The notes below the pieces were generated by a model. That model searched no databases, was not told the origin of the DNA, and was given only the letters and a program-made list of their open reading frames with translations. From Trinickia symbiotica (GTDB taxonomy: Bacteria > Pseudomonadota > Gammaproteobacteria > Burkholderiales > Burkholderiaceae): a stretch of DNA of 64,000 bases. Made by a program: the position numbers and the translations under genes. The DNA is taken from positions 62,001 through 126,000 of the forward strand of contig NZ_PTIR01000008.1 in the NCBI RefSeq assembly GCF_002934455.1. The letters are read 5' to 3'. Below, one piece after another: positions 1 through 64,000 of the stretch. Position 1 is the first letter of the stretch. Every line of letters begins with the position of its first letter.

Positions 1-116
1 CGGAGTGCCAGCAATCTCAACCCCGCTGAAGAGCCCGTTCGACGTTGCACTGCATAGCGCGCCACGGGCGACAGTCGGAGCGATGTCAGGCCCGCTGGCT
101 CGCATCAGACAGCGCA

Positions 117-1088
117 TCATGAAGCAAGCGCTTTTGCGTTAGACCGAGTACTGCTTGCCGCCTTCCGCTTGACTTCGAGAGATGGCGAGCGCTCCGTAAG
201 TGGCGGTGATGAATCGAACCGCGAGCCTTTGAACTGCTGCCGGTATGCCGCGGGTGTCATCTCCTTCGTCGCTTTGAACTGTCTGTTGAAGTTGGCTACA
301 TTGTGAAAACCGGATCGAATGGCGACAACGGATATCGGCATCTCCGTATCCGTCAACATGCGGCAGGCGTGACCGATTCGGACTCGGGCGATGTACTGCC
401 CGACGCTCTCGCCCAAGTGCCGCGTGAAGTGTCTCGTCAGCGTGCGTTCGGACAATCCCGCCGCCTTCGCGAGTGCCGAGAGTTTCAATGGCCGCGCGAA
501 CTGGGTGTCGATCAATGAAAGGACTCGGTTGAGCTGTTCCGGCTCGTAACCGCGGACAGCACCGACGCGCGTTTCGAAAGCGCCCGGCGACGCCAGAGGT
601 TCGGCAGGCAAGTCCGACAACCAGACGAGGATGTCCAGCACTGCCGCCAGCCTCTCTCGCGCATCGGTGGAAAGGAGCCGATCGAGTTGCGCGCGCATCC
701 GGGTACCGGCGCCTTCGGTGAAAACCAAGCCGCATGCGGCTCGTCGCAGCAGGTTGCGCAGGTCTGCGTACTCCGGGCACAAATCAGCCAGGCGCCGCAC
801 CCATGAGCCGTCAAACCATACGACGATGGCGACTTGCGGCTCGGCCGGATCGATAGAGCGATTCGACGACCAAGTATGTGGGAGATCCGGTGGAACCAGC
901 ACCAGGTCGTCATCGCCGTAGGCCGCGACAGAATCGCCTATGTAACGCTTCCCACGGCTGTTCATCGTCAGGGTCAGCTCGTACTCCGGGTGGTGATGCC
1001 ACTCGAACGGCATTCGCGTCAGACGCCGGTGGTAAATCCTGACGGAACAGCTCTCGCCGAATTGAACGTGCTCGTAAGCGGCTTTCAT
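117..1088 (-). CDS. AraC-family transcriptional regulator
   Basis: A 323-residue one-component regulator. The N-terminal ~140 residues form a cupin-like sensing domain rich in His near residue 31 (HHHPEYEL). Residues ~195-290 carry the two AraC helix-turn-helix motifs (LSALAKAAGLSERTLTRHF, then ISVVAIRSGFHNVANFNRQF). Domain order and length are typical of AraC/XylS cupin regulators that sense small organic molecules. It is divergent from the DUF1479/aldolase pair with about 180 bp between starts, so it probably controls that pair; this is inference. A tail of ~40 polar residues follows the second helix. The inducer cannot be predicted. Confidence 0.9.
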   Translation of the reverse strand: MKAAYEHVQFGESCSVRIYHRRLTRMPFEWHHHPEYELTLTMNSRGKRYIGDSVAAYGDDDLVLVPPDLPHTWSSNRSIDPAEPQVAIVVWFDGSWVRRLADLCPEYADLRNLLRRAACGLVFTEGAGTRMRAQLDRLLSTDARERLAAVLDILVWLSDLPAEPLASPGAFETRVGAVRGYEPEQLNRVLSLIDTQFARPLKLSALAKAAGLSERTLTRHFTRHLGESVGQYIARVRIGHACRMLTDTEMPISVVAIRSGFHNVANFNRQFKATKEMTPAAYRQQFKGSRFDSSPPLTERSPSLEVKRKAASSTRSNAKALAS

Positions 1089-1271
1089 CGTAAAACTAGC
1101 CTCGGTTTGAAATCCCGCCCTTCAGCGCGGCGAGCGGGAATCCGGCCTGAAGCCCGGTTCTGCAGCAGTTGCTGTCCGGAATTGCAAAATCATTGGCCCG
1201 ATCGTATCACTATCGGAGGCGTTGCCGTCGTACGCTTCTCGGGTCAGCAATCACAATATGGAGACGATGCC

Positions 1272-2513
1272 ATGGCCCTGCAAATCGACGACCTCTCGGC
1301 TGCAATCAGGCGGGCGAAGCGCGAACTGCGCGAGCAGTTACCCAACTTTAAAGAAGTCTTCGCAGACATCGAGGCGGCGATGATCGATGAGGCCGAGCGT
1401 ATTGCGAAACTTCGCGACGAAGGCGAAGCCGTCATTCCCGAAATTCGGTTCGATGACATCGTTCACAACCGAATAACGGCGGACCAGATCGCGCTTGTCA
1501 AGGCACGGGGCGCCTGTGTCATTCGCAATGTCTTCGACCGCTCGCTCGTCGAGCAGTGGGACGACGACATCGCCCAATACGTCGAGCGAAACAATCTCGA
1601 TGCGAAGCTGCTCAACCGAGCAGAGGACAGGTATTTCGGTCAGCTGGCGTCGAGCAAGCCGCAGATTTACGGCGTGTATTGGTCGAAACCGCAAGTGATG
1701 GCACGCCAGTCCGAGGCACTCACTCTGGCGCGCGTGTTCCTGAACAGGTTATGGAAGGCGGAAAGTGAAGGCCGGGTTCACTTCGACCCGAATCATGTTC
1801 CCGTTTACGCCGACCGGTTACGCCGCCGGCCGCCGGGCTCGGAATCGCTCGGGCTCTCCGCGCATTGCGACGGCGGTTCGGTCGAGCGCTGGATCGAGCC
1901 GAATTTCCGCAAGGTCTACCGGCACGTGTTCTCCGGCAACTGGCGCAACTATGACCCGTTCGACGCGGCATGGCGAACCGAGGTCGAGGAGATTCCTTCG
2001 CCGGCGGTCTGCTCGATGTTCCGCACTTTCCAAGGATGGACGGCACTCACTCCGCAAGGCCCTGGCGACGGCACGCTTCAACTGGTGCCTATCGCCAAGT
2101 CGATGGTCTACATTCTCATGCGCGCGCTGCAAGACGACGTCGCCGATGACGACCTGTGCGGCGCAATGGCGGGCCGGGCGCTCTCCATCAAGGAGGCGTA
2201 TCACGCTCCGTTGTTTCGCGCCCTCTCGTCCATTCCCCCGATGCAGGCGGGCGACACCGTCTTCTGGCACAGTGACGTCATCCATGCCGTCGAAGATGCG
2301 CATCGCGGCAAAGGCTACAGCAATGTCATGTACATCGCTTCGCTGCCGTCGTGCGCCAAAAACGACGCATACCTCAAGCGCCAATTGCCGAGCTTCCTCG
2401 AAGGGAAGAGTCCGCCCGACTTTCCGGCCGACCATTTCGAAACCGACTTCGTAGGTCGCGCAACGGCCGAAGACCTGACTGCCCTGGGCCGCTCGCAAAT
2501 GGGCTTGGACTGA
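1272..2513 (+). CDS. DUF1479 (YbiU-like) oxygenase-fold protein
   Basis: A 413-residue protein of the DUF1479/YbiU family, whose fold belongs to the 2-oxoglutarate/Fe(II) oxygenase (cupin) superfamily; the substrate is unknown. The start at 1272 follows GGAG at 1260-1263, although the frame stays open further upstream. An H-x-D pair (LSAHCDGG, H198/D200) and distal histidines in FWHSDVIHAVED (H333, H338) look like an iron-binding facial triad, with a basic HRGKG stretch after them that could bind 2-oxoglutarate. A class II aldolase starts 60 bp downstream and an AraC regulator is divergent, suggesting a small catabolic unit. Family assignment is firm; the reaction is not known. Confidence 0.85.
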   Translation: MALQIDDLSAAIRRAKRELREQLPNFKEVFADIEAAMIDEAERIAKLRDEGEAVIPEIRFDDIVHNRITADQIALVKARGACVIRNVFDRSLVEQWDDDIAQYVERNNLDAKLLNRAEDRYFGQLASSKPQIYGVYWSKPQVMARQSEALTLARVFLNRLWKAESEGRVHFDPNHVPVYADRLRRRPPGSESLGLSAHCDGGSVERWIEPNFRKVYRHVFSGNWRNYDPFDAAWRTEVEEIPSPAVCSMFRTFQGWTALTPQGPGDGTLQLVPIAKSMVYILMRALQDDVADDDLCGAMAGRALSIKEAYHAPLFRALSSIPPMQAGDTVFWHSDVIHAVEDAHRGKGYSNVMYIASLPSCAKNDAYLKRQLPSFLEGKSPPDFPADHFETDFVGRATAEDLTALGRSQMGLD

Positions 2514-2572
2514 GTCCGCCTGATCCGCGATACCATCCACGAGAATGACTCTCGTAGACCTGGAGATGCGAA

Positions 2573-3337
2573 ATGACCAATGCGTCGCGCTCGAGCACCA
2601 AATCGACCGGCAGGGAAGACCTCTTTCACGATCGCATCGTGGAAGCTCTGCGAGACGATCTCGCGCTCGCTTTGCGCGCGGCCGCGCACTTCGGTCTGGA
2701 TGAGGGCGTCTGCAATCACTTCAGTGTCGCGCTGCCAAGCGACGACGGGTTGTTCCTGCTGAATCCGCGCGGGCTGATGTGGAGCGAGGTCGCCGCGGAC
2801 GATATCGTCATCGTGGATTCCGCTGGTAGTGTCGTCGCCGGCCGTCACGAAGTGGAGCCGACGGCAATGTTCATCCATGCCGCGATTCACCGCCTTGCGA
2901 AGAAAGCCTGCGTGCTGCATACGCATATGCCGTACGCAACGGCCCTGACGCTCACGACGAATTGCGGGCTCGATACGACGTTGTCACAGAACGCGATGCG
3001 TTTTCACGGCCGTGTGGTCCTGGACCGCGCGTACAACGGCCTCGCGCTCGATGAATCCGAAGGCGAGCGCATCGCGCATGCGTTGGCGGGCCGGGATATC
3101 GCATTTCTCGCTAATCACGGCGTCGTCGTCTGCGGAGACCGGATCGATCACGCGTTCGACGATCTCTACTATCTGGAGCGCGCGTGTGCGGCGCAGGTGC
3201 TCGCGCTATCGACAGGGGTCGGGCTCAAGCCCGCGACTGCCGATGTGGCGGAACGAGTCGCGCGCCAAATGCAAGGCGAGCGGCTGCAATCCGAAATGTT
3301 CTTTGCGGCGCTGAGAAGGACGATTGGGGCGTCTTGA
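2573..3337 (+). CDS. class II aldolase/adducin family protein
   Basis: A 254-residue class II aldolase/adducin domain protein, of the fold that includes L-fuculose-phosphate aldolase and zinc-dependent decarboxylases. Metal-ligand histidines are visible in CVLHTHMPYA (H116, H118) and later in LANHGVVVCG; CNHFSVAL near the N-terminus is the usual family opening. A GGAG lies 8 bp before the ATG. Homologues without a sugar-kinase neighbour act on varied substrates, so calling it a specific aldolase would be unsafe. It probably shares a transcript with the DUF1479 gene 60 bp upstream. Confidence 0.88.
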   Translation: MTNASRSSTKSTGREDLFHDRIVEALRDDLALALRAAAHFGLDEGVCNHFSVALPSDDGLFLLNPRGLMWSEVAADDIVIVDSAGSVVAGRHEVEPTAMFIHAAIHRLAKKACVLHTHMPYATALTLTTNCGLDTTLSQNAMRFHGRVVLDRAYNGLALDESEGERIAHALAGRDIAFLANHGVVVCGDRIDHAFDDLYYLERACAAQVLALSTGVGLKPATADVAERVARQMQGERLQSEMFFAALRRTIGAS

Positions 3338-3366
3338 CGCAGAGCTGATACACAGCCCGCCGGCAA

Positions 3367-3774
3367 CTACCCCTTGCTCGGAGCCGGCCTCAGCGCATAA
3401 GCCCCATCGCCGAGCAAGAACAGCACGATGAGCGCAACAGCCCAGAACGCCGGGTACTCCCATCCGCCGCCCTTGTTCGTGAAGAGCCACCCATTCGCGC
3501 CGTGCACCATCGCGATGGTGCCGAGCATTTCAGCCGCGAGGGGCAGCGCGATCCACGATGCATAAATACCGAGAATCAAGGCGATGCCGCCGACGACCTC
3601 GAGCACGATCGTCAAGTAAGCCGCAAACGCGGGCAAGCCCAGCGATGCGAAGAAGCCGACGAAACCGGGGATCGAGAACACGAACAGCTTGAGGCCGACG
3701 TGTGCGAGGAAGAGGATGCCGAGGCTCACGCGCAATAGCAGCGAGGCGAACGGTGCGGTCTTTGGGTTGATCAT
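3367..3774 (-). CDS. DoxX family membrane protein
   Basis: A 135-residue inner-membrane protein of the DoxX/DoxD family with four hydrophobic segments (LLLRVSLGILFLAHVGLKL, LTIVLEVVGGIALILGIYAS, the LAAEMLGTIAM segment and FWAVALIVLFLLG). I start it at ATG 3774; a GTG at 3822 would add 16 residues. DoxX proteins are often induced under thiol or oxidative stress, with quinone or thiol-related roles in some cases. It is divergent from a LysR regulator with a perfect 12-bp inverted repeat between them, so LysR control is likely. Confidence 0.88.
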   Translation of the reverse strand: MINPKTAPFASLLLRVSLGILFLAHVGLKLFVFSIPGFVGFFASLGLPAFAAYLTIVLEVVGGIALILGIYASWIALPLAAEMLGTIAMVHGANGWLFTNKGGGWEYPAFWAVALIVLFLLGDGAYALRPAPSKG

Positions 3775-3907
3775 GGCGATACCGGCGATTGAGGCAACGC
3801 AGTTCGAGAAAGACGACGGCACCGAATCGAGTGCGAGCAGAAAAACAATAAGGACACCGAATGAAAGGCATGCCGTCGAAGCCAGGGCAAACGATACGGT
3901 CGCCAGA

Positions 3908-3942
3908 ATGATGGATCAACTCGGCTATGATTGATCCATCAT
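3908..3942. promoter_or_regulatory. perfect inverted repeat, probable LysR operator
   Basis: Arms ATGATGGATCAA (3908-3919) and TTGATCCATCAT (3931-3942) are exactly complementary, separated by 11 bp. The element lies between the divergent doxX-like gene (start 3774) and LysR gene (start 3964), ending 22 bp before the LysR start. Perfect dyads in divergent LysR promoters are typical autoregulatory binding sites. The role is inferred from position and symmetry. Confidence 0.65.
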
Positions 3943-3963
3943 TTACTCCTGGTTGATGATCGG

Positions 3964-4857
3964 ATGGATACCCTCACGAGCATGCAGGTGTTTCGTCTCG
4001 CGGTCGAGCTGAAGAGCTTTGCCGCCGCGGCCCGCAGGCTCGACATGTCGCCGGCGATGGCCAGCAAGCACGTCATGCATCTCGAGCAGCGCCTCGGCAC
4101 GCTGCTGCTCAATCGGACGAGCCGGCACCTGAGCCTCACCGAGCCGGGCGCGGTCTATTTCGAGCATGCGCGGCAAATGCTCGACGATCTCGAGGACATC
4201 GAATCGGCCGTAACGAAGGCAAGCGCCGCGCCGCGCGGCATGTTGCGCGTCAGCGCGCCGGTCTGGATGGCGAATCCGGGCTTCATCGGCGTTCTGAACG
4301 AGTATCGCCAACGTTACCCCGGCGTGCGGCTCGACGTCGACCTGTCCGGGCGGTTCGTGAATCTGGTCGAGGAGGGCATCGATCTGGCGCTGCGTGCGAC
4401 GAACCCGGTCTCTTTGAGCCAGACGCTCATTGCGCGGCCAATCGCACCGGTCACCTTCCATGTCGTTGCGGCCCCCGACTATCTGCGTCGGGCCGGACGC
4501 CCGACGCGCGCCACGGAGCTCGGCGATCACGCGGTGCTCTCGTATTCGCTGCTGCCGGGCGGCAACGGCTTCGACGTGGAGGGTCCTGACGGCGTCGAAT
4601 CGGTCAAATTCGAGCCGGTCCTCCAAAGCAACAACGAATCGCTGCTGAGACTCGCCGCCCTCGAAGGCATGGGCGTCGCGTTCTTGCCTAAGTGCCTCGT
4701 CGCGCGCGACGTCGAGGCGGGCCGCCTGGAGGTGCTGATGCACGACTATCGGCTCTTCGGCACCCAGCTTTATGGCGTCTACCAGAATCGAAAATATTTG
4801 TCGTCGAAAGTCAGAACCTTCCTCGATTTCCTTTGCGAAAAGCCGTCCATAGCGTAA
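3964..4857 (+). CDS. LysR-family transcriptional regulator
   Basis: A 297-residue LysR-type regulator. The winged helix-turn-helix occupies residues 1-60 (VFRLAVELKSFAAAARRLDM, then NRTSRHLSLTEPG), followed by a substrate-binding domain from ~residue 90. NRTSRHLSLTEPG is characteristic of the LysR subgroup near quinone, thiol or xenobiotic-responsive genes. I chose ATG 3964 because the longer reading frame begins with a TTG inside the inverted-repeat arm. It is divergent from the DoxX gene, which it probably regulates together with itself. The effector is unknown. Confidence 0.92.
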   Translation: MDTLTSMQVFRLAVELKSFAAAARRLDMSPAMASKHVMHLEQRLGTLLLNRTSRHLSLTEPGAVYFEHARQMLDDLEDIESAVTKASAAPRGMLRVSAPVWMANPGFIGVLNEYRQRYPGVRLDVDLSGRFVNLVEEGIDLALRATNPVSLSQTLIARPIAPVTFHVVAAPDYLRRAGRPTRATELGDHAVLSYSLLPGGNGFDVEGPDGVESVKFEPVLQSNNESLLRLAALEGMGVAFLPKCLVARDVEAGRLEVLMHDYRLFGTQLYGVYQNRKYLSSKVRTFLDFLCEKPSIA

Positions 4858-5027
4858 GCGTGTGAGCGGGAAGTAATTTCTGCTGATGCGTGACACAGGC
4901 TTTTTTTTTGACTTTCGTCAATTTCACCACGGACGAGAATCGCCTATGCTTGAGGCCAGGCGTGCGTGACGTCCGGCTGCAATGGCGCCGCTCGAAAACG
5001 AACAACGGCACGACTTGGGGGGCGGTC

Positions 5028-6116
5028 ATGAAGCAGTGGACGATCTGTGCCATGCTTTGCGCGTTGACAACCTCTGCTCACGCCGAGGATTTGCTTCAGA
5101 TTTACGGCATTGTCGACGGCGGTGTCGCTTATGCCACGAACATAGCCGGTGCCCATAGCTGGTTTCAGACGAGCGGTGTCGCGCAGTCGGACCGCTGGGG
5201 CTTACGCGGTTCGGAAGAACTCGGAGGCGGGAACCGCGCGATATTCCGGCTGGAAAACGGTTTCACTCTCAATGATGGCCGATTTTCACAAGGCGGACTC
5301 GAATTCGGCCGGCAGGCGTTCGTGGGTATCGCAAGCGACCGCTTCGGCACGTTGACACTCGGGCGGCAGTACGATTTTATGACAACCAACCTGACGGTTT
5401 TTTCGTCGGGAACGTTGACGCCTTCCGTCTTCGCGTTTCATCTCGGCGATCTCGATCGACTAGGCGCCGAGCGTATCGATAACGCCGTCCGATATGTCAC
5501 GCCCGAATTTGCCGGCTTTCAGCTCGGCGCACTCTACGCATTCGGCGGCCAGCCCGGTAATTTTTCCTCGCATAGCGCGGCCGGTTTTGGCGCGTCCTAT
5601 GTCATGGGCGCATTCAGAGCCGGCGCGGCTTATACCGAAATTCACGACTATACGGCGGTATTCGGAATCGGCACGACGGTGCTCGGGGCGCCGCTCGTCG
5701 GAACGTCCTCGCAAGGATTGCTGCCACGTTTTCAGACGTTCGACAAGTTGACGGGATCGGGCATCGGCGCCAGTTATCAACTCGGGCCGGCCCTGTTTCA
5801 CGCGCTCTATACGATGGTCGATTTGCGCAAAAACGGTGCAAGTGAAACGTTGCGAACGGGCGAGGGCGGTGTCAGATATTCGATCAGTTACGCGCTCTCG
5901 CTTGCGGGAAGCTATGCGCGTTCTACACTGGCAGGCAAAGGATGGAACCAGTTCGTGGGCGGCGCCGACTATTTGCTCTCGAAGCGAACGGACATTTATC
6001 TTAACGCGGTCTATTTGCACGCGAGCTCCGGGGTGCGGGCCGAGCTGTTCGGGGTGCCCGGCTCGTCGTCGAACAGCCAGACGGTCGTTACGCTGGGGAT
6101 GAGACACGCGTTTTAG
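5028..6116 (+). CDS. Gram-negative trimeric porin
   Basis: A 362-residue outer-membrane porin of the beta-proteobacterial OmpC-like family. A signal peptide (MKQWTICAMLCALTTSAHA) precedes the mature start EDLLQIYGIVDGGVAY, the family hallmark, and the protein ends in the usual C-terminal Phe (GMRHAF) needed for barrel assembly. DRWGLRGSEELGGG and the GRQAFVGIASDRFGTLTLGRQYD region are further family signatures. The ATG at 5028 sits after a purine-rich GGGGGGCGG. It stands alone between the LysR gene and the GGDEF-EAL gene, so it is probably monocistronic. Substrate selectivity cannot be read from sequence. Confidence 0.93.
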   Translation: MKQWTICAMLCALTTSAHAEDLLQIYGIVDGGVAYATNIAGAHSWFQTSGVAQSDRWGLRGSEELGGGNRAIFRLENGFTLNDGRFSQGGLEFGRQAFVGIASDRFGTLTLGRQYDFMTTNLTVFSSGTLTPSVFAFHLGDLDRLGAERIDNAVRYVTPEFAGFQLGALYAFGGQPGNFSSHSAAGFGASYVMGAFRAGAAYTEIHDYTAVFGIGTTVLGAPLVGTSSQGLLPRFQTFDKLTGSGIGASYQLGPALFHALYTMVDLRKNGASETLRTGEGGVRYSISYALSLAGSYARSTLAGKGWNQFVGGADYLLSKRTDIYLNAVYLHASSGVRAELFGVPGSSSNSQTVVTLGMRHAF

Positions 6117-6401
6117 CGACGTTGCAGCATGGCTGTCGAATTGGATATCCGCGACTTTTTTGATCTAGGTTAACTTTCGGATCCGATTCATACGATATTT
6201 TCGGGTTTGCGTTGATAGGGTTTTGCTAGGTTGAAAGGGCACGCCGACACGTTATCCTCATAACATACGGATTGAGGTTTGTCTGAGCTCTCCCGCGCAG
6301 CAAGTGCGGCGAGTCGAGGGGGTTTTTGTTTTAGAAAATATACGCGATTATTTTTGCTGAAACCGGTTTTTCCATGCCGGATTTTCAAATGATGGGCCGA
6401 A

Positions 6402-9400
6402 ATGGTTTCCTGGGCAAACGAGCGGTTGATGCGCGGTGTCGAGCGATTTGGCTCGGTGCCCACCTTTATGACGGCCGGTTCCGGTCGTCGCTTCGCGGCG
6501 CGATGGCATCGCGTGGAGACTGTAGTGCGCGCGAGAATCGATCTAATTCAGCGTTTGCTCGACCAATACTATGGGGGTGGGCTGGCATTGGCCGCGCTGC
6601 TGCTCGGTCTTGCCGCGACGTTGACAGTTTATTCGCTGCTTGGCGGATTCGTCGAGCGTGAGGCGCGGCTTCGTTTCGAAAACGATTCGCGAAACGTCGA
6701 GCAGCAGATCGCGACACGTGTTCGACTGTATTCGGACGTGCTCGTGACGATGCGTGCATTGATGAGCGCCGATGAGGAAGTGAAAAGAAGCGAATTCCGC
6801 GACTTCGTGTCCGGGCTCGATTTGCCGGGCCGATATCCGGGCTTTCAGACGCTCAATTGCGCGTTCTATCTGCGCGATACCGATCTTGACGCATTTGTCG
6901 CGCGGCAGCGTATCGATCCGGCGCTGCGAAGCGCGGGAGTCGAATTTACCTTGCATCCGCGCGCTCAGCGCGCGATGCACGAAATACTGACTTACGTCGA
7001 GCCGCTCGAACGTAACACGGCGTCGCTCGGGGTCGATCTCGATGCGTTGCCGGACCGCGGCAACGCTTTACAAACATTGCGCGATACCGGTGAAGCCGTC
7101 AGCAGCGGTCGATTGATCTACGCCGAGCGCGGCGCCGAGTACGTCGGTCTCGCGATGCGTCTGCCCGTCTATCGCAGAGGGATGCCGACGGCAACGGTGG
7201 ACGAGCGTCGCCGCGCCTATGTCGGGTCGGTCGGTGCCGGCATCAGAGTGAACGACATGATGGCTGGGCTCTTGAGTGCCCAGACGTTACTCGCGCTCAG
7301 ATACCGCATCTACGACGCAGGGAGCGTCTACGGCCGCCAGTTCGCACCTTCGGATTCCCGGATGCTCTACGACAGCATCGGCGGAGTATCGGTAAGCTCT
7401 GCTGCCGCGGCGAGCGGAGGCGTCAAACCCCTCGATTCCGATAGGCGCAACGGCAATGGCGGGCGGCATGCAGTCGTTCCCGGTGCATCGACGAGCCCGC
7501 CGTTCACACGCAGCACGACGCAGCAATTCGCGGGGCGGCGCTGGGTTATCGTATTTTCAGCGCAGCCTGCGGCGTTGATGGGCTCTCAGCGCTATCTGCC
7601 GAACGTCGCCCTGCTATCCGGGCTGGTCATTAGTCTGCTGTTGGCGAGTCTCGCGTATGCGCTGTCCACCTCGCGATCGCGGGCGCTGAAAGTGGCCGAT
7701 GATATGACGGCCGGTTTCCGGGAAAGCGAAAGGGCGCGAGCCGAAGCGCAACGGATCGCGCATTTGGGAGACTGGCGCGTCAATGTAGGCAACGGCGCCG
7801 CGCACGTTTCCAACGAGATGGCGCGCCTCGTCGGCCTGAGACGAGGGTCACCCACCGTGAAGATGCTGGCGCGGGCCATCGAATGCGCCGATCGCCCCGC
7901 GCTACTGAGTCATCTCAAGCGGACACTCGAGACGCGAGAGCCGTTCGAGCTCGAATGCCGCTACCGCTCGTTACGCGGCAGGCGCGGATGGCTGCGCATC
8001 ATCGGTCATGCGTGCGGTGAGCCAGGCAGCGGTTGGCTGCGCGGCACCGCGCTCGAGGTGACGAAGCAGAAATCGATCGACCGTGCCCGCGAGCTGGAGC
8101 ATGCGTTCACGCTTCAACTCGCCACCGCCACGAACGACACGGATATATTCGCCGGGCTCGTCACGCTATTGACGAGCGGCATGAATTGGGACGCGGGCGG
8201 GTTCTGGCCGGCCCAGGCGGGCCATCAGCAGTTGCTTCGTCCCGTGTACTCGACATCCGTCGCCGCGCTCGAACAGCGCCTGCGCGCGCAGAGCCTCAAG
8301 CCGCCGATCGACGACGCGCCCATCGCTCCGCGCTGGTCCACCTCACGTGCCGCTTCGCCGCGGCTTCCCGCGTCCGGAATTGTCACGACGTTCTCGTTTG
8401 CGCTGCATACGGGCAAGGAACTGCTCGGCGTGGCGGAGTTCTATTCGCGCGAACGGCGCCACGTCGAGCCTCAGGCGCTTGCGATGGCAAGCTCCATCGC
8501 AAGCCAGATGAGCCATTTCCTGCAACGCCGCATGGCCGAAAGCAATCTGCAATTTCTCGCCAACCACGACGCGCTCACGGGATTGCCGAACAGGCTGATG
8601 TTCAAGTCGCACCTCGAGGATTCACTGTCGCGCGCGCATGCGGAAAAGACGGCGCTTCACGTGCTCTTTATCGACCTCGACCGCTTCAAGGACATCAACG
8701 ACTCGCTAGGTCACAACATCGGCGATCAGATGCTGCGCGCCGTCGCCGAACGCCTCGGCGAGCGCGTGCCGGAAGCCAATATGATCGCGCGCCTCGGCGG
8801 CGACGAATTCATCGTGCTCCTCGAGGACCGTGGCGATGGCGCGGCGAACTTGCGGAAGACCATCGACGTCATTCAGGCCGCACTGTCGGACCCGTTCTCC
8901 GTATGCGGGATGCAGTTGCGGGCGAGTGCAAGCATCGGCGTGAGTTCGTTTCCGGAGGATGGCAGCGATGCGCAGACGCTGCTGAAGAACGCCGATCTCG
9001 CGATGTACGGCGCGAAACAGCGAGGCAAGAACACGTTTCAGATGTACGTGCGCCAAATGAGCATGTCGCTGCAGCAGCGCGTCGAAATGGAGTCGTGTCT
9101 GCGGCAGGCTGTCGAGAACCACGAGTTCACGCTGTTCTATCAGCCACGCGTCGATTTGCGCACGAATCACTGCACCGGCGCAGAAGCGCTCATTCGCTGG
9201 AACAGTCCGAAGCTGGGGCTCGTTATGCCGGCCGATTTCATTCCGCTCGCCGAAGAGACCGGAGACATTGTATCGATCGGCGCATGGGTGCTGCGCGAGG
9301 CGTGCCGCCAGGCGGCGGAATGGCGAGCGGGCGGCCTCGGCGACATTCACGTGGCCGTCAATCTTTCGGCCCGCCAGTTCGCCGATACGCGCCTGCGCGA

Positions 9401-9923
9401 GACCATTCTCGAAGCGCTCGAAGACGCGCGGCTGCCGGGCCACGTGCTCGAGCTCGAGCTGACCGAGAGCGTGATCATGCGCCAGCCCGAGCAGGCGGTC
9501 CACTTGCTCTCCGCGATCAAGAAGACGGGCGTGCGCCTTTCGATCGACGACTTCGGCACCGGTTACTCGTCGCTCGCGTACTTGAACCGATTCCCGATCG
9601 ACATCGTGAAGATCGATCGCTCGTTCATCCGGCATCTGCCCGAAAGCCATAGCGATGCACAGATCACGAGCGCCGTCATCGCACTGGGACACAGCCTCGG
9701 GCTGACGGTCATTGCCGAAGGCGCCGAAACGCAGTCGCATATCGACTTCCTTCGCAAGGAGGGGTGCGACGAAGTACAGGGGTATTTTTTCAGCCGCCCC
9801 TTATCCGCCGGCGATATGAGGATCTTCCTCGATCGACCGGTTCAACCGGGGCGCGGCGCCGCGTCGCTGCCCCATTGCACGGACGTGCGGAGCTTGGGCT
9901 CCGGGCGTTCGATTCATAGCTGA
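6402..9923 (+). CDS. CHASE-PAS-GAF-GGDEF-EAL c-di-GMP turnover protein
   Basis: An 1173-residue inner-membrane sensor. Order: TM1 at ~60-83, periplasmic CHASE domain ~100-320, TM2 ~400-425, PAS ~445-550, GAF-like ~570-710, GGDEF ~735-890, EAL ~905-1155. The diguanylate cyclase loop is intact (GGDEF 799-803), and the phosphodiesterase core is also present (EALIRW at 928, ELTESVIM, DDFGTGYSSL, EGAET). The RxxD inhibitory site expected before GGDEF is absent (sequence there is VPEANMIARL), so product inhibition by that site is unlikely. Which activity dominates cannot be told. The 285 bp upstream is AT-rich and probably holds its promoter. The repeat-protein gene starts 14 bp downstream, so the two are likely co-transcribed. 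Codons 10 and 23 are possible later starts. Confidence 0.93.
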   Translation: MVSWANERLMRGVERFGSVPTFMTAGSGRRFAARWHRVETVVRARIDLIQRLLDQYYGGGLALAALLLGLAATLTVYSLLGGFVEREARLRFENDSRNVEQQIATRVRLYSDVLVTMRALMSADEEVKRSEFRDFVSGLDLPGRYPGFQTLNCAFYLRDTDLDAFVARQRIDPALRSAGVEFTLHPRAQRAMHEILTYVEPLERNTASLGVDLDALPDRGNALQTLRDTGEAVSSGRLIYAERGAEYVGLAMRLPVYRRGMPTATVDERRRAYVGSVGAGIRVNDMMAGLLSAQTLLALRYRIYDAGSVYGRQFAPSDSRMLYDSIGGVSVSSAAAASGGVKPLDSDRRNGNGGRHAVVPGASTSPPFTRSTTQQFAGRRWVIVFSAQPAALMGSQRYLPNVALLSGLVISLLLASLAYALSTSRSRALKVADDMTAGFRESERARAEAQRIAHLGDWRVNVGNGAAHVSNEMARLVGLRRGSPTVKMLARAIECADRPALLSHLKRTLETREPFELECRYRSLRGRRGWLRIIGHACGEPGSGWLRGTALEVTKQKSIDRARELEHAFTLQLATATNDTDIFAGLVTLLTSGMNWDAGGFWPAQAGHQQLLRPVYSTSVAALEQRLRAQSLKPPIDDAPIAPRWSTSRAASPRLPASGIVTTFSFALHTGKELLGVAEFYSRERRHVEPQALAMASSIASQMSHFLQRRMAESNLQFLANHDALTGLPNRLMFKSHLEDSLSRAHAEKTALHVLFIDLDRFKDINDSLGHNIGDQMLRAVAERLGERVPEANMIARLGGDEFIVLLEDRGDGAANLRKTIDVIQAALSDPFSVCGMQLRASASIGVSSFPEDGSDAQTLLKNADLAMYGAKQRGKNTFQMYVRQMSMSLQQRVEMESCLRQAVENHEFTLFYQPRVDLRTNHCTGAEALIRWNSPKLGLVMPADFIPLAEETGDIVSIGAWVLREACRQAAEWRAGGLGDIHVAVNLSARQFADTRLRETILEALEDARLPGHVLELELTESVIMRQPEQAVHLLSAIKKTGVRLSIDDFGTGYSSLAYLNRFPIDIVKIDRSFIRHLPESHSDAQITSAVIALGHSLGLTVIAEGAETQSHIDFLRKEGCDEVQGYFFSRPLSAGDMRIFLDRPVQPGRGAASLPHCTDVRSLGSGRSIHS

Positions 9924-9937
9924 GACGGAGACGGACC

Positions 9938-10828
9938 ATGCAGGAAAGAAAAAACGACACAGCGGCCATGTGGAGTGCCATCGAGGAACTGGACTTCGAG
10001 AGGATCAAATCGAAGCTGCTCCACAAGCATCGTGGGGCGGTGACGGAGCACGACGTCGCGCGTGCCGAGGCGGGATATCGGCAGTTTTTGAAGATCATCG
10101 CCAAATATCCCGACGCGCCGGTCGTTCCGAGCGAGGCCGTCGACGAATTCTGGCATATGCATATCCTCGATACACAGCGCTATGGCGCCGATTGTGAGCG
10201 GATCTTCGGCTATATGGTGCATCACGACCCGTATATCGGGATCGACGGGCCGCAAGACGAAGCGCGTCTTGCCGATGCGGCGCGCAGCAGCCATGCGCTT
10301 TTCATGCGTGAATTCGGTACGGCCGCCGAGGCGCCCGCGTATTGCATTCGATCCGCGGAAGGCGCGATGGCCGCCTATTGCATTCGCGCCGGGGAGAACG
10401 GCGCGTCGGCGGCGTATTGCATCAGGCAAGCGGCGGATGCGTCGTCGGCGGCGTATTGCATCAGGCAAACGGCGGATGTGCAGTCGGCGGCATATTGCAT
10501 TCGACAAACGGCGGATACGTCGTCGGCGGCGTATTGCATCAAGCAAGCGGCGGATGGGTCCTCGGCGGCGTATTGCATCAAGCAAGCGGCGGATGCTTCC
10601 TCGGCGGCATATTGCATCAAGCAAGCGGTGGATGTGTCGTCGGCGGCGTATTGCATCAGGCAAACCGCGGATATGTCGGCAGCGGCCTATTGCATCAAGC
10701 AGACGACGGATATGTCCTCAGCCGCATATTGCATCAGGCAAGCGGTTGAGCCATCGGGAGCGGCGGCCTACTGCATTCGTTCCGGGCAGCCCGTGCCGGC
10801 GTCCGCCGCGTATTGCATTCGAGCCTAA
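9938..10828 (+). CDS. GRDP-like domain protein with 13 AYCI(R/K) repeats
   Basis: A 296-residue protein of two parts. Residues ~1-125 resemble the bacterial version of the glycine-rich domain-containing protein (GRDP, formerly DUF1399) N-terminal domain: DEFWHMHILDTQRY (W72-H73-x-H75) and later H95-H96, possibly metal-binding. Residues ~133-296 are almost wholly tandem repeats, with 13 copies of AYCI followed by R or K; the central eight units (158-261) are exactly 13 residues, consensus AAYCI(R/K)QxADxSS. The only Cys outside the array is C86. No signal peptide or TM segment is seen. GGAG lies 7 bp before the ATG, and the gene sits 14 bp after the GGDEF-EAL gene. Its stop overlaps the convergent receiver gene's stop. 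It could be a metal- or thiol-binding protein, an assembly scaffold, or a multi-core modified-peptide precursor; no maturase is adjacent. I do not know its function. Confidence 0.8.
   Translation: MQERKNDTAAMWSAIEELDFERIKSKLLHKHRGAVTEHDVARAEAGYRQFLKIIAKYPDAPVVPSEAVDEFWHMHILDTQRYGADCERIFGYMVHHDPYIGIDGPQDEARLADAARSSHALFMREFGTAAEAPAYCIRSAEGAMAAYCIRAGENGASAAYCIRQAADASSAAYCIRQTADVQSAAYCIRQTADTSSAAYCIKQAADGSSAAYCIKQAADASSAAYCIKQAVDVSSAAYCIRQTADMSAAAYCIKQTTDMSSAAYCIRQAVEPSGAAAYCIRSGQPVPASAAYCIRA
10409..10720 (+). repeat. 39-bp coding tandem array, eight exact-length units
   Basis: Eight consecutive 39-bp units encode the 13-residue repeats 3 to 10 of the AYCI protein; irregular units flank them (10334-10408 and 10721-10825). 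The codon core GCN-GC-N-TAT-TGC-AT(C/T) is nearly invariant, whereas the linker third (codons 8-13) varies in both synonymous and nonsynonymous positions. Near-identity of adjacent units points to expansion by slippage or unequal recombination, with selection holding Tyr, Cys, Ile and the basic residue. Confidence 0.93.
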
Positions 10829-11235
10829 CCGGCCGCTCCTTCGTGCTTTTCGCGCGCAAGGCGGGCGATCGTCTCCATCGCGAGATCGAATTCGGTTGTT
10901 TTATCGAAGAAATAATCGGCGCCCGCCGAGAAGCTCGCCTTGCGGAACACAGGGGTCGCGTAATTCGTGAGCACGATGGTGACAATCGAATCGGTCCGGT
11001 CGCGCAGCGCATGGAGCAGATCGATGCCGTGGCAATCCGTGAGCCGCAAGTCGACGATGACGACCTCAGGTCCGCTGGCCTCGATGCCACGCAGTGCCGT
11101 TTCGACGTCTTCCGCTTCGCCCACGACGAGCGCCTCGCCGGCCGGCGGTTCGATGCGGGCGGCAAGGCGCTTGCGGACGAGCGTCGAATCCTCGACGACG
11201 AAAACCCTCAGGAGGGACGAGATGGGTGAATTCAT
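10825..11235 (-). CDS. single-domain response regulator (receiver only)
   Basis: A 136-residue stand-alone receiver. The acidic pocket is in VFVVEDS, the phospho-acceptor Asp in VVIVDLRLTDCHG, the conserved Thr in VLTNYA and the Lys in FFDKTTEF. No output domain follows. It resembles the receiver at 15723-16127 and lies in the same orientation as the NarL/kinase pair upstream, so it may accept phosphate from that kinase; this is inference. Start ATG 11235 leaves a 156-bp leader that contains TGTAGG motifs. Its stop overlaps the stop of the Cys-repeat gene on the other strand. Confidence 0.88.
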   Translation of the reverse strand: MNSPISSLLRVFVVEDSTLVRKRLAARIEPPAGEALVVGEAEDVETALRGIEASGPEVVIVDLRLTDCHGIDLLHALRDRTDSIVTIVLTNYATPVFRKASFSAGADYFFDKTTEFDLAMETIARLAREKHEGAAG

Positions 11236-11291
11236 GCGCTGAGTATCGTCACCGCCCGGCTTCATGAATATCGGACCGCACACGAAGATTG

Positions 11292-11331
11292 TGTAGGCGT
11301 TGGGGAAACGCCTTGTAGGGCGTTTCCTACA
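11292..11331. promoter_or_regulatory. TGTAGG motifs with perfect dyad, putative regulator site
   Basis: TGTAGGGCGTTTCCTACA (11314-11331) is a dyad of TGTAGG and CCTACA with a 6-bp spacer, and another TGTAGG lies at 11292. GGAAACGCC/GGCGTTTCC (11304-11327) can also fold as a hairpin but has no T tract. The dyad is ~80-95 bp upstream of the receiver gene start on the minus strand and shares TGTAGGAAACG with 14259-14269. A NarL-type binding site is plausible; a weak transcription stop after the NarL gene is the alternative. Confidence 0.45.
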
Positions 11332-11391
11332 GCCCGCAAAAGCTCGGCTCCGGGCGGTCTTGGCCTGGACAAGTGACGCACCGCTTCCGAT

Positions 11392-12042
11392 CTAAACCTG
11401 CTCGCCGTCGTCGAAGAGCTTATGCTGGATCGCGTAGCGGACCAGCGCCGCCTCGTGCGGCATCTGCATTTTCTCGAGAATCCGCGTTTTGTATGTACTT
11501 ACCGTTTTGGCGCTCACGCAGAGCTCGTTCGCAATTTCGGTAATCGTCTGGCCGGAGGCGATGCGCCGGAACACTTCGAACTCGCGATCGGACAACCGCT
11601 GATGCGGCGCCATATCGGTCGGCTCATTGAGGCTTTGAGCAAGCCGCTCGGCCATCGACAGGCTGACGTACACGCCGCCGGCCGCGACTTTCGTTACGGC
11701 GGAGACGAGCTCCGTGCTCGCGCTTTCCTTGGTCAGATATCCCGATGCCCCCGCTTTGAACGCGCGCACCGCATATTGCTGTTCGGCGTGCATCGTGAGG
11801 ACGAGAATCCGTAATGTGGGGATCTCGTCCTTGATCTGCTTGAGGAGCTCGACGCCGTTGCGCGGTCCCGGCATCGAAAGATCGAGCACGAGCACGTCCG
11901 CCGGCGTGCCTCGCACGAGCGCGACCGTGCTCGGTCCGTCGTGGGCTTCCCCGGCGACCTCGAAGCCGCTCGTGCCTTGCAGAATGTGCCGCAGACCATC
12001 GCGCACGAGCGTGTGGTCGTCAGCCAATAGCACTTTGGTCAT
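11392..12042 (-). CDS. NarL/FixJ-type response regulator
   Basis: A 216-residue DNA-binding response regulator. An N-terminal receiver (LLADDHTLVRDGL; phospho-Asp in VLVLDLSMPGP; Lys in GYLTKESA) is followed by a LuxR-type helix-turn-helix (LSDREFEVFRRIASGQTITEIANELCVSAKTVSTYK). Its start overlaps the stop of the histidine-kinase gene by 4 bp (ATGA), so the two are translationally coupled and form a cognate pair. GDGEQ-like acidic residues end the protein. Candidate targets are promoters carrying the TGTAGG motif found in this region. Confidence 0.95.
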   Translation of the reverse strand: MTKVLLADDHTLVRDGLRHILQGTSGFEVAGEAHDGPSTVALVRGTPADVLVLDLSMPGPRNGVELLKQIKDEIPTLRILVLTMHAEQQYAVRAFKAGASGYLTKESASTELVSAVTKVAAGGVYVSLSMAERLAQSLNEPTDMAPHQRLSDREFEVFRRIASGQTITEIANELCVSAKTVSTYKTRILEKMQMPHEAALVRYAIQHKLFDDGEQV

Positions 12043-14186
12043 GGCAAGGCCTCTTCCTGTTGTATTGCCGCAAGCGGCAGCATGACGGTGAGGATGAAAC
12101 CGCGATCGGCGGCCGTTTCGATCGATACCGTGCCGCCCAATAAGTGAACCCGTTCCCGAATGCCAAGGAGTCCGAACGAATTCCCCGCGCGTCCTTCGAC
12201 TTCCTCCGTCGTTGCGCCGCGCCCGTCGTCCGCCACCCGCAATAAGCATCGGCCGCTTTCGACGGCAAGGGCGACGCTGACATGCTTGGCTTCCGCATGC
12301 AGCGCGACATTGGTCAGCGCCTCCTGCACGATGCGGAAGAGCGCCGTGGCGCCCTCGCGCGAAAAGTCGAAGGCGGCCGGCTCGATCCGGCGTTCGACTT
12401 CGATACCGTAGCGAGTCGTGAAATCGTTGATCAACCATTCAATCGCAGGGCGCAGTCCGAGATCGTCGAGCATGACCGGCCGCAAATCGGCGGCAATGCG
12501 ACGGGCAGACGCGACCGTGGAATCGATGAGCCGGCGCATGCTCTGCAGCTGAGCGAGAGCGGATGGTGCGACGCCGGGCGTGCCCTCGAGCGTTTGCTGC
12601 GCCGAAGAGAGATCCATTTTCAACGCGGTGAGCTGTTGCCCGAGATCGTCGTGCAGCTCCCGGGCGATGCGCGTCTTTTCGTCCTCGCGGACGGTTTGCA
12701 GGTTCGCCGAAAGCTTGCGTAGCGCCTCGCGCGATCGCTTGAGCTCGTTTTCGGCTTCAATGCGCGCCGTCGCATCGTGCAGCATGACCGTATAGAATTT
12801 GCGCCCCTCGCCATCGGCGAACTGCGTGATCGACGCCTCGATGGGAAACTCCTCGCCGTCGGCGCGCAAGCCGGTCAAAACACGGTGCGGGCCCATTCGT
12901 CGATCGCCTGCCGCCGTCGCTCCGAATTGCTCGATATGCGCTTTGTGCGCTTCACGAAAGCGCTCGGGGATGAAGCGCTCGATCGGCCCGCCGATCGCCT
13001 CCGTCGCCGCGCAGCGGAAAAGCTGTTCGGCCATCGGATTGAAGAGAACGATTCGCTGCGCCTCGTCGATGGTGATGATGGCTTCCGGCGACGACCGGAC
13101 GATGGCCATGAGCCGCGCTTCGTTCGGCGTCGAGCTCGAGCGCCTCGCGCGCGCGCCGGCGTCAGAGAACGGCGCGACGCGGCGGCGCCCGAACAGCAAT
13201 ACCCCGGCGCCCGCCGCGAGCGCCGCGGCACAACCCGACCCGGCGAATGCGTTTGTGCCGAACTCGGCGGCCGCGGTCAGCGACGGGTCGCGCGTCGCAT
13301 AAGTGAGCGCGAACGTCTCGCCGCCGAATCGCAACACGTCGGTGCGGCGAAAAAAAGCTGTCGGCAGCGGCAAGTTGGCGGGCGTCTCCGCGGGTGGATA
13401 GAGAACCCGCGACGGCGAGCCTGCCACGACTTCCAAGCCCGTGCGCGGCGTGCGCGCGGCCACGCTCGCGAAAAGGTACTCGGTATCGAGCCGCGCGACG
13501 ATGAAGCCGGCCAGCGAGGCGCGCCGCTCGGCTGGCTGCGAGGGAGGCGGCGCGTCGCGATAGACGGGGAAGAATGCGTCGACGCGGGGGCGCGGGACGT
13601 CGGACGACGACTCTTCATCGTGCGCCGGGCGCATGGCCAGCGCGATCTGCGCGGTATTGGCCGCGCGCAGCAGCGCATTGCGCGTTTCGGGATCCGTGCC
13701 GATGCCGTCCGCGCCGGCGCTGGCGTGCAGCGGCCAGAGGAGCGAGAGGCGCGCGATCGGCGTTTCTGGCGGGGCGGCGAACGCATCGCCCGACGCCTGG
13801 GCGAAGCCGAGTGTGCGCAGGCACGGCTGTGCGTCCTCGAGCGCGAGCCGGGCGATGTAGCGATCCCAGGCATCGGCCGAAGGAGGAGCGCCCGCAGGTG
13901 ATTGTTGCGACGCAATGAAGCCACTCGCGCCGCGCATCGCTTCGGTGCAAATGACGAGCTCCCGCCGCAGGTCGGCCGTGACGTGCGCGGACAGCGTCAC
14001 GAAGCGTTCCTGCGCCGCATCGAGCAGGCGCGCACGAACGAGCGAAGCGGCAACGGCGGTGATGACGAGGACGACCGCGGCGGTCGCGAGCGCAGCGAGC
14101 CACGCGCCACGATAGGCGGACATGCCCTCCCGAGCGCGGCCGGGCGGCGGTGCGGCGGGCGACGGCGAAGAACCGGCAGCAAGCAT
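12039..14186 (-). CDS. CHASE-PAS sensor histidine kinase (HisKA_3)
   Basis: A 715-residue membrane kinase. TM1 lies at ~28-50 (LAALATAAVVLVITAVAASL), a CHASE-like periplasmic domain at ~60-310, TM2 at ~318-335, PAS at ~355-475, the HisKA_3 dimerisation segment with phospho-acceptor H512 (ARELHDDLGQQLTAL), and a NarX-type ATPase domain (IVQEALTNVALHAEAKHV; DDGRG; FGLLGIRERV). This architecture pairs with NarL-type regulators, and one overlaps its 3' end. Two starts are plausible (14186 and ATG 14123, MSAYRGAWL); the shorter form would drop a Pro-rich leader. A TGTAGGAAACG motif lies upstream at 14259. The signal is unknown. Confidence 0.93.
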   Translation of the reverse strand: MLAAGSSPSPAAPPPGRAREGMSAYRGAWLAALATAAVVLVITAVAASLVRARLLDAAQERFVTLSAHVTADLRRELVICTEAMRGASGFIASQQSPAGAPPSADAWDRYIARLALEDAQPCLRTLGFAQASGDAFAAPPETPIARLSLLWPLHASAGADGIGTDPETRNALLRAANTAQIALAMRPAHDEESSSDVPRPRVDAFFPVYRDAPPPSQPAERRASLAGFIVARLDTEYLFASVAARTPRTGLEVVAGSPSRVLYPPAETPANLPLPTAFFRRTDVLRFGGETFALTYATRDPSLTAAAEFGTNAFAGSGCAAALAAGAGVLLFGRRRVAPFSDAGARARRSSSTPNEARLMAIVRSSPEAIITIDEAQRIVLFNPMAEQLFRCAATEAIGGPIERFIPERFREAHKAHIEQFGATAAGDRRMGPHRVLTGLRADGEEFPIEASITQFADGEGRKFYTVMLHDATARIEAENELKRSREALRKLSANLQTVREDEKTRIARELHDDLGQQLTALKMDLSSAQQTLEGTPGVAPSALAQLQSMRRLIDSTVASARRIAADLRPVMLDDLGLRPAIEWLINDFTTRYGIEVERRIEPAAFDFSREGATALFRIVQEALTNVALHAEAKHVSVALAVESGRCLLRVADDGRGATTEEVEGRAGNSFGLLGIRERVHLLGGTVSIETAADRGFILTVMLPLAAIQQEEALP

Positions 14187-14258
14187 GCGATCGGGCGTAG
14201 CGCGAATGGGTCTCGGCGGTACGCCGCGACGGCTTCGACGAAATCGGGAGCCGGCGCT

Positions 14259-14270
14259 TGTAGGAAACGA
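14259..14270. promoter_or_regulatory. TGTAGGAAACG motif upstream of kinase operon
   Basis: TGTAGGAAACG at 14259-14269 matches 11 consecutive bases of the reverse complement of the dyad at 11314-11331. It lies 73 bp upstream of the longest kinase start, in the 216-bp gap between the kinase gene and the decarboxylase gene. The position suggests autoregulation by the NarL-type protein; not tested. Confidence 0.4.
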
Positions 14271-14402
14271 TTGCCGGCCGCATCGGATCAGATTGTGCGC
14301 GATCTACGCAGCAATTGCCAATGATCTATGGATTGTGGCGGAGAACGGCGGGGCCGCGGCCTTCCCGGTTCGCTGTACCCACGAAACGGCTCTCGCGGCG
14401 CG

Positions 14403-15659
14403 CTATCGTGCCTGCGCGACCGGCGCGTTCACGTGGACCGGCTTCGCCTTGCCGCCGGAGTGCGGCGTGACGAGGAAGCGCTCGATGACGTCCGCCTTGA
14501 AGACGAGGCAATACGTCGAGCCGCCGTATTGGAAGAAGCCGAGTTCATCGCCCTTGCGGACATGTTGACCCGGCATGACGTCGATGATGCACGACGATAC
14601 CTCCGCCATACCGATGAAGACGCAACCGACTTCCCCGATCTCGGGGACGTCGCAATCGATGACGATGACGGCGCGCGTGGCGATCGACGTCGTATAGCCT
14701 TGCGAATCGTTGAGGCCGTTCGGGTCCGGGCCTTCCGCTTCGAGCGCGGAATAGTAGCTGCCGTCGACGAGGTATGCCTTCGTAATGGTGCCGCTGACGG
14801 GCGCGTGCCAGCGATGGTAGTTGTATGCGCTCAGAAACGCCTGGTAGACGGAGCCTCCCGCGAAGCGCTGCGCGAGTTCGCGTTGGCTCGGGGTGAACAT
14901 TTCCTGCAGCGAATACGGCTGCGACTTGATCCAAAAGCGATCATGGATGTTCGCCCCGCCGCTGATCGCGTAAGGCGACGCCTCGCAGGCGCTGACGATG
15001 AGCTTCTCGTCGTCCGGGCTCGCGACCGGGCGCGCGCCCGATTTGAACTGACGCGTGAAAAACGCGTTCCATGAGGCGAAACCCCAGTGAGGTTGATCAG
15101 GACTGCATACGAATTGATCGATGCCGACTTTCTCGGTGGCTTCCCGGCTGAACCAGCCGTCCGGCGGGCGCTCGTGCAGATGCATGCGCGAATGAGGCCC
15201 GCACAGGAAGCCGCACCATGCGTTGAGGACACGTTTCAGTTGCAGGTTGAGCGCCGGATCGCGAAAGAACGCGTAGCCGCTCGGCATGCACATCGGCCAC
15301 TCGAGCACGGCGTTGAGCGGACAATGGACGAGGCTCGAGTCGCTGAACGGCGGCGCGTACGTCATCAGGTAATCGATGATGGCGATGAGTTCGTCGATCG
15401 TCGAGTGGCCGAGCCGGTAGCCTGCCGCGATGGCATCGTCGATGGCGCGGACGAGATTCATCCGCAATACCGCGTCGTTCTGAATCAGCGTCGCGAGATC
15501 TCGCACCACCTCGGCACGAGGTGCGTTACGTGCCCGATCGCGCGCGCGGCGGGCCAAGTCCTCCCTAAATGCGCCGACCTGATCTTCGGCTTGCGGCAGC
15601 CAGCCGCCAAGTCGCCGCCGTTCGCCAACCGGTGCATCGGTCCCGTCTGCCATCTGCAA
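14403..15659 (-). CDS. PsiD-like phosphatidylserine decarboxylase family enzyme
   Basis: A 418-residue pyruvoyl-dependent decarboxylase homologue with an N-terminal PSD-associated domain (~1-190) and a C-terminal catalytic domain. Motifs WNAFFTRQF, SACEASPY, YHRWHAPVSG, VFIGMAEVSSC, GQHVRKGDELG and YGGST are collinear with those I recall from fungal L-tryptophan decarboxylase PsiD. The GGST Ser (S381) is where self-cleavage would generate the pyruvoyl group. There is no membrane anchor, unlike classical phosphatidylserine decarboxylase, so a soluble amino-acid decarboxylase is at least as likely as a phospholipid enzyme. It is on the same strand as the flanking receivers and kinase. Substrate unknown. 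Confidence 0.85.
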   Translation of the reverse strand: MQMADGTDAPVGERRRLGGWLPQAEDQVGAFREDLARRARDRARNAPRAEVVRDLATLIQNDAVLRMNLVRAIDDAIAAGYRLGHSTIDELIAIIDYLMTYAPPFSDSSLVHCPLNAVLEWPMCMPSGYAFFRDPALNLQLKRVLNAWCGFLCGPHSRMHLHERPPDGWFSREATEKVGIDQFVCSPDQPHWGFASWNAFFTRQFKSGARPVASPDDEKLIVSACEASPYAISGGANIHDRFWIKSQPYSLQEMFTPSQRELAQRFAGGSVYQAFLSAYNYHRWHAPVSGTITKAYLVDGSYYSALEAEGPDPNGLNDSQGYTTSIATRAVIVIDCDVPEIGEVGCVFIGMAEVSSCIIDVMPGQHVRKGDELGFFQYGGSTYCLVFKADVIERFLVTPHSGGKAKPVHVNAPVAQAR

Positions 15660-15722
15660 GCTCCGTTCGTTGCGCGTCGTTCGCCGCGAACGCGCAAATA
15701 GCTTGCCCGGGGGACTTCGCGG

Positions 15723-16127
15723 CTACGTCGGGCGCTTTCCCGCCGCGATGTCGAGAATCGCTTCGCGCAGGCGAAACGCTTCTCCCGCTTTATCGAGCAC
15801 GTAGCGTGCGCCGAGATCGAAACAAGCCTGCCGTATCTGCGGATAAACGAGGTTGCTCAATACGACCGCGACCGCGGACGGCGCACGGTCATGCAGCGAC
15901 TCGAGTACAGTGAGACCGCTCGTGCCAGACTTGAGCTGCAGATCGACGACGACTACATCAGGTTGGGTCGCACCGATCACATCGAGCGCATCATCGGGAT
16001 TGTCGGCGGTGCCGACGATTGTCGCGCCCGGGATCGTCAGCACCCATTGCTCGAGTTGCGCACGGATGGGTGCATAGTCCTCGACAAGGAGCACTTTGAC
16101 GACGGAGATGGGCGAAGGCGAATTCAT
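15723..16127 (-). CDS. single-domain response regulator (receiver only)
   Basis: A 134-residue receiver without output domain: VLLVEDYAPIR (acidic pocket), phospho-Asp in VVVVDLQLKSG, Ser in VVLSNLV and Lys in YVLDKAGEAF. It is similar in layout to the receiver at 10825-11235. I begin it at ATG 16127 (MNSPSPISVV), since upstream codons look non-coding. CCTACA at 16215-16220 (TGTAGG on this strand) is ~90 bp upstream. It lies 63 bp before the PsiD-like gene on the same strand. Confidence 0.87.
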   Translation of the reverse strand: MNSPSPISVVKVLLVEDYAPIRAQLEQWVLTIPGATIVGTADNPDDALDVIGATQPDVVVVDLQLKSGTSGLTVLESLHDRAPSAVAVVLSNLVYPQIRQACFDLGARYVLDKAGEAFRLREAILDIAAGKRPT

Positions 16128-16227
16128 GGCGCGAGTGTGGTGCAAAGCGCCATGAATTGAAATCGGCGGCGGACGCGATTGCTGTGCGATTTCGTGAGGC
16201 GTTGTCGGATACCGCCTACATCGACCG

Positions 16228-17076
16228 TCAGAATTCATATTCGACCGAGAAGTCGAGGGCCGTTTCCCCTGCCTTCTGCGTCAGCGGACTGCGCGCGGCC
16301 GATCCGAACAGCTGCTGGAAGGCCGCGTTGCCGGTGACATACCAGTGCTTGGCCGGCATCCAGGTCGCCGCGACGCCGAGGCCCGCGGACTTGACGCCCG
16401 CGGACGCATGGTACGGCGCGTAGCCTGAGCGCGCCGATTGCGCGGCGTTGATGCCGAACCAGCTGTTCATGTAGCGGCCGTCGGCGAACTCGACGGTCGG
16501 GCCCGCGAACCACGTGAATTTCTCGGAGCTGCCGGGCATCGGAAGGTAGGCGCCGAGGTCGCCCACCCATCCGTCGTCGCCGCCGATGTCGCGCCGCAAA
16601 TCCGCCCGCAAGACGAGCGGAAACGATTTCGACACGACATATTCGCCGAACAAGTGAGCGGATGGCGCCGGATTGATGTTGTTCATGCCGTGCAAATGAT
16701 CGATGTCGTCGGCCGCGCGTCTGCCCAGATCGTAGGAAATCGCGATGCCCGCACGCCAGTTCGGCCCCCTCAGCACGTTGACGCCGAGGCCCTCTCCGGT
16801 CGAGAGAAAAAAGAGGTCGCGGTAGCGAATGTCGATAGTTGGGCCGGCGACCACGACGTAGCTGTCCGCGCCGTCATAACGCGGCTGGAAACTCACGGAT
16901 GGCCCGATTCTGATGCGCCACTTCGGAAGATCCGGCTCGAACATCTGCTCCAGGGTGATGCCAGCCGAGTACTGCCATTGAGCGAGGGGCGAGGGCGTCT
17001 GCGCGTGCGCCGGCGCCAGTGTTGCGCCCAGCAGGCCGGCGAGGGCGACGCGCGCTACCGTGGTTGAGGTCGGCAT
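16228..17076 (-). CDS. MipA/OmpV family outer-membrane protein
   Basis: A 282-residue secreted beta-barrel protein. The signal peptide is MPTSTTVARVALAGLLGATLAPAHA. Family motifs include RIGPSVSFQPRYDGADSY, RYRDLFFLSTGEGLGVN and the terminal aromatic ending SVEYEF. Members are outer-membrane proteins, some acting as scaffolds for murein enzymes (MipA) and others as adaptive porin-like proteins (OmpV) induced through two-component systems. A good ribosome site (GGAA) precedes the ATG. It lies downstream of and convergent with nothing: receivers flank it on both sides, so two-component control is plausible. Confidence 0.9.
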   Translation of the reverse strand: MPTSTTVARVALAGLLGATLAPAHAQTPSPLAQWQYSAGITLEQMFEPDLPKWRIRIGPSVSFQPRYDGADSYVVVAGPTIDIRYRDLFFLSTGEGLGVNVLRGPNWRAGIAISYDLGRRAADDIDHLHGMNNINPAPSAHLFGEYVVSKSFPLVLRADLRRDIGGDDGWVGDLGAYLPMPGSSEKFTWFAGPTVEFADGRYMNSWFGINAAQSARSGYAPYHASAGVKSAGLGVAATWMPAKHWYVTGNAAFQQLFGSAARSPLTQKAGETALDFSVEYEF

Positions 17077-17326
17077 GAGCTTTCCTTCTTCGATTTTGCT
17101 GGTGGATTACCGGGTCGCTGAAATCGGCCCTTCGGTTCCGACATCAATCGTGCCAGAACCGACAGCAATGCGCATGCCGTTTCGGTTCCGGATCAGGCGG
17201 GTTCGTATTTTGCATTGCAATATACCCGTGCCTCACAGACCCTGCACCGTGGAGCTCCAGTTGAACGACTCTTCTGACGGCGAAGCCAATCAAGACGTCG
17301 TATTGTGGCGGACGTTCCGGCCGGCG

Positions 17327-17716
17327 ATGGCCGATCATCGTCGCGTACTGGTCGTCGACGACTACCGCGATGCTGCCGAGGCGTTGCAACTTTTGCTCGA
17401 TGCTGACGGCTTCGAATGCCGGGCGACGAGCGACCCGCTCGACGCATGCGCGATCGCGCGAGAATGGCAGCCGTTTGCCGCCTTGCTCGACATCGCGATG
17501 CCCGGGCTCGACGGGCTCGAACTCGCGCGCCGGTTGCGCGCCGATCCGATCACGGCGGAAATCGTCCTCATCGCGTGCAGCGGCTATGCGTCCTCACACG
17601 ACCGACGTCGTGCTCGCGAAGCCGGCTTCGACGCGCATTGCGCCAAGCCGCTGACGCCAGAGCTCATCCTGCGCGTCCTCGAGTTCGCGACCCAGGGGCG
17701 CGCCGATCACCATTGA
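17327..17716 (+). CDS. single-domain response regulator (receiver only)
   Basis: A 129-residue receiver: RVLVVDDYRDAAEAL, phospho-Asp in ALLDIAMPGLDG, Ser in IACSGYAS and Lys in HCAKPLTPE. This is the CheY-like form typical of hybrid-kinase tails, here encoded alone. The ATG at 17327 gives the compact domain; the frame is open upstream and a GTG at ~17248 would add 26 residues. The 250 bp before it carries no other convincing gene. Its kinase partner is not evident. Confidence 0.82.
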   Translation: MADHRRVLVVDDYRDAAEALQLLLDADGFECRATSDPLDACAIAREWQPFAALLDIAMPGLDGLELARRLRADPITAEIVLIACSGYASSHDRRRAREAGFDAHCAKPLTPELILRVLEFATQGRADHH

Positions 17717-17830
17717 GCCCGGTTGCCAAAAGCGCGACGAGCGTGATCAAATCGGGCGGGATCGAGTCGCGCGAATCGTGAGGTTCTAGCTAGCCGCTCG
17801 CGCGACTCGCCGTTCCGGGGGCCGACACCG

Positions 17831-18379
17831 ATGAGTCCAACAACGCCGAAGAGCCGCCGCCGCGTCGGGTTCACGTTTGCTCTGCTGTCGCTGCTTGCAT
17901 GGGGTTGCGCACGAGCCGAAGACCCGCGAGTCAATCGCGGGGGCGATCCTTTCTTTCAGATTTCGCACGCGCTTGGCCGTTGTCCGGCGCCGCTCGGGCC
18001 GCTCGAGACGGAGGAGGAGTGGCTTGCCCAGAGTCACTACCGGATCGAGCGCGGCAACAGCTGTTGGTGGGAAGGCCGATGCCGGCTGCCCAACAGCTAT
18101 CTTTACGACAAGGAAATCGCCGATTCGGTCAAAAGGCGGCTTTCGTTCATCGCGCCTTCCACTCACTGGAAGGAGGGCACGACGCTGTGGCTGACGCTGC
18201 AGCGCCGTTTCATCGTCGTTCAAGGCTGCGTGACGCCCGGCTTCGACAAACAGGCGTTCCTGGCCGAGCTTGCAAAAACGGCGGACGTGGAGCGCGTGAT
18301 CGACGAAACGACGAGCGACCCGAAGGCACCGCCCGCCTACGGCACGTTGGCGAATCCGACTGCGCCCGTGAATGAATGA
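17831..18379 (+). CDS. secreted hypothetical protein, possible BON-like domain
   Basis: A 182-residue protein with a signal peptide ending at CARAED (possible lipobox-like Cys but not canonical). The mature part has several Cys (GRCPAPLG, NSCWWEGRCRLPNSYLYD, VQGCVTP) likely to form periplasmic disulfides. The segment YDKEIADSVKRRLS...GTTLWLTLQRRFIVVQGCV...ELAKTADVERVIDET has the alternating pattern of a BON domain, but the match is weak. It is convergent with the antiporter gene (22 bp between stops). I do not recognise a function. Confidence 0.72.
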   Translation: MSPTTPKSRRRVGFTFALLSLLAWGCARAEDPRVNRGGDPFFQISHALGRCPAPLGPLETEEEWLAQSHYRIERGNSCWWEGRCRLPNSYLYDKEIADSVKRRLSFIAPSTHWKEGTTLWLTLQRRFIVVQGCVTPGFDKQAFLAELAKTADVERVIDETTSDPKAPPAYGTLANPTAPVNE

Positions 18380-18400
18380 TCGAAAGTCTGGGCTCGACAT

Positions 18401-19735
18401 TCAGTCGCGCTTCACCGCTTCCTCGTGCATGCGGTAACGGCGATACCGCCGCATCAGCGGTGTGGCCGATACGCCGTGGACGAGCACCGAAGCCGTCACG
18501 ATGGCGAGGGCGATCGGAGCGAGCGCTTTGACATCGCTGCTTGGGTTCTTCTCGAGCGCATCGGCGAGATAGTAGACGGTGCCTACGCCGCGGATCCCGA
18601 ACCAGCTCATCAGTCCGCGCTCTTTGCGCGAAGCGTGAGATCCGAGCAGCGACAACTCGACCGTGACGGGCCGCACCACGAGGAACAATACGAGGAAGAG
18701 CGCGACGTTGCTCCAGGTCAAAAGCGATCCGTTCAGCGTCGCGAGCAGACTGCCCACGACGATCATCATGGCCATCTCGACCATCCGCTCGACTTCGACC
18801 GTGAAGCGCAGCACCGTCTCGGCCATGTAAGCGTGCGCGCTTTCGGGGTCGGCGGCGGTGGCGGCCACGTCGGCCGGATCGATCGATCCGATCGCGGCTT
18901 GCGGCGTTCGTTCGCCCGTCGCCCGATGCTCGACTCGGCGCATGGCCACACCGGCCGCGAATGCCGCGAGGAACCCGAAGGCATGCGCGAGCTGCGCGGC
19001 CCCGTACGACAATTCGATCAGCCCCAGCGCAAAGAATCCTTCGAGGCCAAGCGCTTGCGAGTGCTTCGTGCGCAGCCAGGTCACCGCATGCGTCGTGGCG
19101 AAGCCGAAAATGCCGCCGATCGCGATGCCGCCCAAGAGCCCCCAGAGCGTTTCGCCGGCTAGCGCGAACACCTGTCCCCTGCTTGGATGGGCGAGCGAGC
19201 CCGCGCAGAGCATCAGTGCGATGATGGTGAAGGGCTGAGCGATTCCGTCGTTGAGGCCGCCCTCGCCCGATAGCGCGAACCGGACGGTATCGAGATCGTT
19301 TGCGTCGCGCACCTGCACATCGTGAGCGAGCACGGGGTCGGTGGGCGACAGCATGGCCGCCAGAAGCAGGGCCAGCGGCCACGACAGACCGAGGACCCAT
19401 ACGCCGGCGATGACGATCATCGGGATCGTGATCGCCATGCCGAGCAAACCGAGACGCAGCGGGAGCGTCCAAAGTCTATCGGACAGCGGCAGCCGCAGCC
19501 GCAAGCCGATGGCGAACAGCGACGCAAGCAGTGCAATTTCGCTGAGCACGCGCACGAGATGCGCATCGCGGACGATATCGAGCGAGAGCATGCCGGCCCC
19601 GGCGGGGCCGAGGGCGAACCCCGCGGCCATGTAGAGCATCGCGCCCGTCAGCGGCAATCGCTTGACGAACGAGCTCGCGACGCCCATCGCGACGCATATC
19701 CCGCCGACGACGAGGAACCAGATGGCTTCGTGCAT
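18401..19735 (-). CDS. Na+/H+ antiporter, CPA1 (NhaP-like)
   Basis: A 444-residue inner-membrane cation:proton antiporter with about 12 TM helices. Signature residues are visible: LSPTDPVLAHDV (ion-binding Asp pair region) and LSGEGGLNDGIAQPF, both typical of the CPA1/NhaP branch. A cytoplasmic hydrophilic loop follows helix ~8 (MRRVEHRATGERTPQ...). It probably exchanges Na+ or K+ for H+ in pH and salt homeostasis. It lies alone on the minus strand, 24 bp downstream of the DUF3175 gene, with which it could be co-transcribed. Confidence 0.9.
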   Translation of the reverse strand: MHEAIWFLVVGGICVAMGVASSFVKRLPLTGAMLYMAAGFALGPAGAGMLSLDIVRDAHLVRVLSEIALLASLFAIGLRLRLPLSDRLWTLPLRLGLLGMAITIPMIVIAGVWVLGLSWPLALLLAAMLSPTDPVLAHDVQVRDANDLDTVRFALSGEGGLNDGIAQPFTIIALMLCAGSLAHPSRGQVFALAGETLWGLLGGIAIGGIFGFATTHAVTWLRTKHSQALGLEGFFALGLIELSYGAAQLAHAFGFLAAFAAGVAMRRVEHRATGERTPQAAIGSIDPADVAATAADPESAHAYMAETVLRFTVEVERMVEMAMMIVVGSLLATLNGSLLTWSNVALFLVLFLVVRPVTVELSLLGSHASRKERGLMSWFGIRGVGTVYYLADALEKNPSSDVKALAPIALAIVTASVLVHGVSATPLMRRYRRYRMHEEAVKRD

Positions 19736-19759
19736 GCGGTATACCGCGTGGACCGCGCG

Positions 19760-20152
19760 TTACTTGGGACGGCCGAACGCTTCGCGCAACTTGCCCTTGG
19801 CGTTTTCGAGCACTTTGCGCTGAGATTTCGGCAAGTTTCTCCCCGCGCGATTGACGTAGAAATTCAGCATCGACATGGCCGACTGGAACGGCGTGCCGCG
19901 GCGCCTGCGGCTCGCGAGCGACGAGCGCTTGAGCGATTGAGCGATTTCGTCGGCGTTGCCCGACTTGAAGATGCCCGGCTCGAGATCGAGCGCGTCGCTC
20001 TTTTGCATGACCTCGTGCGACCAGCGACGTGGCTTGCCGCCGCTTTTAGCGGACTCCTTGTTCTTGCTCGCACTGGCCTGCTCATGGCGTTGGCGCGGGG
20101 GCCGGCCCGAGCGATGACGCGTCGACGCGTGCGGGGTGGAGCTGCGAGTCAT
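19760..20152 (-). CDS. DUF3175 domain protein
   Basis: A 130-residue basic protein. The conserved DUF3175 block runs from RRWSHEVMQKSDALDLEPGIF through SMLNFYVNRAGRNLPKSQR to the C-terminus. The first ~40 residues are low-complexity and Arg/His/Ser-rich, giving a strongly basic tail that might bind nucleic acid. Start ATG 20152 follows an AAGGGA site; an upstream open stretch lacks one. The function of DUF3175 is not established. Its neighbours (ferritin-like, PfpI, Ku, LigD) suggest a stress role. Confidence 0.85.
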   Translation of the reverse strand: MTRSSTPHASTRHRSGRPPRQRHEQASASKNKESAKSGGKPRRWSHEVMQKSDALDLEPGIFKSGNADEIAQSLKRSSLASRRRRGTPFQSAMSMLNFYVNRAGRNLPKSQRKVLENAKGKLREAFGRPK

Positions 20153-20371
20153 CAGTATCCCTTTCTGACAAACGGAATGAATGAGTGGATGTAGCAAATG
20201 AATGGAAGCTTCGATGCAACGTGCGTGCCCGGGTCCGCCGCACCGGCGCTTGGCTCATTCGCGCGGACTGGCACGTTAGATGCCTGGACCCATTGATGGT
20301 GCGGCGCACGAGCGTGCCGCGCCCGACGCTGCCGATGTTTCACTTTCTGTATGTAAACCGATGGAGGGATC

Positions 20372-20929
20372 ATGGCTAATCAACAACCGTTCTTGACCGA
20401 CGTCAAAGAGATTCGCAAGCGGGCCCGCGAGCATATCGACGAGGGCGCGGTGACGGCAGGCTACAAGGCGGACCGCGACACCGTCGTGAAGCTGCTCAAC
20501 GATGCGTTGGCTACCGAGATCGTCTGCACGCTGCGCTATCGGCGCCACTATTTCATGGCGAAGGGCATCGATTCGAAGAGCGTCGCCGACGAATTCCTGG
20601 AGCATGCGAACGAGGAGCTGGAGCATTCCGATTTGCTCGCCGAACGGATCGTGCAATTGGGCGGCGAGCCGAACTTCTCGCCGGATGGGCTGCTGACGCG
20701 CAGCCATGCTGAATACGTCGAAGGCACGTCGCTCGCCGACATGATCAAGGAAGACCTCGTGGCCGAGCGCGTGGCGATCGATAGCTATCGAGAGATCGTC
20801 GAGTATCTCGGCGACAAGGATCCGACGTCGCGCCGCGTGATGGAAACGATCCTCGCGCAGGAAGAGGAGCATGCCGACGATATGGCCGATCTGCTCGCTG
20901 GATTGCCGGCGGAGCGCAAGGCGAAATGA
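20372..20929 (+). CDS. ferritin-like/bacterioferritin-type protein
   Basis: A 185-residue four-helix ferritin-like protein. Diiron-type Glu/His positions are visible: LATEIVCTLRYRRHYF (first Glu), HANEELEHSDLLAERI (EExxH-type), DLVAERVAIDSY and ILAQEEEHADDMADLL (second EExxH). This matches stress-linked bacterioferritin/Dps-like proteins that sequester iron and limit Fenton chemistry. GGAGGG precedes the start by 5 bp. It heads a plus-strand series of stress-type genes. Confidence 0.9.
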   Translation: MANQQPFLTDVKEIRKRAREHIDEGAVTAGYKADRDTVVKLLNDALATEIVCTLRYRRHYFMAKGIDSKSVADEFLEHANEELEHSDLLAERIVQLGGEPNFSPDGLLTRSHAEYVEGTSLADMIKEDLVAERVAIDSYREIVEYLGDKDPTSRRVMETILAQEEEHADDMADLLAGLPAERKAK

Positions 20930-21054
20930 CGAACGAGGCAGAGGCTGTGCGGGGCGCCAGGCTGGGCACCACGCTTGCTGACTCGGTTCGGAGGACGAGA
21001 ATGATTCAGTATTTCTGATTCAGTATTTCGTCACTTGTTCGAGGAGTTCGACTC

Positions 21055-21609
21055 ATGACTAAGAAGCTGGAAGGGTGCAAGATCGCGATCCTGGCGACGG
21101 ACGGATTCGAGGAAGCGGAACTCGTCGAGCCGAAGCGGGCGTTGACGGAAGCCGGCGCGATGGTGCATGTGATATCGAAAAAGCCCGGCCAGATCCAGGG
21201 CTTTCGCCATACGGACCGTGGGGGCATGGTGACCGTCGACGCGACCTTCGACCAGGTTCGCCCGGACGACTATGACGCGGTCGTGCTGCCGGGCGGCGTG
21301 GTGAACGGCGACGCGATGCGCACGATACCCGAAGCGCAAGCGTTCGTGCGCGAGATCGATGCCGCGCATAAGACGGTTGCCGTGATTTGCCACGGCGGCT
21401 GGTTGCCCATTTCGGCCGGCATCGTGAAGGGCCATACGATGACGAGTTGGCCGAGCTTGCAAGACGACTTGCGGAACGCGGGGGCGAGCTGGGTCGATGA
21501 AGAAGTCGTCCAGGACGACAATCTCATCACGAGCCGCAAGCCCTCCGACATTCCCGCGTTCAACAGGAAGATCATAGAGTCCCTGGAGCAGCGAGGACAC
21601 GCGGGTTGA
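21055..21609 (+). CDS. DJ-1/PfpI family protein
   Basis: A 184-residue class I glutamine-amidotransferase-like protein of the PfpI/YhbO branch. FEEAELVEP supplies the conserved Glu and VICHGGWLPISAG the nucleophile-elbow Cys (C112) followed by His. The family includes general-stress proteins variously reported as glyoxalase/deglycase or protease-like; the precise activity here cannot be assigned. A short direct repeat (TTCAGTATTTC twice) lies just upstream. It follows the ferritin-like gene by 125 bp. Confidence 0.92.
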   Translation: MTKKLEGCKIAILATDGFEEAELVEPKRALTEAGAMVHVISKKPGQIQGFRHTDRGGMVTVDATFDQVRPDDYDAVVLPGGVVNGDAMRTIPEAQAFVREIDAAHKTVAVICHGGWLPISAGIVKGHTMTSWPSLQDDLRNAGASWVDEEVVQDDNLITSRKPSDIPAFNRKIIESLEQRGHAG

Positions 21610-21681
21610 ACGAACTAATGCCCGCCCGGCGCTTCCTGGCTGCGGTTTGAAATCGACGAGCAAAGAGCAGGAGGACATGTC

Positions 21682-22299
21682 ATGTCGCTGATCGTGGCTG
21701 GCCGGTTCACGACGTTCGCCGACGCGCAAGCGGCGGCCCGGCGCATCTTCGAGAACGGCTTCATCGAAGAGGACGTCACGCTCTTCTTCGTCAATCCGCG
21801 CGGCCAGCATGCGCGGTATCCGGTCGGCGGCGACGAGTATGCCGACCCGCAGGCCGCGCGTGCCTCCGTCGGTGCGGGCAAGGGCGGGCTGATCGGCGGC
21901 GTGTTGGGCGCCATCATCGGGGTCGCGCTGTTCGGCGTGATGTCCGCGCCGTTTCTGGTGCTTGCCGTGGCGGCGGGGATCGGCGCCTATGTCGGTTCGC
22001 TGATCGGTGCGATGACGCATACGGCGGGTGGCGGAAAGGTGCCCGATCATGCGGTGCCTCACGAGTCGCGCGATTCGGGCGTGCTGCTCGCCGTACACGT
22101 GAATCCGGACAACCAGCAGACAGCGGCGCGCGTGCTTCGCGAGGCCGGAAGCCTCGAGATCGAACGCGCACACGGGCGCTGGCAGGACGGCCGTTGGGCC
22201 GATTTCGATCCGACGAAGGACGTCGAGCCGATCGACGCGGCGGGCAGCGGCGCCGGCCCCGCCCCCGCCCCTCGGCAAGAGCCGCGCGCGAATCGGTAG
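21682..22299 (+). CDS. glycine-zipper membrane-associated protein
   Basis: A 205-residue protein with a soluble N-terminal segment (~1-65, ARRIFENGFIEEDVTLFFVN), a Gly-zipper membrane hairpin at ~70-120 (GKGGLIGGVLGAIIGVALFG, then AAGIGAYVGSLIGA) and a soluble C-terminal segment with a ferredoxin-like pattern (DSGVLLAVHVN...AARVLREAGSLEIE). The layout recalls general-stress proteins that sense membrane state, but the function is unknown. AGGAGG precedes the ATG. Confidence 0.78.
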   Translation: MSLIVAGRFTTFADAQAAARRIFENGFIEEDVTLFFVNPRGQHARYPVGGDEYADPQAARASVGAGKGGLIGGVLGAIIGVALFGVMSAPFLVLAVAAGIGAYVGSLIGAMTHTAGGGKVPDHAVPHESRDSGVLLAVHVNPDNQQTAARVLREAGSLEIERAHGRWQDGRWADFDPTKDVEPIDAAGSGAGPAPAPRQEPRANR

Positions 22300-22492
22300 A
22301 TGCTTTCGCCCGATGGAGCGGGCGCGAGGCCGCGACAGATTAGCCGCCGAGTGGCGGCGCGTGCCGCGAATCCGACGGGCACGAGCCTTGCAGACCTGAT
22401 TGTTGTTGCTGCCGAGAATGCCGCCAGTCGGTTGCGCCGCCCATGAAGCAGCAACGCTACTGGTGCGCCGCACTTCAACCCAGGAGGAAGAC

Positions 22493-22651
22493 ATGCTTCG
22501 ATACGCCGTCATCTTTTTCATCGTCGCGCTCATCGCCGCCGTGTTCGGCTTTACGGGCATTGCCGCCGGCGCCGCCGAGATCGCGAAGATACTGTTCTTC
22601 ATTTTCCTCGTCATTTTCCTCGCGACGCTGTTGATTGGTGTCTTCCGATGA
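22493..22651 (+). CDS. DUF1328 small membrane protein
   Basis: A 52-residue protein with two TM segments ([19 protein letters not shown] and [20 protein letters not shown]). This is the complete DUF1328/YtjA domain, a small inner-membrane protein family often found near stress genes. The ATG at 22493 follows AGGAGG with ideal spacing; the longer open frame upstream has no such site. Function unknown. Confidence 0.9.
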
Positions 22652-22811
22652 CGTTCGGGCCACGGCCGGCCGCGCAGGTGAAAGCGGCCGGCCCATCGCC
22701 GGACCCGTCGATCGAATGGTGGGTGCTCAACCGTTCCATGCGTTGGCGCATTTGATGCATTAACCTTCAGTTGCCTGTTGCGTGAACAGGTACCGATGAG
22801 AAGGAGCCGCC

Positions 22812-23630
22812 ATGTCACGCATTATCTGGAAAGGGGCGATCAGTTTCGGCCTCGTCAACGTGCCGGTGCAATTGCATCCCGCAACGCGCCCCGAGCGCAC
22901 GAGCTTCAATCTGATCGACAAGGAAACAGCCGACCCGGTCGGCTATAAGCAGATCAATAAGCGCACTGGAAAAGAGGTGAAGCGCGAGAACATCGTGCGT
23001 GGCTTCGAGTACGAGAAGGGCCACTACGTGTTACTTGCCGACGAGGAAATCCGCGCGGCGAGCCCTGAATCGACGCAGACGATCGATATTCTTTCGTTCG
23101 TCGAAGCCTATACGGTCTCCTTTCTCTATCTGGACACCCCTTATTACCTGGTGCCCGAGCGCCAGGGCAAGAAGGCCTATGCGCTGTTGCGCGAAGCGCT
23201 GGCGCAATCGGGGAAGATCGGCATCGCCAATGTGGTGCTGCACAACAAGCAGCATCTGGCCGCGCTGATTCCAGCGGGGCCCATCCTCGCGTTGAACACG
23301 CTGCGGTGGGGAGGCGAGGTTCTGCCCATCGACGATCTCTCGGTGCCGCCGGAAGACGCCAAGACGGCGGGCGTATCCGAGCGTGAAATCGACATGGCAA
23401 AAAAGCTCATCGAGGACATGACCGAAACATGGAATCCCTCCGAATACCATGACACGTTTCGAGAGGACATCCTGGCCCTCGTCGACAAAAAGGTGCGCGA
23501 GGGTAAGACCAGCGAGATCAGCGAGGGTGCCAAGGCGCCGGCACGCACGCGCGCCACGGCCGACGTCGTCGATTTGTCGGAACTGCTCAAGCGCAGCCTC
23601 GGGCGCGGCAAGGGCAAGCATGCTGCCTGA
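22812..23630 (+). CDS. ku: Ku protein, non-homologous end joining
   Basis: A 272-residue bacterial Ku. The core is complete: RIIWKGAISFGLVNVPVQL at the N-terminus, VGYKQINKRTGKEV, YYLVPERQGKKAY, and HLAALIPAGPILALNTLRW. A Lys/Arg-rich C-terminal tail (~240-272) follows. Ku homodimers ring broken DNA ends and recruit LigD. The ligD gene begins 37 bp downstream, so they almost certainly form an operon. AAGGAG precedes the ATG. Confidence 0.97.
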   Translation: MSRIIWKGAISFGLVNVPVQLHPATRPERTSFNLIDKETADPVGYKQINKRTGKEVKRENIVRGFEYEKGHYVLLADEEIRAASPESTQTIDILSFVEAYTVSFLYLDTPYYLVPERQGKKAYALLREALAQSGKIGIANVVLHNKQHLAALIPAGPILALNTLRWGGEVLPIDDLSVPPEDAKTAGVSEREIDMAKKLIEDMTETWNPSEYHDTFREDILALVDKKVREGKTSEISEGAKAPARTRATADVVDLSELLKRSLGRGKGKHAA

Positions 23631-23667
23631 GCGCGGGTAAGCCAATCGAACGAGCGGAGCGGCGACG

Positions 23668-26424
23668 ATGTCGGACAAACTCGAAACCTACCGGAAAAAG
23701 CGGCGCTTCGACGACACGCCGGAGCCATCCGGCGCGCGCTCCGCGCGGCGCGGCCGAGGGGATTCCGCACCGAAGCATGCCCCCGGCGCGCTTTCTTACG
23801 TGATCCAGGAGCACCACGCGAGGCGCCTGCATTACGATTTTCGGCTGGAACTGGATGGCACGCTGCGATCGTGGGCGATCCCCAAGGGGCCGAGTCTCGA
23901 CCCGTCGGTGAAGCGGCTCGCGGTCCATGTCGAAGATCACCCGCTCGAATACGGCTCGTTCGAAGGTGAGATACCGCAGGGCAACTACGGCGCCGGTACC
24001 GTGATCGTCTGGGATCGCGGTACATGGGAGCCAGTCGGCGGTGTGGAGCAAGCGCGCAAGGACTATGAAGCCGGCAAGCTGAAATTCTGGCTGGACGGCA
24101 AGAAGCTCCACGGCGGCTGGGCCCTCGTGAGGAGCGGCATGCGAGGCAGCGGCGACAAGGAGCAATGGCTACTGATCAAAGAGCGCGACGAAGAAGCGCG
24201 TGGCGAGGCGGAGTTCGACGTCGTTGCCGAGCGCCCCGGCAGCGTTTTGGGGCAGCCGCGTGCGCGCGCGGCGCATGACGGAAAGGCCGTGACCACCCGC
24301 GCCGCGCGAGGCGCTTCCGGGCAGCTGGCGGTGCCCGCTAAAGCACCCCATGCGGGCGGGGCGAGCAGCTCTCGCCCCGACATCGTCGCGACGCGCAGCA
24401 CCGATTCGCTGCGCGAGCTCGCGCAGAATCCGGCGATCGAAGGGGCCGTCAAGGCGCCGTTGCCGTCCGAGCTGAAGCCCCAGCTCGCCACGCTGGTCGA
24501 TTCGCCTCCGCATGGCGACGATTGGACTTACGAGATCAAGTTCGACGGCTACCGGGTGCTTGCGCGCATCGATCGGCGCGACAAAAAGCCAGTGCGGATC
24601 TTCACGCGCAACGGACTCGACTGGACGGCGAAATTCGGTAAGCAGTCCGAAGCGCTGGCCGCGATCGGCGTCGATACGGCGTGGATCGATGGGGAGGCCA
24701 CTGTCCTCGACGAGCGCGGCGTGCCGAATTTTCAGGCATTGCAGAATGCGTTCGATGCGAGACAACCTCAGCAGATCTCGTTCTTTCTTTTCGACCTGCC
24801 TTATCTGAACGGGTATGACTTGCGCAAGGTCCCGCTCGTGCAGCGGCGCGCGCTGCTGCGCGCGTTGATGGAGAGCGTCGAGAGCGATACCGTCCGCTTC
24901 TCCGAAGACTTCGCGCTCGATGCCGGCGACATGCTGCAGAGCGCCTGCGATATGGGACTCGAAGGGATCATCGGCAAGCAGCGCGACAGTCACTATGTAT
25001 CGAGGCGCAGCGGCAGTTGGGTGAAGCTGCGCTGCCGCCGTCGGCAAGAGTTCGTCATCGGCGGATATAGCGAGCCGTCGGGAAGCCGTTCGGGCTTCGG
25101 TGCGTTGCTGCTCGGTGTCTACGACAAACAGGGGAACCTGAAATATGCCGGACGCGTCGGCACCGGGTTCGACACCTCCACGCTTGCCGCGGTGAAGAAG
25201 GAGCTCGACGCGCGCGAGGCCAAGCAGATGCCGTTCGCCGAAGTACCGCGTGAGCGCAGCCGCACCCGCGTTCATTGGGTGCGGCCCGAACTCGTGGCCG
25301 AGTGCAATTTCTCGGAATGGACGAGCGAGGGAATCGTACGCCAAGCCTCGTTCATCAGCTTGCGCAGCGACAAGCCCGCGCACGACATCGTGCAGGAAAG
25401 CCCGCGCAAAGGGGACGATATGAGCGGTCAAGCCACGAACGACGAGGCGTCGCCGGAGCCGTCCGGGCGCAAGGCTGCATCGACTCGCCGCAAGGCAGAG
25501 GGCGGCGGCGCGCGCAAAAAGGCCGCAGCCGAAGAAACGATTGCCGGCGTGCGGATCTCGCATCCAGATAGAGTCATGGACAAATCGACGGATACTCGCA
25601 AGATCGACCTCGTCCATTACTTCGAATCGGTTGCGCAATGGATCCTTCCGCACTTGAAGGACCGCCCGCTCGCGCTCGTGCGCGCGCCAGAGGGCATCGA
25701 CGGGGAGCTGTTCTTCCAAAAGCACACGAGCCGGCTCGAAATTCCGTTCGTCACGCAGCACGAAGGTCTCGATCCGGGCCATCCGCCGCTCTTGACGATC
25801 GACAACCTGCAGGCGCTGATCGGCGTGGCGCAGATGGGGACCGTCGAGCTTCATACCTGGAATGGCGTGGCGTCTAACCTCGAGAAGCCCGACCGGATCG
25901 TGTTCGATCTCGATCCCGATCCCGCGCTCGGTTGGGACCGCATGATAGAAGCGGCGTTGCTGACGCGATCGCTGCTCGAGGAACTCGGTCTTCGGTCCTG
26001 GTGCAAGACGAGCGGCGGCAAAGGGTTCCACGTCGTTGTGCCGATCGCGAAACAGGCCGGCTGGGATGAAGTGAAGGCGTTCGCGCAGGCCGCGGCGCAG
26101 CATATGGCATCGACGTTGCCCGATCGATTCAGCGCGAAGATGGGCGCGCAAAACCGGCGTCGCCGGATCTTCATCGACTATCTGCGCAATAACCGCGGCT
26201 CGAGCACCGTCGTCGCGTTTTCGCCGCGCGCAAGGGCCGGAATGGGGGTATCGGTGCCGCTCGGCTGGGACGAGGTCGAACAGACGACGGGTGGCGCGCA
26301 ATGGAACGTCGCGAACGTCCATGAGCGGCTCGACGCGCTGAAGGAAGATCCGTGGAAAGACTATGCGCGCGTCAGGCAGCGCATCACGCGCGAGATGAGG
26401 GACAGGCTGGGAATGGAATCGTAG
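23668..26424 (+). CDS. ligD: ATP-dependent DNA ligase D (PE-LIG-POL)
   Basis: A 918-residue multidomain end-joining enzyme. Order: 3'-phosphoesterase ~1-180 (HHARRLHYDFRLELDGTLRSW; GNYGAGTVIVWDRG), ligase ~235-560 with adenylated lysine K291 in EIKFDGYRV and WVKLRC, an Ala/Lys-rich linker ~575-620, then the primase-polymerase ~625-910 (FDLDPDPALGW with metal Asp pair; SGGKGFHVVVP). This is the Pseudomonas-like arrangement, the reverse of mycobacterial order. All three catalytic centres look intact. Acts with Ku on double-strand breaks, mainly when no second chromosome copy is available. Confidence 0.97.
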   Translation: MSDKLETYRKKRRFDDTPEPSGARSARRGRGDSAPKHAPGALSYVIQEHHARRLHYDFRLELDGTLRSWAIPKGPSLDPSVKRLAVHVEDHPLEYGSFEGEIPQGNYGAGTVIVWDRGTWEPVGGVEQARKDYEAGKLKFWLDGKKLHGGWALVRSGMRGSGDKEQWLLIKERDEEARGEAEFDVVAERPGSVLGQPRARAAHDGKAVTTRAARGASGQLAVPAKAPHAGGASSSRPDIVATRSTDSLRELAQNPAIEGAVKAPLPSELKPQLATLVDSPPHGDDWTYEIKFDGYRVLARIDRRDKKPVRIFTRNGLDWTAKFGKQSEALAAIGVDTAWIDGEATVLDERGVPNFQALQNAFDARQPQQISFFLFDLPYLNGYDLRKVPLVQRRALLRALMESVESDTVRFSEDFALDAGDMLQSACDMGLEGIIGKQRDSHYVSRRSGSWVKLRCRRRQEFVIGGYSEPSGSRSGFGALLLGVYDKQGNLKYAGRVGTGFDTSTLAAVKKELDAREAKQMPFAEVPRERSRTRVHWVRPELVAECNFSEWTSEGIVRQASFISLRSDKPAHDIVQESPRKGDDMSGQATNDEASPEPSGRKAASTRRKAEGGGARKKAAAEETIAGVRISHPDRVMDKSTDTRKIDLVHYFESVAQWILPHLKDRPLALVRAPEGIDGELFFQKHTSRLEIPFVTQHEGLDPGHPPLLTIDNLQALIGVAQMGTVELHTWNGVASNLEKPDRIVFDLDPDPALGWDRMIEAALLTRSLLEELGLRSWCKTSGGKGFHVVVPIAKQAGWDEVKAFAQAAAQHMASTLPDRFSAKMGAQNRRRRIFIDYLRNNRGSSTVVAFSPRARAGMGVSVPLGWDEVEQTTGGAQWNVANVHERLDALKEDPWKDYARVRQRITREMRDRLGMES

Positions 26425-26546
26425 CCTTCAGCGGCCCGCTGTGACGCAGGGGCCGACGGACCGTCGCTGCGCACGGGCGTTTCGCGGTTCAGGCTCGGTC
26501 CTTGCACGCCTTGCATTGCTAGGCTCATCGCAATGTGGAGGCACAG

Positions 26547-28340
26547 ATGGCGCAAACGGTAGGCGATTTCATCGTTGAAAGACTGCATCAATGGGGCGTG
26601 CGCAGGATGTACGGCTTCCCCGGAGACGGCATCAACGGGGTGTTCGGCGCGCTCAACCGAGCGGAAGGGAAAATCGAGTTCATTCAGGCCCGCCACGAGG
26701 AAATGGCGGCGTTCATGGCAAGCGCCCATGCGAAGTTCACGGGCGAGCTCGGCGTCTGCATCGCCACCTCGGGCCCGGGCGCGGCTCACCTCGTCACGGG
26801 GCTCTATGATGCCCGGCTCGACCATATGCCGGTGCTTGCCATCTGCGGACAGCAGGCGCGCGCCGGGCTCGGCGCGCACTATCAGCAGGAGATCGATATC
26901 ACCTCGATGCTGAAGGATGTCGCGGGCTCGTACGTGCAGCAGGCAAGCGTTCCCATGCAGGTGCGGCATATGGTGGACCGGGCGGTGCGCATCGCGCTCG
27001 GCGAACGCCGCGTCACCGCCATCGTGCTGCCGAACGATCTTCAGGAGCTCGAATTTTCGCCGCCGCCGCGCAAGCACGGCACGGCGCATTCGGGCGTGGG
27101 CTATGCGCGTCCGCGTGTCGTGCCGCAGCCCGCCGAGCTCGCACGGGCCGCCGATGTGCTCAATGCTGGTAGTCGCGTCGCGATGCTCGTCGGCGCCGGC
27201 GCGCTGCATGCGACCGACGAGGTCATCGCGGTTGCCGAGAAGCTCGGAGCCGGCGTCGCCAAGGCGCTGCTCGGCAAGGCCGTGGTTCCCGACGAGTACC
27301 CATGGGTGACGGGATCCATCGGCTTGCTCGGCACGAAACCGAGCTGGGAGCTCATGACGAGCTGCGACACGTTCTTCATGATCGGATCCGGCTTCCCTTA
27401 CTCTGAATTCCTGCCGAAGGAAGGCGAAGCGCGTGGCGTACAGATCGACATCGACCCTGGCATGCTGAGCCTGCGTTATCCGATGGAAGTGAATCTCGTT
27501 GGAGACACAGCGGAAACGCTCCGTGCGTTGCTGCCGCTGCTTGATCAGAAGACCGACGATAGCTGGCGCAAACGCATAGTCGGCTGGACCGACGACTGGT
27601 GGAAGACGCTCGACAAGCGCGCGCACCAGGCGGCGAAGGTCGGCGTCAATCCGCAATTGCCGTTTACGACGCTCTCTCCGCGCTTGCCGCATGACGTGAT
27701 TCTGACGAGCGATTCGGGTTCGTGCGCGAACTGGTACGCGCGCGATCTCAAGATACAGCGCGGCATGATGTGCTCGCTTTCAGGCGGGCTCGCGTCGATG
27801 GGCGCCGCGGTGCCCTACGCGATCGCCGCGAAGTTCGCGCATCAGGGACGGCCCGTCATTGCGATGGTCGGTGACGGGGCCATGCAGATGAACAACATGG
27901 CCGAGCTCATCACCGTCGCCAAATACTGGAAGCGCTGGGCCGATCCGCGTTGGATCTGCATGGTGCTCAACAACGAAGACCTCAATCAGGTGACGTGGGA
28001 GCAACGCGTGATGGAGGGCGATCCGAAGTTCGAAGCTTCTCAGGATATTCCGAACGTGCCGTTTCACCGCTTCGCCGAGTTGATCGGCTTGAAGGGCATC
28101 TACGTCGATAGCGCGGAGGGAATCGCGTCGGCTTGGGACGAGGCGTTGGCCGCGCGCCAGCCGGTCGTGCTCGAGGTGAAGACCGATCCCGAGGTTCCGC
28201 CGCTGCCGCCTCACGTTACGCTGCAGCAGGCGCGTCACTTCGCTCGAACGCTCATGCACGGCGACCCGCAAGAGCGCCACATCATCGCCGATACCGCCAA
28301 GCAAGTGATGGCTTCGGTGCTGCCGGGCAAAAAGGAGTGA
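26547..28340 (+). CDS. thiamine-diphosphate-dependent enzyme, pyruvate oxidase-like
   Basis: A 597-residue ThDP enzyme with the N (PYR), middle and C (PP) domains of the acetolactate synthase/pyruvate oxidase family. QARHEEMAAFMA gives the cofactor-activating Glu, and GDGAMQMNNMAELITVAKY is the GDG-x-NN metal/ThDP-binding motif. The Trp/His-rich insertions and the lack of a PoxB-like C-terminal membrane helix make pyruvate:quinone oxidase uncertain; it may be another 2-oxoacid decarboxylating enzyme. ATG 26547 follows GGAGG. It is the last gene of the plus-strand stress run. Confidence 0.87.
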   Translation: MAQTVGDFIVERLHQWGVRRMYGFPGDGINGVFGALNRAEGKIEFIQARHEEMAAFMASAHAKFTGELGVCIATSGPGAAHLVTGLYDARLDHMPVLAICGQQARAGLGAHYQQEIDITSMLKDVAGSYVQQASVPMQVRHMVDRAVRIALGERRVTAIVLPNDLQELEFSPPPRKHGTAHSGVGYARPRVVPQPAELARAADVLNAGSRVAMLVGAGALHATDEVIAVAEKLGAGVAKALLGKAVVPDEYPWVTGSIGLLGTKPSWELMTSCDTFFMIGSGFPYSEFLPKEGEARGVQIDIDPGMLSLRYPMEVNLVGDTAETLRALLPLLDQKTDDSWRKRIVGWTDDWWKTLDKRAHQAAKVGVNPQLPFTTLSPRLPHDVILTSDSGSCANWYARDLKIQRGMMCSLSGGLASMGAAVPYAIAAKFAHQGRPVIAMVGDGAMQMNNMAELITVAKYWKRWADPRWICMVLNNEDLNQVTWEQRVMEGDPKFEASQDIPNVPFHRFAELIGLKGIYVDSAEGIASAWDEALAARQPVVLEVKTDPEVPPLPPHVTLQQARHFARTLMHGDPQERHIIADTAKQVMASVLPGKKE

Positions 28341-28475
28341 TGGCCGACGATCGTGAGATGAGAACGACAAGCCCGATCGGCCGGCTTGCATGAGCAGGGG
28401 CCGGCCCAGGGCGTCGGACTCCGCCGAGGGCGAGTCCTGTGCTGCTCGCCGGCAATCTAATGGACGCTGCGCACG

Positions 28476-29483
28476 CTAAGGACGGCGCGTCGCCCAACGC
28501 CTCGCCATAAGTGCCACGAGTGCGAGGCCGAGCGCCGTTCCGATCGCGCCACGATGCATGTCCAGTTGCAGCGACGCGCACGTCTCTTTCGCCTCCGCAT
28601 CGAAGCGACCGCGTATCCGGTGCGCGCCGTGGACCGGCTGCCACAGATCGACCGGCCGGCCGGGGGCGGGCGGTGTGTCGCGCTCCTGCGCCGCGTAAGC
28701 CTTTCGCGCGAGATAGCGATCGAGTAGACCGGGCGCGACCTTCGTCGCGAGGATAGCCTTGATGGAAGAAAGCCCGACGAACATTTCGCGGCGCCGGTGC
28801 AGCGCGGCCCAGACGATCGCGCGCGCCGCGACCTCGGGCTGATAGACGGGCGCGACGGGCCGCGGGGCGCCGGGCGTGCGACATAGGGCCCAGTCGAACT
28901 GCGGCGTGTTCAACGCCGGCATCTGCACCATTGTCACGTGTATGCCGCTTTTCTCATGCTCCAATTCACATCGCAGGGCATCGGTAAAGCCGCGAATGGC
29001 GAACTTGGCCCCGCAGTAAGCCGATTGTAGGGGGATGGCTCGATAGGCGAGCGCCGAGCCAACCTGGACGATGACCCCGCGATTGCGTGTGGTCATCCGC
29101 TTGAGTGCCGCCATCGTCCCCCAGACGTAGCCGAGATAGGTCACGTCCGTTACACGCTCGAACTCGGCCGGCGCGATGCGTGCGACCGGCGAGAATACGG
29201 TTACCATTGCGTTGTTGACCCAGACATCGATCGGGCCGAGCGAGTCTTCGACTTGCTCGGCCGCTGCATCCACGGCATCGGCCTGGCTCACGTCGATTGC
29301 AATCGGCAGCGCCTTGACCCCCAATGCGCGTGCAGCCTGGGCGGTGTCCTCGAGCGCATGCGCGTCGCGAGCGATCAGCGCGACATCGGCGCCCTCGCGT
29401 GCGAAGGCGAGCGCCGCGGCACGGCCGACGCCGGCGCTCGCGCCGGTCACGACGACGACTTTCGGCAAGGGGGAGTGCGGCAT
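28476..29483 (-). CDS. short-chain dehydrogenase/reductase with C-terminal TM helix
   Basis: A 335-residue SDR. The Rossmann glycine motif is TGASAGVGR; the NNAG motif reads NNAM; catalytic Ser (VGSALAYR) and YxxxK (YCGAK) are present. After the ~250-residue SDR core a tail of ~85 residues ends in a hydrophobic segment (GTALGLALVALMA) followed by Arg residues, suggesting a tail-anchored membrane enzyme. ATG 29483 follows GGAG. It is divergent from cydAB; the 249 bp between the starts holds both promoters and no other recognisable gene. Substrate unknown. Confidence 0.9.
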   Translation of the reverse strand: MPHSPLPKVVVVTGASAGVGRAAALAFAREGADVALIARDAHALEDTAQAARALGVKALPIAIDVSQADAVDAAAEQVEDSLGPIDVWVNNAMVTVFSPVARIAPAEFERVTDVTYLGYVWGTMAALKRMTTRNRGVIVQVGSALAYRAIPLQSAYCGAKFAIRGFTDALRCELEHEKSGIHVTMVQMPALNTPQFDWALCRTPGAPRPVAPVYQPEVAARAIVWAALHRRREMFVGLSSIKAILATKVAPGLLDRYLARKAYAAQERDTPPAPGRPVDLWQPVHGAHRIRGRFDAEAKETCASLQLDMHRGAIGTALGLALVALMARRWATRRP

Positions 29484-29732
29484 GGCAAGTCTCCTTGAAG
29501 TCGAACTTCTCCTCGACGGATGCGTTAAGCCCGCGGCGTCCGCGTCTTTTTGCATCCGTCTTCGCGTTCTCTTGCATGACGCATGCCGCGCATACCTTCT
29601 ATCGATGAAGCTGTGTGCGCTGCGCGTAGCCGCCGTTTCATTGCCGGAGCCGGCGCGTGCGCACAAGCGGCATTGCCTTTGCTGCAACCCGCCTCGTGCT
29701 TTCCCTTTCGTTGTTACAACGGTCCCCTTGTC

Positions 29733-31172
29733 ATGAGCGCACTTGTCCTTTCCCGTCTGCAGTTCGCCTGGGTCATCGCGCTTCATATCCTTTTGCCCGC
29801 ATTCACCGTCGGCCTTTCGTGCTACATCGCGACGCTGGAAGTGCTATGGTGGGCGACCGGACGCGATGTCTATCGCCGGCTCTCGGTCTTCTGGCTTCGC
29901 ATCTTTGCCGTGTCGTTCGGCATGGGCGTGGTATCGGGAATCGTCATGCCGTTTCAGTTCGGAACGAACTGGAGTCGCTTCTCGGCCGCGGCGTCGAGTG
30001 CCATCGGCGCGCAGATGACTTACGAGGTGCTGACGGCGTTTTTTCTCGAATCCGCATTCCTCGGCGTGTTGTTGTTCGGCCGCAAGCTCGTGCCTCAGTG
30101 GGCGCATGCGTTCTCGGCGATCTTCGTCGCGCTCGGCACGCTCATGTCTTCCTTTTGGATTCTGGCCGTCAATAGCTGGATGCAAACACCACGCGGCTTT
30201 CATATGGTCGATGGCAAGTTCGTGCCCGACAGCATGCTCGCCGTGATCTTCACGCCGTCGTTCCCTTACCGGCTCGCTCATACCGTGACTGCGTTCCTCG
30301 TGACGACGGCCTTCGTCATATTGGGCACGGGCGCGCACTATCTGCTCAAGCGCCGTGCTCCGGAAGAGAGTCGCGTCATGGTCAGCATGGCGCTCTTTTT
30401 TCTGACTGTGATGGTTCCGCTGCAGATCGCGTTAGGCGATGCGCACGGCCTCAACACGCTCAAGTACCAACCCGTGAAAATCGCCGCGATGGAAGGCCTG
30501 TGGGACACGGGCCGGCGCATACCGGCCAATCTATTCTCGATCCCCGACGACGAAGAAGAGACCAATCACTTCGAAATCTCCGTTCCCATGCTTGGCAGCA
30601 TCTATCTGACACACGATCCGAACGGGCTCGTGCACGGCTTGAAGGACTGGCCGCGCGAAGACCGGCCTGTCGTGCCGATCGTCTTCTTCGCCTTTCATAT
30701 CATGGTGCTGATAGCGGTATTGATGCTAGTCGTGGTGGTGTGGGGCCTGGCGCTTTGGCGCGGACGAAGGCTCTACGAGAATCGGACGTGGCTCGCGCTC
30801 GCGCGCACCGCCATGCCGATCGGATTCATCGCGGTGATCGCCGGGTGGACGACCACCGAGGCGGGCCGTCAGCCCTGGACGGTTTATGGATTGATGCGAA
30901 CGGCCGATTCGGTGACGCCGTCGCTCACAACCGGCGATGTCGCGCTGTCGCTTGCGCTTTATGTCATCTGCTACATCGTGATTTTCGGCTCCGGGCTCGT
31001 CTTGATGAAGCGGCTGGTGCACATCGGCCCGACCGTGCCCGAGGAGCCGCCCGCAATCAAGCCCGAGAAGCGCGCGGCGAGGCCGCTGTCGGCCGTGGGG
31101 CGTTCGTCCGATTCGACGCGCAACGAAGCCGCGTCCGTTCCTGGCACGGGAGGCGACGATGCATCCGCTTGA
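29733..31172 (+). CDS. cydA: cytochrome bd-type quinol oxidase subunit I (CIO type)
   Basis: A 479-residue multispanning subunit carrying the haem b and d sites. It starts SRLQFAWVIALHILLPAFTVGLS with the conserved His, and has FGMGVVSGIVMPFQFGTNW, GWTTTEAGRQPW (the GxxTTExGRQPW signature) and a short Q-loop. It is shorter than E. coli CydA (about 520), consistent with the cyanide-insensitive CioA branch. It reduces O2 to water from quinol at high O2 affinity. cydB overlaps its end by 14 bp. Confidence 0.95.
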   Translation: MSALVLSRLQFAWVIALHILLPAFTVGLSCYIATLEVLWWATGRDVYRRLSVFWLRIFAVSFGMGVVSGIVMPFQFGTNWSRFSAAASSAIGAQMTYEVLTAFFLESAFLGVLLFGRKLVPQWAHAFSAIFVALGTLMSSFWILAVNSWMQTPRGFHMVDGKFVPDSMLAVIFTPSFPYRLAHTVTAFLVTTAFVILGTGAHYLLKRRAPEESRVMVSMALFFLTVMVPLQIALGDAHGLNTLKYQPVKIAAMEGLWDTGRRIPANLFSIPDDEEETNHFEISVPMLGSIYLTHDPNGLVHGLKDWPREDRPVVPIVFFAFHIMVLIAVLMLVVVVWGLALWRGRRLYENRTWLALARTAMPIGFIAVIAGWTTTEAGRQPWTVYGLMRTADSVTPSLTTGDVALSLALYVICYIVIFGSGLVLMKRLVHIGPTVPEEPPAIKPEKRAARPLSAVGRSSDSTRNEAASVPGTGGDDASA

Positions 31173-32172
31173 TCTCGTACCGCTTTGGGCGGCCATTCTC
31201 GGCTTCGGCGTGCTGATGTATATCCTGCTCGACGGGTTCGATCTCGGCGTGGGAATTCTATTCTTGCTGCGCAAGTCCGAGGCGGATCGCGACCTCATGA
31301 TCGAATCCGTGTCTCCCGTCTGGGATTTCAACGAGACTTGGCTCGTGCTGGGCGGCACAGCGTTGCTCGCGGCGTTCCCGGGCGCATTTGCGATCGTCGT
31401 GCCGGCCGTCTACTTCCCGGTACTCATCATGTTGCTCGGCCTCGTCTTTCGCGGCGTGGCGTTCGAGTTTCGCGGGGTGCCCGAAGCGAACAAGGCGCTA
31501 TGGAACGTCGCCTTCTGCATCGGTTCGCTGATTGCCACCTTTGCGCAAGGCGTGGTGCTCGGTATGTTCGTCGAGGGATTTCCGCAAGCGAACGGTCAAT
31601 ACATCGGGACGAGCTGGAACTGGATCAGGCCGTTTCCGATTTTCACGGGCCTAGGGCTCATCGCCGGCTACACACTCCAAGGCGCCACCTGGCTCATCAT
31701 GAAGACCGAGCACGATTTGCAGCAGTGGGCGCGCGACGTCGCGCAGCGCGTCATGGTGCTCGTCTTCATCTTTATTGCAGCGGTGAGCCTCTGGACGCCG
31801 TTGATGAGCGCTCGCATCGAGGCGCGTTGGTTCAGCTGGCCCAACATTGCATTCTTCTCGCCGGTGCCGATCGTGACGGTGGCGCTCGCCGCGCTGCTCG
31901 TCTGGGGCGCGCGCGGCAAGCGCGAAGTGCTGCCCTTCGTCTGCTCGGTGGGACTCTTCTTCGTTTCGTTCACGGGGCTCGTGATCAGCCTTTGGCCCTA
32001 CATTGCGCCGCCCTCGATGACGCTATGGGACGCGGCATCGTCGACCGTCACGCACGAGTTTCTCATGATCGGCACGGCGTTCGTGTTGCCGATCCTCATC
32101 ATGTATGTGGTCTGGTCGTACTGGGTGTTCAGAGGAAAGGCGCGCGGCCATGCTGGGTATGGGCACGAATGA
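31159..32172 (+). CDS. cydB: cytochrome bd-type quinol oxidase subunit II (CIO type)
   Basis: A 337-residue integral membrane subunit paired with CydA. Family motifs: LDGFDLGVGIL and SVSPVWDFNETWLVLGGTALLAAFP near the N-terminus, and LRGVAFEFR-like LVFRGVAFEFR. Eight or nine TM helices are apparent. The 14-bp overlap with cydA implies translational coupling. No cydX-like small gene is recognisable in the 70 bp downstream, and no cydCD assembly genes are in the window. Confidence 0.95.
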   Translation: MHPLDLVPLWAAILGFGVLMYILLDGFDLGVGILFLLRKSEADRDLMIESVSPVWDFNETWLVLGGTALLAAFPGAFAIVVPAVYFPVLIMLLGLVFRGVAFEFRGVPEANKALWNVAFCIGSLIATFAQGVVLGMFVEGFPQANGQYIGTSWNWIRPFPIFTGLGLIAGYTLQGATWLIMKTEHDLQQWARDVAQRVMVLVFIFIAAVSLWTPLMSARIEARWFSWPNIAFFSPVPIVTVALAALLVWGARGKREVLPFVCSVGLFFVSFTGLVISLWPYIAPPSMTLWDAASSTVTHEFLMIGTAFVLPILIMYVVWSYWVFRGKARGHAGYGHE

Positions 32173-32242
32173 TGATCGAGGCAGGACGGGATCGGTGAAG
32201 AACGGCTGAGACTAAGACTTCGCCGTCTTCACCTCGCGCTTG

Positions 32243-32878
32243 CTACTTTTTCTCGTCGCCTTCGCCTTCTTCCACGCGCTCGAGCGAAAAAACTTGCTCG
32301 CCGCGCGCGCCGTTGACGCTGTCGATATCGACGATGCCGCGCCGCTCGATGCGCCACCCTTCGCGCGTCGAGATCACTGGCATCGTGCCGCCGGCGCGTG
32401 TATCGAGGGTGACGAGACCTTCGTCCGGTATCGGCACGGAGTTCTCGGTCGTCGCGTTCGAGTAGACGATGTTGTCCTGCCACTGAGATTCCTCACGCCG
32501 GGCCTCGAGGCCCTTGCCGTCGGTATCCACGGTGTTGCCGGACGCTGCCATGCCCTTATTGTCTACGGACGCGATCCGCGCGTTTGCGCGTTCGACAGGG
32601 TCGCCGCTCTCATCCCCCGACGTTCCGTGTTCGATCGGCGGTAACGGCGCCGGATTCTTCGCGGCGACAGACTGGGGCGACGTGGAAACTTTCGTTTTGC
32701 CGAACTCGCGCGCCTGCGTCTTGGCATCGGGCGTCTCGGTGCCGGCCGCCGGCGTCTTGGCGGGACTCTTTGCGGCTATTTCATTTTGTTGCGCTTGGGT
32801 CGGGTTTTGCTCTGCATTTTGCACGATGGTTCCCCCACAATGGACTTGTGCACTCCTTTGATTTGTCGCAACGGGCAT
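32243..32878 (-). CDS. hypothetical polar protein
   Basis: About 211 residues, mostly hydrophilic and Ala/Pro/Thr/Glu-rich with no signal peptide or TM segment. The C-terminal ~60 residues (VTLDTRAGGTMPVISTREGWRIERRGIVDIDS) look folded; the rest looks disordered. The start is uncertain: ATG 32878, ATG 32899 or a GTG at 32920 are all possible, none with a strong ribosome site. It lies directly after the GMC oxidoreductase gene on the same strand. I do not recognise it. Confidence 0.6.
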   Translation of the reverse strand: MPVATNQRSAQVHCGGTIVQNAEQNPTQAQQNEIAAKSPAKTPAAGTETPDAKTQAREFGKTKVSTSPQSVAAKNPAPLPPIEHGTSGDESGDPVERANARIASVDNKGMAASGNTVDTDGKGLEARREESQWQDNIVYSNATTENSVPIPDEGLVTLDTRAGGTMPVISTREGWRIERRGIVDIDSVNGARGEQVFSLERVEEGEGDEKK

Positions 32879-32906
32879 GCCACGGACAGCCCTATCCATC
32901 AGGCCT

Positions 32907-34538
32907 TTACAATTCACCACGTGCGCGCATCGCTGCGATACGGTCCGCCGTTCTGCAGGCGATTGCCTGAATGGTCAACGAAGGGTTCACGCCCCCCACG
33001 GTCGGGAACACCGAGCCATCGCAAATCCAGAGGTTGGGAATATCCCAGCTTCGGCAATCGGCGTTGACGACGCTAGAGCGTGGATCGTCGCCCATGCGTG
33101 CCGTGCCGTTCAAATGGCACGTGTCGTCGGTTTGAAGCCATATTTCGCGAGCCCCGGCGGCCGCTAACGCTTTCCCCATGAAGTCGAGCGCGTGACCGAT
33201 GAGTCGCTTGTCGTTGTCGCAGAACGAATGCGTCACGCGCGCGATCGGAAGGCCGAGCGAATCCTTTTCGTCCGCGAGCGTGACCCGATTCGTCTCCTGC
33301 GGCATCGTTTCGCCGACCATCTTGAGCCCCGCCTGATGGTTGTACTTCGCCATCTCATCATGGAGTGTCTGCCCCCAAAGGCCACGCCCGTTTTGCACGG
33401 CAACCCAAGCATTCGGCAACGGGCCCTGGCTCATATAGCAATAGCCGCCGAAAAAGTCCTTGCCTTCGTCGGTGTAGTTCCAGTGCTCGGTCATCGCGAG
33501 CGAAGGCGGTCCCTTGTACCAGCGCACCTCTTCGTTCATGATCCCCCACGCCGCCTGGTTAGCCTGCACCATCAGGTTCTTGCCGACGAGGCCTGACGAT
33601 CGGTTCGCGAGTCCTTCGGGAAAGCGCGACGTCGCGGACAGCAGCAAGAGGCGCGGCGTTTCGATCGCGTAGCCGGCAACGACAACGTTGCGAGCGCGCT
33701 GAAATTGCCAGCGACCCTCGCGGAAATATTCGATTCCCGTGCAGCGATCATTCGAACCGACATCGATGCGGCCCACCATGGCAAGGTCGCGGATTTCCGC
33801 GCCGGCCCGAACCGCGCGCGGTATCCACGTAACGAGCGCGCTTTGCTTCGCATTCGTCGAGCAGCCGGTCACGCAGAATCCGCGATAGACGCAGGGATGG
33901 GCGCGGCCGCGTGGAGCGGAGAGCGTTGCGAGCGGCGTCGGGCACCAGCGGATGCCGAGCGCTTCGGCGCCGCGCGCAAGGACGAGTGCCGCTTCATTGA
34001 GCTCGTGCGCACGGTAAGGGTAGCGGGGCCTCGCGGGTCCCCAAGGATAGCGCACGGGCCCGGATATCTTCAGCGCATCCTCGACGTAGCTGTAGTAGCG
34101 CCACATTTCGCGCCAATCGACGGGCCAGTCCGCGCCATAGCCGAGCATGCTGCGCGACTTGAACCATTCGGGGCGAAAGCGCAGCGAGACCATCGCGAAG
34201 TGCACCATGCTGCCGCCTACCGCGCGTCCGCTGTTGTTGCTGCCGAGCTTCAGCGGCCAGTCGCCGTCGCAAATGCGGTCATCGGTCCAGTAAAGCTTCG
34301 CTTGATGCGTCTCGTCCGACGCGAATTCCTCGAGCGGGCGCCACCATGCGCCGGCATCGAAAGCCACGACCGAAAAGCCTTGCTCGGCGAGCCGGCAAGC
34401 GAGTGTTCCGCCGCCCGCACCGGTGCCGATAATCGCGAAATCGACAGGCTCGTCGACGGGGTACTCGCGCATCGGCACCCAGCCGCCGATCGAAAAGACG
34501 TCGGGCGCGCGGCCATTCTTGCCGCGCGGCGTATGCAT
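32907..34538 (-). CDS. GMC-type FAD oxidoreductase (large subunit)
   Basis: A 543-residue flavoenzyme of the glucose-methanol-choline family, in the branch of gluconate 2-dehydrogenase and related large subunits. FAD-binding GTGAGGGTLACRLAEQGF begins at ~residue 36; PCVYRGFCVTGC-like Cys motif (RGFCVTGCSTNAK) and the C-terminal catalytic His region (CHLNGTARMGDD; DGSVFPTVGGVNPSLTIQA) are intact. The gene follows its subunit-3 partner by 4 bp. It oxidises a sugar, sugar acid or alcohol with electrons passed on to a carrier. A cytochrome c subunit, usual for the three-subunit enzymes, is absent nearby. Confidence 0.9.
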   Translation of the reverse strand: MHTPRGKNGRAPDVFSIGGWVPMREYPVDEPVDFAIIGTGAGGGTLACRLAEQGFSVVAFDAGAWWRPLEEFASDETHQAKLYWTDDRICDGDWPLKLGSNNSGRAVGGSMVHFAMVSLRFRPEWFKSRSMLGYGADWPVDWREMWRYYSYVEDALKISGPVRYPWGPARPRYPYRAHELNEAALVLARGAEALGIRWCPTPLATLSAPRGRAHPCVYRGFCVTGCSTNAKQSALVTWIPRAVRAGAEIRDLAMVGRIDVGSNDRCTGIEYFREGRWQFQRARNVVVAGYAIETPRLLLLSATSRFPEGLANRSSGLVGKNLMVQANQAAWGIMNEEVRWYKGPPSLAMTEHWNYTDEGKDFFGGYCYMSQGPLPNAWVAVQNGRGLWGQTLHDEMAKYNHQAGLKMVGETMPQETNRVTLADEKDSLGLPIARVTHSFCDNDKRLIGHALDFMGKALAAAGAREIWLQTDDTCHLNGTARMGDDPRSSVVNADCRSWDIPNLWICDGSVFPTVGGVNPSLTIQAIACRTADRIAAMRARGEL

Positions 34539-34542
34539 CGCG

Positions 34543-35229
34543 TCATCGAGCACGGGCGTTCCCCTTTGCAGCTTGCGCCTCGCGGCCCGGGCGCGCTTCG
34601 ACGGCTTCCCAAGGGTCGCGCCGATTGGCCTGCATGCGGACATACCCGCGCGGATTGGCCGGGCCGCCGAAGCCGATCTCGCTCCAGGCGTGAGGATGCG
34701 AGTAGTAGGCGGAGCCGATGTCGTGCAGCAGACGAAGACTGAAAAAAACGTCGCACGGCATGCCCCGCCACGACGGATGATCGAGCTCGCCGCGCTGCAT
34801 GCGGGAAAGCAGATCGCGTTGAGCCTCTTCGCTCAGGTCCGCGAAAGCCGCGTGATGACGTGCGCGGCTTTCCTCATCGATCGCGGCGAGACCGGTTCGC
34901 CAGGCTTCTCGCAGCGGCGGCAGGCGCGCGTCGCGGTAGCCGTCGCGGGCATCGTCGGCGAGCTTCGTATCGACGAGCCCTGCCACCGGTACGCGCGGCG
35001 GCGCGAAGCGTCGATGTTCGGCGTCGACGGACTCGTCGAGCGATTGCGGCACGATGACGGCCGCGAGTGCGCAAAGCGCTCGCCATTCGGTGTCGGTGCA
35101 AAAGCGCGGCGCATTCGGTTGCGCCAGACGTTTCTCGATGATGGCGCGCGTCGCATCGTCCCACGAGGGCGTATCGCGCTTCGCCAGCACGTCGTAGCCC
35201 GGATAGCGCGACCGAGCGGGTTCGTTCAT
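34543..35229 (-). CDS. gluconate 2-dehydrogenase subunit 3 family protein
   Basis: A 228-residue small-subunit homologue: WRALCALAAVIVPQS near the start and the long helical DLSEEAQRDLLSRMQRGEL, WRGMPCDVFFSLRLLHDI, YYSHPHAWSEIGFGGPANPRGYV blocks match the family. Most members carry a twin-arginine signal that exports the pre-folded complex; here no RR-containing hydrophobic leader is visible, so the complex may stay in the cytoplasm. Overlaps the upstream membrane-protein gene by 4 bp and precedes the GMC gene. Confidence 0.88.
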   Translation of the reverse strand: MNEPARSRYPGYDVLAKRDTPSWDDATRAIIEKRLAQPNAPRFCTDTEWRALCALAAVIVPQSLDESVDAEHRRFAPPRVPVAGLVDTKLADDARDGYRDARLPPLREAWRTGLAAIDEESRARHHAAFADLSEEAQRDLLSRMQRGELDHPSWRGMPCDVFFSLRLLHDIGSAYYSHPHAWSEIGFGGPANPRGYVRMQANRRDPWEAVEARPGREAQAAKGNARAR

Positions 35230-36242
35230 GATTGGCGGCCTCCCCTTTCAGGCAACTCCGTTTCGCGCAATCGCAATGCCGCGAGCCCGGCCGTGGCAAG
35301 CGCGGTGAAGCTCGGCGGCGCGGGTAGCGGCGGCCCGTTCAGCACGTTCTGCGACCAGTTGCGCCAGCCGCCTTGTTGCCGCGCGACACCGCGTGTATGG
35401 AACGCAACGCCGATCGCGCCCAGCGCGGCCGTGACGCGCAGCCATAGACGTGTCCACCAGCGCTCGCGCGGTGTGGCGAGCGCTGCGCGCAGAAGCAACG
35501 CGGCCGCAACCGGCGGCACGGCGACGGGCGCATACATGGCGCGGTGCTGAAATGCGCCGCGGAAATGCAGGAGGCCCACTTCGCCGACGGTGCCGACGAG
35601 TCCCGCGGCCGCGAGCAGTGCGAGCGCCTTGCCGGCCGGCATCCCGAAGAGGCGCGGATCGTAGGAGGGCTCGTCGCGCAGCCTCTCGCCGACCGCGCCG
35701 AGCGTGCCCGATAAGAACAGCGCCATCGGCGCGCCGAGCGGCGCCCCGTAAAAGAGGTTGTGCCAGCTCCAACCCCCGGGCCGTTTCAGCACGTTGTAGA
35801 GGTGAAAACCCGTGCCGGCGATGCCCACGCCCGCCGCGCCCATGTACACCGCGCGGCGCAGGCTGTGGGTGCTCTCGAGGCGGTCGGCGCCGCCGTGGAT
35901 GCCGGCGATCAGCGTCATTGCCCCCGCTGCAAGCGGCACGAACATGCCCGGATTCATATACGAGCCGCGGTAGTGCTCGATGGCCGAATCGGTGAGCGCC
36001 GACCACGCAAGCAACGCTGAGCTGCGGTTGAAAGCGCGCGCCGCGGCGATATGCGCGGCGAATTCCGCTGAAGGGCGCGCTCGAGCGTGCTCGACGATTG
36101 CCGGCACGACCGCTTTGGCACCCCGCCGCGCGAGGGCATCGCGGCGCGCTGGTTTCGTGAATGCCCTGGCGGCGATGATTCCGCCAGCGATGCCTGCTGC
36201 AATGCCCAGCCCCGTGAGCAGTCCGTCGTATGATCGGCTCAT
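35226..36242 (-). CDS. multispanning membrane protein, function unknown
   Basis: A 338-residue protein with about eight predicted TM segments, e.g. LLTGLGIAAGIAGGIIAA, LAAGAMTLIAGIHGG, AVYMGAAGVGIAGTGFHL, AAGLVGTVGEVGLLHF. Conserved-looking HLYNVLKRPGGWSWHNLFYGAPLGAP contains several His that could ligate haem or metal. ATG 36242 lies 16 bp after the dehydratase gene and the stop overlaps subunit 3 by 4 bp, so it belongs to the same operon. It could be the membrane electron acceptor that replaces the missing cytochrome c subunit; this is inference only. Confidence 0.75.
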   Translation of the reverse strand: MSRSYDGLLTGLGIAAGIAGGIIAARAFTKPARRDALARRGAKAVVPAIVEHARARPSAEFAAHIAAARAFNRSSALLAWSALTDSAIEHYRGSYMNPGMFVPLAAGAMTLIAGIHGGADRLESTHSLRRAVYMGAAGVGIAGTGFHLYNVLKRPGGWSWHNLFYGAPLGAPMALFLSGTLGAVGERLRDEPSYDPRLFGMPAGKALALLAAAGLVGTVGEVGLLHFRGAFQHRAMYAPVAVPPVAAALLLRAALATPRERWWTRLWLRVTAALGAIGVAFHTRGVARQQGGWRNWSQNVLNGPPLPAPPSFTALATAGLAALRLRETELPERGGRQS

Positions 36243-36258
36243 CGTAACGTCCGCGCGC

Positions 36259-37437
36259 TCATATCGCGTAGCGCTCGGCGTCGCGGCGCTTGAACTCGAG
36301 ACCGCAGCCGGGGCGTGACAGATCGGGCATGATCGCGCCGTCCCGCGGACGCGGCGCGCCGTCGAACAGCATCGATTCGATGCGAACGTGGTCGTGGAAC
36401 CATTCCTGGTGACGCAGGCGCGGCGCCGCCGCGGCAACGTGGAGATGCAACGCCGGCGCGCAATGCGCGGAAAGCGGGATGTGCCAGGCATCGCAAAGGT
36501 CAGCCGCTTGCAGAAAACCCGTCACGCCGCCGCAGCGAGTCAAATCCGCCTGCATGACGTCGACTGCTTCGGCCTCGAGCATGTGACGAAAATCATCGGC
36601 CGTATAACCGTATTCGCCGGCCGCGATATCCATCGACGCAGGCGCTGCGCACCGCACCGCATTGAGTCCGGCGAGATCGTCCGATGAGACAGGTTCTTCG
36701 AACCAGGAAACCCCGTGCTGCGCGAAACGCTCGGCACAGTCGAGTGCTTGCTTGACGGTGAGCGCGCCATTTGCATCGACGAAAAGCTGGCGCTCGCCGA
36801 TGGCGTCGCGCGCCGCTTTCACGCGTTGCGGATCGCGCGCGGGATCGCTGCCGACTTTCATCTTCACCGCCCGGCAGCCGTCGTTCTCGACCCATCGCAC
36901 GAATTGCTCGCGCAGTTGTGCGTCGGTATAGCTCGTGAAGCCGCCGCTCCCGTAGATCGGCACGCATTCGCGCGCCCTGCCGCCCAGCAGGCGCACGAGC
37001 GGGACTTCGACGAGCCGTGCATTGAGGTCCCAGAGCGCGCAGTCGATGGCCGAGATGGCGGTCGCCGCGAGCCCGGAGCGGCCGAGGTTGCGCACGCGCC
37101 GCCAGAGTTTCAGTGAAAGCGCGCGGATGCGCCTCGCGTCCGCATGCAGGAGTTCGGGAGCGAGCGTATCGACGATGAGGCTCGCCGCGCTGGCATCGGT
37201 ATAGGTATAGCCGAGCCCGGTGCAGCCGCCCGCATCGATTTCGACGACGACGATCGTCGTCGCATTCCATTCGAACGTGCCATCCGCTTCCGGCAGATCG
37301 GTCGGAATTTTATAGGGCCGCGCGCGCACGGCCGCGATAGGGGTGGTATCCGTCGCGGCGTGAGAGTCGTCGGAAGCGTCTTTGATCGGCGTGGCGCCGG
37401 GTGCTGAGTTGGCGGGCGAATCCTGATGTGCGTTCAT
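36259..37437 (-). CDS. mandelate racemase/muconate-lactonizing enzyme family protein
   Basis: A 392-residue enolase-superfamily enzyme. N-terminal capping domain to ~residue 140, then a TIM barrel with the catalytic Lys motif VKMKVGSD, metal ligands in FVDANGAL (Asp), WFEEPV (Glu) and the third acidic ligand in the following strand (DIAAGEYG), and HCAPALH as the catalytic His region. It likely dehydrates or racemises a sugar acid. A disordered Ala/Asp/Thr-rich leader of ~40 residues precedes the domain. Start ATG 37437. It joins the efflux genes to the oxidoreductase genes in the operon. Confidence 0.9.
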   Translation of the reverse strand: MNAHQDSPANSAPGATPIKDASDDSHAATDTTPIAAVRARPYKIPTDLPEADGTFEWNATTIVVVEIDAGGCTGLGYTYTDASAASLIVDTLAPELLHADARRIRALSLKLWRRVRNLGRSGLAATAISAIDCALWDLNARLVEVPLVRLLGGRARECVPIYGSGGFTSYTDAQLREQFVRWVENDGCRAVKMKVGSDPARDPQRVKAARDAIGERQLFVDANGALTVKQALDCAERFAQHGVSWFEEPVSSDDLAGLNAVRCAAPASMDIAAGEYGYTADDFRHMLEAEAVDVMQADLTRCGGVTGFLQAADLCDAWHIPLSAHCAPALHLHVAAAAPRLRHQEWFHDHVRIESMLFDGAPRPRDGAIMPDLSRPGCGLEFKRRDAERYAI

Positions 37438-37511
37438 CGTGGTTCTGCGAAGGGAATGCTTACGAACGTGAACCAATCAGCAAGCGGCATGCCGCCTGCC
37501 GGCCCAATTCG

Positions 37512-39101
37512 TCATGTTTGCTGCCATCCGCCGCCCAGCGCTTTGTAGAGCGCGACGAGATCGGTCGCGACTTGGGTCGTAGCCTGCACGTATTGCTGCT
37601 TCGCCTGCGCAAGGCGAGTTTGAGCATCGAGGACCTGAATGAACGTGCTGAACCCCTTCGCATAGCGTTCGCGCGCGAGATCGAATGCCGATTGGTCGGC
37701 ATCGACGCTGCGCCCGAGTGCGTCGCGGTGAGCCAGATCGCTGCGGTAGACGGCGAGCGCATTGTCGACGTCGCGCAGCGCGACGAGCACCGTCTTGCGA
37801 TAGTTGAGCGCCGCCTCGGCTTCCCGCGCGTTGCTGAGTCTTAGATTCGCGCGTAGCGTGCCGCCCGAAAAAATCGGCAGCGAAATGGCGGGCCCGAACG
37901 AATAGAAAAGATGGGACCAGCGGGCGAGGTCGGACGAGTATTGCGCGCGCGTGCCGATTTGTCCCGTCAGCGAAATGTCGGGAAAGAACTGCGCGACGGC
38001 CACGCCGACGTTCGCCGTTGCCGCATGCAGTTGCGCCTCCGCCTGGCGAATATCCGGTCTGCGCCGCGCAAGCGTCGCGGGAAGGCCGATCGAGACGCTC
38101 GGAGGTACCGGCGGGACCGCTTCGTGCCGCTCCAGCTCAGCGTCGAGCGAACCGGGCGGTGCGCCCACGAGCAGCGCGAGCCCGTTCTCGGCTTGGACGA
38201 TCTGACCGTCGTAAGGCGGCAGTTGTGCTTCGGTTTCGGCAACTTGCGCGGCGGCCTGCTTCACGTCGAGCGCGCTCGCGAGTCCGACCGACGCCTGACT
38301 TTGCGTGAGCCGCAGCGTTTGCTGAGCATCGTCGACGAGTTGCTTCGCGAGGTCGTATCCCGCTTGCGCCCCGCGCAGTTGCAAATAGGTTTGGGCCACC
38401 TCGGCCTCGAGCGAAAGCAGCGCGTCGTTGCGGCTTTCGCCGGCCGCCTGAACCTGAGCCTGCGCCGATTCGACCGAACGGCGCACGCGGCCGAAAAAGT
38501 CGAGCTCCCACGAAGCATCGAAGCCGGCCTGCCAGAGATTGATGGGCGAACTCAGGTTATTGAGTGCGTTTTTCAGGCCGTTACCGGCGGCGGCACCGGC
38601 ACCCGGGGAGATTTTATCGATAGGCGAACCCGGCTGCGCGAGTCTGTCCGCATCGTCGTAAATTCCATTCTCTTGGAGAAGCCCTTTGAGCCCGAGTTGT
38701 TCGCGCTGATAGCGTGCGCTCGCGCGCAGGTTGGGCAGTCCTTGCGCCGCCGTCGATTGCACCTGGATACGAGCCTCGGCGATACGCAGGACCGCTTGCT
38801 GCAAGTCGAGATTGCCAGCCCGCGCGCGCTCGATCAGCCGGTCCAACATCGGGTCCTGAAACCCATGCCACCAGCGCGGATCCGGGTCGGCATCGACAAC
38901 GACGGGCGATTCGTGCCGCGCCGCCCCCGCCGTTGCCGCCTTATCGTCGCGCTGCAGGTCGTGCCATCCGGCGGGGGCATGCGCGTCCGGCGGGCGGAAG
39001 TCGGGACCGACGGTGCACGCGGCCAGCGTGGCGGCAACCGTAAGCAGCAGGCCGAGCGGGCAACGCAACGAGCGTGCGGAGCGTCTCTTCGTCGTCGCCA
39101 T
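37512..39101 (-). CDS. NodT-family outer-membrane efflux lipoprotein
   Basis: A 529-residue outer-membrane factor. A lipoprotein signal ends at LAACTVGPDF, followed by the family WWHGFQDPMLDRLIERA start and two tandem TolC-like repeats; VGVAVAQFFPDISLTGQIG and YVQATTQVATDLVALYKALGGGW are typical. It forms the trimeric outer-membrane channel for the EmrAB-type pump encoded just upstream (3-bp gap to the permease). ATG 39101 gives the standard length. Confidence 0.94.
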   Translation of the reverse strand: MATTKRRSARSLRCPLGLLLTVAATLAACTVGPDFRPPDAHAPAGWHDLQRDDKAATAGAARHESPVVVDADPDPRWWHGFQDPMLDRLIERARAGNLDLQQAVLRIAEARIQVQSTAAQGLPNLRASARYQREQLGLKGLLQENGIYDDADRLAQPGSPIDKISPGAGAAAGNGLKNALNNLSSPINLWQAGFDASWELDFFGRVRRSVESAQAQVQAAGESRNDALLSLEAEVAQTYLQLRGAQAGYDLAKQLVDDAQQTLRLTQSQASVGLASALDVKQAAAQVAETEAQLPPYDGQIVQAENGLALLVGAPPGSLDAELERHEAVPPVPPSVSIGLPATLARRRPDIRQAEAQLHAATANVGVAVAQFFPDISLTGQIGTRAQYSSDLARWSHLFYSFGPAISLPIFSGGTLRANLRLSNAREAEAALNYRKTVLVALRDVDNALAVYRSDLAHRDALGRSVDADQSAFDLARERYAKGFSTFIQVLDAQTRLAQAKQQYVQATTQVATDLVALYKALGGGWQQT

Positions 39102-39104
39102 CGC

Positions 39105-40667
39105 TCAATGCCCCCCGCCACCGGCCGCCTTTCCGGGCGAAAAGAAGAACATGAAGGGCACGCAGACGGCGCACAGGATCGTCAGCATCGCGAACACGTC
39201 GATATAGGCGAGCATCGATGCCTGCTCGATATACGTCTGATACATCATTCCGTTGGCCGTTTGCGCGGCCAGCGCGGGAGGCTGACCGACGAAGCTCGTG
39301 ATTGCCGCGGCACGCTCGTGCGTCGCATCGACGAAGTTCTGCGAAAGCGTCGACATATGCGGAGACAAGTGCGCCATGCGTGCCTGAGTCCGTTCCCGCA
39401 CGAGCGCGGTGGAGACGGAAATACCCACCGATCCGAAGACGTTGCGGAACATCGTAAACAGCGCGGAGGCATCGTTGTTGAGATCGGGCGGTATGCTCAG
39501 ATAGGCGATCGATGTGATCGGCACGAAGAGGCAGCCGATGGCGACGGATTGCGCGAGGCGCATTTTGACGAGCGTCTCGTAGTCGATGTCCGGTGCGAGC
39601 GTGTGCGTGTACGCGAGCGCGGCCGCCAGCACCGCGAAGCCGAAAGCGATGATGAAACGCGTTTCGATGACAGGCATCAGGCGGCTCACGATCGGGATCT
39701 CCATCGTGATCAGCACGGCCCCGGGAGATAGCACGAGGCCCGCCAACGTCGCCGTGTAGCCGAGGTGCTGCTGGGCCAGTTGCGGAATCAGCACCGCGCT
39801 GCCGTAAAGGATCATCGCGAACGCCGACATGGCGGCGCAGCCGAGCGCGAAGTTTCGGTCCTTCATCACGTCGAGCCGCACGACCGGGTGCTTCGCATAG
39901 CTGAGCCAGAGCGAAGCGCCAACGATCCCGATTGCCGCCAGCGCCGCGAACGTGCGAATGAAGCCCGAGCCGAACCAGTCTTCGTCCTCGCCCCGATCGA
40001 GCATGACCTGAAGACAGCCGAGGCCCACGGCCAAAAGCGCGATGCCGATATAGTCGATCGACAGCTTTTCGCCGCTTTTGCGGGCCCACGGCGGATCCTC
40101 GACGAGCGCCTGTACGCCGAGCGTCGCGACGATGCCGACGGGCACGTTGAGCAGGAACACCCAGCGCCAGGTGAAGTGATCCGTGATCCAGCCGCCGAGC
40201 GTCGGCCCGAGCACCGGGGCGACGACGATCGCCACGGCCGAAATCGAAAACGCGCGGTTTCGCTGGGCGGGGGGGAAGGTATCGAGAATGATCGACTGCT
40301 GATTCGGTTGCAAGCCGCCGCCGAAGAACCCTTGCAGCACGCGAAATACGATAAGTTCTCCTAAATTCGTCGCGATGCCGCAGAGAAACGAGCAGACGGT
40401 GAACGAGACGATGCAGAGCATGAAGTAGCGTTTGCGGCCGATGAGCCGCGCGAGGAACGCCGAGATCGGCAGCACGATGCCGTTCGCGACGAGATAGGAA
40501 GTAAGCGTCCATGTTGCCTGGTCGTAGCTCGACGACATCGTCCCCGCGATGTGCGGCAACGCGACGTTGACGATCGTCGTGTCGAGGATCTCCATGAACG
40601 CCGCCAACGTGACGACGACGGCGATGAGCCACGGGTTCGCTGAGGGGCGCCACTGCTCGGTCGGCAT
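39105..40667 (-). CDS. DHA2-family MFS multidrug transporter (EmrB-like)
   Basis: A 520-residue, 14-TM major-facilitator drug:H+ antiporter. LDTTIVNVALPHIAGTM is the DHA2 motif in helix 1, and LGPTLGGWITDHFTWRWVFLLNVPVG is motif C/G. It partners with the membrane-fusion protein upstream and the outer-membrane factor downstream to make a tripartite efflux system across both membranes. Substrates are unknown; the shared operon with sugar-acid enzymes might indicate export of an acidic or aromatic compound. Confidence 0.95.
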   Translation of the reverse strand: MPTEQWRPSANPWLIAVVVTLAAFMEILDTTIVNVALPHIAGTMSSSYDQATWTLTSYLVANGIVLPISAFLARLIGRKRYFMLCIVSFTVCSFLCGIATNLGELIVFRVLQGFFGGGLQPNQQSIILDTFPPAQRNRAFSISAVAIVVAPVLGPTLGGWITDHFTWRWVFLLNVPVGIVATLGVQALVEDPPWARKSGEKLSIDYIGIALLAVGLGCLQVMLDRGEDEDWFGSGFIRTFAALAAIGIVGASLWLSYAKHPVVRLDVMKDRNFALGCAAMSAFAMILYGSAVLIPQLAQQHLGYTATLAGLVLSPGAVLITMEIPIVSRLMPVIETRFIIAFGFAVLAAALAYTHTLAPDIDYETLVKMRLAQSVAIGCLFVPITSIAYLSIPPDLNNDASALFTMFRNVFGSVGISVSTALVRERTQARMAHLSPHMSTLSQNFVDATHERAAAITSFVGQPPALAAQTANGMMYQTYIEQASMLAYIDVFAMLTILCAVCVPFMFFFSPGKAAGGGGH

Positions 40668-40697
40668 TTCGTCAACTCGTCGCTTGGGTCATATCGG

Positions 40698-41861
40698 TCA
40701 CTTGAAATAGACGGTCGGCTCGACCGAGAGGCCGAAGGGCAACGGATGATCCTTCGGCATTCCGCTATCGATGACGATTTTCACCGGCACCCGTTGGACG
40801 ATCTTCACGAAGTTGCCCGTCGCGTTTTCGGCGGGGAAGGCGGAAAAGCGCGAGCCGCTGCCCTGCTGGACGCTGTCGACATGGCCACGCAGTTCGAGGC
40901 TCGGGTAGGCGTCCACGTCGATCTTGACTCTGTCGCCCGGGCGCATCCGATCGAGCTGCGATTCCTTGTAATTCGCCACGACCCAGACGGGCGGCGTCAC
41001 CAGCGAAAAGAGCGTCGTGCCGGCCTGCAGATAGCTGCCGAGCTGCACGTTGCGACGGGTGACCCAACCGTCGGCCGGCGCGCGAATTTCGCACCAGCCG
41101 AGGTTGAGCTCGGCCTGAGCCAGCTGCGCATGGGCCTGAGAGACGGACTCGCGGCGCTCCTCGACGGCGACGGTCGCCTGCCGGATCTGATCGGGTACGA
41201 GCGCCGCCGTGGCGAGGCGTGCGTCGGCTTGCCGGACGTTGGCGCGCGCGGTCGCGGCGCGCGCGTCGGCCGCGTCGATGTTTTGCTGCGTGGTGGCGCG
41301 CAGATCGACGCCGTGCTCGCGCGCATAGTCCTTCTCGGCTTGCCGCAGGTCCGCGCGAGCCGAGTCCGTTTCCGCCTGAGCCTGCCGATAGGCGGCCGGG
41401 AACTGCACGCGAGCGATGTCGAGCTGCACTTCGGCCGCATGTAATTGGGCATCAGCGAGGCCGAGCTGGGCTCGCGCTTCGTCGACGCGTGCCTGGTAGT
41501 CGCGCTTGTCGATGACAAGAAGCAAGTCGCCCTTGTGGACGTAGACGTTGTCGTTGATCGCAAGGCTGACGACGTAGCCGGAGACCTTCGGCGCGATTGC
41601 TATCGCGTTGCCGTCGGTATAGGCATCATCGGTCGATTCCTGGTTGCGTGTGGAGAACCACCAGAAGAACGCACCGATTCCGATTGCGACGACGGCGACC
41701 GCCAGAATGACGAGCGGCAGCTTTTTGCGCGGCTTACGTCCGTTTCCAGTGCCTTCCGACTCTTTCCGATCAGGGCGGTCGTCGCCGTTCGAGCGGCGTT
41801 CGCTTTTGCCCGCGTCTTCTTGATGGCCTGCTTGCTCGGTGGATTCTTCTCCTTCGTTCAT
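40698..41861 (-). CDS. HlyD-family membrane fusion protein (EmrA-like)
   Basis: A 387-residue periplasmic adaptor. A charged cytoplasmic leader of ~45 residues (Glu/Asp/Arg-rich) precedes one TM helix (LPLVILAVAVVAIGIGAFFWW), then the lipoyl/barrel-sandwich domain, a long coiled-coil hairpin (AQLGLADAQLHAAEVQLDIA...) and the beta-barrel domain (GWCEIRAPADGWVTRRNVQLG). ATG 41861 begins the operon of efflux and sugar-acid genes. The 270-bp intergenic region before the next plus-strand gene should hold its promoter. Confidence 0.94.
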   Translation of the reverse strand: MNEGEESTEQAGHQEDAGKSERRSNGDDRPDRKESEGTGNGRKPRKKLPLVILAVAVVAIGIGAFFWWFSTRNQESTDDAYTDGNAIAIAPKVSGYVVSLAINDNVYVHKGDLLLVIDKRDYQARVDEARAQLGLADAQLHAAEVQLDIARVQFPAAYRQAQAETDSARADLRQAEKDYAREHGVDLRATTQQNIDAADARAATARANVRQADARLATAALVPDQIRQATVAVEERRESVSQAHAQLAQAELNLGWCEIRAPADGWVTRRNVQLGSYLQAGTTLFSLVTPPVWVVANYKESQLDRMRPGDRVKIDVDAYPSLELRGHVDSVQQGSGSRFSAFPAENATGNFVKIVQRVPVKIVIDSGMPKDHPLPFGLSVEPTVYFK

Positions 41862-42132
41862 GGGGTCAAGGCGGCAATGGGTTGACGAAAGAATGGATAA
41901 ACAAACGTGCACGAACGTCCGCAATGGCCATGCCCGGCAGGTGCGCTGGCATGTGCCGTGCGCGAGGCACTCGCAAGGGGTTCGGCCGCGCGCAAGCGTG
42001 CGCTGGCCAGGGAAATCCAGAGAAGCTTTTACACGGCGACGGGAGTGCCCGCGCAGCGGTTGCTCGGCCTAAATCAGGCATAAGCCTTGCGGCTCGCGGG
42101 ACGTTCGATGCATCAACGAAAGGCAGAGCATC

Positions 42133-42393
42133 ATGGGCGACAAAGACAAGGAAGTCCGGCAAGCGCAGGATCAACGTCATACCGATGAGCATGACGAACA
42201 GCGCGAGGAAGAGCGCATCGACCGAGGTGTCGAGGATACGTTCCCGGCCAGCGATCCGACGGCAGTCGGGGGTGCCACACGAATCGAATCCGGGCGCGAG
42301 GCGAACGGCGAGGGCAAGCCGAGCGAAGACGACGGAGCACCCGGTAGCGCGCCCGGCAAGCAGCGGGACGACGATTCTTCCAGCGGACAATGA
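42133..42393 (+). CDS. small acidic protein with DTFPASDP motif
   Basis: An 86-residue, very hydrophilic and acidic protein (DKDKE, DEHDEQREEER), probably disordered. The segment IDRGVEDTFPASDPTAVGGATR resembles a short motif common in small Burkholderiales stress-type proteins of unknown role. Its stop overlaps the oxidase subunit II start by 4 bp (ATGA), so it is likely co-transcribed and coupled with the oxidase, which is noteworthy for so small a protein. Confidence 0.75.
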   Translation: MGDKDKEVRQAQDQRHTDEHDEQREEERIDRGVEDTFPASDPTAVGGATRIESGREANGEGKPSEDDGAPGSAPGKQRDDDSSSGQ

Positions 42394-43343
42394 AAACGGC
42401 GCCGCTCGAGTATCTCGCCCATGCGGCGGGACCGGCGAGCGAGCCGACGCAGCAGCTGGAGTGGGCTCTCATCGCGTTGGTCTCGGCGGTCGTCATCATC
42501 ATCACCGTCCTGCTCGTGGGAGCGATCGCGCGCAGGCGGCCGGGCGCGCGGACCGACCGCGTCGGGGCGGAATCGGTCGGTGTACGGTGGATCTATGTCG
42601 GAACGGGAATATCGACCGTCGCGCTGTTCGCGGCGCTCATTTATACGATGGTGACGCTCGAATCGGTCGCGTCTCCGCACCGCGAGCCCGGACTGACGAT
42701 CGACGTCACGGCGTACGACTGGTGGTGGAAGGTCGAATACCCGGACCCGGACAATCCTTCGCAGAGCTTCGCGACAGCGAACGAGATTCATATTCCCGTC
42801 GGCGTGCCGGTACAGGTGAAGCTGCGCAGCGCCGACGTGATTCACGCTTTCTGGGTGCCGCAACTCGCGGGCAAAACCGAGACGATTCCCGGCCAGATCA
42901 ACGAGCAGTGGATCGAAGCCGATGCGCCGGGCATTTATCGCGGGCAATGTTCGCAGTTTTGCGGCGCGCAGCATGCGCATATGGCGTTCGAAGTCGTGGC
43001 GGAGCCGGCCGCGCAGTTCGATGCATGGCGCCGTTCGCAGGCGCAGGGCGCCGCGGCGCCGGCGGCGCCCGACGCGATCGCCGGCAAGCGCATTTTCAAC
43101 GATCGTTGCGCGGGTTGTCATAGCGTGCGCGGAGGCGGAGCAGCCGGCATGCAAGGGCCAGACCTCACTCATCTCGCGTCGCGGCGCCTCATTGCGGCGG
43201 GCCAGCTCACCAATACGCCGGAAAACCGGCTCGACTGGATCGAGCACGCGCAGCAATTGAAGCGCGATTCGTTGATGCCTTCGATGCCGTTGTCGGCGTC
43301 CGATGCCACTGCCTTATCCGCCTATCTCGCCACACTGCAATAA
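42390..43343 (+). CDS. cytochrome c oxidase subunit II with fused cytochrome c
   Basis: A 317-residue subunit II. Two TM helices (~30-55 and ~75-95), a CuA domain with VIHAFWVPQL and CSQFCGAQHAHM (the C-x3-C, H and M ligands), then a C-terminal cytochrome c domain with CAGCHS. It receives electrons from a cytochrome and passes them to subunit I. The caa3-like fusion and gene order (II-I-III) mark an alternative aa3-type oxidase rather than the housekeeping complex. No lipoprotein signal peptide is obvious. Confidence 0.94.
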   Translation: MKTAPLEYLAHAAGPASEPTQQLEWALIALVSAVVIIITVLLVGAIARRRPGARTDRVGAESVGVRWIYVGTGISTVALFAALIYTMVTLESVASPHREPGLTIDVTAYDWWWKVEYPDPDNPSQSFATANEIHIPVGVPVQVKLRSADVIHAFWVPQLAGKTETIPGQINEQWIEADAPGIYRGQCSQFCGAQHAHMAFEVVAEPAAQFDAWRRSQAQGAAAPAAPDAIAGKRIFNDRCAGCHSVRGGGAAGMQGPDLTHLASRRLIAAGQLTNTPENRLDWIEHAQQLKRDSLMPSMPLSASDATALSAYLATLQ

Positions 43344-43358
43344 CAAAGGAGCTTGTCG

Positions 43359-45365
43359 ATGTCCGATACGCCCGCATCGTCATCGTCCCTTCCCGGCGAA
43401 TCGCAGAACTCGTTGCGGCTGTCGCGGCCGCTCGTGCGCGGAACCATCGATGCCGAAGGCGAGGCGCGCCTTCGCGAGATGTGGGAGACGCGGCCCGGCT
43501 GGCGGGGATGGTTTTCGACAGTCGATCATAAGGAGATCGGCCTTCGCTATCTCGTCACTTCGTTCGTCTTTCTGCTGATCGGGGGGCTCGAAGCGCTCGT
43601 GATGAGAATTCAGCTTGCGGGGCCGAACGAGACGCTGCTGACGCCCGAAGCATACAACCAGCTTTTCACGATGCACGGGCTGACGATGATCTTCCTCTAT
43701 GCGCTGCCCGTGCTCTCGGGGTTCTCGAACTATCTTTGGCCGCTCGTCTTCGGCGCGCGCGACATGGCTTTGCCGAGGCTCAACGCGTTTTCGTATTGGG
43801 TCTATGTCTTTGCCGGCATTTTTCTCTATGCGAGCTTTCCGCTCGGACTCGGCGCCGATGCCGGATGGTTCAACTACGTGCCGCTTTCGGGGCTCGCTTA
43901 CGATGTCGGGCCCAACATCGATGTCTATGCGCTCGGCATGGTCCTACTCGGCATCTCGACGACCGTCGGTGCGGTGAACTTCATCGTCACGCTGTTGAGA
44001 ATGCGCGCGGCAGGCATGTCGCTCGATCGGATACCGGTGCTCGTGTGGGGCACGTTGACGATCTCGGGCGCCAATTTGTTCGCCGTGCCTTCCGTCAGCC
44101 TTGCATTCTTCATGCTCTGGCTCGATCGCCGCATCGGCACTCATTTCTTCGATGTGACCGCCGGTGGCCACGCGCTGCTCTGGCAGCACATGTTCTGGAT
44201 CTTCGCGCATCCATGGGTCTATGTGGTCGTGCTGCCCGCGATGGGCATCGTCTCCGACGCGCTGCCCGTGTTCTGCCGGCGCCCGCTCGTCGGCTACGGG
44301 CCGGTTGCGATTTCCACGGTGGCCACGATGGTGATCGGCTTCGTCGTGTGGATCCACCATATGTTCGCGACAGGACTGCCGCCGCTCGCGCTGTCCTTCT
44401 TCGGATCGGCAAGCATGATCATTACGATACCGAGCGCGGTCGCGACGTTCGCCTGGGTGGCGACGATCTGGACCGGCCGGCCCGTGTTTCGTGTCCCGTT
44501 CTTCTTCTTCGCCGGTTTCGTGCTGCTTTTCGTGATCGGCGGCGTGTCGGGCGTCATGACGGCGGCCGTTCCGCTCGACTGGCAGCTGACCGACACCTAC
44601 TTCATCGTCGCGCATCTGCACTACGTGCTGATCGGAATCAATGTGTTTCCCGTTGTAGGCGCGATCTACTTCTGGTTCCCGAAGTTCACGGGGCGAATGA
44701 TGAGCGAGCGGCTCGGCCGAATCGTGTTCTGGCTCATGTTCATCGGCTTCAATCTCGGCTTTTTCCCGATGCATATCGCAGGGCTGCTCGGCATGCCGCG
44801 GCGGATTTACACCTACGCGCCGAACATGGGCTGGAATACGGTGAACTTGCTCACCACGATCGGGTCATTCGTTTTCGCCGTGGGCGTGCTGCTCTTTCTC
44901 GTCGACGTGTTTTACAGCCGCAAGCACGGACCGATCGCGGGCGACAACCCCTGGGACGGTCATTCACTCGAATGGGCGACGTCCTCGCCGCCGCCGCCGT
45001 ACAACTTCGCCGTACTGCCGATCGTCGCAAGCCGCCATCCGCTTTGGGAGGGGCGTATCGAAGGCGAGAGCGAAGACGGACCGCGCTCGCGGATCACCGA
45101 GGGCTATCTGCTCGACCGTGGAAGAGAGGCGCTCGGAACGACCGCCCTCGAAGCCGAGCCGTACGTCATTCTGAAGATGCCCGAGGACTCTTACACGCCA
45201 TTCTTCCTCGCCCTGTTCGGGGCGCTGTTTTTCACCGGTCTCGCCTTTCGTGCCTGGGTCTTTACAGGGCTGATGCTTGCCGCCTGCGCCATATCGCTGA
45301 TCGTCTGGCTCTGGCCGGAGCGCGCCTTGATCCAGCGCGAGCCGGAACCGGCTTCGGGAGGTTGA
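43359..45365 (+). CDS. heme-copper oxidase subunit I, atypical proton channels
   Basis: A 668-residue catalytic subunit with 12 core TM helices plus a C-terminal extension containing two more (FFLALFGALFFTGLAF, GLMLAACAISLIVWLW). Haem and CuB ligands are present: MHGLTM (haem a), H284 with cross-link Tyr Y288 in AHPWVYVVVLP, H333-H334 in WIHHMF, and HxH in VAHLHYV. Compared with the A-type enzyme, HPEVY reads HPWVY (W286 in place of the D-channel Glu), and the segment PSAVATF has Ala at 362 where the K-channel Lys sits; the Asp of RDMALPRLN (D135) is kept. So catalysis should work, but proton uptake and pumping must differ. AAAGGAG precedes ATG 43359. Confidence 0.95.
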   Translation: MSDTPASSSSLPGESQNSLRLSRPLVRGTIDAEGEARLREMWETRPGWRGWFSTVDHKEIGLRYLVTSFVFLLIGGLEALVMRIQLAGPNETLLTPEAYNQLFTMHGLTMIFLYALPVLSGFSNYLWPLVFGARDMALPRLNAFSYWVYVFAGIFLYASFPLGLGADAGWFNYVPLSGLAYDVGPNIDVYALGMVLLGISTTVGAVNFIVTLLRMRAAGMSLDRIPVLVWGTLTISGANLFAVPSVSLAFFMLWLDRRIGTHFFDVTAGGHALLWQHMFWIFAHPWVYVVVLPAMGIVSDALPVFCRRPLVGYGPVAISTVATMVIGFVVWIHHMFATGLPPLALSFFGSASMIITIPSAVATFAWVATIWTGRPVFRVPFFFFAGFVLLFVIGGVSGVMTAAVPLDWQLTDTYFIVAHLHYVLIGINVFPVVGAIYFWFPKFTGRMMSERLGRIVFWLMFIGFNLGFFPMHIAGLLGMPRRIYTYAPNMGWNTVNLLTTIGSFVFAVGVLLFLVDVFYSRKHGPIAGDNPWDGHSLEWATSSPPPPYNFAVLPIVASRHPLWEGRIEGESEDGPRSRITEGYLLDRGREALGTTALEAEPYVILKMPEDSYTPFFLALFGALFFTGLAFRAWVFTGLMLAACAISLIVWLWPERALIQREPEPASGG

Positions 45366-45367
45366 CC

Positions 45368-45988
45368 ATGGCCAGCGATGCGCAATCGGCCGTCTTGCTC
45401 CAGCCCGGCAACACCGTTCCCGTCGGCAGTGCCGGCGAACGGGCAGCCGGCTGGCTCGCTTGCCTCATGCTGATCGTGACCGAAGGATCGCTCTTCGGCT
45501 ATCTGATCTTTTCGTACTTTTACCTCGCGGTGCAGAACACGCGCCATTGGCCGCCTGAAGGCCTGCCGAAGCTTCCGCTCGGCTCGATCAATACGCTGAT
45601 TCTTCTATCGAGCAGCGGCTTCGTCTGGCTTTGCGAGCGGTTCGTCAAGCGCGGGCGTGTGCGGTCCGCCGTCATATCGATGATCGTTGCCATCGTGCTC
45701 GGCATCATCTTCGTGGGAATTCAGCTCCACGAGTGGCATGCGCATCCGTACGGCCTGACTTCGAATCTCTACGGCTCGCTCTATTTCACGATCACCGGGT
45801 TTCACCTGGCTCACGTGCTCGTGGGCCTCGTCGTGCTGATTTTGCTCTGCACGTGGACCGCACTCGGCTACTTCGAAGCGCATCGTCACGCCGCATTGAC
45901 GATCGGTGGGCTCTATTGGCACTTCGTCGATGTGGTGTGGCTCTTCATCTTCACGACGATCTACTTGACGCCGTACTGGATCAGATAA
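45368..45988 (+). CDS. cytochrome c oxidase subunit III
   Basis: A 206-residue subunit III of the five-helix type found in caa3-like oxidases. Motifs: LIVTEGSLFGYLIFSYFYL, GFHLAHVLVGLVVLILLC and YWHFVDVVWLFIFTTIYL (the conserved final helix). Starts 2 bp after subunit I's stop, so translationally coupled. Subunit III stabilises proton uptake in related enzymes. Confidence 0.93.
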   Translation: MASDAQSAVLLQPGNTVPVGSAGERAAGWLACLMLIVTEGSLFGYLIFSYFYLAVQNTRHWPPEGLPKLPLGSINTLILLSSSGFVWLCERFVKRGRVRSAVISMIVAIVLGIIFVGIQLHEWHAHPYGLTSNLYGSLYFTITGFHLAHVLVGLVVLILLCTWTALGYFEAHRHAALTIGGLYWHFVDVVWLFIFTTIYLTPYWIR

Positions 45989-46029
45989 CGATATTGCGCG
46001 CGCAGCGTGCGACAAAAGTGGAAAGACTC

Positions 46030-46440
46030 ATGGAAATGACAAGCAATGCCGAATCGATATCGCCATGGCGAGTGTTTGTCGCGGTGCTCGCGGCGCCGGC
46101 CGCATGGACGATGCAGGTCGCCATCGCCGAAGCGCTCGTCGCGCAAAGCTGCTTTCCCTACGATGCGCCGATGCGAGCCTCGTATGCGGACGCCGCGTTG
46201 CGTGCCGTCATCGGCGTAAGCGCGGCCGCACTGCTAGTCGGTATCGCCGGGACCTATTTCTGCTGGCGCTACTGGCGCCGCCTCGCGGCGAAATCGCCGG
46301 GCGAGAAGGGCGGCCAGCAGGGGAGCCGTCCGAACGGCGAGACGTTCGTCGCGCGCGTGGGATTCATGTCGAGCGTCGTATTCCTCTTCGCGCTGGTCGC
46401 CACCGACATCGCGACGGGGTTGATTTCCTCGTGCGGCTGA
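46030..46440 (+). CDS. small membrane protein of oxidase cluster
   Basis: A 136-residue protein with three TM segments (VFVAVLAAPAAWTMQVAIAEALV, AVIGVSAAALLVGIAGTYFCW, FMSSVVFLFALVATDIATGLI). It lies between subunit III and the cytochrome c gene, 41 bp and 31 bp from them. It may be a subunit IV-like or assembly factor; I do not recognise a named family. Confidence 0.72.
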   Translation: MEMTSNAESISPWRVFVAVLAAPAAWTMQVAIAEALVAQSCFPYDAPMRASYADAALRAVIGVSAAALLVGIAGTYFCWRYWRRLAAKSPGEKGGQQGSRPNGETFVARVGFMSSVVFLFALVATDIATGLISSCG

Positions 46441-46471
46441 CGGTGGACGCGCGGGGGACCGGAGGTTGATC

Positions 46472-47833
46472 TTGTTTGCACGGTTCGTCTTGTCGGCGCG
46501 GCGTCATGCCGGAGCAGCGTTCGTTCTCCTGATCGCATTCGCCGCGCTGGCCGTTTTCTTCATCCGCGTTACACCGGCGCGTTCACAGCCATCCGGCGCC
46601 GGAGGGGATGTCTCCCCAGCGCTGATCGAGCGCGGCGCCTACCTCGCGAAGCTTGGCGATTGCGCCGGATGTCATACGGCGGCGCCGGCGAGGAACGGCG
46701 GCAAGAAGACCGATCCGTTCGCGGGCGGACTGCCGATGGGCTCGCCATTCGGAACGATCTGGACGAGCAACATTACGCCCGATCCGACCTACGGCATCGG
46801 CCGCTATAGCTATGGCGACTTCGAGCGGGCCGTGCGCGAGGGCGTCGCGCCCGGCGGCAAGCGGCTCTATCCGGCGATGCCTTATCCGTCGTTCGCGAAG
46901 ATCAGCGACGACGACATGCATGCGCTTTACGCGTATTTCATGCACGGCGTGAAGCCGGTGGCGAGACCAGCCCCCAAGACAGATCTGCCGTTCCCGTTCA
47001 ACCAGCGCTGGGCGCTCGTGTTCTGGGACGAGTTCTTCGCTTCGCACGAACGGTTCTCGCCGCGCGAGGACCGCGGTGTGCAATGGAATCGCGGCGCTTA
47101 TCTCGTGCAGGGGCTCGGCCATTGCGGCGCTTGCCATACGCCGCGGGGCCCGGCTTATCAGGAGCGCGGGCTCAGCGACGGCGATCCGCTCTATCTCACG
47201 GGCGGCACGCTCGATCATTGGTTTGCGCCGAATCTGACGGGGGACCCCGGCTCGGGGCTCGGCCGGTTCTCGGCGGATGACATCGCCGAATTCCTGAGAT
47301 ACGGTCATGGCGGCGGCCTCGCGGCATTCGGCAGCATGGTCGAGGTGATCGAGGACAGCGGGCAATACATGAGCGATGCGGACCGCCATGCCATCGCCGC
47401 CTATCTCAAGACTTTGCCGCCTCGCGCGAAGAGCGGCCACGCGAATAGCGATCAGGAAAAGAGCGATCGCACTGTAGACGTCCTGCGCACAGGCGCAATC
47501 GAGGTGCCCGGCGCGGGCATTTACAGCGCATTCTGTGCGCGCTGCCACAAGGAAGATGGACGGGGAGAGGCGGGCAAGTACCCACGCCTAGCGGGCAACC
47601 CGACAGTCATCGCGCCTGAAACGACTTCATTGATGCGGCTGCTGATCGAAGGCGGGCGCGCGGCCCAAACCGATGGCGGCCCGAAGCCCGAACGAATGCC
47701 GTCGTTCGCCGCCAAGCTCACCGATACGGAAATGGCGCGCGTGCTGACTTTCGTGCGCAGTGCCTGGGGCAACGAGGCGGAGCCGGTCACGCCACGCGAA
47801 GTCCGAGTCTTGCGGCACGTCCTGCACAAGTGA
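46472..47833 (+). CDS. triheme cytochrome c, membrane-anchored
   Basis: About 453 residues with an N-terminal membrane anchor (AAFVLLIAFAALAVFFI) and three haem-binding motifs, CAGCHT, CGACHTP and CARCHKE, in three cytochrome c domains. This is the layout of the cytochrome subunit of membrane alcohol or aldehyde dehydrogenases and gluconate dehydrogenases. The likely start is TTG 46472, six bp after GGAGG; a TTG at 46466 is too close. At the end of the oxidase operon it probably donates electrons to subunit II, possibly from the GMC oxidoreductase encoded nearby (inference). Confidence 0.9.
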   Translation: MFARFVLSARRHAGAAFVLLIAFAALAVFFIRVTPARSQPSGAGGDVSPALIERGAYLAKLGDCAGCHTAAPARNGGKKTDPFAGGLPMGSPFGTIWTSNITPDPTYGIGRYSYGDFERAVREGVAPGGKRLYPAMPYPSFAKISDDDMHALYAYFMHGVKPVARPAPKTDLPFPFNQRWALVFWDEFFASHERFSPREDRGVQWNRGAYLVQGLGHCGACHTPRGPAYQERGLSDGDPLYLTGGTLDHWFAPNLTGDPGSGLGRFSADDIAEFLRYGHGGGLAAFGSMVEVIEDSGQYMSDADRHAIAAYLKTLPPRAKSGHANSDQEKSDRTVDVLRTGAIEVPGAGIYSAFCARCHKEDGRGEAGKYPRLAGNPTVIAPETTSLMRLLIEGGRAAQTDGGPKPERMPSFAAKLTDTEMARVLTFVRSAWGNEAEPVTPREVRVLRHVLHK

Positions 47834-47916
47834 ACGCCGTGACCTGGTGCACGAAGGACGCTGCGCGTCTCGGCACATGCATTGGCGCGGCGACGGATGG
47901 ATGATGGAGACATCGA

Positions 47917-48210
47917 ATGACGTCTTTTGCTCGCTTTGCGCGAACTGTCGCCGCCGGGGCATTCGCGGCGCTGTGCAGCAGCGCGTTCGCTCAAGGGGTC
48001 GTCACCGACGACTCCGCGCGAAAACCCGGAACCGAAGGCGGTGTCGGCACGGCCGGAGCATCGACGGCGGCCTCGGCAACAACAGCGGTCCCGCCGGCCA
48101 GTAGCGGAACCGGCGGGGACACTTCGCGCGAGCGCGCGAAACGTCCCGGCCCAGGAAGCAACGCCCCCGCGCGCCGCCCCGAAGCAACGAGCGGCGCATC
48201 GCCGGGCTGA
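47917..48210 (+). CDS. secreted low-complexity hypothetical protein
   Basis: A 97-residue protein with a clean signal peptide (MTSFARFARTVAAGAFAALCSSAFAQ), then a Gly/Ser/Thr/Ala/Pro-rich basic tail without visible domains. No membrane anchor. Its stop is convergent with the PRC-barrel gene. CCTACA occurs twice (48224 and 48234), 10 bp apart, in the short gap. Function unknown. Confidence 0.7.
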   Translation: MTSFARFARTVAAGAFAALCSSAFAQGVVTDDSARKPGTEGGVGTAGASTAASATTAVPPASSGTGGDTSRERAKRPGPGSNAPARRPEATSGASPG

Positions 48211-48234
48211 GGGGGGAATAGTTCCTACAGTTTC

Positions 48235-48768
48235 CTACAGCTTGACGCCGCCCGATTCCGGCGCGTCGGGATCGAGATCCTCCGTAGCTGTGCCGACGCC
48301 TCGCTCATACTCGTCGTCGGCGCCGAGGCTGCGCCAATAGGGCTCGCGGCCGTAGTACTCGTGAAGCGACGTGGCCCAGGAGCGGTCCGCCATCGCCGGC
48401 CAGTGGTCTCGGTCGAATCCCGGCGCGTTCTTGACTCGTTCGGACGACAGCGCGAGCAAAAAGCACTTGCGCGTCGTGTCGAGCGTCAGTGCGCTCCACG
48501 GAATGGCGAGCAGCTTGTCCCCGATACCGAGAAAGCCGCCCGACGACATGACGACGTAAGCGATGCGTCCCGTCTGAACGTCGAGCATGATGTCTTTCAC
48601 CTTGCCCACTTCATCGCCGTCCGTGCTGAGGATCCGGTCGCCGTCCAGCGTACTCGCCGCCATGACGTCGGGGCCCGGCCCTTCCGCCGTTTCGCTGCCT
48701 TTACCGACGATGCGTGCGCCCGCCGCGCGCGGGTCAGTGGTGTTTCCGGACATTCTTTGACTACGCAT
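48235..48768 (-). CDS. PRC-barrel domain protein
   Basis: A 177-residue protein with a central PRC-barrel (~35-110: LDGDRILSTDGDEVGKVKDIMLD, RIAYVVMSSGGFLGIGDKLLAIPW) and a conserved C-terminal block (APGFDRDHWPAMADRSWATSLHEYYG) ending in an acidic tail. A close paralogue lies at 53824-54345. Such proteins are common in Burkholderia stress-response regions and have been linked to RNA or photosynthetic-complex binding elsewhere. The ATG at 48768 has GGAG 7 bp upstream, better than ATG 48753. Confidence 0.88.
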   Translation of the reverse strand: MRSQRMSGNTTDPRAAGARIVGKGSETAEGPGPDVMAASTLDGDRILSTDGDEVGKVKDIMLDVQTGRIAYVVMSSGGFLGIGDKLLAIPWSALTLDTTRKCFLLALSSERVKNAPGFDRDHWPAMADRSWATSLHEYYGREPYWRSLGADDEYERGVGTATEDLDPDAPESGGVKL

Positions 48769-48833
48769 GACTGATCTCCGATTGATGCTGCCTGTTATTC
48801 CGGCAATGGGCGTTCCGATGGGACAGTCGGCGG

Positions 48834-49040
48834 CTATTCGCTTTTGCCGCCGCCGTCGAGGCCGGAACCTTTGCGCCAGACTTCCTTTCCCTTCTCCGAG
48901 AGCTCGCCGCAGCTATGCGTCGGATCCGCCTCGGTCTGGTCGGCGGCCATCCGCCCGCCGGGCTGCTCCAGCGAAGGCAGTTTTTTTTGTTTGCGCGCGG
49001 AGACGCGCTCGTCTTGCGATCGACCTGCATGCGGATTCAT
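48834..49040 (-). CDS. small hydrophilic hypothetical protein
   Basis: A 68-residue charged protein (MNPHAGRSQDERVSARKQKK...ELSEKGKEVWRKGSG...). ATG 49040 follows AGGAG at good spacing, which makes it a real small gene rather than part of the longer upstream frame. No TM or signal segment. It shares the region with the PRC-barrel gene (66 bp downstream on the same strand). Function unknown. Confidence 0.7.
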   Translation of the reverse strand: MNPHAGRSQDERVSARKQKKLPSLEQPGGRMAADQTEADPTHSCGELSEKGKEVWRKGSGLDGGGKSE

Positions 49041-49246
49041 AGGCACTCCTTCGACAAAAACACTCAAGGAGTGTGGCGCATCGCACGTGCCCACGCGGCC
49101 CAGCGGCCCACGCGAGGCGGCGAGGGACCGACTCGCGCAACCGTCCGCCGCGCTGATAGGCGCGCACGTTGCTGGCAATGATGGCGGGGATGAACAGTCC
49201 TCGATAGTTCACCATTCGTTCATCAGTTCAACGAGGAGATGACGCC

Positions 49247-49618
49247 ATGGGCAGCACATTGGATCCCGACAACGCTCTGCCGGAACCGTCCGACGAGGGT
49301 CGCGACACGGGCGCGCTCGGGCCGAGCGACACCTCGGATTCGGGCAGCGACATAGCGGGCGCGAAGCGGCACGATTTCGATCGCGACACGGAACTGGACG
49401 AGCACGCTCTCGAGACAGGTGAAAGCGAGCTTTCGAGCGATACGGACAGCAGGGGGACCGGCGAGCGGTCATCGGCCGACGGCGATTCGACCCTGACGGA
49501 GGATGCCGATATTCGGCCAGACCGGATCGAGACTCCCTATGGGGCGGGGGAGGAGTCCGAACGCGAATACGAAGGGGAACGCGAAGGAAAGATGCCTCCG
49601 GATCTAAAGCAGTCCTGA
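49247..49618 (+). CDS. acidic hypothetical protein
   Basis: A 123-residue strongly acidic protein, Asp/Glu/Ser/Thr/Gly-rich, predicted disordered; RPDRIETPYGAGEESEREYEGEREGKMPPDLKQS at the end is the least repetitive part. GAGGAG lies 6 bp before the ATG. It is convergent with trehalase and their 3' ends overlap by 82 bp. It may be a stress-type hydrophilin, but no named family is clear. Confidence 0.72.
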   Translation: MGSTLDPDNALPEPSDEGRDTGALGPSDTSDSGSDIAGAKRHDFDRDTELDEHALETGESELSSDTDSRGTGERSSADGDSTLTEDADIRPDRIETPYGAGEESEREYEGEREGKMPPDLKQS

Positions 49619-51384
49619 CGATCGGTCATTTTTGCGGCGGTGGCGGCTTGGCCGGGGGGAGCCCCAGCGAAGGAGGCTGAAGCCGCCGCGGGGCGCGCCG
49701 CCTTGACATCGACTGCATCCGGATAAAGCGCGATCAGCACGCGCAAGGTGCCGTTGGTCCAGCCGAACCCGTCCTGCAGCGGATACTCGCCACCGCCCGC
49801 CGACACTGCGCTCGAGCGCGTGTCAATGTCGTATTTCTCCACCAGCTTGCCCGTACGGACGTAGTACTCGACGGTGGTCCGGATCCAGCGTGTCGCGATC
49901 TCGCGCGCGAGGTCGCTCTCGCCATAGCGACGCAGGCCCGTGACGGCGAGGTATTGCAGCGGAGCCCAACCGTCGGGCTCGTCCCATTGCTGGCCGGTGC
50001 GCGCTTGCGTCGTGGCCATCCCGCCCGGTCTCAGCAGACCGCGCCTGACGGCACTGGCGACCTTGCGCGCCTGATCGCGCGTCGCCACGCCGGCGAACAG
50101 CGGATAGACCGTGGCGGCGGTGAGCCGGTGAGTGAGCGTGCGCTCGACGAAGTTGTAGTCGCCGAACGCCTGCAGCTTGGGATCCCACAGCACCCGACGG
50201 ATGGCATCGGCGCGCGAGCGTGCGCGTGTTTGCATATTTTCGGCGTGCGCCGCATCGCCCTTCACGCGGTACGCCTTGGCGAGCGTCGTCTCGAGCCCGT
50301 AGAGCAGTGCGTTGAGATCGACCGGAATAAGAGACGTAACGTCGATCGACGATAGCGTCCGATCGTCGGCAAACCAGCGCGAGCTGAAATCCCATCCCGT
50401 TTCTCCGCCCGCGCGCAAGTTGCGCCAAAGGTCGCCCGCGTTTCGCTGCGGTACTCGCTGCGCCGTTGCGACGTCTTCGCGATACGACTCGTCGCGCGGT
50501 GTGTCGCGATCGTCCCAGTATCGGTTCAGCAGCGTGCCGTCCGGTAGCCTCACGAGGTGCCGAAACGCGTGCCCGGGCGAGAGCGTATCGGAGCCATCCA
50601 TCCAATACGTGTATTCGGCTTTCAATTCGGGCAGATAGCGCAGATAGACCTTATCGCCGTCCTCGTTCGCGATGAGGCCGACCATCTGCGCGAAAAAGGG
50701 CGGTTGTGAGCGGCTCAGGTAGTAAGTCCGGTTGCCGTTCGGAATGTGGCCGTAGCGATCGATCAGCGTCGCGAAGTCGTCGAGCTCGTCGACGGCGAGA
50801 TCGTGGCGCCCACTTTGTTCGAGCCCAAGCATGATGAAATACGAATCCCAGTAGTAGACCTCGTCGAAGCGCCCGCCCGGAACGATGTAGGGCTTCGGCA
50901 GCGGCAGCAGCGACGACCAGCGGCTCACGACGGCGTCGGGCCCGCGCCGTAAAACATTCCACAGCGTATCGATATGCTCGACGACGTTCTCATTGGGATC
51001 GGATACATAGTTGCTGTCGGAGCGCGGCGGCCCACTGAAATGACTATCGACGAAGCCCCGTAGATCGAAGCCGGGCTGGCCACGGGATGCTTGGTAGTCC
51101 GAAACGATCTGCGGCGGCGGCGCATTCGGGATCATATCGGCGAAGGTTTTGCTGTCTGGAAAGACGCCGCCGAGTTCGACGGCGCGATAGAGATCGCCAT
51201 ACAGGTCGGACGGCGGCACCGGCTCGACGGGGGAGGGCTCCGCGTGTGGATTGCCTTGCGCGGCCGGCGGGGAACGAACGGCGCTTCGGGGCACGTCGAA
51301 CGTCTGGATCGGCTCGGCGCCATGACAGACGCCGGCAAGCAGAAAGACGGCGATGGCGAGGCGTCGCGCGACGGAAAGAGACAT
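49537..51384 (-). CDS. treA: periplasmic alpha,alpha-trehalase
   Basis: A 615-residue glycoside hydrolase family 37 enzyme. Signal peptide MSLSVARRLAIAVFLLAGVCHG, then the trehalase signatures PGGRFDEVYYWDSYF and QWDEPDGWAPLQYL and the Glu-rich GGGEYPLQDGFGWTNG. It hydrolyses trehalose to two glucose molecules in the periplasm, letting the cell use external trehalose and tune osmoprotection. The C-terminal ~50 residues (Ala/Ser/Pro-rich) run antisense through the acidic-protein gene; the catalytic domain is complete before it. Confidence 0.95.
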   Translation of the reverse strand: MSLSVARRLAIAVFLLAGVCHGAEPIQTFDVPRSAVRSPPAAQGNPHAEPSPVEPVPPSDLYGDLYRAVELGGVFPDSKTFADMIPNAPPPQIVSDYQASRGQPGFDLRGFVDSHFSGPPRSDSNYVSDPNENVVEHIDTLWNVLRRGPDAVVSRWSSLLPLPKPYIVPGGRFDEVYYWDSYFIMLGLEQSGRHDLAVDELDDFATLIDRYGHIPNGNRTYYLSRSQPPFFAQMVGLIANEDGDKVYLRYLPELKAEYTYWMDGSDTLSPGHAFRHLVRLPDGTLLNRYWDDRDTPRDESYREDVATAQRVPQRNAGDLWRNLRAGGETGWDFSSRWFADDRTLSSIDVTSLIPVDLNALLYGLETTLAKAYRVKGDAAHAENMQTRARSRADAIRRVLWDPKLQAFGDYNFVERTLTHRLTAATVYPLFAGVATRDQARKVASAVRRGLLRPGGMATTQARTGQQWDEPDGWAPLQYLAVTGLRRYGESDLAREIATRWIRTTVEYYVRTGKLVEKYDIDTRSSAVSAGGGEYPLQDGFGWTNGTLRVLIALYPDAVDVKAARPAAASASFAGAPPGQAATAAKMTDRQDCFRSGGIFPSRSPSYSRSDSSPAP

Positions 51385-51800
51385 AGGCAGTCATCCCGAT
51401 ACGTTGGAAGGGCTGCGGCTCCGAGTCTCCGGGCCGTGGACATCGTTGCCGAGCGAGCACGCGGGCGATGATGCCGTCAGCCTTCGACGCCTGCTGCAAA
51501 AACGGTGCCCGAGCGCAAATGCGCGGAGCACTGCAAGAATGGGCCAGAGCAGGGGGCGTAAAAAAGCCGCGCGCTGTCTGATGCGACTCAGGCAGCGCGC
51601 GGCGAATTCCGTTCGGCCGCGCCCGATGCGCGACGCACGGGCATGACGAACGGGGGCGGAACGTTAGGGCCTCGAATTGGTGTGAACGGCCCAGGGGCGC
51701 GATCGTCCGTGGAGTTCTCGCTGCGCTGTCTCCTCCTACCGCTCCATTTCCAGTTGTGCGTCCGCGGCTCGTCGAACGACGGGCCGCCGGCCGGCTTCGA
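51385..51800. other. intergenic region, 416 bp
   Basis: No convincing gene. It contains the upstream region of treA on the minus strand and the terminator of phbB (51559-51603). Short open frames here lack ribosome sites and homology. Confidence 0.6.
51559..51603 (-). terminator. rho-independent terminator of phbB
   Basis: A 16-bp stem with one G-U pair (51566-51581 against 51588-51603) and a 6-nt loop TGCGAC lies downstream of phbB. On the minus strand the hairpin is followed by six T residues (AAAAAA at 51560-51565 on the plus strand). This is a textbook intrinsic terminator. Confidence 0.9.
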
Positions 51801-52544
51801 TCACTGCAGATGCTGCCCGCCGTTGATCGCAATGTTGGCTCCGGTAACGAAGCCTGCTTCGTCGGAGCAGAGGTAGGCGATGAGCGCCGCGACTTCCTCG
51901 GGTTTGCCGAGCCGTCCGACCGGTATTTCCGGGAGGATCTTCGTTTTGAGCACTTCCTCCGGCACGGCCATGACCATGCGCGTGGCGATGAAGCCGGGCG
52001 AGACGGTGTTGACGGTCACGCCCTTGCGTGCGAGCTCGAGCGCCAGCGATTTCGTGAAGCCGTGCATGCCGGCTTTCGCGGCCGCATAGTTCGACTGCCC
52101 GAAGCCGCCCTTTGAGCCGATCACGGACGAAATGTTGATGATTCGTCCCCAACCGCGCGCCGTCATGCCCTCGTACCATTGCTTCGTCATGTTGAAGACG
52201 GAGTCGAGGTTGGTACGCAGCACGGCGTCCCAAGCGCCCTTGTCGAGCTTCTTGAAGCTCGCGTCGCGCGTAATGCCGGCGTTGTTGATCAATATGTCGA
52301 CCGCCCCGACTTCCTCGCGGATCTGCGCGGCGCAGCGTTCGCACGAAGCATAGTCGGCTACGTCGACAGCGTAGGCGCGGAACTGTCTGCCTTCAGCTTC
52401 CATCTTCGACAGCCAGTTGTCCGCATTCGTGTTGCTCGGAGAGTAGGTGACGAGCACCCTATGCCCGGCATCGTTCAGCCGGACGCTGATTGCTTCACCG
52501 ATTCCACCCATCCCTCCCGTCACGAGGGCGACCTTGCGAGTCAT
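51801..52544 (-). CDS. phbB: acetoacetyl-CoA reductase
   Basis: A 247-residue NADPH-dependent SDR. TGGMGGIGEAI is the nucleotide motif, NNAGITRD, catalytic ISSVIG Ser and SNYAAAKAG with YxxxK; GFIATRMV and GANIAINGGQHLQ are typical of PhbB/PhaB. It reduces acetoacetyl-CoA to (R)-3-hydroxybutyryl-CoA for polyhydroxybutyrate synthesis. No phbA or phbC lies beside it, so this is probably an additional copy. A strong terminator follows. Confidence 0.93.
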   Translation of the reverse strand: MTRKVALVTGGMGGIGEAISVRLNDAGHRVLVTYSPSNTNADNWLSKMEAEGRQFRAYAVDVADYASCERCAAQIREEVGAVDILINNAGITRDASFKKLDKGAWDAVLRTNLDSVFNMTKQWYEGMTARGWGRIINISSVIGSKGGFGQSNYAAAKAGMHGFTKSLALELARKGVTVNTVSPGFIATRMVMAVPEEVLKTKILPEIPVGRLGKPEEVAALIAYLCSDEAGFVTGANIAINGGQHLQ

Positions 52545-52624
52545 TTCCTTAGTACTCCTATCTATGTGAGCTGAATAGCGTGGGTTTTTTGGGGCATCCG
52601 GCGCGGACCGTGAACCCCCCTTCG

Positions 52625-52822
52625 TCAGCGGATGCGCGAGCAGGCTTCCAGAACGGAATTACCGTTCTGTGTGATGCGTGGGCGCGAAAGGCCACGCTCC
52701 GCTCGTTCGAGCGCGACAAGCTCGCGCTCGAGCAACGTGCTGAGTTCGGCACGGTCGGCCTCTATCTGATCGGGGGCATCCCGAACCAGAATCAACGTCG
52801 CGATTTCATGAGGACTCAACAT
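52625..52822 (-). CDS. small helical hypothetical protein
   Basis: A 65-residue protein (MLSPHEIATLILVRDAPDQ...LSRPRITQNGNSVLEACSRIR). ATG 52822 follows AGGAG with good spacing. Helices plus the terminal RPRITQNGNSVL segment look like a trimmed winged-helix (MarR/PadR-type wing: LT-x-x-G), so a mini-regulator is possible. An inverted repeat lies 42 bp upstream. I do not recognise a named family. Confidence 0.68.
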   Translation of the reverse strand: MLSPHEIATLILVRDAPDQIEADRAELSTLLERELVALERAERGLSRPRITQNGNSVLEACSRIR

Positions 52823-53517
52823 GCTCAACTCCTGATTTCGAAAGGCCTCAGTTGTTTTAATCGAGGTAGTTGCGGGCACAACTACCTGAGCGCAAGCCGG
52901 GGATCGCGCATCATTTACATAGTCGGAGAAAAGTGGCGACGAAAACCGGCAAATATTCCGTCAAGCTGCCCAACCAATGCATGAGGCCCTCTCGTGTAAT
53001 ATGTTACGAATTAGTCGTTTCACGCCCTTCCTCGAAGAGCTCGGGAAGGAATTTATTGCAGACGATAACCACTCCGCCGATCGGGGGATGGGTAATTGTT
53101 TCGGATTCTCGCTTTCCGGCGAGCCATCATTGGCGATTCGACGTTGGCCACATACTAATACCGATGGGCGCGGTTCGCAATACGGAATGACCACGTTTCC
53201 ATCGCGACCTACTTACGTTATGAGGAATACGATGATTGAAAACGGTTTCCCGGCGGCTGAATCCGGCTCGAGCTGCGGCCCGGTCATTTTCTCGTAACAT
53301 TGAAGTGCATATTCAAAACGCTTTATGCCGCGGTTAAAAGAGATCGCGAATCGATTTATACGCTCGTTTGGATAAAACAGGAGCCGTGCACATCTGAATT
53401 GTCCATTCACTCCTGAATCGCACGGGTGCCGGCAATGTCTGAAAACGATGTCTCGCCGGTCCGCCGGTTGCTCCGAGTACCCTGAAGGCGCTCGCGCCGA
53501 CTTTCACGGAGGACCTT
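52823..53517. other. 695-bp intergenic region, AT-richer
   Basis: No convincing gene despite several short open frames. Base composition is visibly more AT-rich than its neighbours. It holds an inverted repeat at 52864-52887 close to the small-protein gene and the promoter region of the microprotein at 53518. It may also contain a regulatory RNA, but I cannot identify one. Confidence 0.5.
52864..52887. promoter_or_regulatory. inverted repeat AGGTAGTTG/CAACTACCT
   Basis: Nine-base arms AGGTAGTTG and CAACTACCT with a 6-bp spacer (CGGGCA), located 42 bp upstream of the 65-residue protein start. No T tract follows on either strand, so an operator is more likely than a terminator. Role inferred. 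Confidence 0.5.
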
Positions 53518-53688
53518 ATGCAAGAATCCAACGAGCCGCAGAACCCTGGCGATGAAGGGCCGCCCGATGCGCCAGGAGTTGGCGAAAGCCCATGTCATGT
53601 GTGCCGCGGCACGGGAATGGTGGAAGGCCAGCCATGTACCGTATGCGGGGGGACAGGCAGGGTGTTGCAGGGAATAGGCGGCGGTTGA
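53518..53688 (+). CDS. DnaJ-type zinc-knuckle microprotein
   Basis: A 56-residue protein: an acidic leader (MQESNEPQNPGDEGPPDAP) then CHVCRGTGMVEGQPCTVCGGTG, i.e. two CxxCxGxG motifs, exactly one DnaJ cysteine-rich zinc module. GGAGG precedes the ATG. Small stand-alone CxxCxGxG proteins occur in bacteria and may act as chaperone accessories or redox-type zinc proteins; the role here is unknown. It is followed by a terminator hairpin. Confidence 0.82.
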   Translation: MQESNEPQNPGDEGPPDAPGVGESPCHVCRGTGMVEGQPCTVCGGTGRVLQGIGGG

Positions 53689-53727
53689 GACTCGAACGCT
53701 TTGCATCTCAGCTCTCGACGCGTGAAA

Positions 53728-53750
53728 AAGGGGCGGCGGAGCCGCCCCTT
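53728..53750. terminator. bidirectional terminator hairpin
   Basis: AAGGGGCGGC (53728-53737) pairs perfectly with GCCGCCCCTT (53741-53750) around a 3-nt loop. On the minus strand it is followed by TTTTT, serving the PRC-barrel gene at 53824-54345; on the plus strand by CCTTT, serving the zinc microprotein. Confidence 0.85.
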
Positions 53751-53823
53751 CCTTTATGCCCAAGCGTTGTCGTTGTGACGCCGGCGGCGCTCCGGCCAGG
53801 CGGTCGCTCGGAATTACACCGGG

Positions 53824-54345
53824 TCAGTGGGGCAAGTCGTCGCCGAGCGGCGTGTCGCCGAGCGGCGTGTCGCCGAGCGGCGCTCCCGCTTCATCGCCGC
53901 CTCTGGTTTGCGCTGCGCCACGCCAGTACGGCGCGCTGCCGTAATAGTCGTGGAGTTCGTTCGCCCATGCCACGTCAGCCATCGCCGGCCAGTGATTCTT
54001 ATCGAACCCCGGTGCGTTTTTGACCGTGTCGGACGTCACCCCGAGCTGGAAGCATTTGCGATCGGTGTCGAGCGTCAGCGCGTTCCACGGGATGGCGAGC
54101 AGTTTGTCGCCGATACCGAGGAAACCGCCTACAGACATGACTGCATATGCGATGCGTCCGGTGTAGACGTCGAGCATGATCTCCTTGATCTTGCCGACCT
54201 CATTGCCGTCCGAGCACATGACCTTGTCGCCCTCGAGGGTGCTGGCCGCCATCACATACGGCCCCGGGCCTTCGGCGCCCGCGCTGCCTTTGCCAACGAT
54301 ACGCGTCTCGCCTTTACTGCCGATCGGATCGGGTGTCGTGCTCAT
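53824..54345 (-). CDS. PRC-barrel domain protein, C-terminal PLGDT repeats
   Basis: A 173-residue paralogue of the protein at 48235-48768 with the same PRC-barrel (LEGDKVMCSDGNEVGKIKEIMLD; RIAYAVMSVGGFLGIGDKLLAIPW) and the APGFDKNHWPAMADVAWANELHDYYG block. Its tail contains PLGDTPLGDTPLGDD, encoded by three near-identical 15-bp units at ~53838-53882, a likely slippage tract. AGGAG precedes the ATG. It probably arose by duplication followed by insertion of the intervening genes. Confidence 0.88.
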   Translation of the reverse strand: MSTTPDPIGSKGETRIVGKGSAGAEGPGPYVMAASTLEGDKVMCSDGNEVGKIKEIMLDVYTGRIAYAVMSVGGFLGIGDKLLAIPWNALTLDTDRKCFQLGVTSDTVKNAPGFDKNHWPAMADVAWANELHDYYGSAPYWRGAAQTRGGDEAGAPLGDTPLGDTPLGDDLPH

Positions 54346-54398
54346 GCTGTTCTCCTAACGTTTCCGTGTCACCGGAGCGGTCTTCGCCCCGCATCCCG

Positions 54399-54632
54399 CT
54401 ATTCCATTTGCCCGATCGCCTTCGATACGGCGGCGGGGCTGTCGTAATCCTTGTCGGGCAGGCGATCGATCATATCGACGATATCCTGGTCGGCATGATG
54501 GGCGCGCGCGGTCTCGGCAAGGTGCTCGCGCGTCGTCGGGTAGTCGACGCCGGCGAGCGCTTTCTGAATCGCGACGGGCGAGGGGTGCCCCGACCGTCGA
54601 TGGTCTTGCGAATGAGCCGGGTGTTGGGCCAT
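54399..54632 (-). CDS. DUF2795 domain protein
   Basis: A 77-residue protein with the DUF2795 core (IQKALAGVDYPTTREHLAETARAHHADQDIVDMIDRLPDKDYDSPAAVSKAIG), a small helical domain found in many actinobacterial and proteobacterial stress loci. GGAGG lies 5 bp upstream of ATG 54632. It is read towards the PRC-barrel gene and may be co-transcribed. Function unknown. Confidence 0.88.
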   Translation of the reverse strand: MAQHPAHSQDHRRSGHPSPVAIQKALAGVDYPTTREHLAETARAHHADQDIVDMIDRLPDKDYDSPAAVSKAIGQME

Positions 54633-54926
54633 GGATGCCTCCTTATCGCGCGGCGAACGGCGTTTGGCGCCTCGGGGCGCGGTGTTGTCCGCGCATCGTG
54701 CGCGCTCCGCGCGGCCGCTGGGTTGAACACATCGTCATCGGAGCAACGGCCGTTCCAATTCGCGCTCGGCTGCCCTGACGGGTTGTCGCCGCGTCGTTTG
54801 CAAAAACTGCTGAGATCGCTGAATGGATTGCCGTTTTCTATCCTTCGGCGGGCGGCCGCGCGCGGGTGCGGGTACGGACGTTGCGCCATTTATCGTTCGT
54901 TGTACGCCGACCGGACAGGAGCCCGC

Positions 54927-57020
54927 ATGCGTCCCGATTTTGCCCTCGATCAACTCGCCATCGATACGATTCGCACGCTGTCGATGGACGCGGTTCAAAA
55001 GGCCCATTCGGGCCATCCTGGAACGCCGATGGCGCTGGCGCCCGTCATCTATCAGTTATGGCAGAAGCATCTGCGCTTCGACCCTGAAGAGCCGCTGTGG
55101 CCGAACCGCGATCGCTTCGTGCTTTCAGTCGGCCACGCGTCGATGCTGCTCTATGCAACGCTCCATCTCGCGGGGGTGAAAGCGGTCGACGATGAAGGTC
55201 GGGCGACGCGAGAGCCCGCTGTGTCGCTCGACGACATCAAGCGCTTTCGCCAACTCGACAGCAAGACGCCCGGACACCCCGAGTACCGTCTCACGACCGG
55301 CGTCGAAACGACGACGGGGCCGCTTGGCCAAGGGCTCGGCAACAGCGTCGGGATGGCGATTGCGGCCTGTTGGTACGCCGCGCATTTCAACCGCGACGAT
55401 GCGGCGCTCTTCGACTATCGCGTCTACGCACTATGCGGCGACGGCGATCTGATGGAGGGCATATCGCACGAGGCGGGATCGCTCGCGGGGCATCTGCGGT
55501 TGGGCAATCTCACGTGGATCTACGACAGCAATCGCATCACGATCGAAGGTCGTACCGATCTCGCCTACAGCGACGACGTCGAGACCCGTTTTCGCGGGTA
55601 CGGATGGCATACGCTGCACGTCGACGACGCGAACGATACCGCCGCGCTCGATGCCGCGCTGGACGAGGCGAAGGCGGTGGGGGACGCGCCCACGCTCATC
55701 GTCGTAAAGAGCGTGATCGCTTGGGGCGCGCCGAACAAGCAGGATACGGCTGCCGCGCACGGCGAGGCGCTCGGCGAGGAGGAAGTCGCGCTTGCGAAGC
55801 GAGCGTACGGGTGGCCGGAAGATAAGACGTTCTACGTGCCCGACGAAGTGCCAGGGCGCTTTGCAGAGGGAATCGGTGCGCGCGGCGCGCAGGCTCGCCG
55901 CGATTGGGAGGCGAAACGTAAGGAGTACGAAGGACGCTACGCCGAACTCGCGCGCGAGCTGGCGCAGATTGAATCGCATACGCTGCCCGATGGGTGGGAT
56001 GCGGACATCCCCGTTTTCGAGCCTGACGCGAAGGGCGTTGCCACTCGCGCCTCTTCGGGCAAGGTGCTCAATGCGATCGCGGCACGCGTGCCGTGGATCG
56101 TCGGCGGCGCGGCGGACCTCGCGCCTTCCACGAAGACGTTGCTCGAATTCGAAGGCGCGGGCAGCTTCGAGCACGACAACCGGGCCGGACGCAATCTTCA
56201 TTTCGGGGTGCGCGAGCATGCGATGGGTGCCGTCTCCAACGGTCTCGCGCTTTCCAACTTGCGTCCGTTCGCGGCTACCTTTCTCATCTTCAGCGATTAC
56301 ATGAAGCCGCCGATCCGACTGGCAGCCATCATGGAAGTACCCGTCATCTACGTATTCACGCACGACTCGATCGGTCTCGGCGAGGACGGTCCGACGCACC
56401 AGCCGGTCGAGCAGCTCGCGACCCTGCGCGCCGTGCCTGGCCTGACCGTGCTAAGGCCTGCCGACGCGAACGAGGTGGTCGAGGCTTGGCGCATCGCATT
56501 GAACAACGTGCGCCGTCCGTCCGCCCTCGTCTTGTCGCGCCAGCCGTTGCCCACGATCGATCGCCAACGTTATGCGGCGGCCGAGGGCGTGCGGCGGGGC
56601 GCATATGTCGTGGCCGATCCGGACGACGGCCGGGCCCCGCAAGTGTTGCTGCTCGCCACGGGCAGCGAAGTGGCGATTTGCGTCGAGGTCTATGAGCGAT
56701 TGAAGGGCGAGGGCATTGGCGCGCGCGTCGTATCGATGCCATCCTGGGACATCTTCGAGCGGCAGGACGACGGCTACAAAGCCTCGGTGCTGCCGCCGGA
56801 AATCGACGCACGCGTCGCCGTCGAGCAGGCGGCCACGCTCGGCTGGGATCGCTACGTTGGGCGAACGGGCGCAAAAATCGTGATGCACACGTTCGGCGCG
56901 TCGGCGCCGATACGCGATTTGCAAGGCAAATTCGGCTTCACGCCCGAGTGTGTCTACGAGGCGGCGAAGCAGCAAATCGCGCGCACTATCGCGACGCGAG
57001 GGCTGCCCGAAGGAGATTGA
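54927..57020 (+). CDS. tkt: transketolase
   Basis: A 697-residue ThDP enzyme of the pentose-phosphate pathway. HSGHPGTPMALAP at the start, the ThDP motif GDGDLMEGISHEAGSLAGHLRLGNL, the pyrimidine-domain FGVREHAMG and THDSIGLGEDGPTHQPVEQL are all intact. AGGAG precedes ATG 54927; the longer frame upstream is non-coding. The 294 bp between it and the DUF2795 gene holds its promoter. Length fits full-size transketolases (660-700). Confidence 0.96.
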   Translation: MRPDFALDQLAIDTIRTLSMDAVQKAHSGHPGTPMALAPVIYQLWQKHLRFDPEEPLWPNRDRFVLSVGHASMLLYATLHLAGVKAVDDEGRATREPAVSLDDIKRFRQLDSKTPGHPEYRLTTGVETTTGPLGQGLGNSVGMAIAACWYAAHFNRDDAALFDYRVYALCGDGDLMEGISHEAGSLAGHLRLGNLTWIYDSNRITIEGRTDLAYSDDVETRFRGYGWHTLHVDDANDTAALDAALDEAKAVGDAPTLIVVKSVIAWGAPNKQDTAAAHGEALGEEEVALAKRAYGWPEDKTFYVPDEVPGRFAEGIGARGAQARRDWEAKRKEYEGRYAELARELAQIESHTLPDGWDADIPVFEPDAKGVATRASSGKVLNAIAARVPWIVGGAADLAPSTKTLLEFEGAGSFEHDNRAGRNLHFGVREHAMGAVSNGLALSNLRPFAATFLIFSDYMKPPIRLAAIMEVPVIYVFTHDSIGLGEDGPTHQPVEQLATLRAVPGLTVLRPADANEVVEAWRIALNNVRRPSALVLSRQPLPTIDRQRYAAAEGVRRGAYVVADPDDGRAPQVLLLATGSEVAICVEVYERLKGEGIGARVVSMPSWDIFERQDDGYKASVLPPEIDARVAVEQAATLGWDRYVGRTGAKIVMHTFGASAPIRDLQGKFGFTPECVYEAAKQQIARTIATRGLPEGD

Positions 57021-57128
57021 TGCGGTGATGACGCCGCGCGCCGCGCAACGGCAACCGCAATGCGCCGCGCAGGCTGGCCGTCGGCGGGAGCCTGGCGGCC
57101 GGGCTCGCAGCCTAGCGCAGGCTAGCGG

Positions 57129-57159
57129 CGCCCCGGAGCGGAGACCCCGCTCCGGGGCG
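57129..57159. terminator. GC-rich hairpin after tkt
   Basis: A perfect 13-bp stem CGCCCCGGAGCGG/CCGCTCCGGGGCG with a 5-nt loop lies ~110 bp after the tkt stop, between two convergent genes. It lacks a T tract, so it may stop transcription weakly or act as an mRNA end-stabiliser. Confidence 0.6.
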
Positions 57160-57167
57160 GCCTCCCG

Positions 57168-57563
57168 TCACTGGCGATGCTGATAATCGGGTTGATTTTG
57201 CGGGTTGTCGTTCGGATTGTTGTAGCCCGGCTGGACGTTCGTGTTGCCGCTGGTGCCCGTTCCGTTCATGTCGCTACGGTTGCCCATCGCGCCGCCGGTC
57301 CTGCCCGGGGTGCCGTAACCACCCGTGTTGCCGTTGCCGCGCATCTGGGGCTGGTTCAGCGTATTGCCGCCGGGAGTGGCGCCATAGCCGCCCGTCGCAC
57401 CGCCGCCGGTTCCGTTGCCGCCGGTCGCGCTCGTGCCGCCGCCCGCACCAGTACCGCCCGCGCCGGCGCCGCCGCCCGCGCCGCCGCCAGCCTGCGCGTA
57501 AACGCCGGTTGCGCATGCGATCGTCAGTGCCGAAGCAAGCAGAGTCTTCATCGTGGCTTTCAT
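57168..57563 (-). CDS. secreted glycine-rich protein
   Basis: A 131-residue protein. Signal peptide MKATMKTLLASALTIACATGVYAQ, followed by an extended Gly/Thr/Asn/Ala repeat (AGGGAGGGAGAGGTGAGGGTS...), then Asn/Gly/Gln-rich sequence to NQPDYQHRQ. GGAGG precedes ATG 57563. Low complexity makes function unassignable; it could be a secreted matrix-like or surface protein. Confidence 0.75.
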   Translation of the reverse strand: MKATMKTLLASALTIACATGVYAQAGGGAGGGAGAGGTGAGGGTSATGGNGTGGGATGGYGATPGGNTLNQPQMRGNGNTGGYGTPGRTGGAMGNRSDMNGTGTSGNTNVQPGYNNPNDNPQNQPDYQHRQ

Positions 57564-57763
57564 GGGGGTCCTCCTATAAATGGTTGCCTTATGCGTTGCA
57601 TTGATTCCGCACGCATACGTAATTCCGCAAAGGCTGTGCCGCAAACGGCTCTTTGTGCGTCGCTTCGCCCCCGGGTATAGCGATTGCGAAACTTAGTATC
57701 ATCTTGCGCCGCTCGCGGTCTGCACGCCGGCGCGCCGCCGCGCGGCACGAAAAGGAGCACGCC

Positions 57764-58156
57764 ATGACCGTCGCACTCGATCCCCACCAAGGCCTTATGG
57801 AAATCGAACAAGCACTGTCTAAAAGTTTCCCTTTTCCCTCGACGAAGATCACGCATGTCACCGATTCAGAGGACGTCGTGACGATCCAGGTTTCCTGGGT
57901 CGCCTCGGCCGCCGATCTGAGCATCCTCGATTCGCGCTGCGCGTTGAACCTCGTGCTCGAGCCCGATGTGCTCGGGCGATACTGCGCGCTCGACGGCGCT
58001 TCCAGACTGCGCGTGAGAGAGTCACTGCGAGCAATGGCGGAGGACGCGTGGCGAGCGCGTACGCGCGAGGGCGGGGACGATCTCGCCGAGTGCAATCTCA
58101 TGGTGGGCGTGAGCGTTTCCGCCGTCGATGCGGCGGCTAAAGGGCTGGCGACGTGA
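57764..58156 (+). CDS. hypothetical protein, DUF3022-like
   Basis: A 130-residue protein (MTVALDPHQGLMEIEQALSKSFPFPS...). Layout recalls Burkholderia DUF3022 proteins, but I am not certain of the match. AAAGGAG precedes the ATG. Its stop codon (58154-58156) overlaps the GTG start of the ABC-fusion gene (58153), so the two are translationally coupled and may work together. Function unknown. Confidence 0.6.
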   Translation: MTVALDPHQGLMEIEQALSKSFPFPSTKITHVTDSEDVVTIQVSWVASAADLSILDSRCALNLVLEPDVLGRYCALDGASRLRVRESLRAMAEDAWRARTREGGDDLAECNLMVGVSVSAVDAAAKGLAT

Positions 58157-60867
58157 GGTTGGAGCGGCGCGCACGCGCAAGCGTGCAGCGGCGCATCGCG
58201 GCGGACCTTTGGCAAGCCGTCTGGCGCTACCGGAAAGAAACGCTGGGCGCGACGGTATTGATGATCGCGTCGAAACTCGCGGGCGTGACAGTACCGCTCG
58301 CGCTGCGCTCGATTGTCGACGATCTCGCGCACCCGGCGCCTTATCTGCTGATCCCGATCTTCCTCGTGCTCGCCTACGTTTTGCTGCGCTTTTTCGGCGA
58401 TGCGCTCGGCGAGGCGCGAGACGTCGTGTTCAGCACCGTTACGCAGCACACGGTGGCCGCGCTCGCGGAACGCACCTTCGCGCGCCTTCATCGGCTCGGC
58501 GCAAGGTTTCACGCCAAGCGCGAGACCGGCTCGATCGTGCGCGACGTGCAAAAGGGCACCGACGGCATTGGTTATTTGCTCGGCGTCGGGCTCTTCACGA
58601 TTCTTCCCGCCCTCATCGAAATTGGCACGGTCATCGCCATCATCGCGCTCCATCTGACGATCGAGTTCACCTGGATCATTGGGGCGACGCTCGTTTGCTA
58701 TGCGATTTACACCGTGGTGTTCACGCGCCGCCGAATGGTCGTCCAGCGAGAGGTCAATCGCCTCGAATCGGCGGCCGACAGCCGGCTCGTGGACAGCATG
58801 CTCAATTACGACACCGTCAAGTACTTCGCGGCCGAGGAGATCGAGGCGGAGCGCTATCACAATGTACTCGCGCATTGGGTCATCGCGCGGCTGCGCAACC
58901 AACGCGCGCTGACGACGCTCCATGTCGGTCAGAGCGCAATCGTCTGCTTGGGCATTGCCGCGACGATGCTGCTCGCGGTGCAACATGTCGCGGCCGCGCG
59001 CATGAGCGTGGGCGATCTGGTTCTAGTCAATGCGTACATCGTGCAAGTCTGCATGCCGCTCAATACGCTCGGCTTCGTTTTCCGGGAAACCAACGATGCG
59101 CTAGTGAACGTCGAGCGCATGTTTTCGGTGCTGGCCGGGGAGCGCTACGGCGAAGCGGGCGGCGGAATCGGGGACGAGGATCGCGACGAGCCGGGCGCGC
59201 GCGATCTCGTCGTCGCGGCCGGAGAGATCGTGTTCGAGCACGTCGATTTCGGCTATGACCCGGCGCGGCAAGTGCTGCACGACATCAGCTTTCGCGCATC
59301 GGCCGGGCATACGATTGCCGTGGTGGGCGGCAGCGGTTCCGGCAAATCGACGCTGGTGCGGCTTCTCTTTCGTCTCTATGCGCCGTCGCGAGGAACGATA
59401 TCGATCGACGGCCAGGACCTCCGCCAAGTCACGCGGCGAACACTGCGCGAAGCGATCGGCATCGTGCCGCAGGACACCGTGCTCTTCAACGAGACCATCG
59501 CCTACAACATCGGCTACGGACGCGTCCGGGCGACGCGCGCCGACATCGTGCGCGCGGCGCGCGCCGCGCAGCTCGACGCATTCATCGAGCGCTTGCCCGA
59601 TCACTACGACACGCGCGTAGGCGAGCGCGGCCTGCGCCTGTCGGGCGGCGAGCGCCAACGTATCGCCATTGCCCGCGCCTTCCTGAAAGACCCGCCGATC
59701 ATCGTATTCGACGAAGCGACTTCGGCGCTCGATACGCGCTCGGAGCGCGCAATCCAGACGGAGTTTCGTCGGCTCGCGCAAGGACGCACATCGATCGTGA
59801 TCGCGCATCGTCTGTCGACGGTCGTCGATGCGGACCGCATCCTCGTCATGGAGCACGGACGCATCGTCGAGCAAGGCACGCACGACGAGCTCATCGCCCG
59901 CCCGCATGGCGTCTACGCGCGGATGTGGGCGCTTCAGCGCGAGCAAGGCGAACTCGAGCATACACAGCGCAGGCTCGCCGCGCAGCCGCGGACGATCGGG
60001 GACCTGGCCTCGGCGATTGCCGCGCGCGTCGCTCGTGTTGCCGCCACGCGCGGTGTCGCGTTTCGCACGAATGTCGCCGATCCGGAACTGCCCGTCACTG
60101 GTGAGACGGACGAGATCGAGCGGGTTGTCGCGATGCTCGCTTCGAACGAAATCGAGCATGCGGCCTACGGGCAACGCGTTGAGCTGCGCGCGCAGCGCAG
60201 CGAAAACGGCGCGTGGCTCGTCGTGCTCGGCGCGCACGAGGAGCCGGCCGAACTGACCGACGAGCAAGCGGCCGTTGCCGAGGCGGTGCTCAGTGCGGCC
60301 GGCGGGACGTTCATGCCGTCCCCGGTCGACGGACGCGTCGCCTACGTTGCGGCGCTGCCGCTCGTACCCGTCGTTCCGGTGGGCGCTGCAGCGATGCCGG
60401 GCGAGAGAACGGCTGCTTTGACCGTCGACGGGTACGCCACTGGCGCCCGGCCTCCGGCTGCCGCATCGATGCTCGAGGGGATCTCGGTTCTCGCGATCGA
60501 CGACGACGAGGAGGCGCGCGATGCCCTGGAGGCGGCGCTCGCGTCACATGGCGCGCGCGTGGCGCTCGCTGCGTCGGGCGCCGATGCGGTCGATCAGCTC
60601 GAGCGCACCGTGCCGGCGCGGTGGCCGGGCGTCGTGGTCTGCGATATCACCCTCGGCGAAGAAGACGGCTGCGACGTGCTCGAGCGAATCCGCGCGGTGG
60701 CGCGTCGGCACGCGGTGCCCGCGCTGCCGGCCATTGCGCTGACCGGTCATGCCGATGGCGCAACGCGGGCTCGGACCGAGCGCGCCGGATTCGAGGCGCA
60801 TCTCGTCAAGCCCGTGCAGATCGATGCGCTCGCCGATGAGATACGCCGATTGGCGGTTCCCGCCTGA
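58153..60867 (+). CDS. ABC exporter fused to degenerate kinase-like and receiver domains
   Basis: A 904-residue hybrid. Residues ~20-330 form the six-helix exporter membrane domain of the ATM1/HMT1 type (ARFHAKRETGSIVRDVQKG; SRLVDSMLNYDTVKYFAAE). Residues ~355-595 are a complete ATPase: Walker A K398 (GGSGSGKST), signature LSGGERQRIAIARA, Walker B IIVFDEATSALD and H-loop IAHRLST. After a linker, residues ~620-760 resemble a worn HATPase_c domain (IERVVAMLASNEIEHA, N665 in the N-box position), lacking clear G1/G2 boxes. Residues ~782-900 are a receiver (VLAIDDDEEARDAL; phospho-Asp D831 in VVVCDITLGEEDG; Lys in HLVKPVQ). GTG start overlaps the upstream stop. The tail could couple export to phosphorylation. 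Confidence 0.87.
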   Translation: MRLERRARASVQRRIAADLWQAVWRYRKETLGATVLMIASKLAGVTVPLALRSIVDDLAHPAPYLLIPIFLVLAYVLLRFFGDALGEARDVVFSTVTQHTVAALAERTFARLHRLGARFHAKRETGSIVRDVQKGTDGIGYLLGVGLFTILPALIEIGTVIAIIALHLTIEFTWIIGATLVCYAIYTVVFTRRRMVVQREVNRLESAADSRLVDSMLNYDTVKYFAAEEIEAERYHNVLAHWVIARLRNQRALTTLHVGQSAIVCLGIAATMLLAVQHVAAARMSVGDLVLVNAYIVQVCMPLNTLGFVFRETNDALVNVERMFSVLAGERYGEAGGGIGDEDRDEPGARDLVVAAGEIVFEHVDFGYDPARQVLHDISFRASAGHTIAVVGGSGSGKSTLVRLLFRLYAPSRGTISIDGQDLRQVTRRTLREAIGIVPQDTVLFNETIAYNIGYGRVRATRADIVRAARAAQLDAFIERLPDHYDTRVGERGLRLSGGERQRIAIARAFLKDPPIIVFDEATSALDTRSERAIQTEFRRLAQGRTSIVIAHRLSTVVDADRILVMEHGRIVEQGTHDELIARPHGVYARMWALQREQGELEHTQRRLAAQPRTIGDLASAIAARVARVAATRGVAFRTNVADPELPVTGETDEIERVVAMLASNEIEHAAYGQRVELRAQRSENGAWLVVLGAHEEPAELTDEQAAVAEAVLSAAGGTFMPSPVDGRVAYVAALPLVPVVPVGAAAMPGERTAALTVDGYATGARPPAAASMLEGISVLAIDDDEEARDALEAALASHGARVALAASGADAVDQLERTVPARWPGVVVCDITLGEEDGCDVLERIRAVARRHAVPALPAIALTGHADGATRARTERAGFEAHLVKPVQIDALADEIRRLAVPA

Positions 60868-60883
60868 GCAACCGACGCTTGGC

Positions 60884-61237
60884 TCAGACCGCGAGCGCCA
60901 TCCGGCAGCTCGCCGATGCGCGCTCGAGCACCTCGTCCACCCATTGATTGATGCTTTTTCCGGCGGCCGCCGCCGCGATGCCCACGGCGGCATGGACCTC
61001 CGGGCGGATGCGCAGCATGAGCTTGCCTGAAGCGGGTTTTTGCGGCGAGCGCCCCGTCCGGGCGCAATCGTCCAGATAGTGATCGACAGCCGTATGGAAC
61101 TCGGCGGTCAGCTCGTCGACCGTTTCACCATGAAAGCTGATGCCGTCGGCGATGCCCAACACGTGCCCGACGAAAATGTTGTCGCGCGGATCGTACTCGA
61201 TGCGCGCGAGGTATCCCTTGTAACTCATGACATTCAT
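60884..61237 (-). CDS. hicB: HicB-family antitoxin
   Basis: A 117-residue antitoxin: the HicB_lk domain (MSYKGYLARIEYDPRDNIFVGHVLGIADGISFHGETVDEL) followed by a C-terminal ribbon-helix-helix (LMLRIRPEVHAAVGIAAAAAGKSINQWVDEVL). It neutralises HicA and represses the operon. ATG 61237 (MNV) overlaps the HicA stop by one base (TGATG), so it is translated by coupling. A second ATG at 61228 is possible. Toxin-first gene order is usual for hicAB. Confidence 0.92.
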   Translation of the reverse strand: MNVMSYKGYLARIEYDPRDNIFVGHVLGIADGISFHGETVDELTAEFHTAVDHYLDDCARTGRSPQKPASGKLMLRIRPEVHAAVGIAAAAAGKSINQWVDEVLERASASCRMALAV

Positions 61238-61491
61238 CACGGCTTGACTCCTAATTCGCTGAACCACGTTCGCAGGACCTCGACCTGGTACCGCTTGGCC
61301 TCTTTCGCGGGATGCGGCCGGTGCATGTACTTGCTCGTGCCCCATAGTTCGAACGCGACGCGCGAACCGGCGCCTTCCCTGGCTTGTCCGCCGAGCGCGA
61401 CGACAAGTGCCTCGATGTCCCCGAAAACGATGCTGACGGGCGTGGGCCTGGCGAATATCGCGCTGAGAGTTTTGACATGCTTGCTGTTCAT
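61237..61491 (-). CDS. hicA: HicA-family mRNA interferase toxin
   Basis: An 84-residue toxin of the double-stranded-RNA-binding fold: MNSKHVKTLSAIFARPTP, GSRVAFELWG and HRPHPAKEAKRYQVEVLRTW. Where E. coli HicA has its catalytic His in GSNH, this subfamily has GSR followed by the HRPHP motif; this is normal for the subgroup rather than a lesion. It cleaves mRNA unless bound by HicB. ATG 61491 chosen over the GTG two codons earlier. Confidence 0.93.
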   Translation of the reverse strand: MNSKHVKTLSAIFARPTPVSIVFGDIEALVVALGGQAREGAGSRVAFELWGTSKYMHRPHPAKEAKRYQVEVLRTWFSELGVKP

Positions 61492-61585
61492 CGGCACCTG
61501 CGATAGCGAAAGATGATATCAAACGAATGGGTTTGATGCTATCGAAAAGTGCAATCAACGGGCAGTCGGCTGTTTGGCTAAAGAA

Positions 61586-61612
61586 AGCCGGGGCGACAAG
61601 GGCGCCCCGGCT
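61586..61612 (-). terminator. intrinsic terminator of sdhB
   Basis: AGCCGGGGCG (61586-61595) pairs perfectly with CGCCCCGGCT (61603-61612), loop 7 nt. On the minus strand it is followed by TTTCTTTAG. It lies 40 bp beyond the sdhB stop and separates it from hicAB. Confidence 0.8.
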
Positions 61613-61650
61613 GGTGTGGAGGAACGTTGTCCGCGGGTTGCCCGCGCGGC

Positions 61651-62358
61651 TCAGAGTGAGCGCCGTGCCAGCATCGATCGGATATGACCGATTGCAGCGG
61701 CCGGATTGAGCCCTTTCGGGCAGACGTCGGCGCAGTTCATGATCGTTCGGCAGCGAAAGAGCCGATAGGGGTCCTCGAGGTTATCGAGCCTTTCGGCCGT
61801 GGCCTGATCGCGCGAATCGACGATGAACCGATACGCCTGGAGCAACCCGGCGGGGCCGACGAACTTGTCGGGGTTCCACCAGTACGATGGACACGAGCTC
61901 GAGCAACAGGCGCACAGAATGCACTCGTAAAGACCATCGAGCTGGTCGCGCTCCTCCGGCGTTTGCAGTCGCTCGCGCTCGGGCGGCTGCTCATCATTGA
62001 TGAGATACGGCTTGATCGAGTGGTACTGGCGAAAGAAGTCCGTCATGTCGACAATGAGATCGCGAATCACCGGCAGACCCGGCAGTGGGCGCAGCACGAT
62101 GTGCTGCGGCAGCGCCTTCATGTTCGTGAGGCATGCGAGACCGTTCTTGCCATTGATGTTCATGGCGTCGGAGCCGCAAATGCCTTCGCGGCACGAACGG
62201 CGATAGGCAATGCTTTCGTCGAGCGCCTTGATGCGCCCGAGAACGTCCAACAGCATGCGGTCTTCGGGCCGCAGCTCGATCTCGTAACGCTGCATATGGG
62301 GCCCCGCGTCGCGGTCGGGGTCGTAGCGGAAGATGTCGATCGAACGCGCGTCGCTCAT
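61651..62358 (-). CDS. sdhB: succinate dehydrogenase/fumarate reductase iron-sulfur subunit (orphan)
   Basis: A 235-residue iron-sulfur subunit. [2Fe-2S] ligands CREGICGSD plus NGLAC, [4Fe-4S] CILCACCSSSCP and [3Fe-4S] CRTIMNCADVCPKGLNP are all present, so it should be functional. It transfers electrons from the flavoprotein to quinone. Unlike the normal sdhCDAB operon it has no neighbours of the complex: 167 bp separate its start from the divergent alcohol dehydrogenase. ATG 62358 is the likely start (MSDARSI). A second copy elsewhere in the genome is expected. Confidence 0.93.
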   Translation of the reverse strand: MSDARSIDIFRYDPDRDAGPHMQRYEIELRPEDRMLLDVLGRIKALDESIAYRRSCREGICGSDAMNINGKNGLACLTNMKALPQHIVLRPLPGLPVIRDLIVDMTDFFRQYHSIKPYLINDEQPPERERLQTPEERDQLDGLYECILCACCSSSCPSYWWNPDKFVGPAGLLQAYRFIVDSRDQATAERLDNLEDPYRLFRCRTIMNCADVCPKGLNPAAAIGHIRSMLARRSL

Positions 62359-62525
62359 ATCTGGGCTCCAACGAGGGTATCGGCTTGCGGATGCGGTTGC
62401 GACGCGCATTGCCCGTGCCCGGCCAGCGGGGCTTGCAATGCCCGAATGCCCGCGTCGCGCCGAGCGGGACTCCCTCTTGCTCGTTTCGCTTCCTGTTTCG
62501 AACGCAACTCTGACGGAGAGCGAAC

Positions 62526-63740
62526 ATGAAGGCAGTGGTATTTCACGGGCTCGGCGACATTCGCCTCGATACGGTGCCTGATCCGACGATCGAGGCGCCC
62601 ACCGACGCCGTCGTACGCATCACCTCGAGCGCAATTTGCGGCACGGATCTGCACATGGTGCGCGGCACGCTCGCGGGCATGAAGCCGGGCACGATCCTCG
62701 GTCACGAAGGTGTCGGCATCGTCGAGGCGGTGGGCGCGAAGGTGCGCAATTTTGCAAACGGCGACCGCGTGCTCATACCGTCGACGATTTCGTGCGGTTA
62801 TTGCGCGTATTGCCGCTCCGGCTACACGGCGCAATGCGACAACGCGAACCCGAACGGGCGGCTCGCGGGCACGGCGTTTTTCGGTGGGCCGGCGCCGAGC
62901 GGTCCCTTCAACGGCTTGCAGGCGCAATACGCGCGCACGCCGCTCGCGAACGCGAGCCTTATTCGTTTGCCCGACGAAATCGACGACGACCGCGCGATTC
63001 TGATGTCCGATATCTTTCCGACGGGCTGGTTCGGCGCGCAGCTCGCCAACGTGCGCGTCGGCGATACCGTCGCGGTCTTCGGCGCGGGGCCGGTCGGGCA
63101 ATTCGCGATTGCCAGCGCGAAGCTGATGGGCGCCGGCCGCATTTTCGCCGTCGACCGGCTCGAATCCCGCCTGGCCATGGCGCGCGTGCAAGGCGCCGAC
63201 CCGATCGACTTCGATCGCGAAGACCCGGTGGAGGCAATTCGCGAGCTCACTGGCGGTATCGGTGTCGATCGCGTCATCGATGCGGTCGGCGTGGACGCCG
63301 AGCGCGCGCAGCGCGGCCCGGCCGTGAACGGTCATGGCGGCCAGTCTTTCGACGCCGAGCTCGAGCAAGTTGCGCCGCAGCGCGCGTCCGGCGCCGATAA
63401 CCAAGACGGCCGATGGAGGCCCGGCAGCGGACCGTCGCAAGCGTTGCAGTGGTCCATCAAAGCCGTTGCGAAGGCCGGCACGATCGGCATCATCGGCGTC
63501 TATCCGCCAAGCATGACGAGCTTCCCGATCGGCGAGGCGATGAACCGCAACCTCGATATACGGATGGGAAACTGCAACCATCGCGCGATCACGCCGCACC
63601 TCGTCGAACTCGTGCGCAATGGCACGGTCGATCCGATCGGCATCCTCACGCAACGCGAGCCGATCGCCGACGCGATCGAGGCTTACAAGGCCTTCGACGC
63701 GCGCGAGCCAGGCTGGATGAAAGTCAAGCTCGAGCCGTGA
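62526..63740 (+). CDS. zinc-dependent alcohol dehydrogenase
   Basis: A 404-residue MDR-family enzyme of the formaldehyde-dehydrogenase-like branch. Catalytic zinc: CGTDLHMV and GHEGVG; structural zinc: CGYCAYCRSGYTAQC (four Cys); NAD-binding GAGPVGQFA. An insertion of ~50 residues (VDAERAQRGP...SGPSQALQWS) is typical of that branch. It may detoxify formaldehyde or other alcohols. GGAG precedes the ATG. It is divergent from sdhB, and the 3' end overlaps the convergent epimerase gene by 58 bp. Confidence 0.92.
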   Translation: MKAVVFHGLGDIRLDTVPDPTIEAPTDAVVRITSSAICGTDLHMVRGTLAGMKPGTILGHEGVGIVEAVGAKVRNFANGDRVLIPSTISCGYCAYCRSGYTAQCDNANPNGRLAGTAFFGGPAPSGPFNGLQAQYARTPLANASLIRLPDEIDDDRAILMSDIFPTGWFGAQLANVRVGDTVAVFGAGPVGQFAIASAKLMGAGRIFAVDRLESRLAMARVQGADPIDFDREDPVEAIRELTGGIGVDRVIDAVGVDAERAQRGPAVNGHGGQSFDAELEQVAPQRASGADNQDGRWRPGSGPSQALQWSIKAVAKAGTIGIIGVYPPSMTSFPIGEAMNRNLDIRMGNCNHRAITPHLVELVRNGTVDPIGILTQREPIADAIEAYKAFDAREPGWMKVKLEP

Positions 63741-64000
63741 GGCGGCGCGCCGCGGCCGTCATGGCGCGCGTGCGCGAGCTGTGCGCGGAAATAGCCGGCC
63801 GTTGCGGCGAGGCCTTCGTCGAGCGCGGTTCGGGGCTCCCAACCGATCAGCGCGCGGGCGGATGAAATGTCGGGACGGCGATGCCAGGGATCGTCGATCG
63901 GCAACGGCCGGAATGTGATCGGGCTGGCGGAGCCCGTCGCGCGCGCGATGCGCTCGGCGAGTTCGAGCATCGTGATCTCGTGCGGATTGCCGAGATTCAC
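63683..64000 (-). CDS. NAD-dependent epimerase/dehydratase, C-terminal part (cut by window)
   Basis: The last ~105 residues of an extended SDR sugar-nucleotide enzyme; the N-terminal Rossmann and YxxxK parts lie beyond position 64000. FNLGNPHEITMLELAERI-like opening, RPLPIDDPWHRRPDISSARALIGWEP, then TALDEGLAATAGYFR are typical of UDP-glucuronate decarboxylase or dTDP-glucose dehydratase-type proteins. The stop overlaps the 3' end of the alcohol dehydrogenase gene by 58 bp. Confidence 0.82.
   Translation of the reverse strand: MNLGNPHEITMLELAERIARATGSASPITFRPLPIDDPWHRRPDISSARALIGWEPRTALDEGLAATAGYFRAQLAHARHDGRGAPPHGSSLTFIQPGSRASKAL

Follow-up and report, generated by a model that had tools for sequence, protein, structure and literature searches.

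The window, a 64,000-nucleotide stretch of Trinickia symbiotica contig NZ_PTIR01000008.1 (positions 62,001 to 126,000 of the forward strand), carries a gene for a protein in which a GRDP-like domain is followed by a string of short Cys-bearing units. As an earlier note on this DNA had stated, the gene lies 14 bp behind a GGDEF-EAL gene, whose product we find to be a membrane sensor with a CHASE input domain as well (Table 1). Against Pfam, this sensor scores 117.2 bits for CHASE (cut-off 25), 161.6 for GGDEF and 244.5 for EAL, the PAS_3 and GAF_2 matches staying below their cut-offs. Two response regulators and a second CHASE kinase follow on the opposite strand; regulators from one sequence cluster are present at 11 of the 29 loci compared, and the second kinase is not counted in the unit because its CHASE domain, on a long branch, falls outside the clade of array-linked CHASE domains described below.

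Table 1. Features of the array locus (positions in the window)
Feature	Position	Strand	Remarks
CHASE-GGDEF-EAL membrane sensor gene	6402..9923	+	1173 aa; weak PAS and GAF between
CHASE domain of the sensor (PF03924), residues 126-307	6777..7322	+	Pfam, tree
GRDP-domain / A-Y-C-I array protein	9938..10828	+	296 aa
N-terminal GRDP-like domain, residues 1-127	9938..10318	+	11-row alignment, AlphaFold2, profile match
Array of 13 A-Y-C-I-(R/K) units with variable spacers, residues 134-296	10337..10825	+	
Single-domain response regulator	10825..11283	-	Pfam Response_reg; not claimed as part of the unit
LuxR-type response regulator	11392..12039	-	Response_reg and GerE; neighbour, not claimed as part of the unit
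Second CHASE-PAS-HisKA_3 histidine kinase	12039..14186	-	CHASE 36.9 bits, HisKA_3 58

Ala (two residues before Cys), Tyr, Cys and Ile are each present in all 13 units of the array, the Cys residues standing at positions 136, 148, 161, 174, 187, 200, 213, 226, 239, 252, 265, 279 and 293. The tail holds 13 matches to YC[IVA], where 20,000 shuffled versions give 0.41 on average and at most 4, and Tandem Repeats Finder picked up a 39-bp array independently. The 13 AYCI(R/K) units that the earlier note had read in residues 133-296 are thus confirmed, and its 13-residue period holds in part: Nine of the Cys-to-Cys spacings are 13, the others being 12, 14 and 14, so that the period ranges from 12 to 14 and is not strict. 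Synonymous codons vary across the units for Ala (GCG/GCC/GCA, 7:3:3) and Ile (ATT/ATC, 5:8), and are nearly uniform for Tyr (TAT/TAC, 12:1) and Cys (TGC, 13); that the core residues are identical despite the varying Ala and Ile codons suggests that the protein sequence has been kept, and not only recently copied. A search of the same genome found no further copy of the array gene. The protein looks cytosolic, no export signal being visible by eye, and it is covered by no curated family of Pfam or NCBIfam above cut-off: The NCBIfam scan gave no match, and the three Pfam matches (GRDP-like, IF-2 and Omega-toxin) are all sub-threshold, the latter two being judged chance. The same judgement was passed on two weak sequence matches in the PDB, to a lysostaphin entry (array residues 163-257, E 0.0045) and to IF-2 (E 0.029).

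The assignment of the N-terminal part as GRDP-like, made in the earlier note, is supported through relatives, four of ten scanned passing the Pfam GRDP-like cut-off (PF07173, 22.7 bits) with 25.0, 23.9, 23.4 and 28.0 bits, whereas the array protein itself scores 16.0 bits. The conserved-looking W72-H73-x-H75 and H95-H96 are present, and within an 11-row alignment both W72-H73-x-H75-I-x-D-T and H95-H96 are invariant. AlphaFold2 models the domain as six helices (pLDDT 86.8), for which Foldseek returned nothing from the PDB at E<=0.001 and VIA-align no row at Z>=5. The best VIA-align rows are phycobiliproteins (Z 4.6; 90-95 residues at 3.1-3.8 A), a resemblance of the model that may reflect only a common helical arrangement, and the missing PDB match does not amount to a new fold. 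The tail is modelled at low confidence (pLDDT about 30-46), with approximately one strand per unit.

A domain search of 299 Burkholderiaceae genomes gave matches in 68, strong ones in 25, and we read the 26 strong homologues of those 25 genomes, one of which has two copies. The named matches include Trinickia fusca, dinghuensis, diaoshuihuensis, dabaoshanensis, soli and sp. Y13, and two genomes labelled Paraburkholderia sp. All 26 proteins bear A-Y-C arrays, with 2-16 tail Cys. Among their 211 tail Cys residues, 208 are preceded by Tyr and 199 have Ala two positions before, while 210 are followed by Ala, Val or Ile; the core is constant, the spacers drift and the copy number varies, so that what the earlier note had observed in a single protein, a core kept amid drifting spacers, extends to the whole set. 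One array (L019) contains a single A-Y-S unit.

Upstream of the array, on the same strand, all 26 loci carry a CHASE-GGDEF-EAL gene, whole or in part (its frame is in two pieces in one draft genome, G295, and cut short in another, G123), and the sensor motifs are kept, GGDEF in 26 and EAL and DDFG in 25. Cys arrays of variable unit number near GGDEF-EAL genes, which the earlier note had reasoned would support a system, therefore do recur. The other flanks vary from genus to genus: Apart from the sensor, no neighbour is common to all 26 loci, and no modifying enzyme stood out among the annotated neighbours. An orthologue of the CHASE segment is present in all 25 array genomes (each best match at E<=3.2e-63) and in none of 20 hand-picked array-less genomes, i.e., genomes lacking a strong domain match (eight with no domain match and twelve with weak matches to other GRDP kinds), which gave only paralogues at E>=3e-19, although these co-occurrence counts are not phylogenetically independent. 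Similar pairs of array and CHASE-GGDEF-EAL sensor lie on a plasmid of Cupriavidus pinatubonensis (A-Y-C-A units) and on one of a Variovorax sp. (A-W-C-S), CHASE, GGDEF and EAL all being over the Pfam cut-off in both sensors.

In a second family of the order Burkholderiales (f5), the GRDP-like domain is present in 40 of 145 genomes, and the key residue of the core changes. Of 29 arrays read, 16 are of the A-[YFW]-Cys type, 12 have A-[YFW]-Ser and no tail Cys (including that of L148, cut by a contig end with one unit visible) and one is mixed. A quick domain tree requires a minimum of 12 changes of the aromatic core residue (Tyr, Phe or Trp) and of two between Cys and Ser; the Ser-type rows fall in one clade together with three Cys-type rows. 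Nine columns of the GRDP domain separate Ser-type from Cys-type rows, and we dropped these as tracking the core type, since the Ser-type rows share one clade and kinship explains the difference. The earlier note had named homologues of the domain with no Cys repeats as evidence against its proposal; such homologues exist in part, as the Ser-type arrays and as stand-alone GRDP proteins.

The f5 neighbourhoods, 21 loci from 20 genomes taken from the better-scoring matches, have a different partner of the array: a CHASE-HisKA_3 histidine kinase, which adjoins it at 20 of the 21 loci, lying upstream in the same orientation at 16 and divergently at four. CHASE passed the Pfam cut-off in all 18 of these 20 linked kinases that were scanned. 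The exception, L160, has three S-Y-C-G units and no CHASE gene in the stretch read. By eye, the other recurring neighbours at the 21 loci include a glutaminyl-tRNA synthetase, a DnaJ-like gene and others, none of them maturase-like. The earlier note had suggested that the gene may be under c-di-GMP control; c-di-GMP as the point of the pair is not supported, since the f5 partner is a histidine kinase and the shared element is the CHASE input.

To place these inputs relative to one another, we used a tree of 89 CHASE domains, made by a quick method and with several long branches. All 48 array-linked domains, comprising 26 from GGDEF-EAL sensors, 20 from HisKA_3 kinases and those of Cupriavidus and Variovorax, form one clade (SH-aLRT 99) with seven unlinked domains from array-bearing f5 genomes; outside it are 34, namely 21 paralogues (including the second kinase of the window) and 13 from array-less f5 genomes. 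The outputs of the unlinked clade members, in the part read, are HisKA in six and GGDEF in one, and no GRDP gene lies within about 1.5 kb on either side of them, so extra receptors of the array-linked CHASE type would appear to exist in trans. Because the unlinked rows were selected by good score in array genomes (an eighth place, G927:C14, is outside the tree), only the absence from array-less genomes is informative: Matches at E<=1e-40, linked kinases included, occur in all 11 array-bearing f5 genomes and in none of 18 hand-picked array-less ones (without a listed domain match). The single CHASE clade across output modules indicates that the array travels with the input domain and not with c-di-GMP. 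Since the CHASE type is retained when the output changes, we assign the array to the sensor's input side.

Neither of two enzyme types surveyed as trans maturases accompanies the arrays consistently. MNIO (PF05114) is present in 20 of the 25 array genomes versus seven of the 20 array-less ones, and SPASM (PF13186) in 20 of 25 versus 12 of 20; each is missing from five array genomes, and G170 is without both. From this survey of MNIO and SPASM, we rejected an obligatory trans maturase of these two types: Neither is obligatory for the array, as far as those models see. The earlier idea of a multi-core precursor with its enzymes elsewhere consequently keeps its first half, a precursor being a live possibility, and loses MNIO and SPASM as obligatory partners. 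Among the annotated neighbours of the Burkholderiaceae and f5 arrays, no conserved exporter or protease stood out.

Outside the arrays, the GRDP-like domain occurs in other company. Across 398 genomes of the phylum, a profile search found GRDP-domain matches in 29, and 23 of 27 resolved GRDP proteins (28 loci; one of the 23 is an array protein) have at least two Cys in their last 60 residues. Relatives with short Cys tails adjoin, in varying sets, genes for a methyltransferase, a TauD-like dioxygenase and a UvrA-like protein, and one of them a radical SAM-like gene as well (these assignments follow annotation and Pfam for L074 and Pfam for the pentapeptide repeats of L111, the rest being made by eye); there is also a fusion of the domain to a radical SAM-like part, recognised by eye from its CxxxCxxC motif. 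A six-row set of relatives, one of them a TIGR04222 protein, has an N-terminal region that matches the GRDP-like domain when profiles are compared (99.3%, E 2.9e-20). Some GRDP relatives also have a separate small peptide next to them: In both Halomonas and Pseudomonas savastanoi, a stand-alone domain protein is preceded by a short peptide whose sequence ends in GGGHCQGGG[GS]W and followed by a membrane protein (MatE-like, below cut-off, in Halomonas), and in Stanieria the domain gene is followed by a peptide of 43 residues that contains two A/G-F-C-F-L motifs. On two Azospirillum plasmids, a divergent domain with A-D-C-L-R repeats lies downstream of a histidine kinase, the two kinases being 89% identical to each other and having a CHASE8-like domain just below cut-off. 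These contexts suggest that the GRDP-like domain has Cys peptides as its partners, either in cis or in trans, any biosynthetic role being assigned by resemblance.

The array protein has the layout of a multi-core RiPP precursor, a conserved leader-like part and then repeated cores, and its partner has that of a receptor: a membrane sensor with an extracytoplasmic ligand domain (CHASE) that forms one clade across output types. A peptide-responsive CHASE protein has a precedent in DhkA of Dictyostelium, a CHASE histidine kinase recognising the peptide SDF-2 (PMC1863423). Because the core is repeated, the spacers drift, the key residue changes and this precedent exists, we favour, at somewhat less than even confidence, a sender-receiver unit in which the array would be the multi-copy precursor of a peptide to which the CHASE receptors respond. 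The GRDP-like domain would be a carrier, leader-like and perhaps self-acting, and the tail a multi-copy string of the short core A-[Y/F/W]-[C/S]-small. Cores would be cut from the tail, perhaps altered at Cys or Ser, and would leave the cytoplasm; the co-encoded sensor would detect them through its dedicated CHASE domain and report to c-di-GMP in Trinickia and to phosphorelays in relatives.

The constant sensor partner, the CHASE clade, the switches in the core, the Cys-peptide contexts of GRDP relatives and the DhkA/SDF-2 precedent point, tentatively, to such a pair. Counting against it are the cytosolic look of a protein whose proposed receptor domain is extracytoplasmic, the failure of any exporter or protease to stand out among the annotated neighbours, the want of an MNIO or SPASM enzyme shared by all array genomes, the locus L160 with no CHASE gene, and the Azospirillum A-D-C arrays, which have no aromatic residue and whose CHASE8-like domain stays below cut-off. 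A more specific version, which we consider doubtful, is a polyprotein of aromatic-Cys/Ser cores with a self-processing or self-modifying domain, no separate maturase and a CHASE receptor subtype with exchangeable output, the aromatic and Cys/Ser switches setting strain specificity.

The main rival, unlikely in our estimation, leaves the protein unprocessed in the cytosol as an adaptor or scaffold: The array would be a set of multivalent short linear motifs that attach to a partner, or to the cytoplasmic side of the membrane, and tune the sensor, with Cys/Ser and the aromatic residues docking. This agrees with a protein that looks cytosolic, with the failure of any conserved exporter or maturase to stand out, with a tail modelled at low confidence and with a short conserved motif amid variable spacers and copy number. 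However, CHASE, with which the array travels, is extracytoplasmic, the 620-aa kinases share no further Pfam sensory domain with the GGDEF-EAL sensors, and some arrays have only 2-3 units.

Less probable is a RiPP-like product that is no signal for the linked sensor (a metal ligand, an antimicrobial or a pigment), produced either in cis by the GRDP domain or by an unknown enzyme, with the sensor only controlling it. Distant Cys-tail GRDP proteins in RiPP-like clusters (with TauD-like dioxygenase, methyltransferase, UvrA-like ATPase and, in one, radical SAM) and the radical SAM-like fusion would fit such a product, as would the interchange of Cys and Ser, which suits chemistry on either side chain, and the TIGR04222-type proteins, whose N-terminal region matches and which are proposed MNIO substrates (PMC12452194). 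Yet no such enzyme recurs beside the arrays, and neither MNIO nor SPASM proteins occur in all of the 25 array genomes.

That the tail folds into a beta-solenoid, each A-aromatic-C/S-small unit forming a strand with small residues inside and aromatics outside, strikes us as improbable. The one strand per unit drawn by AlphaFold2, at very low confidence, would leave room for a folded tail, a Cys/Ser exchange would be easy in a tight interior, and the EGKCG repeats of another family have been modelled as a beta-helix (PMC12452194). Against this stand the tail pLDDT itself, the spacings within arrays (11 to 32 in L023, 10 to 23 in L068, irregular in L124) and arrays of 2-4 units; from the irregular spacing and these short arrays, we infer that the tail is probably a flexible string more than a solenoid. 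Least probable is a metal or thiol reservoir, metallothionein- or copper-storage-like, which the earlier note had entertained as a sponge and for which 13 evenly spaced Cys in the Trinickia protein and 208 of 211 Burkholderiaceae tail Cys following Tyr in the same motif would speak: We do not take the array as a thiol store because Ser can replace Cys, as in the A-Y-S unit of L019 and in the 12 of 29 f5 arrays with Ser cores and no tail Cys, whose domain and, at the loci examined, partner are of the same kind, and these Ser arrays rule it out as the function of the family.

CHASE domains are found in numerous orphan receptors of bacteria (PMC1863423). A gene that neighbours a single CHASE subtype, irrespective of the output module, is a concrete and testable ligand candidate. 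If the sender-receiver reading is true, it would describe a bacterial peptide-and-receptor signalling pair that has been undescribed so far, would assign to the bacterial GRDP-like domain a function involving Cys/Ser peptides and would indicate an unmined group of peptide clusters.

Several known systems resemble parts of this arrangement. In the fused burpitides, plant BURP-domain cyclases carry their core peptides in the same chain; the concept in common is that repeated cores are joined to a domain that catalyses or carries, any catalytic activity of the GRDP domain being putative. Proteusins place a domain-sized folded leader before the core region, which recalls the leader-like domain of the array protein, but no maturation enzymes recur at array loci. 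Multi-copy pheromone precursors and the peptide/kinase quorum systems of Gram-positive bacteria share with the arrays a repeated short peptide, or a peptide and a membrane receptor of variable specificity; they have export signals or dedicated exporters together with proteases, whereas no export signal, dedicated exporter or protease was seen at array loci. DhkA and SDF-2 likewise combine a CHASE histidine kinase with a small peptide, but in a eukaryote, where the genes for the peptide and its receptor are not known to lie side by side.

The closest likenesses in domain and repeat come from the MNIO literature. Subsets of the TIGR04222 (near_uncomplex) membrane proteins are proposed as MNIO substrates (PMC12452194), and the six-row set of relatives, which includes one TIGR04222 protein (L092), has a homologous N-terminal WHxH...HH domain before a low-complexity, mostly Cys-rich C-terminus. 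However, the TIGR04222 domain is another part of the chain, absent from the array protein and from nine other relatives scanned, and the array protein differs in its regular A-aromatic-C/S tail, in having no constant MNIO and in its CHASE sensor partner. The Buf_EGKCG/oxazolin RiPP precursors are likewise long, with a variable number of short Cys-bearing repeats, but differ in their Sec signals, their EGKCG motif and, mostly, their MNIO and partner genes, as set out in PMC12452194. We found no description of bacterial GRDP/DUF1399 array proteins in the open-access literature searched, and we regard the array-sensor system as new because its pairing, its core and its Cys/Ser exchange match no known system tested.

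Two further regulatory genes lie beside the unit formed by the window's CHASE-GGDEF-EAL sensor gene and its GRDP-like A-Y-C-I array gene, and members of the sequence clusters of these two, a second CHASE kinase and a LuxR-type regulator, are present in 11 loci each. The CHASE domain of this second kinase falls outside the array-linked clade, the one that holds the CHASE domains of sensors adjoining arrays.

Features in the window and in other loci (locus coordinates are within each locus)
Feature	Position	Strand	Source or setting
Second CHASE-PAS-HisKA_3 kinase	window 12039-14186	-	directly downstream of the unit
LuxR-type regulator	window 11392-12039	-	alongside second CHASE kinase
15-bp perfect tandem repeat, 2.9 copies	window 53839-53882		
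Divergent GRDP-like domain, A-D-C-L-R repeats	L071:5869-6696		Azospirillum plasmid
Same	L117:5788-6480		Azospirillum plasmid
GRDP array gene	L160:9601-10203	counted on -	G968
Short peptide, stand-alone GRDP-like gene, membrane protein	L073:6752-8733		Halomonas plasmid
Same	L114:4524-6616		P. savastanoi plasmid
Same	L076:6712-8700		P. savastanoi plasmid
GRDP-like gene, 43-aa peptide, methyltransferase	L077:6956-8479		Stanieria plasmid
GRDP-like protein, Gly/Ser/Cys-rich tail	L173:5995-6624		large viral contig, 245 kb
Same	L175:6001-6792		large viral contig, 390 kb
GRDP-like relative with short Cys tail, and neighbouring genes	L074:6983-14375		Azospirillum ramasamyi plasmid

The two Azospirillum arrays have repeats of about 9-10 residues. 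A domain scan of L071 identified the kinase upstream of its array gene as HAMP-HisKA-HATPase-REC, plus a CHASE8-like domain whose score narrowly misses the cut-off. In L117 a kinase likewise lies upstream and shares 89% identity with this scanned one. At L160, the second GRDP array locus of its genome, with three S-Y-C-G units, no CHASE gene was found in the stretch read, and a 923-aa membrane sensor-like protein of a different kind is encoded nearby on the opposite strand.

Elsewhere a short peptide is encoded by a separate gene. In L073, L114 and L076 it precedes the GRDP-like gene, which the membrane protein gene follows (MatE-like in Halomonas, scoring below cut-off), and the peptides share a near-identical C-terminus, GGGHCQGGG[GS]W, with differing N-termini. 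In Stanieria the GRDP-like gene is followed by the peptide, which carries two A/G-F-C-F-L motifs, and then by the methyltransferase; this arrangement represents the core motif, A-[Y/F/W]-[C/S]-small, in split form. A search of the plasmid collection returned no relatives of the 43-aa peptide at E<=1.

A radical SAM-like protein (CxxxCxxC motif) appears by eye to be fused to a GRDP-like domain in L029/L048 (G254). Six relatives with short Cys tails (L074, L040, L046, L047, L111, L121) adjoin varying combinations of methyltransferase, TauD-like dioxygenase and UvrA-like ATPase genes, identified mostly by eye, with a radical SAM-like gene also present in L047 and a pentapeptide-repeat protein in L111. 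Mostly on inspection by eye, these six look like undescribed peptide clusters, in which the ATPase may possibly serve self-resistance.
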